Source: Candidatus Vogelbacteria bacterium
GTDB taxonomy: Bacteria > Patescibacteriota > Minisyncoccia > Phycocordibacterales > UBA12445
DNA length: 32,604 nucleotides
Direction: 5' to 3'
Assembly (NCBI GenBank): GCA_016215345.1
Contig: JACRKD010000035.1
Coordinates: forward strand, 1-32,604
Part shown: positions 1 to 32,604 of the stretch, piece by piece
Numbering within the stretch: the stretch's first letter is position 1
Layout: every line of letters begins with the position of its first letter
Notes under the pieces: model-generated
Seen by the model: only the letters and a program-made list of their open reading frames with translations
Told to the model about the DNA's origin: nothing
Database searches by the model: none
Position numbers and translations under genes: made by a program

Positions 1-58
1 CAACTCACGCACATCTTTTCTTGTTTCGTGGCATTCATCAGGCTCGAGTTCGAACGGC

Positions 59-397
59 TCAAAACTGGCGTAAGTTGGTATGAACAGAAAGCGCAATGGG
101 TACGGCTGGGGATAAATCAAGCTTTTGCGTAGGTACTATCACGGCAAGATCCGCCCTGGTGAGGTTCTTTATCTCAAGCGCTACGGCCGGACCATCCGAC
201 ACCAAACTAACATCAACTGTGTTAATCACGGCCAAAAGCACGTGACCAACCAGGTCCTCATCATTTTGTTGGACAATCACCTTATGACAAATTCTTGGAT
301 CCAACCCGGACCTTTCGATGACACCGCCCAACACGTCCATAGCGAAAGCGAGGTTATCCATGAAAATAACGCGGATCATCCCATCTTTGGCATCCAT
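59..397 (-). CDS. hypothetical protein, similar to the adjacent upstream ORF
   Basis: 112 aa ORF; shares the pattern AM..L...V..SG.DP ... VIV ... LV ... VN ... NLTR.DL..I with the neighbouring ORF 407-796. Confidence 0.6.
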   Translation of the reverse strand: MDAKDGMIRVIFMDNLAFAMDVLGGVIERSGLDPRICHKVIVQQNDEDLVGHVLLAVINTVDVSLVSDGPAVALEIKNLTRADLAVIVPTQKLDLSPAVPIALSVHTNLRQF

Positions 398-406
398 ATC
401 TTCACC

Positions 407-796
407 TCAATTCGCCTTGTGTTTTCTGGGGGCGGTAGGATCATCTTGAGATTGTAGTTGTCTCTCTAGTTTGTGGACATTATTGGGAATAACATCCCAA
501 TAATCCATACCCTCTCCATAGACCCCCATCTCTTCAATCTTTCCGAGATCATCTCTTGTCAAGTTGCTTCGGCTTACTTTCGCAAGACTTGTATCTTGGA
601 CAACCTTTTCAGTTTTCTCATTAACCGCAACGAAAAAAATATATTCCACGAGCTCGACCTCATTTTCCACATCGGCGATCATGATCTGAATATCTTCCGG
701 ATCGGATCCGGATAGAGATACCTCCTCACAAAGGTGATTCATCGCCGCGCCGTAAGTTTTAAAACACCTCACATCGAGCCTTTTCTTGTCGACCAT
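407..796 (-). CDS. hypothetical protein, paralogue of the 59-397 product
   Basis: ORF track begins at 901 inside the tRNA; likely start is the ATG of MVDKKRLDVRCF at 796, preceded by a GGAGG-like RBS. Confidence 0.65.
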   Translation of the reverse strand: MVDKKRLDVRCFKTYGAAMNHLCEEVSLSGSDPEDIQIMIADVENEVELVEYIFFVAVNEKTEKVVQDTSLAKVSRSNLTRDDLGKIEEMGVYGEGMDYWDVIPNNVHKLERQLQSQDDPTAPRKHKAN

Positions 797-861
797 TTTT
801 CCTCCTTCACCGGCCGGAGAGGCCGATAAGACTGACAAAGTTTTCAAAGAGCGAAGTTCGC

Positions 862-935
862 GCGGGGGGGCTGGATTCGAACCAGCATCTGCCCACCCCA
901 AGGTAAGCCAGCTTACCGTTTAGCCGATCCCCCGC
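862..935 (-). tRNA. tRNA, probably tRNA-Pro (TGG or GGG); anticodon arm atypical
   Basis: Acceptor GCGGGGG/CCCCCGC, D-arm CGGC..GCTG with GG, T-arm GCTGG-TTCGAAT-CCAGC; anticodon region CTTACCTTGGGGTGGG folds with a short loop. Confidence 0.7.
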
Positions 936-1006
936 TAAGGCTCGCCCACGTTTGACGAACGGGCCCTATTTAAATGCTATATAAATAGTAGAAACTGCAC
1001 AATACT

Positions 1007-1645
1007 ATGAAGGAAGAAGTATATATGTTAGAATTTTGTAAACAACTTAACAAAATATTTATGTACGAAGAGAAAAAATTTAATCTTACCGGATTAAGGG
1101 GGCTATCTGACAAACAGATAAGCGAACATCTTAAGCTTTACTCCGGCTATGTAAAAAACGTAAACGGACTAGCCGAGAAGTTAGACCCGATGCAAAAGAT
1201 GGAAAATGCTGACGCATACACCATCGCCGAACTAAGAAGAAGGCTCGGGTTTGAATTTAATGGAATGAGACTTCACGAATATTATTTCGAAAATCTTGGC
1301 GGGAACAATCAATCGCCAGAATCCGACCTTGCCAAAATGGTGGAGAGCCAATATGGGACGCCAGATAACTGGTCAAAAGAATTTAAAACAGCCGGCATGG
1401 CTCGTGGCATAGGTTGGGTGATACTTTATTATGATCCGGAAATAAAAAAACTGCATAACGTTTGGATAACAGATCACGAAGTTGGACATCTCGCGGGTCT
1501 TCCTATAATTCTCGCCATGGACGTTTGGGAACACGCCTATCTTCTAGACTATCTGCCATCACAAAAAAGAGAATACATCGAAGCCTTTTTCTCGAATATA
1601 AACTGGAAGGTGGCAGAAGAAAGATTCGCAAAGGTTCGTAGATAG
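1007..1645 (+). CDS. Fe/Mn superoxide dismutase family protein
   Basis: C-terminal DVWEHAYLLDYLPSQKREYIEAFFSNINW motif; RLHEYYFENL and GWVILYYDP blocks. Confidence 0.92.
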   Translation: MKEEVYMLEFCKQLNKIFMYEEKKFNLTGLRGLSDKQISEHLKLYSGYVKNVNGLAEKLDPMQKMENADAYTIAELRRRLGFEFNGMRLHEYYFENLGGNNQSPESDLAKMVESQYGTPDNWSKEFKTAGMARGIGWVILYYDPEIKKLHNVWITDHEVGHLAGLPIILAMDVWEHAYLLDYLPSQKREYIEAFFSNINWKVAEERFAKVRR

Positions 1646-1713
1646 GTCGCCTACGACTCAACAAAGCAGTCTTGCGCGATGGAACAAACATTTACTCCCA
1701 AATTATTTACATC

Positions 1714-1755
1714 TCCTTTTACATTTACAGGCGACCGCCTAGTTTTGTAAAGTCA
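1714..1755. repeat. 42-bp palindromic element, copy A (solo, one arm partly degraded)
   Basis: TCCTTTTACATTTACAGGCGACCGCCTAGTTTTGTAAAGTCA; matches the 26477 and 27099 copies. Confidence 0.85.
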
Positions 1756-1796
1756 AAATGTCAACATTTATTTTACGGCCGTTGAAAAAAGTCTGA

Positions 1797-1846
1797 CACT
1801 TAAAATTAGAGGGTGTCATCATAATCAGACGACCCTCTAGTAAGTG
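1797..1846 (-). terminator. long nested hairpin, possible gap terminator
   Basis: CACTTA..TAGAGGGT.GTC-loop-GAC.ACCCTCTA.TAAGTG; on the minus strand followed by tcagacTTTTTT. Confidence 0.5.
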
Positions 1847-1914
1847 ATGGCACCAAACTTGCGAAAGGAAGGAAGACAAAAAGGTAGCTTGAAATTCGGG
1901 AGTACAAGTTAAGA

Positions 1915-2970
1915 TTACTGTCCTATAAACTCTCCTGTCCTCACAACATGGTCGGCCAAGGTGTACGTATAGCCTACTTCATTATCGTACCAAGCGAGAA
2001 TTTTAACTAAATTACCGCCAACAACTCTGGTAAAATTTAAGTCAGCTATCGAGCCATACTTTGAGCCGATAACGTCTGACGAGACCAGCTGTTCTTCTGT
2101 CGTTGTAAAAATGTTTTTCCATCTATCTTCGCTCGCGGCCTTTTTGAGAATATTATTTACTTCGGCGGTGTCTGTATTCCTTTTAGCGATAAAAGTTAAA
2201 TCAACAATAGAGCCGGTTACAACCGGCACCCTAATCGCTATACCATCAAAAAAATTCTCGAGCTCTGTCGCGACTTTAGTTACCGCAATTGCCGCGCCGG
2301 TAGAAGACGGAGAGATATTCTGCGCCGCCGCTCGCCCTCTTCTGAAATCTTTTTTGGCGGGAGAATCAACGAGGCTCTGCGTCGCAGTATACGCATGGAC
2401 GGTATTAAGCAGAGCTTTTTCTATGCCAATCGTTTCTTGCATTATTGCGATTATTGGGCTTGCGGCGTTTGTGGTACAAGACGCATTCGAACTAATGCTA
2501 CAAGTTTTTAGCGCGTCATCATTGAGCCCCATTAGAACGGTCGCCCCAGCTACTCCACTGTCGGCGGGATTATCTTTAACCGGGGCCGAGACAACAACTC
2601 GCTTCGCCCCGGCTACCAAGTGAACCTTGGACTTTTCGTAACTATCAAAAACCCCAGTGGACTCAACGACAACGTCTATCTCCATATCTTTCCACGGCAA
2701 CATGCTTGGATCTTTAATCTGTAAGAATCTTATTTTTTTACCGTCTATATTCAAGAAGCCATCTTCAGCCGCGACCGAAAGACCGGACGGGCCATAGGCC
2801 GTATCGTATTTCAACAAATAAGCCAAATTGTCGGCATCACCAAGATCATTAACTGCCGAAATTTCCAACCGATTTTTAAAACGATCCTCCTTCATGGCGG
2901 TCTTTAAAAACGCTCGACCGATCCTCCCCAATCCATTTATAGCAACCTTTATTTTTTTTGAACTGTCCAT
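1915..2970 (-). CDS. gap: glyceraldehyde-3-phosphate dehydrogenase, type I
   Basis: INGLGRIGR, SNASCTTNAASP, NTVHAYTATQSLVDSP, WYDNEVGYTYTLADHV. Confidence 0.98.
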   Translation of the reverse strand: MDSSKKIKVAINGLGRIGRAFLKTAMKEDRFKNRLEISAVNDLGDADNLAYLLKYDTAYGPSGLSVAAEDGFLNIDGKKIRFLQIKDPSMLPWKDMEIDVVVESTGVFDSYEKSKVHLVAGAKRVVVSAPVKDNPADSGVAGATVLMGLNDDALKTCSISSNASCTTNAASPIIAIMQETIGIEKALLNTVHAYTATQSLVDSPAKKDFRRGRAAAQNISPSSTGAAIAVTKVATELENFFDGIAIRVPVVTGSIVDLTFIAKRNTDTAEVNNILKKAASEDRWKNIFTTTEEQLVSSDVIGSKYGSIADLNFTRVVGGNLVKILAWYDNEVGYTYTLADHVVRTGEFIGQ

Positions 2971-3025
2971 AATGCTAACGTTAGTTTTTACTTGATTATT
3001 ATAACACCTTACCTTTCGCGCGACA

Positions 3026-3057
3026 AAAAAGCCGGGCAGATCGTCTCCCCCGGTGTT
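3026..3057 (-). terminator. rho-independent terminator after the carbonic-anhydrase-like gene
   Basis: Minus strand CCGGG(GGAGACGATCTG)CCCGGCTTTTTT. Confidence 0.6.
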
Positions 3058-3071
3058 AATCTATGAAACGG

Positions 3072-3536
3072 CTACTCTAGCTCCAACAATCCGTCATGAC
3101 TGGCGAAAATTTTTCTTACCTTGAGCTTCAGCCTTTTGGTCTTGGCAAATTTTACAACCTCTGTTTCAACTAAATTAAGCTCATTCACATAAAAGGCGAT
3201 CTCTTCATCGTGACTATCAAAATCTCTACCGTACGCGCCACAAGCGTGGTGGACCATGAGAATCACTTCTTCCGCCCTATGGAGCCTTACGGAAACCTCG
3301 ATCTGTCCAAGGATATATCTGCGAACAGCAAGATTGCCGTGGAGCAGATCTTTTGCGCCTCCGGCAACCTTAACCTCGTCGACATCCTTATATCCATAAT
3401 GTGCCATAAGTCTTCCAACCAAAGATTGGAACCGATTATCAAAACACCAAAACAGACAGGCCGAAGCCCTATAATGGTCTAGTTTGACCGCATGGCTGAC
3501 AATTCTTTTCATCTTCACCCCCTTTTTGTTTTTCAT
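3072..3536 (-). CDS. beta-carbonic-anhydrase-like protein
   Basis: CFDNRF (CxDxR), VAGGA, HHACGAYG (HxxC): the beta-CA zinc-ligand pattern in a short 154 aa ORF. Confidence 0.7.
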   Translation of the reverse strand: MKNKKGVKMKRIVSHAVKLDHYRASACLFWCFDNRFQSLVGRLMAHYGYKDVDEVKVAGGAKDLLHGNLAVRRYILGQIEVSVRLHRAEEVILMVHHACGAYGRDFDSHDEEIAFYVNELNLVETEVVKFAKTKRLKLKVRKIFASHDGLLELE

Positions 3537-3595
3537 AAACTAGGCCAAATTATCCTCGTGCATTCTAATTAACAATTTCAAGGTGTCAAGATATG

Positions 3596-3835
3596 TCAAT
3601 CAACCAGCAAGTTCAATTTATTGTTCGCGTCTTTTTCTAAAAAACCGGAACTTATTTCTATCGGCTTTCTTTCCCCTCCGCTAGTAATTATATGCGCGGT
3701 ACCTTTTTTTAGCGAGGTGATAAGCGGCCTGTGATTATTGAGAACGGTAATTTCACCGGACAAAGTCTTGACACTCAGTCCGGCGACTTCCCCCTCATAC
3801 TGTACTCCTCGTAAAGAAAGAATCCTGAGGTACAT
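3596..3835 (-). CDS. atpC: ATP synthase F1 epsilon subunit (short form)
   Basis: Position after atpD; GEVAGLSVKTLSGEITVLNNHRPLIT; lacks the C-terminal helical domain. Confidence 0.9.
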   Translation of the reverse strand: MYLRILSLRGVQYEGEVAGLSVKTLSGEITVLNNHRPLITSLKKGTAHIITSGGERKPIEISSGFLEKDANNKLNLLVD

Positions 3836-3837
3836 TT

Positions 3838-6160
<2,323 letters not shown>

Positions 6161-6164
6161 CCTG

Positions 6165-7697
6165 CTATTTTTTAATATTTTTAAACTCCTCTACGGCTAA
6201 CTTCAATTTTGTTTCAGTGGCCTCATCTAGCGCGCCAGTTTCCCTTAGCGGAGAAAGGATGTCGATATCGTGCATATTCGATATAAACTTTATAAATTCA
6301 GTTTCGAATGGTTTTATATCGGAAACCGGGATACTATCCATAAACCCATTAAGCGCCGCGTAAATAATCGTAGCCTGTTTTTCAAAGCTCATTGGCTCAC
6401 CATCAGTTTGTTTTAAAAGTTCCGTTAAAAGTTCGCCACGCACAATCTTTTTCTTGGTAGCAGGATCAAGTTCGGAAGCAAACTGAAGAAACGCTTGAAG
6501 TTCGCGAAACTGCACAAGATCGAGTCTTAATTTCCCCGCGACCTTCTTCATAACTTTTGTCTGCGCCGCAGATCCAACCCTTGAAACCGAAAGTCCAACA
6601 TTGACTGCCGGACGAACCCCCTTAAAGAAAAGGGCCGATTCCAAATATATCTGTCCGTCGGTGATAGAAATGACGTTGGTCGGAACGTAGGCTGAAACAT
6701 CTCCCAACTTGGTTTCGATTATCGGCAGGGCTGTAAGAGAGCCGCCACCGTGTCCCTTATCGAGCTTCGCCGATCGTTCGAGCAATCTTGAGTGTAAGTA
6801 AAAGATGTCTCCCGGATAAGCCTCTCTGCCCGGCGGTCTTCGCAAAAGAAGCGAGAGTTGTCTATAGGCATCAGCATGCTTCGAAAGATCATCGTAGATA
6901 ACCAAAGCGTCTCGCCCTTTGTCCCTAAAATATTCGCCGATCGCAGCACCAGTAAGAGGCGCGAGGTACTGCATAGCGGCAGGCGCCGAAGCTGGGGCTG
7001 AGACAACAACTGTATAATCCATGGCCCGAAACTCTTCAAGTGACCTTACTATTTTTGCAATCTTAGATGTCTTCTGCCCGATGGCAACGTAGATACAGAT
7101 AACTTGACCGTTATTTATATCCTGTTTCTGATTTAATATCACATCAAGCGCTATAGAAGTTTTCCCTGTTTGCCGATCGCCGATTATAAGCTCTCTCTGC
7201 CCCCTCCCGATTGGAATCATGGCGTCAATAGCTTTTATGCCTGTATGAAGAGGAACATTGACAGAAGATCTAGACAATACAGATGGCGCGCTATTTTCTA
7301 GAGGATTTTCTTTTATTTCCTTTTTTCCGCTAAAGATTACACCCTTACCGTCTACCGGCACGCCAAGTGAGTCCACAACCCTACCGACAATCTCCTCCCC
7401 GACCTTGATAGAAAGAACCTTACCGGTTTTTTTTACAGTGTCACCGACCCTCACTCGCTCTACGTCTCCAAGAAGCACCCCGCCAATCACAGTTTCCTCT
7501 AAGTTGAAAGCAAGGGCCGGAACATCCCCGCTGTCTGTCTCTATGGTTAGAATTTCCTGGCTAAGAGCTCCTGATAATCCTGAAATTCTGACGATGCCAT
7601 CAGCCGCTTCGATAATTCTTCCAAATTCTTCAAGCCGACTACCGAATTTAAATCCTTTTATCTCGCCCTTAATTTTTTCTATAATGTCATAGTTCAT
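6165..7697 (-). CDS. atpA: ATP synthase F1 alpha subunit
   Basis: [55 protein letters not shown]. Confidence 0.99.
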
Positions 7698-8086
7698 ATA
7701 AACATTCGTTTCAAAGCAGTTGCTAAAGAATTATCTATAATCTCCTCATCATCAAAAATAATTTTAACTCCCGAAATAATTCTCTCGTCGATCTTTACAA
7801 TTAATTTATCTTCGGGAGGAAAACTTTCTTTTATGTTGGACAAGAGTCTGGCTGAAAATTTTCGTGGCATAATTACGGTTATCAGCCGACCCCCTCTCGC
7901 CCTAACGACGACTCTTTCTATCGCGTCCACAATATTCTCTATCTTTTTTACATCGCCATTTTTCTCAAGAAGTCTTACAAAATTATGGGTCAACTTTTTA
8001 ACCTCAAGAGTGCCCGCGTGAAGCCTAGATTCTTCCTCGACAGCAGAGACTAATGCCCTCGAATAAACTGTTGGCGAATATTTCAT
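7694..8086 (-). CDS. atpH: ATP synthase F1 delta subunit (short, 130 aa)
   Basis: Operon position; N-terminal [12 protein letters not shown]-terminal [24 protein letters not shown]. Confidence 0.85.
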
Positions 8087-8091
8087 GACAG

Positions 8092-8598
8092 TTAGACTTT
8101 TTTACCCCTTACCATGCGAAGCGCGTCTTCTGTTAATTTTTCATCTATACTCTCCGGACTTAGGGCGACGGCGGAAGATAGAGCCTCTACGATAATCTCT
8201 TTGGCCCTATTTTCAAAAGCTAAAAGTTCAGCTTCTATCTTTTTAGCGCCAATCTTTCCCGCTTTGCTTACTATGGAACGCGACTCCAAAACCGCATCGG
8301 CAAGAATAGACTTAGCGTGTTTCTTGGCTATATTCCCCGCCTCCTCCACGATAATAGAGGCTCTTTTTTCTCCCTCTTCTATTTTTCTCTGCTTAACAAT
8401 CTCCGACTCGAGAAGTTTTTCCTCAGCCTCTTTCGCGTCAAGCAATCCCTTTTCTATCTTTTCTCGCCTAGCCTTCATCATCTGGAGAAGCGGACGATAG
8501 ACAAAGACCCGAAGGACAATAAACACTATGAAAAAGTTGATGCCTTGAGCTAAAAGCAACTTCCCATTTATTCCCAATTGGCTAAAAAGAGTCCCCAC
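8092..8598 (-). CDS. atpF: ATP synthase Fo b subunit
   Basis: Single N-terminal TM followed by long charged helix; operon position. Confidence 0.92.
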   Translation of the reverse strand: MGTLFSQLGINGKLLLAQGINFFIVFIVLRVFVYRPLLQMMKARREKIEKGLLDAKEAEEKLLESEIVKQRKIEEGEKRASIIVEEAGNIAKKHAKSILADAVLESRSIVSKAGKIGAKKIEAELLAFENRAKEIIVEALSSAVALSPESIDEKLTEDALRMVRGKKV

Positions 8599-8610
8599 TG
8601 CTTATGGTTT

Positions 8611-8838
8611 TTAAACAAACTTGAGAATAAGCGCTGTAACTAATCCATAAATAGCGATAGCCTCGGCAAACGCGAGGGCCAAAATCATCGCTGTTTGAAT
8701 CTTGGAAGAGGCCTCCGGATTCCTACCAATGGCGTCTGAGGCAGTAGAGCCTATTTTACCAATGGCGATCGCCGGAGCTATTGTACCTACCGCCATAATT
8801 AAACCAATAGCCACAATCTTTATCATTTCTTCTGTCAT
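8611..8838 (-). CDS. atpE: ATP synthase Fo c subunit
   Basis: Two-TM hairpin with GRNPEA polar loop and LALAFAEAIAIYGLV containing the ion-binding Glu. Confidence 0.97.
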   Translation of the reverse strand: MTEEMIKIVAIGLIMAVGTIAPAIAIGKIGSTASDAIGRNPEASSKIQTAMILALAFAEAIAIYGLVTALILKFV

Positions 8839-8883
8839 ATTATTTTTTTACTTATTTTAATAATTTATAATTAAAATTTTGTA

Positions 8884-9630
8884 TCAATGCGCTTCTTCGT
8901 GGCTGATAGACATGCTTACGAAAACCAGAGTTAACATCGAAAAGATAAACGCCTGAATTACTCCAACTAAAACCTCCATAAAAAGAAACGGCAAGGGGAA
9001 AAGATACGGCGCGAGAACTCCTATTATGGTAAGAAGCACCTCTCCCGCAAAAACATTGCCAAACAACCTAAAGGCCAGCGAGACAATCTTTACCCCCTCC
9101 GAAAGTAGCTCCAGTATCCCGACGAAGAACATAATAGGGTCTTTAAAGTTAAAGAACTTTTTCAGATGACCCTTAAGCCCTATGGCCAATACTCCAAAAA
9201 TATTGACCGAGAGGATGGCGATAATCGCCAGAGCCAGAGTAAGGTTCAAATCGGAAGACGGCGCCCGGAGGAGCGGTATGAAAATATTGTCTTCTCCATG
9301 GGGCTCGTAGAGTCCAATCGATCCAAATCCCGGAAGAAGGCCGGCCCAATTCGAGAAAAGTACGAAGAAAAAAATAGTTACAATGAGTGGCAGATATTCT
9401 TCGGCCTTTTTCATGCTCCCCATGAGCGGTTCCGAAAGTCCCAATACTTCTTCGATGACAATCTCAAGGGCTGACTGCAGAGTTCCCGGGATTATAGAAA
9501 GTTTTTTTCTGAAAACCATCACTACAGCAAGAATAAATATGAGAACTAATATTGAGACTAAAAGAGCATTCGTTACCGGAAAACTGCCTAAATAAAAAAT
9601 CTCTTCTGCTTTGATCGATATTTCAGGCAC
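8884..9630 (-). CDS. atpB: ATP synthase Fo a subunit
   Basis: FRLFGNVFAGEVLL with essential Arg, PLPFLFMEVLVGVIQAFIFSML; likely GTG start (VPEISIKAEEIF) inside the longer ORF ending at 9708. Confidence 0.93.
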   Translation of the reverse strand: MPEISIKAEEIFYLGSFPVTNALLVSILVLIFILAVVMVFRKKLSIIPGTLQSALEIVIEEVLGLSEPLMGSMKKAEEYLPLIVTIFFFVLFSNWAGLLPGFGSIGLYEPHGEDNIFIPLLRAPSSDLNLTLALAIIAILSVNIFGVLAIGLKGHLKKFFNFKDPIMFFVGILELLSEGVKIVSLAFRLFGNVFAGEVLLTIIGVLAPYLFPLPFLFMEVLVGVIQAFIFSMLTLVFVSMSISHEEAH

Positions 9631-9734
9631 GGCCCATAATATACAGTATTTTGGATAAAAAAACAACTCGCAAGGTTCCAAAAAATAAGTCCCAATCCCT
9701 CCCACCATACGCTAAAATACTTTTCTATAAAACT

Positions 9735-9810
9735 TGGAGCCACTTCTCGGACTTGAACCGAGGACCCACGCTTTACAAAAGCGTTGCTCTACCAACTGAG
9801 CTAAAGTGGC
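9735..9810 (-). tRNA. tRNA-Thr (TGT), CCA encoded
   Basis: GCCACTT TAGCTCAGTTGGTAGAGC A ACGCT TTTGTAA AGCGT ... TCGGTTCAAGTCCGA AAGTGGC TCCA. Confidence 0.97.
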
Positions 9811-9830
9811 TTACGCCTGATGCCGCGGGA

Positions 9831-10196
9831 CTACTTGTGTTTGGCCATATCCCGAATGAAGAGCGACGCCCCGCGCGCGTTTTTCAACGTCTTCTTGCCC
9901 TGAATAAAATTATAGACACGAAGACTTTCTTGCGCCATGCCGGAACTAATTTTATACAATTGTTTGGTTGCAACAGAAGCGATTGCGTGAACATGGGGAG
10001 TCATGTAAACGCTAACCTCATCGCATACTTCATGCAATTTTATTTTAATGATTTTTATATATTGTTCAAAGAAATTCGGGACATCTCCACAATGTCTCCC
10101 CTCTCTAATCTGACAGTTAATCTCTTGAGTTTTTTTATAAAATATGGAAACAATCGCGCCAAGAGATACAAGTGATATTATAATTAAAATTTGCAT
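9831..10196 (-). CDS. hypothetical protein with N-terminal TM segment
   Basis: MQILIIISLVSLGAIVSIFYKK; lies between tsf and tRNA-Thr. Confidence 0.5.
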   Translation of the reverse strand: MQILIIISLVSLGAIVSIFYKKTQEINCQIREGRHCGDVPNFFEQYIKIIKIKLHEVCDEVSVYMTPHVHAIASVATKQLYKISSGMAQESLRVYNFIQGKKTLKNARGASLFIRDMAKHK

Positions 10197-10201
10197 ATAA
10201 A

Positions 10202-10795
10202 TTATTTGTCCAAAAGCGAGAACCGCGCAAACCTTCTTATCTCAATTTTTTCTCCGAATTTTTGAATTTTGTTTTTCAAGAGGTCGGAAACTGTCTCGTC
10301 CGGATTTTTAACGAATGGCTGTTTTAACAGGGTCCTTTCACTCAAATATGCGGCAACCTTACCCTCCAAAATTTTAGACTTCATCTCTTCGGGTTTGTCC
10401 AGTTCACTTACTTCTTTTGTAAACGTATCTTTCGTCGCCTGTAAAACCGAGGCGAGAATGGAGGTGTCGTCCAAATAAATAGGCGCCGAAGCCGCAATAT
10501 GCATAACAAGGTCTTTGGCCAACGCCTTAAATTCCTCATTTCTGCTAACAAAGTCTGTCTCACAATTAAGCTCAACCATCGCGCCGACCGCGCCACCCGG
10601 ATGGATATACGCCTCTACGACACCGGCATTCAATGTCCTATCAGATTTCTTAGCCGCGACCTCAATTCCTTTTTTTTTCAAAAAGACTAGCGCCTTGTCT
10701 GTGTCCCCTCCCGCGTCCTCAAGTGCTTTCTTGCACTGCATAACCGAAATGCCAGTGGCATCTCTTAACTGTTTTATTTGATCTGCAGTAATCAT
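10202..10795 (-). CDS. tsf: elongation factor Ts
   Basis: IKQLRDATGISVMQCKKALEDAGGDTDKA, VELNCETDFVSRNEEF; downstream of rpsB. Confidence 0.98.
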   Translation of the reverse strand: MITADQIKQLRDATGISVMQCKKALEDAGGDTDKALVFLKKKGIEVAAKKSDRTLNAGVVEAYIHPGGAVGAMVELNCETDFVSRNEEFKALAKDLVMHIAASAPIYLDDTSILASVLQATKDTFTKEVSELDKPEEMKSKILEGKVAAYLSERTLLKQPFVKNPDETVSDLLKNKIQKFGEKIEIRRFARFSLLDK

Positions 10796-10834
10796 ACCCC
10801 TTATATTATCTACAATTAGATGGATAAAGGCAAT

Positions 10835-11602
10835 CTACTTAACTGATACAGCCGGGGCCAAAGAGATATTCGTAGTAGATGGATTCAAACTTTTAGCATC
10901 GCGCCAAACCGAAACGAGTTTGTCCACAAAATATTTTATACTAGTAACCGAAGAATCGTTCCCAATAATTGGGTAACTTATCTCTGAGATTGCGCAGTCA
11001 GACCCAGACAAACCAACAACGGGAATTTGAAGCCTCTTCGCTTCGGCAACGGCAATTTTTTCCTTACCGGAATCAATTACGAAAATCGCCGCCGGTAATC
11101 TTTTCATTCTTACAATGCCACCGAAATGCCTAAGGAGGTCAGAGGTTTCTTTATCGAGAAGAGTCCTTTCTTTTTTGGTATATATGTTGAGTTCACCCGA
11201 TTCCTTTTTGGCAAGCAGATCCTCAAGCCTAGCAATTCTTTTCCTGATTTCACCAAAATTCGTAAGAGTCCCACCAATCCATCTCTCCGCGACATAAGGC
11301 ATGTCCATCTTCTCCGCCGCTTCCACGACATAAGACCTGGCCTCTTTCTTGTTGCCAACCAAAAGAACCTGCTTACCCTCTTTAGAAATCTGCTCAATAA
11401 AGGTCATGGCGCGATCAAATGTCGCCAGAGTTTTTTCTAGATCTATGACATCCATTCGGTTTTTAGTGCCAAAAATATAATTCTTTACCGAAGAATTCCT
11501 CCTTGACTTGGAAAAACCAAAATGGGCGCCAGCCGCAAAAAGATCATCAACTGTTACTCCATAATTGCCCTTAACCCCATCCAAATTTTCGCCGGTTTTC
11601 AT
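10835..11602 (-). CDS. rpsB: 30S ribosomal protein S2
   Basis: AGAHFGFSKSRRN, YIFGTKNRMDVIDLEKT, AERWIGGTLTNFGEI; ATG at 11602 preferred over the track start at 11641. Confidence 0.96.
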   Translation of the reverse strand: MKTGENLDGVKGNYGVTVDDLFAAGAHFGFSKSRRNSSVKNYIFGTKNRMDVIDLEKTLATFDRAMTFIEQISKEGKQVLLVGNKKEARSYVVEAAEKMDMPYVAERWIGGTLTNFGEIRKRIARLEDLLAKKESGELNIYTKKERTLLDKETSDLLRHFGGIVRMKRLPAAIFVIDSGKEKIAVAEAKRLQIPVVGLSGSDCAISEISYPIIGNDSSVTSIKYFVDKLVSVWRDAKSLNPSTTNISLAPAVSVK

Positions 11603-11650
11603 ATGTGGAGAAAGTGTACCAAAACGAGGTCCGAATTGCAAGAGATGGCC

Positions 11651-13072
11651 TTAAAGCTGCCTAACCCGTCCACTAGGGTTATCAATCTGGAGAGGGATGG
11701 AAACAGTTTTTATACTCCCGCCGCTTCTGGGTGTGGCGAGAAGAACTACCGTGTAATCACCGGTTGAAAGAGACGTATCGGACACGCCAGGGTCCTGATT
11801 CTTAGTCAATTGCAAAACAATTGTCGCGCTTTCGGCCTGATCGGGGTCAAGATTGACAAAAGGTCCTGAAGTGGGAGCCTTGGTGAATATGGGGGTTACA
11901 AGCAGAGTTGATGGCGACGACGCACCAACCCCAGCCTTTATTGAATTATCTACATTGTAACTTATGTGATGGAAGGTTATGTCCACAGTACTACCGAAAG
12001 AAGAGACTTGTCCCGCTGGCTTACCGACCGCAATGGAAACCGTAGCCGGAATCGTCGTCGAATTTATACTCCTGACGAATCTGGCCGACATAGAACCCGA
12101 CGGTATAACAGTAAACTCTTTCGGACCGATAGTAATCGATCCCCCACAATCAGAAATCAACAGTGAATTACTGTCGATAGTAACGCTAGGGGCCGAAACA
12201 GACCCTGGAGTTCCATATGTAACAGTTATGGTATCAGTTCCTTGCCCGGAAGTAATTCCCGACCCAGTCCAAACGTAAGTATGAGCCACACCGTCCGCGG
12301 GAATAATTGAGGCCGTCCAGTTCACGGTTGCACCGACATTAATAACACTTGGGCTATGAGTGCACGATACAGATCTCGTATTGTTATTAGGAAGAGAATC
12401 AAGCATGCTCACGGCATAATTGCTTCCGCTAAGACTTATCCAACCGGGAAACTGTGGCGAAACATTATTACTGCTCAAATCCAGTTCCACTCCTCCCGCC
12501 CAAGCAAAGCCCGAAAATCTCTTCGTCGCAGAATCAAATACCCCCCCATAAGGCGCGCCGCCAGTTGTCAATCCAGATAAACTAACCCAGCCATCCCACC
12601 CACCACGGACAAAGTCATTTTTAAGTGGCCCGCTACAACCACTCTCAAACACGGAGCAAGCCCTGGCCCAACCCTTTAGTTTATTGTCCGGGGCCAGAAC
12701 GGGACCGGAGGCAATCTCTCCGCCGGTCGGATAGGCTGGCGCTGTTCCGGAAACATTGTCTTCACTACATAATTTGGTCTGCGTAGTGTTACCAACACTG
12801 GGATCTAATCGCCCACATCCAAAATTAATCCAGCCAATATTTGACGACCAAGCGTAACCGTTTAAATAGGAAGGAGTGACCGGATCATAATTATTCAGAT
12901 AAACATAGTAATTCGGATTAACGCCGCTAAAACTAATCCAGCCAATATTTGACGACCAAGCGTAACCGGACAGATACTTCACCACGCCGGCAGCCCTCGA
13001 GTTAGAGAAAAAGGAGGCAGTAATGAGAAATACGATAAAAACTAAAACGGCAGATAATGTCTTGTGTCTCAT
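11651..13072 (-). CDS. secreted/surface protein with GYAWSSNIGWISF repeats
   Basis: N-terminal signal peptide-like segment; repeats LSGYAWSSNIGWISFSG, LNGYAWSSNIGWINFGC plus more diverged GW(V/I)SLSG copies. Confidence 0.85.
   Translation of the reverse strand: MRHKTLSAVLVFIVFLITASFFSNSRAAGVVKYLSGYAWSSNIGWISFSGVNPNYYVYLNNYDPVTPSYLNGYAWSSNIGWINFGCGRLDPSVGNTTQTKLCSEDNVSGTAPAYPTGGEIASGPVLAPDNKLKGWARACSVFESGCSGPLKNDFVRGGWDGWVSLSGLTTGGAPYGGVFDSATKRFSGFAWAGGVELDLSSNNVSPQFPGWISLSGSNYAVSMLDSLPNNNTRSVSCTHSPSVINVGATVNWTASIIPADGVAHTYVWTGSGITSGQGTDTITVTYGTPGSVSAPSVTIDSNSLLISDCGGSITIGPKEFTVIPSGSMSARFVRSINSTTIPATVSIAVGKPAGQVSSFGSTVDITFHHISYNVDNSIKAGVGASSPSTLLVTPIFTKAPTSGPFVNLDPDQAESATIVLQLTKNQDPGVSDTSLSTGDYTVVLLATPRSGGSIKTVSIPLQIDNPSGRVRQL
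12826..12968. repeat. exact 35-bp direct repeat, period 108 bp, inside the surface-protein gene
   Basis: TAATCCAGCCAATATTTGACGACCAAGCGTAACCG at 12826-12860 and 12934-12968. Confidence 0.95.
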
Positions 13073-13098
13073 TGGTATATTATATCTAAACGAAAAAA

Positions 13099-14085
13099 TT
13101 AGTTTTCCACATCTTCTGCGTGAAGAACTCCCTTTTCCCCCGCACCCTTAAGCGCCTCTATAATTGGGTCCAAATTGCCAAGCATGATTTTCTCAATATT
13201 GTGCCAAGACTCTTTTATGCGGTGGTCGGTAACACGATCCTGGAGAACATTATAAGTTCTAATCTTTTCAGATCTATCGCCGGTTCCTATCTGGCCCTTT
13301 CTTTCTGAAGACAATTCTTTGGCCTCTTTTTCCTCCTGTAACTGCAAAAGCTTAGATGCAAGAATAGTCATGGCCTTCTCCCTGTTCTTAAGCTGGCTTC
13401 TCTCGCTTGTGCTGCGAATCATGATACCGGTCGGCTTGTGAAAAACTCTAACGGCTGTCTCAACCTTGTTAACATTCTGCCCACCGGCGCCGCCTGATCT
13501 GGAAAAATCCACATCAATATCACTATCTTTTATCTCGATCTTTTTATTCGGCCGGATAGGCATAACCGCGACAGACGCCGTTGAAGTATGAACTCTCCCC
13601 TGCTTCTCGGTTGCCGGAACTCTTTGAACTCTATGCACCCCCATTTCGTATTTTAAACTGGAATAAACGCCCCTTCCCTTTATTTCGAAAGTGGCCTCCT
13701 TATAACCGCCGAGTGGAGCCCGTGACACATCTACCGGCTTCCAAGACCAACCCTTAAGCGTGGCGTACTTCTCATACATTTCCGCGAGCTCCATCGCAAA
13801 AATGGCAGCCTCTTCCCCCCCGGCGCCGGCCCGAACTTCCAAAATCATCTCTTTATGGTCATCATCGGCCACAGTTTCCTCTCCCGCGATAGCCTCTATA
13901 TTTTTTATTATCGCGCTACGAGCCACCTCGAGATTGTTTATTTCATCTTCGGCAATACCAATTATGCTAGGATCACTGGCGACAAGGTCCCTGGCTTCCG
14001 AAATCTCTTTTACTATACGATCGTATTCCTTAAAGAGATAAGTGGTTTTGAGATTGTTCCTATATTGTTCAATATCCGTACTCAT
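13099..14085 (-). CDS. prfA: peptide chain release factor 1
   Basis: [20 protein letters not shown] (GGQ), [26 protein letters not shown]. Confidence 0.97.
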
Positions 14086-14102
14086 TGGATTAAGTTTACA
14101 TT

Positions 14103-14142
14103 AAAAAAGTTTAGGCGCCTATTCTCGCGACTAAACTTTTTT
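14103..14142. terminator. bidirectional-looking terminator between rpmE and prfA
   Basis: AAAAAAGTTTAG-16 nt-CTAAACTTTTTT, perfect 12-bp arms. Confidence 0.8.
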
Positions 14143-14148
14143 AATTTG

Positions 14149-14412
14149 TTACTTAGATGTTTTAGCCTTCTTAGCTACCCTTGGAGCCTTTTTGGCCTTG
14201 GGAACGGTCGAGGCCTTAGCTTGTCTCGCCTTGAACTTCTCCACCCTGCCGGCCGTATCGACAACTCTGCCTTCGCCGGTGTAAAGTGGATGACAAGCGC
14301 TACAAATTTCAACTTTTATAGATTCTTTAGTCGAGCCAACAGTAAAAACGTTACCGCATGAACAGGTAACGGAAGCTTCTGGAAAATATTTAGGATGTAT
14401 GCCGTCCTTCAT
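14149..14412 (-). CDS. rpmE: 50S ribosomal protein L31 (zinc-type, basic C-terminal extension)
   Basis: [23 protein letters not shown] ... [10 protein letters not shown]. Confidence 0.96.
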
Positions 14413-14458
14413 TGTCGGAACAATATACCAAAAAGTGGAAAATTATGCAAATTTCAGG

Positions 14459-15697
14459 CTAGTCCTTGCCCGGTACTACGCCCTTCGTCTCATAAAACCT
14501 TACCACCGCCCTTATCCTTTCGGGAAATTTTATAAGCGGTATATCGATCAGATGATAAACTAAAATTCCCCTGGGAACATCTCCTCCGCCGAAGGGCCCA
14601 GTCTCGAAGGCCACAGTTAACTCGTCCCTTATCTTCCGCATTAGGTTATCTACCTCATGCATTTCTAACTGATGAAATGGCCGTTTAAGGTGCGCATAGA
14701 GTGGGTCATCTATAAAGTTCGTAGCATCAATAGATGAACTGCCGCCTCGAATATAAGCAAGAACTTCATCTTTTATCGCCCGAAGTCCAGCATCCATCCT
14801 TTGAAAAGCGTAACCTTCACTGCTCATCTCAAGCGCCGAGAGATTGGCGCCGGAATAGTACATCTTTTTACCCAAGGGAGAGGCGTTTTCTATATCTCCA
14901 AAAAGCTTTTCTCCAACTGGGCCAGTGGTCGGTGTAAACATAGAGTGATTTATAAAGTGTTGTCTCTCGTGGCGAACAATACTGCTCCGGTGCTCCTTAT
15001 CGCGATTACCATAAATTATAAGCAAATCAGCACCTACCTCCGGTGAGCGGATGGCGCGATGAAACTCTCCGCCGCTTTCTCTCGCGCTTCCCTTAAAGTT
15101 TTTATAATCTTCAGCGTCAGACAAATAAACCAAAAGGTACCCCTCAATCCTCTCCACTTGTACAAGTCCTCGCGGTTCATTTTTCGTCTTCAACTTAAAC
15201 AACTCTTTGCCCAAGAGTCTGGCCATCGCCCAAGACCTTGTCTTATCCAAAACAGTTTTAATGCCTCTTTGCGCAAGTAAAGTCTTAAGTTTAAGTTCAG
15301 CCCTCTTGGCTTCAACTTTTTTATTCAAATAGTTACCGACAACGCCTAAAACCGCGGCCTCCTTATAAACAATCTTCTGCTTCGCTCGCGCGTTATTGTT
15401 CACCCGCTTCTGGGTATTCAGCACCAGATGGTCCTCGGCCAAACTGTCGTCTCCTCTTACAATATGTTCACGTTCCAGCTGTTGTAAAATTGGTTCAAGC
15501 GCCTTCGTGGCTTTTTTCTCGATCATCTCACTATCAGAAGTTACAATCGTTGGATATTCGCCTGTGTCGGGAATCTCTTCTCCTAAAATACGTTCTATCT
15601 CCATGGCAACAAGCGCGCCCTCATGACGCTTTTCCATAAGTTCCATAAACCTATCCTTTAGCTCCGGTATTTTTATTGTTAAAACAGCTTCTTTCAT
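14459..15697 (-). CDS. hypothetical protein with HExxH putative zinc-metallopeptidase motif
   Basis: VRHERQHFINHSMF (HExxH) and downstream KDEVLAY; no family recognised with certainty. Confidence 0.6.
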   Translation of the reverse strand: MKEAVLTIKIPELKDRFMELMEKRHEGALVAMEIERILGEEIPDTGEYPTIVTSDSEMIEKKATKALEPILQQLEREHIVRGDDSLAEDHLVLNTQKRVNNNARAKQKIVYKEAAVLGVVGNYLNKKVEAKRAELKLKTLLAQRGIKTVLDKTRSWAMARLLGKELFKLKTKNEPRGLVQVERIEGYLLVYLSDAEDYKNFKGSARESGGEFHRAIRSPEVGADLLIIYGNRDKEHRSSIVRHERQHFINHSMFTPTTGPVGEKLFGDIENASPLGKKMYYSGANLSALEMSSEGYAFQRMDAGLRAIKDEVLAYIRGGSSSIDATNFIDDPLYAHLKRPFHQLEMHEVDNLMRKIRDELTVAFETGPFGGGDVPRGILVYHLIDIPLIKFPERIRAVVRFYETKGVVPGKD

Positions 15698-15709
15698 CGG
15701 TTCATTCTA

Positions 15710-17104
15710 CTACTGCGCGTCGATAACATCTATATCCTTCTGAAATTCATTAGCGCGATTGGCAACGCTTGCGCCATAACCCTTCATGTGCTTTTTCCAG
15801 TTACCGCCGGAATAATATTTCGCGGCGGCGCAACTTTCTCGAGAAAAGGTCGTCTGATAAATCCTTTCGCAACCGGCCAAGGCATCATTCAAGTAAAGAG
15901 CGGTCGCGATAAAAGCGTCACGATTGTCGAAAGGAGAGGCAAAAGGTGAGCCGGTTATACTCTCTACCCTGCGCTTATAGCCGGTCTGCGCGCCTATATC
16001 CCACCAGGTTTTTGGCATAAATTGAGAGGGGCCCATTGCGCCTCCATACTGACCATCTCTGGAAATAGGGCAAGAAACAGGGGTGGTACCGGGATCTCGG
16101 TCAAGATTTTGAACAATATATAGGAACGACGCCTTCTGACTATTGGCCATTACCGTGCCACTGCTGTTTTTCCACGCTTGATTGTAAAAACATCGGCCGA
16201 TATTTTTACCAACCACACCATCTAGGCCCGACTCTTGCGTAAGTATGGAAAGAATAAAGGCGGAACGCACCCCGAGCGCATTTTCCGCGAGCCTTACAAT
16301 TTTTAAGGCGTCGGCAAATTTTAACTCTCCTCCGCCTGTAATTCTCAAGATTCTATTTTTTATCTCATTCGCCAATTTTTGTTTCTCCGTCAAAATCTTT
16401 TGATAAATCTTTTCCTGGCCCTTCGCGTCCTTGAGAATACTTGACTTTTCCCTCTCTAAAACCTGAAGCTGCCGATTCTCTATCTCCTGTTTTGCCTTGA
16501 GCGTCCTCTCTCTTTCTGTTCTTGCTTCAAGCTCTCTTTTGTGCCTTTGTTCTTCGGCGCGAGCGCCCCTGATTTGTTCGAAAGTTTCATTGATAGACCG
16601 CTGGAGAAGTTCAAAAGTTCCAAGGTCTTGGTAAAAGTCTGATATATTTCTATCGTTCAACAGAAGCTCCGCAATAGAAGTCGACTCAACTTCATCCGTC
16701 CTTCGAAGCAGTTCCGCCGTGGATCTCTCCAGATCGGAAATTTTCCCACCCAGCTCTTCAATTGTTTCATTCTTGTCGTCTATTTCGTTGCTCAAATTGA
16801 GTATCGCTATATTACGGGCTTTTATCTCAAGCTTACTTTTGTCTATCTTATGACCAAGAATCGCCATATCGCGCTCAAGGTTGGTGGACTCTCTTTGTTT
16901 ATTTTGAAGCGCTTGCTGTTGTAGGGCTATCTCTTCTTCACATTGTTTTAAACGCGACTGAAGCATCTCCGGGGTTTCATTCTGAAACACCGTATCGCAA
17001 GTGGCTTCGGCAAAAGTCTGTTTTGTGGACACAAAAGACAGCCCAACAAAAAGAGGTATTACAAATAAAAGATTCGTAATTTTAAAAGCCATGCTAAAGG
17101 GCAC
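15710..17104 (-). CDS. secreted coiled-coil protein with C-terminal lytic transglycosylase domain
   Basis: Signal-like N-terminus, long coiled coil, then LTQESGLDGVVGKN ... GAMGPSQFMPKTWWD; start GTG 17104 or ATG 17092. Confidence 0.88.
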   Translation of the reverse strand: MPFSMAFKITNLLFVIPLFVGLSFVSTKQTFAEATCDTVFQNETPEMLQSRLKQCEEEIALQQQALQNKQRESTNLERDMAILGHKIDKSKLEIKARNIAILNLSNEIDDKNETIEELGGKISDLERSTAELLRRTDEVESTSIAELLLNDRNISDFYQDLGTFELLQRSINETFEQIRGARAEEQRHKRELEARTERERTLKAKQEIENRQLQVLEREKSSILKDAKGQEKIYQKILTEKQKLANEIKNRILRITGGGELKFADALKIVRLAENALGVRSAFILSILTQESGLDGVVGKNIGRCFYNQAWKNSSGTVMANSQKASFLYIVQNLDRDPGTTPVSCPISRDGQYGGAMGPSQFMPKTWWDIGAQTGYKRRVESITGSPFASPFDNRDAFIATALYLNDALAGCERIYQTTFSRESCAAAKYYSGGNWKKHMKGYGASVANRANEFQKDIDVIDAQ

Positions 17105-17118
17105 ATGTTGTGCCCTTT
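17096..17118 (-). promoter_or_regulatory. hairpin/palindrome overlapping the translation start of the transglycosylase gene
   Basis: AAAGGGCACA-TGT-TGTGCCCTTT, preceded on the minus strand by GATATAAT. Confidence 0.55.
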
Positions 17119-17163
17119 AATTATATCAGAAAAAAATTATTGGAAGTAAGAGTGACGCTGGAT

Positions 17164-17841
17164 TTATTTTTTAGGAGCTGGGGCCTTGTCGCCGTCAGCT
17201 GAAGCCTCCGCATCTTCTCCCTCTTCTGGCTTCTTGCCCTTCTTCTCAACCTCTATGGCCGTTAAGTCTGGGGGGGCAACCTCCTCAACTTCATCTTTAC
17301 CGACCGAGACAAGCGCGACAACACCGTCTTGAGAACCGACGATGGTAACACCATTCGGCAATTTGATATTCTTTACAAACACTCGATCCTCGAGCTTCTC
17401 GAGTCCAGAGACATCTGCAACAAGCTCGTGGGGCAGATCGGCCGGCAGGGCCTCAACTTCAACCTCGTGCAAAACCTTAACCATGACTCCGCTGAAAGTT
17501 TTGACGGCTGGAGCCACCCCTTCAAATCTAATAGGTATATAAACCTTGATCAGCTGATCAGCCTTCACCAAATAGAAATCTGCGTGGAGAGGTTGTCCGG
17601 TAACTGCGTGAAAGCTTACATCCTGCACCAAAACATCTTTCTTGCCGGCATCCGTATCCAGCTTTATAACCGAAGATTCCCCGGCCTTTTTCCAAACCGT
17701 AACGAATTCTTGAGAATTTACTGTGAGAGGCAACGCTGACTCGCCGGCTCCGTAAACGACAACGGGCAAATCGCCGGCAGACCTTATCGATCGAACCCTC
17801 TTGCCCAGTATCTCTCGCTTTCTGGCCTTAAGTTCTAACAT
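17164..17841 (-). CDS. rplY: 50S ribosomal protein L25/general stress protein Ctc
   Basis: LELKARKREILGKRVRSIRSAGDLPVVVYG; TL5-like C-terminal domain with acidic tail. Confidence 0.95.
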   Translation of the reverse strand: MLELKARKREILGKRVRSIRSAGDLPVVVYGAGESALPLTVNSQEFVTVWKKAGESSVIKLDTDAGKKDVLVQDVSFHAVTGQPLHADFYLVKADQLIKVYIPIRFEGVAPAVKTFSGVMVKVLHEVEVEALPADLPHELVADVSGLEKLEDRVFVKNIKLPNGVTIVGSQDGVVALVSVGKDEVEEVAPPDLTAIEVEKKGKKPEEGEDAEASADGDKAPAPKK

Positions 17842-17876
17842 GGTTTGTCATTATATATTTTTACGCATAAATGTCA

Positions 17877-17906
17877 ACAAAAAAAACCGCCGGGGGTTAG
17901 CCGGCA
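17877..17906 (-). terminator. rho-independent terminator after the small membrane ORF
   Basis: Minus strand CTGCCGG-CTAACCC-CCGGCGG-TTTTTTTT. Confidence 0.8.
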
Positions 17907-17940
17907 GTCTGAAGGACTCTTGAGTCGTAGTTGTGACGCC

Positions 17941-18114
17941 TCAAAACCTAGGGTCGTTTTGAGCCTCTATTGCGACCCCATCACGCTCCAGCCTTCTCGT
18001 CGAAATTTTCTTGCGCTTGTCAATGAAGAGACAAATTATGAGACAAAAAACCAGAATCCAAAGAAGTAACTTAGCAAGACCGCCGAGCTCCGTCTTCACT
18101 TGCTCCCAAGTCAA
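17941..18114 (-). CDS. 57-aa single-TM small protein (TTG start)
   Basis: RBS AAGGAAGGTGGG then TTG; LTWEQVKTELGGLAKLLLWILVFCLIICLFIDKRKKISTRRLERDGVAIEAQNDPRF*; followed by a terminator; absent from the ORF track. Confidence 0.6.
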   Translation of the reverse strand: MTWEQVKTELGGLAKLLLWILVFCLIICLFIDKRKKISTRRLERDGVAIEAQNDPRF

Positions 18115-18247
18115 CTTCCCACCTTCCTTTCAGATCAATGTTTAAAAGTCTATCTACCGCCCCGAGAATCTACTAAAAGCATATCACATAGATAGAAAAA
18201 GTTAATATGACTTATGGAGACTTTCCGGCATAACCAACCCGGTGTCT

Positions 18248-19129
18248 CTAGCTAATTCCATTAAACAATTTTAATTTTTTTGTAACGACTTCCTCGACAG
18301 CCTTAACCGAATTGGCGAGAAGTTTATATGGAGCAATCTCATCCGGATTTTCCGCCAGACTTGTCATCAAGGCTTTTCTCCATGCCACCCTAATCTCCGT
18401 ACTAATGTGAACAATGAGGAGCCCAACCGCGATCCCCTTCGTAAAATTTTCGTCCTTAAGTCCCGAACCACCATGAAGAACAGGGTGGGCGTTAAGTGCC
18501 CTTTGTATCTCTGACAGCCTTTGAATATTTATATCCGGATCGTACCCTTCTCGCATCTGTCCATGTATACTTCCGATCGCGGGAGAAAATAAATCAACAC
18601 CGGTTTCGGTAACAAATCTTTCCGCGTCTTCAACGGTCGTCAGTTGGTTAAGTCCGATACTTGCTCCTTCAGGAATAGCATCTAGAATTTTCGACGAACT
18701 TCCTATATAGCCAAGTTCCCCCTCAACTAAAGTCTCTCGCTCTTCTTTCTCTGCGACGGCCCTCGCGTAATCAACACACTGTTTTGTGATTTTTATATTT
18801 TCTTCAAGTGGCAACTTTGCGCCATCAAAGATTGCAGAATCGTAACCGAGATCTATCGCCTCTTTAACCCGCTCAAAAGAGTATGTGTGGTCAGCATTTA
18901 TAAAAATCGGATAACTAAATTCATCGCGGATACTCTCGACGAGATGAACCGCCTGGCTAACTCCTATAAAATCCCGCTCCTTTTCAGAAACTCCTATTGT
19001 AACCGGCACATTTAAATTTCTGGCAGAATTAAAAACAGCCCAAAGCTGGTCTATCGTGGAAATATTAAAGTGTCCTATGGCGACCTTTTTTTTCTCCGCA
19101 TCTTTTATGGCTTCTCTTAATGTAATCAT
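18248..19129 (-). CDS. fba: class II fructose-bisphosphate aldolase
   Basis: VAIGHFNIST, NADHTYSFE, FDGAKLP, EGELGYIG, VLHGGSG. Confidence 0.95.
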   Translation of the reverse strand: MITLREAIKDAEKKKVAIGHFNISTIDQLWAVFNSARNLNVPVTIGVSEKERDFIGVSQAVHLVESIRDEFSYPIFINADHTYSFERVKEAIDLGYDSAIFDGAKLPLEENIKITKQCVDYARAVAEKEERETLVEGELGYIGSSSKILDAIPEGASIGLNQLTTVEDAERFVTETGVDLFSPAIGSIHGQMREGYDPDINIQRLSEIQRALNAHPVLHGGSGLKDENFTKGIAVGLLIVHISTEIRVAWRKALMTSLAENPDEIAPYKLLANSVKAVEEVVTKKLKLFNGIS

Positions 19130-19175
19130 AGGAATATTTTAGCAGAATCCAACCCAATATGCTATAATCGAGCGG

Positions 19176-20165
19176 ATGAAGAATTTCGATTTTGTAGGAA
19201 TTGGAGACATTGTTACTGACGCTTTTATCAGACTCCGTGATGCTGATTTGCATCTGGACGAAGCCAAACAACAACAAGAACTTTGTGTTAGATTTGGCGA
19301 CAAGATACCATATAAATTCGTTAAGATCGTCCCTGCAGTCGGGAACGCTACTAACGCCTGTGTCGCGGCTTCTCGTCTGGGGCTTAACTCGGCCTACATC
19401 ACCAACCAAGGAGACGACATGATTGGTAAAGAAAATATTAAGGCGCTCGAAGAAGACCGCGTGTCAACAGACTATGTTTTTTCACACACAGGTATAAAGA
19501 GTAACTACCATTATGTTCTCTGGTATGGAGCGGACCGAACAATCCTTATAAAACACGAGGTGTATCCATACATCATGCCGCAAGATTTTACCACTAAATG
19601 GCTGTATTTAAGTTCCCTCGGCTCAACTTCTGAACTATTTCATGCGGATATAGAAAGGTATCTGGAGGCCTTCCCAAACACAAAGCTCGCCTTCCAGCCG
19701 GGGACATTCCAGATATCTCTTGGTATCGATAAATTAAAAAATATTTACGCCAAATCGGAAATTTTCTTTTGCAACAAAGATGAGGCGCAAAGAATTTTAA
19801 GTAATAAGGAAGAAGACCCTAAAAAACTTTCGGATGCCATGAGATCTCTCGGACCTAAAATAGTTGTTATAACCGATGGACCAGCAGGTGCTTATGCCTT
19901 TGATGGCGCAAACTACTGGTTTGTTCCAGCTTACCCAGATCCGGCCCCACCCCTTTCTCGGACTGGCGCAGGAGATTCATTCTCTTCAACGGTGACTGCC
20001 GCTCTCGCCTTAGGTAAACCTCTCGAAGAAGCCCTTCTGTGGGGACCCGTAAACTCGGCGTATGTTGTACAAAAGATAGGCGCAAGGAAAGGACTACTTC
20101 ATCGTGAAGAATTAGAAAAACTTCTCGCTTCGGCTCCAGAAACTTACAAACTCAAGACAATTTAA
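19176..20165 (+). CDS. PfkB/ribokinase-family carbohydrate kinase
   Basis: VGIGDIVTDAF, VGNATNACVAASRLG, VITDGPAGAYAFDG, RTGAGDSFSSTVTAALALG. Confidence 0.92.
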   Translation: MKNFDFVGIGDIVTDAFIRLRDADLHLDEAKQQQELCVRFGDKIPYKFVKIVPAVGNATNACVAASRLGLNSAYITNQGDDMIGKENIKALEEDRVSTDYVFSHTGIKSNYHYVLWYGADRTILIKHEVYPYIMPQDFTTKWLYLSSLGSTSELFHADIERYLEAFPNTKLAFQPGTFQISLGIDKLKNIYAKSEIFFCNKDEAQRILSNKEEDPKKLSDAMRSLGPKIVVITDGPAGAYAFDGANYWFVPAYPDPAPPLSRTGAGDSFSSTVTAALALGKPLEEALLWGPVNSAYVVQKIGARKGLLHREELEKLLASAPETYKLKTI

Positions 20166-20422
20166 AGATGGCCACTACACACAGGTCGGTCCTGTGTGTA
20201 GTTTGAAATAAAAGTAAATCTAGGACCCTTATATTCAGGCTTATCAACTTCCTCAAACCACATAGAGGCTGGTCGAACCCAAAAATCACCAGTGGGTTCT
20301 TTATCGGGAGTCAGATGTTCGTATACAACAAACTCTTCGAGGGTTTCTGAATGTTTTGCCACAGAATGAACCTTATATAGTCCACCCTTAAAATGTTCGT
20401 AAGTTCCTGGTCTTATTTCCAT
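20162..20422 (-). CDS. DUF1653-family protein
   Basis: RPGTYEHFKGGLYKVHSVAKHSETLEEFVVYEHL ... WVRPASMWFEEV; ATG in TGATG overlap with the upstream reading frame. Confidence 0.85.
   Translation of the reverse strand: MEIRPGTYEHFKGGLYKVHSVAKHSETLEEFVVYEHLTPDKEPTGDFWVRPASMWFEEVDKPEYKGPRFTFISNYTQDRPVCSGHL
20175..20201. terminator. perfect 11-bp hairpin between pfkB-like and DUF1653 genes
   Basis: CTACACACAGG-TCGGT-CCTGTGTGTAG; lies inside the DUF1653 C-terminal coding end. Confidence 0.65.
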
Positions 20423-20749
20423 CAAAGCAACTCGAAGCCTAAAATAATAATGGAGTCATCGTCTTTCACCTCACCATAAAATTTTTCAAACACCCGGCGT
20501 TGTTCATCTTTAGAAAAATAACTCTCGTGCCTCCCCCCTATTAAGAGGAAGACTTACGAAGTTTGTCCTTTCCTTTTTTATAATCTTCAGCTTTCCAAAA
20601 ATTTCTCCCGTTCCGCTATTGAAAACATCTATAATATCTCCGATTCTTAAAAAATTATATTTATCACCTAGTCGATAAGTCAAAACCTTCGTGCGATTTT
20701 TTACTAAGGGAACAAGCTCTGTGGCAAAACCAATGTTTTTCTGTTCCAT
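20422..20749 (-). pseudogene. ASCH-domain-like protein, frameshifted at a C6/G6 tract
   Basis: 79-aa ORF KNRTKVLTYRLGDKYNFLRIGDIIDVF..SLPLNRGEA.. ends early; the alternate frame continues HESYFSKDEQRRVFEKFYGEVKDDDSIIILGFELL* and its TGA overlaps the next ATG. Confidence 0.7.
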
Positions 20750-20752
20750 TAT

Positions 20753-21742
20753 TTATTTTCTTTGGGTAATCTTCTTTACTACTTCGACGATTGATTTCAC
20801 TCCCATTCCGTAAAATTCTACGAGCTCGGTTGGGGTTCCGGACTGACCGAACTTGTCTTGAACTCCTATAAATTCTATCGGCACTGGGAAATTAGAAGCG
20901 AGAACTTCGGCTACAGCCGAACCCATTCCGCCCATAACCTGATGTTCCTCTACCGTTACGACTCGTCCAGCTCTCTTTGCAACTTCGATTACAGCCTCCT
21001 TATCCATGGGTTTTATTGTATGAAGATTTAAAACAAGAACTTCTATCCCCTCTTCGGCTAAACTTTTTGCAGCAACGAGAGAATTATAAACCATAGGCCC
21101 GCAGGCAATTATCGCAACAGACGGCTTCTCAGAGTCCCAAAGTAAATTCGCCTTTCCAAATTCGAATGGAGTTTCTGCTGTCGTTACGACTGGAGTTTTC
21201 TCCCTTGCAAGTCTTAGATAAATCGGACCGTCATTTTTAGCGGCGGCTTCTGTCGCTTTCTTTGCTTCAATAGAATCACAAGGAACAAGAACTCTCATCC
21301 TCGGAAGCGCCCGCATTATCGCGATATCCTCAAGAGCTTGGTGAGACCCGCCGTCAGGTCCAACAGAAACCCCAGCGTGAGATCCGACAATTTTTACATT
21401 TCTATCGTTATAGCAAATCGTCGTTCGTATCTGCTCCCAATTTCTTCCTGGGGAAAACACCGCATAAGAAGAAAGAAAAGGGACCTTCCCCATCGCCGCC
21501 ATTCCGGACGCAACCGCCGCCAAATTCTGCTCCGCAACTCCGATCTCAATAAAGCGTTTTGGAAATTCCTTTTTGAACACATCCATCTTTGTACTTTCTG
21601 TAAGATCAGCACAAAGCCCCACCACTCGCTCATCTGACCTTGCAGCCTCCAAAAGTCCATGTCCAAATCCAGCTCGAATCGGCTCTTGCTCGACGTCTTT
21701 GTCAAACAGTTTTGGATTTAATTTTTGAGAAGAGTTTATCAT
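20753..21742 (-). CDS. transketolase, C-terminal (pyrimidine-binding plus C) subunit
   Basis: RFIEIGVAEQNLAAVASGMA, GVSVGPDGGSHQALEDIAIMR, QDKFGQSGTPTELVEFYGM. Confidence 0.95.
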   Translation of the reverse strand: MINSSQKLNPKLFDKDVEQEPIRAGFGHGLLEAARSDERVVGLCADLTESTKMDVFKKEFPKRFIEIGVAEQNLAAVASGMAAMGKVPFLSSYAVFSPGRNWEQIRTTICYNDRNVKIVGSHAGVSVGPDGGSHQALEDIAIMRALPRMRVLVPCDSIEAKKATEAAAKNDGPIYLRLAREKTPVVTTAETPFEFGKANLLWDSEKPSVAIIACGPMVYNSLVAAKSLAEEGIEVLVLNLHTIKPMDKEAVIEVAKRAGRVVTVEEHQVMGGMGSAVAEVLASNFPVPIEFIGVQDKFGQSGTPTELVEFYGMGVKSIVEVVKKITQRK

Positions 21743-22621
21743 TTATTTTCCATTCATAATTTTATCACCAATCATTCTAAGCTCGTTTAGTGCCAACACA
21801 GCCTCCTCTTTATTCGGCGGCTTGCCGTGCCATTCGAACTTCTTCTCCATAAAACTCACCCCTTTCCCTGGAATTGTATGCGCAATAATTATCGTCGGCT
21901 TCTCGAAAATCGATTTCGCTCGATTAAAAGCCCCAACGATCTCTTCCATGTTATGCCCGTCGATCTCAATCACACGCCAATTAAAAGCTCGCCATTTATC
22001 CGCTAGAGGCTCAAGTGGCATAATGTCCTCTGTGAAGCCATCTATCTGAATATTATTTCTATCTATAACTGCAATTAGGTTATGAAGCTTTTCTTTTCCG
22101 GCAAGCATAGCTCCTTCCCAGGTTATTCCACACTCCTGTTCACCGTCAGAAAGAAAAGCATAAATATATTGATCGGTAGTTTGTCCCGAGCCAAGTCGAG
22201 GGGAAATCCCTTTATCCATGCGTAGCGCAAGTGCCATACCCACCGACTGCGAAAGACCGAGACCGAGTGGCCCGGAACTATTCTCGAGAGCAGGCAGAAA
22301 TTCGCGGTGGGGATGACCCTGGAGTCGAGATCCAAATTTTCGGAGGGTCTTCAGCTCTTCAATCGGGAAATAACCAGCGTGGGCCATAGTTGCGTAAAGA
22401 ACAGGATTGATGTGACCATTAGACATAACGAGTCTATCGCGCTCTGGCCAACTTGGATTTTTCGGATCATGCCTAAGAATCTCAAAATAGAAGGCAGTGA
22501 AAACGTCAGCCATACCGAGAGGCCCAGCGCTATGGCCAGAGCCAGCTTCTACCAGCATCTCTATGACAGACTTCCGAATCTCGTTCGCCTTCGTTTCTAA
22601 TTCTTTTATTGTGTTATGCAT
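21743..22621 (-). CDS. transketolase, N-terminal (TPP-binding) subunit
   Basis: GSGHSAGPLGMADVFTAFYFEILRHDP, LSDGEQECGITWEGAMLAGKEKLHNLIAVIDRNNIQIDG. Confidence 0.96.
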   Translation of the reverse strand: MHNTIKELETKANEIRKSVIEMLVEAGSGHSAGPLGMADVFTAFYFEILRHDPKNPSWPERDRLVMSNGHINPVLYATMAHAGYFPIEELKTLRKFGSRLQGHPHREFLPALENSSGPLGLGLSQSVGMALALRMDKGISPRLGSGQTTDQYIYAFLSDGEQECGITWEGAMLAGKEKLHNLIAVIDRNNIQIDGFTEDIMPLEPLADKWRAFNWRVIEIDGHNMEEIVGAFNRAKSIFEKPTIIIAHTIPGKGVSFMEKKFEWHGKPPNKEEAVLALNELRMIGDKIMNGK

Positions 22622-23336
22622 TTTTCCTGCCTGCCGACAGGCAGGTTAAATTTTCTATCCTCTTTTTTACTTCTCCTTTTTCTTTATCAAAATCCCCCGC
22701 TCCGCTTTCATCTTTTCCAAAAACAGCCGAACCGACTATCGCATTCTCAACTCCGAGGTCTGCTAACTTTTTCAAGTTTGAAGAATTTACCCCGCCGTCA
22801 ACATTAATTCTAACACCAGGGTATTTCACAAGCAAACCTTCAATCTTATTAAAAACCTCATCATCAAATGGCTCTCCGTAGGCTCCTATCTTATCAATAC
22901 TCATGAACTGGACAACGTCAATGTTGTTCATAAAATTATCCAAAACATCAATTGGAGTTTCCATTTTTAAAACTATTCCCACTTCTATTTCTTCATCTTT
23001 AACCCTGGCAATAATATCTTTTAACGTGTCTTCGTCAGTAGATTCGTAATGAACAAGGATCCTGTCAGCCCCAGTTGATAACCATTTATCTAAAATTAAC
23101 TCAGGATTTTTTACCATCAAGTGGACCTCCATTTTTAAAACATCCGTTCTCACAAAATCCGCTAGATTTATTTCACTAAAGGCGTCTTCATTTTCGTAAT
23201 ACGGCCAAGTTTCCTGTGGGGCAAAAACCCCGTCAGAGATATCGACCTGGATCCACTTAGTAGATTCATTTACTAACTCAACTTTTCCGTTGACCTCTTC
23301 AAAATCTCTTCCGATTATGGATGGTATTATGTTCAT
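22614..23336 (-). CDS. rpe: ribulose-phosphate 3-epimerase
   Basis: MNIIPSIIGRDFEEV, WIQVDISDGVFAPQETWPYYE, VHLMVKNPELIL, INVDGGVNSSNLKKLADLGVENAIVGSAVFG. Confidence 0.9.
   Translation of the reverse strand: MNIIPSIIGRDFEEVNGKVELVNESTKWIQVDISDGVFAPQETWPYYENEDAFSEINLADFVRTDVLKMEVHLMVKNPELILDKWLSTGADRILVHYESTDEDTLKDIIARVKDEEIEVGIVLKMETPIDVLDNFMNNIDVVQFMSIDKIGAYGEPFDDEVFNKIEGLLVKYPGVRINVDGGVNSSNLKKLADLGVENAIVGSAVFGKDESGAGDFDKEKGEVKKRIENLTCLSAGRKNA
22626..22645. repeat. CCTGCCTGCCGACAGGCAGG palindrome (near-copy of 27533-27552)
   Basis: 20-bp near-perfect palindrome within the rpe 3' end, next to the transketolase start. Confidence 0.85.
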
Positions 23337-23370
23337 AAAAATTAGAGATTAGGCACAGAAAACAAATTAT

Positions 23371-23482
23371 AAAAATCGTAGGCGGGGGCGGCCGTTCGAA
23401 CCCTTATTCCAGAATGACTGTTTTTTGCGAGGAACGAGCGGTCATTCTGGAATAGGTGTGAGAATGGGGCTAAGCGATTTTT
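23371..23482. repeat. ~112-bp imperfect inverted repeat between rpe and rpiB
   Basis: Outer AAAAATCG/CGATTTTT; inner TATTCCAGAATGAC/GTCATTCTGGAATA (14 bp perfect) with 22-nt loop. Confidence 0.8.
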
Positions 23483-23508
23483 AGAATTTAGTTTTTGAAG
23501 CTTAATCA

Positions 23509-23976
23509 TCACTTTGTTTTTAAATCTTCTATCTCTTTAATTCTTCGTACATGCCTTTCGTCTCCAGAAAAAGGAGTTTCTAGCCAAAGTTTAACGGCTT
23601 CCCTCGCTTGATCTTCTGCTATAAATCTAGCGCCCAACGAAAGAATATTCGCATCGTTATGTTCCCTCGAAAGCTTAACGATAGACATCGGCCCGCCGTA
23701 ATATATCGCCGCTCGAACGTTTGGATATCGATCTGCAACCATGGCTTCGCCTTCTCCAGATCCACCCAAAACTATCCCTAAAGAATTTTGTGGATCTTTA
23801 GAAACTGCTTCTGCGGCTCTGGAGATAAATTCCGGATAATCATCCTTTTCGTCGTAAGTATAAGCACCCATGTCTTCTACTGCATAACCACGCTCCTGAA
23901 GATAATTTATAAGCTTCCCCTTGAGTTCAAAGCCAGCATGGTCTGAAGCGATATAAATTTTCCTTTTGTTTAACAT
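23509..23976 (-). CDS. rpiB: ribose 5-phosphate isomerase B
   Basis: IYIASDHAGFELKGKLINYLQERGY, GIVLGGSGEGEAMVADRYPNVRAA, SREHNDANILSLGARFI. Confidence 0.95.
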   Translation of the reverse strand: MLNKRKIYIASDHAGFELKGKLINYLQERGYAVEDMGAYTYDEKDDYPEFISRAAEAVSKDPQNSLGIVLGGSGEGEAMVADRYPNVRAAIYYGGPMSIVKLSREHNDANILSLGARFIAEDQAREAVKLWLETPFSGDERHVRRIKEIEDLKTK

Positions 23977-25379
23977 TACTGCAATAACTCCATAAAAATA
24001 TCCCGTAGAACTTTCGGATTGGCAGAACCCCCAGACTTCTTCATCCCCTGACCGATGAGAAACTGGAGCGAAGCCTTTTTCCCGCCCCGATAATCAGCCG
24101 CAACGGTTGGATTTTCGGAAACGATCTCCTGACAAATTGTCTTGAGCTCAGTGACATCGCTCTTTTGAAATAGCCCCCTGTCTTCGGCAATCTTTTTCGG
24201 ACTCCCCCCGTCATTAACGATAACAGCGAGAATATCTTTCGCTCCGCGAGAAGAAACCTCTCCGCTATCCGTCATCCTTAAAAGCGCAACAAAATCTTCT
24301 ACATTCAAACTTTTTTCCTGATCGTCTTTCATCAAGCTCATCAAATCGGAAGTTATATAGTTAGAGGCGAGTTTAACCAATTCAATCTTACCGCTGAGCT
24401 TTTCGGTAACCTTTTCAAAAAAATTTCCAATAGTAACACTCTCCACAAATATCTCGGCCGCTTCAGAAGTAATTCCAAAACGAAGAAGCCTTTCTCGCCT
24501 CTCCCAAGGGAGCTCGGGCAGTGTCGCCTTCAAATTTTGAAACTCCGGAACCAAGTTTAATTTAAGCTTCGGAAGATCCGGCTCTGGAAAATACCTGTAG
24601 TCATGACTATTCTCTTTCGCTCTTTGCGAAAAAGTCTTTTGCGAATTTTCGTCCCACCCTCTGGTTTCTTGAATAATCTCTCCGCCACCTTCTAGAACTT
24701 CGATATGTCTCTTAACTTCATAATCTATCGCGTGCTCAACCGCCTTAAAGGAGTTCAAGTTTTTAACCTCCACCTTAGTTCCGAACTGCTCTGTTTTGCT
24801 TACAGAAATATTAGCTTCCACTCTCATCTGTCCCCTTTCCATATTCGCCCCCGACACGCCGAGATATCTCAAAAGAAGTTGGAGCTCGCGAGCAAAATCT
24901 CCAGCCTGTCTAGCGTTATGTATTACCGGCTCCGTCACAAGCTCCATTAAAGGAAGCCCTGCGCGATTATAGTCTAAATATGTATCCTTCTTGCCATCAA
25001 AATGGTAAGACTTGGCTGTATCTTCCTCAAGATGAACTCTCGTAACATCTATGCCATTTAATTTCCCGCCGGAGACCAGAGGATACTTGAACTGGCTGAT
25101 CTGGAAACCCTTGGGGATATCCGGATAAAAATAATTTTTTCGATCAAACTCCGAAAACCCCATCGCAAGGTCGCCTCCAAGCGCAAGACCAACTCGTAAA
25201 ACATGTTTAACCGCCTCTTTATTTATAGTCGGCAAAGTCCCCGGATGAGCCATGCAAATCGGGCAAACATTCACATTCGGTCTTTTTTCATCCGGATAAT
25301 TCAAAGAGGGACAAAACATCTTTGTCTTTGTAGCAAGCTCGGCATGTATCTCAAGGCCTATAGTGGTCTTATATTCCAT
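23976..25379 (-). CDS. gatB: Asp-tRNA(Asn)/Glu-tRNA(Gln) amidotransferase subunit B
   Basis: TTIGLEIHAELATKTKMFCPSLNY, YFYPDIPKGFQISQF, RVHLEEDTAKS, FPEPDLP. Confidence 0.98.
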   Translation of the reverse strand: MEYKTTIGLEIHAELATKTKMFCPSLNYPDEKRPNVNVCPICMAHPGTLPTINKEAVKHVLRVGLALGGDLAMGFSEFDRKNYFYPDIPKGFQISQFKYPLVSGGKLNGIDVTRVHLEEDTAKSYHFDGKKDTYLDYNRAGLPLMELVTEPVIHNARQAGDFARELQLLLRYLGVSGANMERGQMRVEANISVSKTEQFGTKVEVKNLNSFKAVEHAIDYEVKRHIEVLEGGGEIIQETRGWDENSQKTFSQRAKENSHDYRYFPEPDLPKLKLNLVPEFQNLKATLPELPWERRERLLRFGITSEAAEIFVESVTIGNFFEKVTEKLSGKIELVKLASNYITSDLMSLMKDDQEKSLNVEDFVALLRMTDSGEVSSRGAKDILAVIVNDGGSPKKIAEDRGLFQKSDVTELKTICQEIVSENPTVAADYRGGKKASLQFLIGQGMKKSGGSANPKVLRDIFMELLQ

Positions 25380-25412
25380 ACCGATTAGTATATAGTATTT
25401 GATATTTTGTAT

Positions 25413-26435
25413 CTACTCCGCCACATAAACCACCTCTTCTTCGAGCTCCACCCCAAATTTATCTTTCACTAGTTTTTTTAATTTATCAGCGAGAGTTTTT
25501 ACGTCTTCGAACGTTGCGGATCCAGTATTTATCAAATAGTTGCCGTGGAAATCAGCGATCGCGATTCCGCCCTCTCTCATACCCCTTGCGCCGACTTGAT
25601 TCAGAAAATGCCAGGCTGGAACTTTTCCAAAATAATCCCTATCGGTTGGCAGGAATTTCAAACTCTCCCTCGGCATCTCATTTATCAAAACATTCTTAAA
25701 GAAACTTCCCGGTGTTTTAAGCCCTGGCGGATATTTCTTATCCCGAATCTCAATAATCTCCCGCGACTTTTTCTCTAGGGCTTTTTTATCTCCTTTATCT
25801 AGTTTAAAAACAGCCCTCAAAACATAAAGAGAAGGATTAGAAGTTACTTTTGTCGCGAATCCCCCCCTCTTACCGTGAGCAGAAAAAGCAACTGCTGATC
25901 CTTCTCTTTCTGATGGGTGTGAAAAGATAGAGCCTCTGTATACAAACTTACATTCTTTTTTCGTCAGCCACTTTTTCTTCTGTCCGTCAAAAACCAAAAC
26001 CTTCTCTAGTTTATCTGGAATAGCCTGGCCGTACGCACCGGCGTTGCCGACAATAGCTCCCCCGACAGTTCCAGGAATTCCAGAGAGTGTCTCCATTCCA
26101 CCCAAACTATTTTTCACCGCGGAATTTACCAGATCCATCAGAACGACACTCGCATCGCAAGTTATTTTATTACCCCTAACCTCAATCAGCTTTCCCGTCT
26201 TGGGTGGGCAAAGTTTTATCAAAGTAATATAGAGAAGCCCATCACCAAAAACCAGATTGCTACCACCGGCGATTACATAGTGTGGGGCTTTCTTTTTTTT
26301 TGCTAACTCAATGGCCTCAGGCAATTCCTCCACAGATTTAATCTCTATAAAATATCTAGCCACTCCTCCAATACCAAAAGTTGTATGGGGTTTTATCTCC
26401 ACATTTTCTTTGAGCTTAACGGGGTGTCCATTCAT
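25413..26435 (-). CDS. murB: UDP-N-acetylenolpyruvoylglucosamine reductase
   Basis: KPHTTFGIGGVARYF, LSGIPGTVGGAIVGNAGAYG, FVYRGSIF, PPGLKTPGSFFKN; start at MNGHPVKL, since the upstream track residues are the palindromic repeat. Confidence 0.95.
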   Translation of the reverse strand: MNGHPVKLKENVEIKPHTTFGIGGVARYFIEIKSVEELPEAIELAKKKKAPHYVIAGGSNLVFGDGLLYITLIKLCPPKTGKLIEVRGNKITCDASVVLMDLVNSAVKNSLGGMETLSGIPGTVGGAIVGNAGAYGQAIPDKLEKVLVFDGQKKKWLTKKECKFVYRGSIFSHPSEREGSAVAFSAHGKRGGFATKVTSNPSLYVLRAVFKLDKGDKKALEKKSREIIEIRDKKYPPGLKTPGSFFKNVLINEMPRESLKFLPTDRDYFGKVPAWHFLNQVGARGMREGGIAIADFHGNYLINTGSATFEDVKTLADKLKKLVKDKFGVELEEEVVYVAE

Positions 26436-26441
26436 TCTCCA

Positions 26442-26447
26442 ATTATA
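26442..26447 (-). promoter_or_regulatory. TATAAT -10-like box just upstream of murB
   Basis: Minus strand GGTATAATTGGAGAATG; only 6 nt to the ATG. Confidence 0.4.
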
Positions 26448-26476
26448 CCATCCGCATACACAAAAACACCAAAAAC

Positions 26477-26518
26477 TGACTTTACAAAAATAGGCGGTCG
26501 CCTGTAACTGTAAAGTCA
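26477..26518 (-). repeat. 42-bp palindromic element, copy B (terminal inverted repeat candidate)
   Basis: TGACTTTACAAAAATAGGCGGTCGCCTGTAACTGTAAAGTCA. Confidence 0.95.
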
Positions 26519-26541
26519 AGAAAAAAATAGCTCAAACTAAA

Positions 26542-27099
26542 CTATAGACGAAACACAGACCTTAGGGCATCATCATTTGTAATCTGCGCAACGACGGCAT
26601 AGTGAACGTATTGCCCAACTTCAAAAATCTCGCCAATAAAATCAATTTCTTTCTGACATTCGTACGGAAAGACCCATACACTATTATTAAATCTCACAAA
26701 CTCTAAATCTTTAAGCTTACAGACCAGCGCGTTCCTAGCTGCCTTTTTAGATTCGGGGATATCAAAGAAGACCAACCTCCACCTACCGTCCCAGATAGTA
26801 GGACGACCAACCTTCATCCCATCAAAATTATATTTTAATAACTGTTTTCTACCGTTTTCTGTAATTACAATTTCAACCTCATCATCTTTTTCTACAAAAG
26901 AAATTAAATCTTTCCTTCGTAAATAATAAAATTTTTGCAACAAAAATTCTTTCTTGAGTTTTTTGTTTTGTAATTCGTGCCTAATACTAGAAATAATCTT
27001 TTTTGCGACATAAGGAGAAGTAAGCGCAAGGGTTATCGCGCCACCCAACGCAAGTACGTAAAGTATCTCTTTTAAGATATTTTTATTCCGTTCCACCAT
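26542..27099 (-). CDS. PaaX-like/Cas2-like domain protein with N-terminal hydrophobic segment and winged-helix-like region
   Basis: WDGRWRLVFFDIPESKKAARNALVCKLKDLEFVRFNNSVWVFPYECQKEIDFI ... YVHYAVVAQI resembles the Cas2-like domain of PaaX-family proteins; VITENGRKQLLKY winged-helix-like. Confidence 0.75.
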   Translation of the reverse strand: MVERNKNILKEILYVLALGGAITLALTSPYVAKKIISSIRHELQNKKLKKEFLLQKFYYLRRKDLISFVEKDDEVEIVITENGRKQLLKYNFDGMKVGRPTIWDGRWRLVFFDIPESKKAARNALVCKLKDLEFVRFNNSVWVFPYECQKEIDFIGEIFEVGQYVHYAVVAQITNDDALRSVFRL

Positions 27100-27140
27100 G
27101 ACTTTACATTATGAGGCGACCGCCTACTTTTGTAAAGTTA
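27099..27140 (+). repeat. 42-bp palindromic element, copy C (inverted relative to copy B)
   Basis: TGACTTTACATTATGAGGCGACCGCCTACTTTTGTAAAGTTA. Confidence 0.95.
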
Positions 27141-27181
27141 TTGTATCCGTTATTATCATAATTGTAATTAATACAAAAATT

Positions 27182-27207
27182 AAAAAACCGCCATCATTGG
27201 GCGGATC
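27182..27207 (-). terminator. rho-independent terminator
   Basis: Minus strand CCGCC-CAATGAT-GGCGG-TTTTTTA. Confidence 0.85.
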
Positions 27208-27216
27208 CAAAAGCTT

Positions 27217-27436
27217 CTACTCGAATACTGGGGAAAACTGTCCCCGAAACCACTTAATAAAAAGGCGCCACTTGAAGCAACCATAAGACCAAAAAGATCG
27301 TCGATGGGAATCGATGTAATCCTCCCTAATGAACGCGCCAACTACGAATATTCCATAAGCCCACATTAGCGCCACCATAATGGCGATAGGGATCATTAGA
27401 AAATAACAGATACCAATCGCGATGTCATAAAAACAT
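27217..27436 (-). pseudogene. small membrane protein gene, frameshifted in a T5 tract at codon 2-3
   Basis: RBS AGGAGG + ATG, then T5; the open frame reads FYDIAIGICYFLMIPIAIMVALMWAYGIFVVGAFIREDYIDSHRRSFWSYGCFKWRLFIKWFRGQFSPVFE*; terminator follows. Confidence 0.55.
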
Positions 27437-27508
27437 TAAGACCTCCTCTTGTCGCAAATCAAAAAACGTCCGCTGTAAGACTAGTATAAAATTAGAATAT
27501 ATTCAAGA

Positions 27509-27584
27509 AAAGATAAACGAGATACGACCTTTCCTGCCTGCCGGCAGGCAGGTTATGTTTAAGGTCGGACATTGTTTATCTTTT
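27509..27584 (-). repeat. large nested hairpin containing the CCTGCCTGCCGGCAGGCAGG palindrome, downstream of typA
   Basis: AAAAGATAAAC/GTTTATCTTTT outer, CGACCTT/AAGGTCG middle, 20-bp perfect palindrome in the centre. Confidence 0.85.
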
Positions 27585-29376
27585 ACTTCCCCTTTCTTTT
27601 TCCAACAGTAGTTTTGCGAATACGAATATTTTCAGGCGTTACTTCCATCACCTCATCGTCGCCAAGATATTCAAGAGAAGACTCCACGCCCATAGGTCGT
27701 GGCGGATCAAGAAAAACAAGACCGTCAGAAGATTTACTTCTCATGTTAGTTAACTCCTTTTTCTTGCAAACGTTCACCTCAAGATCCTCGTCGCGAGAAG
27801 TTTGCCCGACAACCTGTCCTCTGTAAACTTCGACACCGGGGCCGATAAAGAGTGTGCCTCTCTGTTGCGCGGTATCAAGGGCGAAAGCTGTAGTCTGCCC
27901 ATCTTCGTAGGCGATAATGGAACCATGTGGCATAGAGGCCGTCTCTACGGCTGGTAAATACCCAAAAAAAAGTGTATTCATTATACCAAGGCCCTTCGTA
28001 TCTGTCATAAACTTAGATCTGTATCCAAAAAACCTGCTCGTAGGTATTACGAAACTAAAGTGAGTTATCCCTTCAGCCGCGCGCATGTCCTTCATCTCTG
28101 CGCCTCTTCCCCCCATCTTCTCAATAATTGTTCCGGAATAAGAATCTGGAACTTCGATAAAAACCTGTTCGTAGGGCTCCATTTTCTGACCATCTACTTC
28201 TTTATAAATAACCTCCGGCTTAGCGACCTGAAATTCGTGTCCTTCTCGCCTCATTCTTTCGACAAGAATTCCAAGATGAAGCTCTCCCCTTCCCGCAACA
28301 TAAAAGCTGTCGGGAGATTCAGTGTCCCTAACCTTGAGAGCAACATCAGTTTCCATCTCCTTATAAAGCCTGTCTCTTATCTGCCGCGAAGTTACATAGG
28401 TTCCTTCTCTTCCCGCGAAAGGCGATGTATTCACAGAGAATGTAACTTGAATAGTCGGTTCGTCTATATGGAGGGGTTTAAGCTGTTCGGGATTTTCTTT
28501 ATCGGCAAAAGTTTCTCCAATCATAACATCGGCGCACCCGGCAATATGGACGATGTCGCCCGCGAAGGCCTCTGGAATTTCCACCCTCTCAAGACCAACA
28601 GATGTCATGAGAGATGTAATTTTAATTGGCGACATATCTCCATCTCTCTTTATGCGCATTACCGTCTCTCCATTTTTAACCTTCCCCCGATAAATCTTAC
28701 CGGTTGCGATTCTTCCCTTAAAGTCATTCCCGACGATGGATACCGCCAAAAACTGTAGCGGGCCATCGATATTTCTCTTGGCCGGTGGAATATTTTTTAT
28801 AACAATATCGAAAATCGGAGAGATATCCGTCATCTCTTCTACGTTCGGTATAAAGCCAGCTTTTCCAAGCTTCGCCACGGCATAAACGACAGGAAATTCA
28901 ATCTGTTCGTCGGATGCCCCCAGTTCTATAAAGAGGTTAAAAACCTCGTCAAGAACAAAATTCGGTCGTGCCTCCGGCTTATCCATCTTGTTTATTACTA
29001 AAATTATTTTGAGTCCGAGCTCGAGAGCCTTTTTTAAAACGAATCTTGTTTGAGGCATAGGACCCTCCTTAGCGTCTACCAAAAGTAGCGCGCCATCGGC
29101 CATGGTTAACACACGCTCAACTTCACCGCCAAAGTCAGCATGTCCGGGAGTATCCAAAATATTTATCTTCGTTCCTTTCCAATTTACAGAGGCATTTTTG
29201 GCGAAGATGGTGATACCTCTCTCTTTTTCTATCTCATTGGAGTCCATTATCAGATCGCCACCCTCCACGACATCATGGGCCAAATGTGTTTTTGACTGCC
29301 GTAAAAGAGCGTCAACCAAGGTGGTCTTCCCATGGTCAACGTGAGCGATTATGGCTATATTTCGTAAATCGTACAT
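27583..29376 (-). CDS. typA: translational GTPase TypA/BipA
   Basis: [57 protein letters not shown]-terminal GKRKGK. Confidence 0.97.
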
Positions 29377-29466
29377 ATTTTTATTTATAGTGTTGGAAAA
29401 TTATATAATACTTTACACAAAAAAGCAAATTAAGCGAGGCTACATCCAACCTCTGGGTAGATAGAA

Positions 29467-29492
29467 AAAGCCGGCTATCTCTAGCCGACACG
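29467..29492 (-). terminator. terminator hairpin after the 29501-30028 gene
   Basis: Minus strand CGGCTA-GAGA-TAGCCG-GCTTTTTC. Confidence 0.7.
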
Positions 29493-29500
29493 AACCAAAT

Positions 29501-30028
29501 CTACTCGTCGAGAGAAGAATCTTCCTTTCGGCCACTTCTGATGGCAGAGACCAAATCATCATACGCGATCCGCAACTGCGCGTTATCTGGATGTCGCTCC
29601 AATCGTTTTTTCGCCATCATAAGACCGGCCTCTTCAGCGTTAAGCCGTTTCATCTCTTCTCGCGCGAAACGCCCCTTAAGTAAAAAGTTGTTGGTAAAAA
29701 GGATAAGTAGAAAATTAAATGACAGAAAAACAACCTGACCACAGGCTATAACCAGATCTGTCGACCCAAAAAATATTTCCACATAATCATAAACGTGTTT
29801 GAGTGCGGCAAGCGACCATCCAAGAGACAAAGAGTTTAATGCTAAGAGCGCGCAAGCCATCTTACTGGCCATAAGCCTATCCTCTACCGTCTTGAGCTCC
29901 GACAATCTTTTCTCCGCTCGATATTTGGCAAGACTCCACTTATCCGCTTCGTACTTAACAATAGCCTTAGATCTACTCACGAGCCACCTCCTCGCCCCGC
30001 ATAACGTGGCAGCTTGTCTCATTTTCAA
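29501..30028 (-). CDS. hypothetical membrane protein
   Basis: Two hydrophobic segments (MACALLALNSLSLGWSLAAL; LVIACGQVVFLSFNFLLILF) flanked by charged helices. Confidence 0.65.
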   Translation of the reverse strand: MKMRQAATLCGARRWLVSRSKAIVKYEADKWSLAKYRAEKRLSELKTVEDRLMASKMACALLALNSLSLGWSLAALKHVYDYVEIFFGSTDLVIACGQVVFLSFNFLLILFTNNFLLKGRFAREEMKRLNAEEAGLMMAKKRLERHPDNAQLRIAYDDLVSAIRSGRKEDSSLDE

Positions 30029-30127
30029 AGAGACTAATTACCTACTTTTATACTCTCACTTTCAAAGTGAATCGTCAAACATAAAATATCTCAATCGGGC
30101 TTCGAATCCCACCGTAAACTTCGTTTA

Positions 30128-30214
30128 CGGAGAGGGAGGGATTCGAACCCTCGATGCCCTTTCGGACATACATGATTTCGAGTCATGCGCTTTCGACCAC
30201 TCAGCCACCTCTCC
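30128..30214 (-). tRNA. tRNA-Ser (CGA), CCA not encoded
   Basis: GGAGAGG ... ATGACTCGAAATCAT (loop CTCGAAA), long variable arm, GAGGGTTCGAATCCCTC CCTCTCC G. Confidence 0.96.
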
Positions 30215-30282
30215 AAACGTGCCGTAATACTAGCAATCTTTTGCATTTTTGACAAAATTTAGTAGTATGATAATACAAACAT

Positions 30283-30357
30283 GGCCCTATCGTCTAACGG
30301 TTAGGACGAAGCCTTCTCAAGGCTCAAATCAGAGTTCGATTCTCTGTAGGGTCACCA
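30283..30357 (+). tRNA. tRNA-Glu (CTC), CCA encoded
   Basis: GGCCCTA ... AAGCCTTCTCAAGGCTC ... CAGAGTTCGATTCTCTG TAGGGTC ACCA. Confidence 0.95.
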
Positions 30358-30596
30358 AATTGAAACTTGGTCGGAAGTAAGCGAAACCTTGCACACAATT
30401 AAACTTTGTGCCACCATTAAATCAGATACGCTAACTTTGCTTCGAGGCGCGGAAGGAGGGCAAATCTTGACCACACAAGGGAAAGTTCTACTCATTGTCA
30501 CAATATTGGACTCTTCGATAACTGCGACCGGCATAACCCTAGGCCATTCGAAGGAATTTAACCCCGCCATGCTCTGGATTATAGATTCTCTCGGGG

Positions 30597-30782
30597 TTGA
30601 CCTACTTCATTGCGTTCAAGATATCTTTGGTCCTCATCGCCGTCCGTACATGTGACTGGCTTGTCAAGACCTACGGTGATATTTCACCCGCAAAGTGGTA
30701 TTACAGTCTGGTCGTAACCATTCATGTCACTCTCTTGCTCGTTGCCCAAATCGCAGTTAACTTCCACGGCGCCTTCAATTGA
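30597..30782 (+). CDS. small hydrophobic protein (TTG start)
   Basis: 61 aa with two hydrophobic stretches; followed 5 bp later by a strong terminator; RBS weak. Confidence 0.4.
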   Translation: MTYFIAFKISLVLIAVRTCDWLVKTYGDISPAKWYYSLVVTIHVTLLLVAQIAVNFHGAFN

Positions 30783-30787
30783 CCGCG

Positions 30788-30815
30788 TCCCGATAACCAT
30801 CGGGGCCTTTTCTGT
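30788..30815 (+). terminator. rho-independent terminator
   Basis: CCCGAT-AACC-ATCGGGG-CCTTTTCT. Confidence 0.75.
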
Positions 30816-30984
30816 TGCCCCCCAAAAAACAAACCACGCAAAAATACCAAGAGTGTCAACCTAAGTTTTTCATTGACGAAAAAAAATCAGTATATAACAT
30901 TATAGATAGAAACTGCCCTTAACCGATACAATGGGTTATAGACTTTTTGACAATACTCCAACAGAAGTTGGGGAAGGAGAAAAA

Positions 30985-31332
30985 ATGACACATCACCTTT
31001 TCTGGTTGCCACCTCAAAACAAAGAATCGGATATAGAAATCGGGCAGATAGACAAAGAAGATCCTAGAAAAAACTGCCGCTTTTGTAAAAGTACAGCGGC
31101 ATACAAAGCAAGCGCGGGGGCGAAAGATGGCAGTGGATCAACGATTTCAATTGTTGTCTGTCTCGGCGATAAATGTCTAAACATGGCCAAGGGCGAAATC
31201 CAAGACATTTTGAAACACCAGAAAGAAAAACCAGCTAACCGAGAGACGGTAGACAAAGCAATCTGCGAGAAACGACCCACAAGGAGACTAACTCTCAACG
31301 AGAGGCTAACACTCAAAAAAAGGAGAGAATAA
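30985..31332 (+). CDS. hypothetical protein with Cys-pair (possible zinc-binding) motif
   Basis: GGAGAAAAA-ATG RBS/start; NCRFCKSTAAYKA ... CLGDKCLNMA; terminator downstream. Confidence 0.7.
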   Translation: MTHHLFWLPPQNKESDIEIGQIDKEDPRKNCRFCKSTAAYKASAGAKDGSGSTISIVVCLGDKCLNMAKGEIQDILKHQKEKPANRETVDKAICEKRPTRRLTLNERLTLKKRRE

Positions 31333-31345
31333 ACGCGCGATACAC

Positions 31346-31371
31346 GCTCCGAGTAACGTCGGAGCCTTTTT
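31346..31371 (+). terminator. rho-independent terminator
   Basis: GCTCCGA-GTAACG-TCGGAGC-CTTTTTC. Confidence 0.85.
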
Positions 31372-31410
31372 CGTTGACTAAACAAAAGCCATAATATAAT
31401 CTTATTTCAT

Positions 31411-31482
31411 GCGCTCATAGTTCATTGGTAGAACGCTTCGTTGACATCGAAGAGGCAGTAGGTCCGATTCCTACTGGGCGCA
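31411..31482 (+). tRNA. tRNA-Val (GAC), CCA not encoded
   Basis: GCGCTCA TAGTTCATTGGTAGAAC G CTTCG TTGACAT CGAAG ... GTAGGTCCGATTCCTAC TGGGCGC A. Confidence 0.94.
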
Positions 31483-31489
31483 CAAATTC

Positions 31490-31646
31490 ATGTGAGAGGT
31501 TCAGAGTCCGAGGAGCCCCGCTTGGGGGAGAATTGGTAGAAGATTTGACCCCTACGGGTTAAGCTCTCGAAAACTTAGGCAATCAATTCGGTGGAACCCC
31601 TTTGGCGTCAGACCATAAACAACAGCGGAATATAGCTGTTGTTTTA
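31490..31646 (+). ncRNA. unclassified structured RNA candidate
   Basis: UGAGAG/CUCUCG long-range stem enclosing CCCC-GCTT-GGGG and ACCC-CTAC-GGGT hairpins; ends in terminator-like AACAACAGC-GGAATATA-GCTGTTGTTTT; no convincing ORF. Confidence 0.4.
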
Positions 31647-31664
31647 ATGTAATAAAAAAATGAC

Positions 31665-32355
31665 GTGGACTTCAATAAGGCTATTCAAAATCTTAATAAA
31701 CTTCTCAAAGAAAAGCAACCAAAAACATTTAGTAGTTCTCTTGGATATTGACCTACGCCCCAAACATATATCGCTATATCTGGAAAAAATTTAGAACGGA
31801 AAATAATCAGGTGGACTGGGATAGGGTCACCATTTCACTAAGTTCTAAGTTTGCAAAACGTTGGGTAAGATATAAAAGAAAAAGTGTAAAATTATACGAA
31901 AATCGCAGTGAGGTAGATTTAATACTTACAAAACATAGGAATAAACTTTATACATTAATTACTTATAACAGTGCTGCCGACAAACGAATTCGGGATCGAA
32001 TCATCTCATCTCCTTGGTTAGGATTAGTCAGAAGGGAAATATTCTTGCAGAAAAAGAACTTAATCAATGGCTACAGTATATCGTTGATGATTGGATAGAC
32101 CGATACTATCCACTATTCAAGTGGAAAGGTTATACAGATGATGTAAAAGATAAAATTAGGAACTGTATTCGTTGTTATAAATACACTGGTTCTTTTCTTG
32201 GTTATCTTTATAAAACACTAGAATATTCAGCAAGGGGCATAAGACCACTTCAAGCATGGTCGCTTGATGATCTTGTTGGGGAAAATGGAGCAACAAAGAT
32301 TGATTTTGTTACCCAAGATACCGAAACAGGGCGAGTTAAGTTATTTGGGAGGTAA
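31665..32355 (+). pseudogene. frameshifted conserved-looking gene, function unknown
   Basis: GTG-started VDFNKAIQNLNKLLKEKQPKTFSSSLGY then ORF 31748-32098 then ORF 32014-32355, reading frames 0->2->1, each consistent with a 1-nt deletion. Confidence 0.6.
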
Positions 32356-32366
32356 AATCGACGAAC

Positions 32367-32604
32367 TTAAAAGTAGCCCTTAACTGTTTTAGCCAACCCC
32401 TTCCCCCTACAATGCTTCAGCCTTCCCAAGTACGAAGCCACCACAGATCTTAACTTTTCCACAGGTAAATTTTCTTCTGCCTTTTCGAGTCTCCTAAACA
32501 TTCTTCTCACAGTTTTAGTTCTCATAACTCTATGATACGGAAACGAAATATATCCAAGAACATCTATGCCGTTGTGCCATTTCTGAAACGTTGTTTTTTG
32601 ATCA
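32367..32604 (-). CDS. reverse transcriptase (RNA-directed DNA polymerase), C-terminal part, truncated by the window edge
   Basis: QKTTFQKWHNGIDVLGYISFPYHRVMRTKTVRRMFRRLEKAEENLPVEKLRSVVASYLGRLKHCRGKGLAKTVKGYF*; the GIDxLGYxxFPYHRVxRTKTxRRM block resembles DGR/group-II-like RTs. Confidence 0.75.
   Translation of the reverse strand, partial: DQKTTFQKWHNGIDVLGYISFPYHRVMRTKTVRRMFRRLEKAEENLPVEKLRSVVASYLGRLKHCRGKGLAKTVKGYF

Follow-up and report, generated by a model that had tools for sequence, protein, structure and literature searches.

The 42-bp palindrome standing alone near the start of the window (the whole stretch of 32,604 nucleotides analysed here) raises the question of why a sequence that also forms both ends of a single-gene element should be found in the gap between two other genes. 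The original prediction took it for a dispersed, MITE-like repeat rather than a simple operator, on account of its location, and suggested that it was possibly mobilised in trans by the Cas2-like protein encoded between the two other copies. The features concerned are the following.

1714-1755, plus strand: copy A, solo family-1 palindrome TCCTTTTACATTTACAGGCGACCGCCTAGTTTTGTAAAGTCA, consisting of a left arm, a GACC centre and a right arm, with the 5' arm partly degraded
1759-1798, plus strand: palindrome belonging to a second family and likewise solo, TGTCA..ACGGCCGT..TGACA, 3 bp beyond copy A
26477-27140, minus strand: whole single-gene element of 664 bp, between murB and typA/bipA
26477-26518, minus strand: copy B, the end of the gene-bearing element that lies downstream, 23 bp past the stop codon
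26542-27099, minus strand: gene for a winged-helix plus PaaX_M/Cas2-like protein of 185 aa, whose Asp113 is aligned with the N-terminal Asp of Cas2
27099-27140, plus strand: copy C, the end that lies upstream; the base with which it opens is the complement of the start-codon A

The solo palindrome and its copies in the window genome

Copy A is intergenic, lying between the 3' ends of the convergent genes sod (1007-1645, plus strand) and gap (1915-2970, minus strand), with copies B and C about 24.7 kb away (the distance had been put at about 25 kb). Its 5' arm is degraded as described beforehand (TCCTTTTACA versus TGACTTTACA). Each family-1 copy has one left and one right arm, the window copies GCGACCGC agree with the core RCNNNNGY, and B and C are inverted relative to each other with the Cas2-like gene between them. 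When the window was searched with a 28-bp core allowing up to 3 mismatches, copy A was found together with a single further site (26481-26508, minus strand, copy B), against a chance expectation of 0.00 (0 of 100 dinucleotide shuffles), and the third copy was recovered with a 12-bp core and with a palindrome pattern.

The window genome (G000) belongs to the Patescibacteria (CPR) and comprises 705 kb in 44 contigs, at 95% completeness. Across these contigs the palindrome pattern detected five strong family-1 copies (C9:1192, C27:1718, C27:26481, C27:27103 and C36:30815) and two further relatives with 3 mismatches (C12:6507 and C17:19935), and a reversed control pattern had no match in the same genome. 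Chance similarity was thus rejected on the shuffles, the five genome copies and the silent control, and copy A is a genuine member of a repeat family, one that had 0 copies in 59 other genomes of the same order. The two other strong solos are in promoter-like regions: one has gatC on one side and a divergently oriented transposase gene on the other, and the second directly precedes a CorA-like gene; an IS-type transposase adjoins the solo at C9. The location argument of the original prediction is therefore weak, while its main claim, a dispersed repeat tied to the Cas2-like gene and not a simple operator, is well supported by the bracketing of the gene, the solos, the empty, solo and full sites and the recurrence in the phylum. 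In other words, a plain operator is disfavoured because of the comparative evidence described below, and not because of where copy A lies.

The match of copy A to element ends B and C of the same genome is what would be seen with a MITE or a solo end, the element itself being presumably autonomous. An empty counterpart of copy A was sought in the sod-gap region of same-family genomes, which gave no clear orthologous intergenic sequence. Rfam reported only five tRNAs in the window and no known RNA family at the palindromes.

The second-family palindrome next to copy A also has copies elsewhere in the genome, at C28:8969, at C36:27190 and as a pair at C19:33208/33888 spaced like element ends. 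From this pair a Cas2-like gene was predicted to lie in between, and a divergent Cas2-like ORF (E 5e-19), absent from the first protein search list, was found there. The profile search yielded three Cas2-like matches in the window genome, and a third element (L047, C15:14507-15037, minus strand) has a gene with an internal TAA flanked on both sides by imperfect palindromes, GTGTCTTACTA..ACGGTCGT..TAGTAAGACAC. Two other repeats were observed in passing: a dispersed hairpin repeat, TCCTGCCTGCCGGCAGGCAGG, at window positions 22623-22653 and 27530-27560, with further copies on C22, C33, C34, C28 and C11 of the same genome, and a 40-bp direct repeat, 98% identical (12821-12860 and 12929-12968), within the ORF at 11651-13072.

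The Cas2-like protein of the element

In the Pfam scan, the protein between copies B and C matched PF20803 (PaaX_M, the Cas2-like central domain of PaaX) with an E-value of 7.6e-19 and 68 bits against a cut-off of 24. The Cas2 models remained below their cut-offs (TIGR01573, 14.3 versus 24.5 bits; PF09827, 17.1 versus 23.8) and the PaaX equivalog TIGR02277 failed by far (18.5 versus 264.55 bits). The C-terminal PaaX domain is absent, since the protein stops after the Cas2-like domain at residue 185, and beyond PaaX_M and the weak Cas2 match the scan gave no Y1 HUH transposase domain (Transposase_17/Y1_Tnp). No cas1 was present among the nine window proteins scanned, the neighbours of the element being murB and typA, and PADLOC returned weak Cas2 models only and no defence system.

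Comparing the sequence of this one protein with those of solved structures gave nothing useful. The predicted structure (mean pLDDT 83.8, pTM 0.63), in which the first 50 residues are of low confidence, contains a winged-helix region and a ferredoxin-like domain; its best solved fold match was PaaX of E. coli (8a39, E 3.1e-4), followed by other PaaX-like and Cas2 structures with E above 0.001. In alignments of homologues, Trp103, Asp104, Arg108, Asp113 and Ser140 show no or almost no variation. Asp113, invariant in the 24 and the 61 sequences of two alignments, falls in the same alignment column as the Asp of the first strand (LVVYD) in the Cas2-type RNase 3exc, and this one conserved residue is the basis of a putative nuclease activity. 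The dN/dS values of orthologous genes in species pairs (0.07-0.12) indicate strong purifying selection, so that the protein is kept functional, often staying in place.

Paired ends and a shared centre

The arrangement seen in the window is repeated at most loci encoding a homologue, with one palindrome of 36-64 bp (median 42) near the start codon and another soon after the stop codon, the two being like each other and unlike those of other loci. In 56 of 70 loci, and in 56 of 75 of a separately fetched set from named genomes, the upstream and downstream flanks were more alike than mismatched pairs are at their 99th percentile; the two sets overlap in some species and may share some loci. About one fifth to one quarter of the loci have no clear pair of matching ends. 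As a control, 15 of 341 ORFs in half of genome G058 exceeded the same flank-match score, and these included three of its five elements. End orientation is readable only where the centre is asymmetric, and in most such loci the centres are inverted, a few looking direct.

What the families have in common is the centre. In 178 flank palindromes, G occupied position +3 in 93% of the arms, C or T position +4 in 92% and T position +1 in 77%, which gives the shared form RCNNNNGY (most commonly GCTATAGC or GCGATCGC) between variable arms. No fixed motif like the GTAG-type foot tetranucleotide was detected at positions 17-22 from the centre. The palindromes evolve far faster than the proteins, and similarity of the former correlates only weakly with that of the latter (Mantel 0.11, 1 in 500 permutations). 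Fine co-evolution of protein and palindrome is consequently not claimed, and the weak correlation means that either recognition depends largely on the centre that the families share and on palindromy as such, or gene conversion keeps the two ends alike. Orthologous palindromes show matched substitutions in both arms, and solos carry private perfect extensions past the shared core; such changes point to template-switch correction or to selection for symmetry.

Recurrence across the phylum

Homologues of the protein were found in 91 of 287 genomes sampled from the phylum, with 1-11 copies each, and in 24 of 60 relatives, with up to six per genome. In one genus represented by 16 species, several contigs of which match records named Candidatus Yonathbacteria, ten species have 1-6 copies and six have none. 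Nearly all of the best 80 loci among 555 relatives in a GTDB-based collection bear names of Patescibacteria; these 80 also include a Thermodesulfobacteriota contig and an Omnitrophota contig, which may be binning errors. A phage origin was rejected, no relative having been found in IMG/VR. Around pgk-HIT-recJ, Cas2-like elements occur in either orientation in several of the order's families (L013, L023, L038, L077, L078).

Full, solo and empty sites

All three states are seen in the yebC-ruvC gap of one genus. Two species, G058 and G068, have the full element there, and their close relative G067 has a single palindrome, with the left flank of the G068 upstream palindrome on one side of it and the right flank of the downstream one on the other. 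Three further species (G061, G062 and G074) present single palindromes of three other families, and in G063, G065, G066, G072 and G073 neither palindrome nor element is found. An element or solo is thus present at this site in 6 of 9 gene-bearing species versus 0 of 5 gene-less ones, numbers that are small and come from related species. The direction of change at the G067 site, be it gene loss or gain elsewhere, is read from the relatedness of the species.

In G001, a genome of the same family as the window genome, only about 30 bp separate murB from typA and the element is absent, the window having the element and about 440 bp more. In the gap following the gene that ends in GAGGTACGATAG (L254, L255, L141), G058, G068 and G067 carry solos of three families at one orthologous spot, and the same gap is empty in G061 and G062. 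Solos of the yebC-ruvC family are also present elsewhere, at four sites in G058 and in G067, G068 and G074 too, the number of palindrome copies per family in G058 being about 3-6. The low number of solos counts against a mobile element: the window genome has five strong copies in all, and solo core palindromes amount to about 10 in 381 kb of the gene-bearing G058 and to 1 in a 272-kb sample of the gene-bearing G062, and to 0 in 370 kb of G065 and 2 in 284 kb of G066, both gene-less; the tie between solo number and presence of the gene is uneven and at most suggestive.

No target site duplication was resolved at yebC-ruvC, copy A lacks a clean empty site, the flanks of the G058 site C2:9477 were too diverged for a clean comparison, and no transposition event was resolved in the genomes compared. 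Orthologous elements remain in place across species under purifying selection and therefore are not highly mobile now. In two palindrome families, the same insert of about 80 bp was observed inside the palindrome centres (GCTAT / TATAGC), at about 3478-3606 of L103 (G058:C6:43478-43606) and in L255 (G067:C23), with an apparent 3-bp TAT duplication; it seems to be a mini-element that targets palindrome centres.

Weighing the explanations

The family unit is one small protein, with an N-terminal winged helix and a Cas2-like ferredoxin domain, encoded between a pair of palindrome copies, and further solo copies lie around the genome. The 42-bp palindrome is probably the end of the 664-bp single-gene element, and copy A a solo dispersed from or left by such an element, the whole being a REP/RAYT-like system in which a Cas2-like DNA-binding protein takes the place of the Y1 transposase. 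The main rival is that the protein acts as a PaaX-like autoregulated repressor and the palindromes as its operators, the upstream one repressing the gene, the downstream one and the solos controlling neighbouring genes, and the patchiness reflecting ordinary gene gain and loss. The winged helix with a PaaX_M domain, the fold match to PaaX, the contact of the upstream palindrome with the start codon and the two strong solos placed upstream of genes all agree with it; moreover, PaaX represses its own promoter by binding TGATTC(N27)GAATCA, whose span is close to 42 bp (PMC9493321). Such a repressor leaves unexplained why a matching palindrome follows the stop codon at most loci, why copy A is found where two genes converge, why one orthologous gap holds solos of different families and why there are full, solo and empty states. 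It also sits badly with palindromes that change far faster than the proteins, and is considered fairly unlikely.

It is improbable that the palindromes are driven by structure, that is, that they are hairpins or terminators perfected by template switching, with ends kept alike by gene conversion and the Cas2-like gene being incidental. The compensating changes in the arms at orthologous sites, the private perfect extensions of solos and the occurrence in these genomes of other long perfect, terminator-like hairpins would be expected from such a process, which does not account for bracketing centred on one protein family, for a RCNNNNGY centre common to most families when ordinary hairpins mostly have other centres (as counted in G058), or for families that recur at unrelated sites. 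Solo copies, empty sites and the transposase beside the C9 solo might also be the remnant of a conventional IS/MITE family with its transposase elsewhere and the Cas2-like gene as a passenger; this is very improbable given more than 100 loci at which a Cas2-like gene stands between ends that match each other, the elements being some 700 bp long with no room for a second gene. As for chance similarity of the three palindromes, only the small copy number speaks for it, and its probability is practically nil in view of the shuffles, the unmatched control and the recurrence in over 100 loci.

Proposed mechanism and implications

We infer that the palindrome is recognised by the Cas2-like protein. 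By analogy with PaaX on its spaced inverted repeat, a dimer of the protein would sit on the palindrome, the 42 bp being suitable because the PaaX repeat has a similar span, with the winged helices placed along the outer arms and the Cas2-like dimer lying across the centre. The dimer could then nick or process the palindrome, whether as duplex, cruciform or single-strand hairpin during replication, after which the palindrome, or the gene with its palindrome, would be copied into further gaps between genes, and a solo would be left where the two ends recombine. Movement of copy A in trans, as suggested originally, is possibly part of such a process. A wider proposal, judged somewhat likelier to be wrong than right, is that the Cas2-like winged-helix protein is the sole enzyme of widespread palindrome-bracketed mobile elements in Patescibacteria, recognising and processing 36-64-bp palindromes at their CNNNNG centre and seeding solos, that the system had an origin independent of REP/RAYT, and that the protein is a possible relative of the stock behind CRISPR Cas2.

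If the protein does move palindromes, the processing of DNA by Cas2-like folds is not confined to CRISPR adaptation. REP-type systems would then have originated repeatedly, from proteins that are unrelated, and a large bacterial group that has been little studied would possess a repeat system of its own, selfish or domesticated. Should it only bind them, it is a puzzle how fast-changing paired palindromes and a protein stay matched. A search of the open-access literature, a scope that excludes preprints and most subscription papers, turned up neither a description of this family nor a mobile or REP-like system with a Cas2-like protein as sole protein, and the novelty of the family is provisional.

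Comparison with known systems

With MITEs and solo IS ends the family shares short solo element ends dispersed in intergenic DNA, but each end is here a full palindrome, no target duplication was resolved and there is no classical transposase. CRISPR Cas2 proteins (TIGR01573, PF09827) have in common with the present protein the ferredoxin-like domain, the conserved N-terminal Asp and the Q-x-S-V/A-W/F motif (compared with 3exc); the latter differs in being fused to a winged helix, in scoring below the Cas2 cut-offs and in having no cas1 among the nearby proteins scanned. PaaX repressors (TIGR02277, PF20803; PDB 8a39, 3l09) likewise consist of a winged helix followed by a Cas2-like domain and bind a long inverted repeat. 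The family described here, however, lacks the C-terminal PaaX domain, scores far below the equivalog cut-off, is not located in a paa cluster and has palindromes on both sides of the gene.

The closest likeness in organisation is to the REP/RAYT systems, TnpA-REP and REPtrons (PMC2817692, PMC3116915, PMC8266576), in which a single gene is also placed between two inverted palindromes. RAYT genes are flanked by two inverted REPs that are variable yet palindromic, and orthologous genes stay put (PMC2817692); here too the orthologous genes remain in place while the palindromes change and stay palindromic. Both systems have family-specific palindromes and solo palindromes elsewhere, mostly in intergenic DNA. 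They differ in the protein, a Y1 HUH transposase there and a Cas2-like domain with a winged helix here, in the palindromes, which are here longer (36-64 bp), usually perfect and provided with the shared centre RCNNNNGY, and in copy number, about 3-10 per family here versus hundreds (often over 100) for REPs. Since the Cas2-like protein is unrelated to RAYTs, the family is not filed as a REP/RAYT member; it seems to be a so far undescribed family of DNA that is mobile or was so once.
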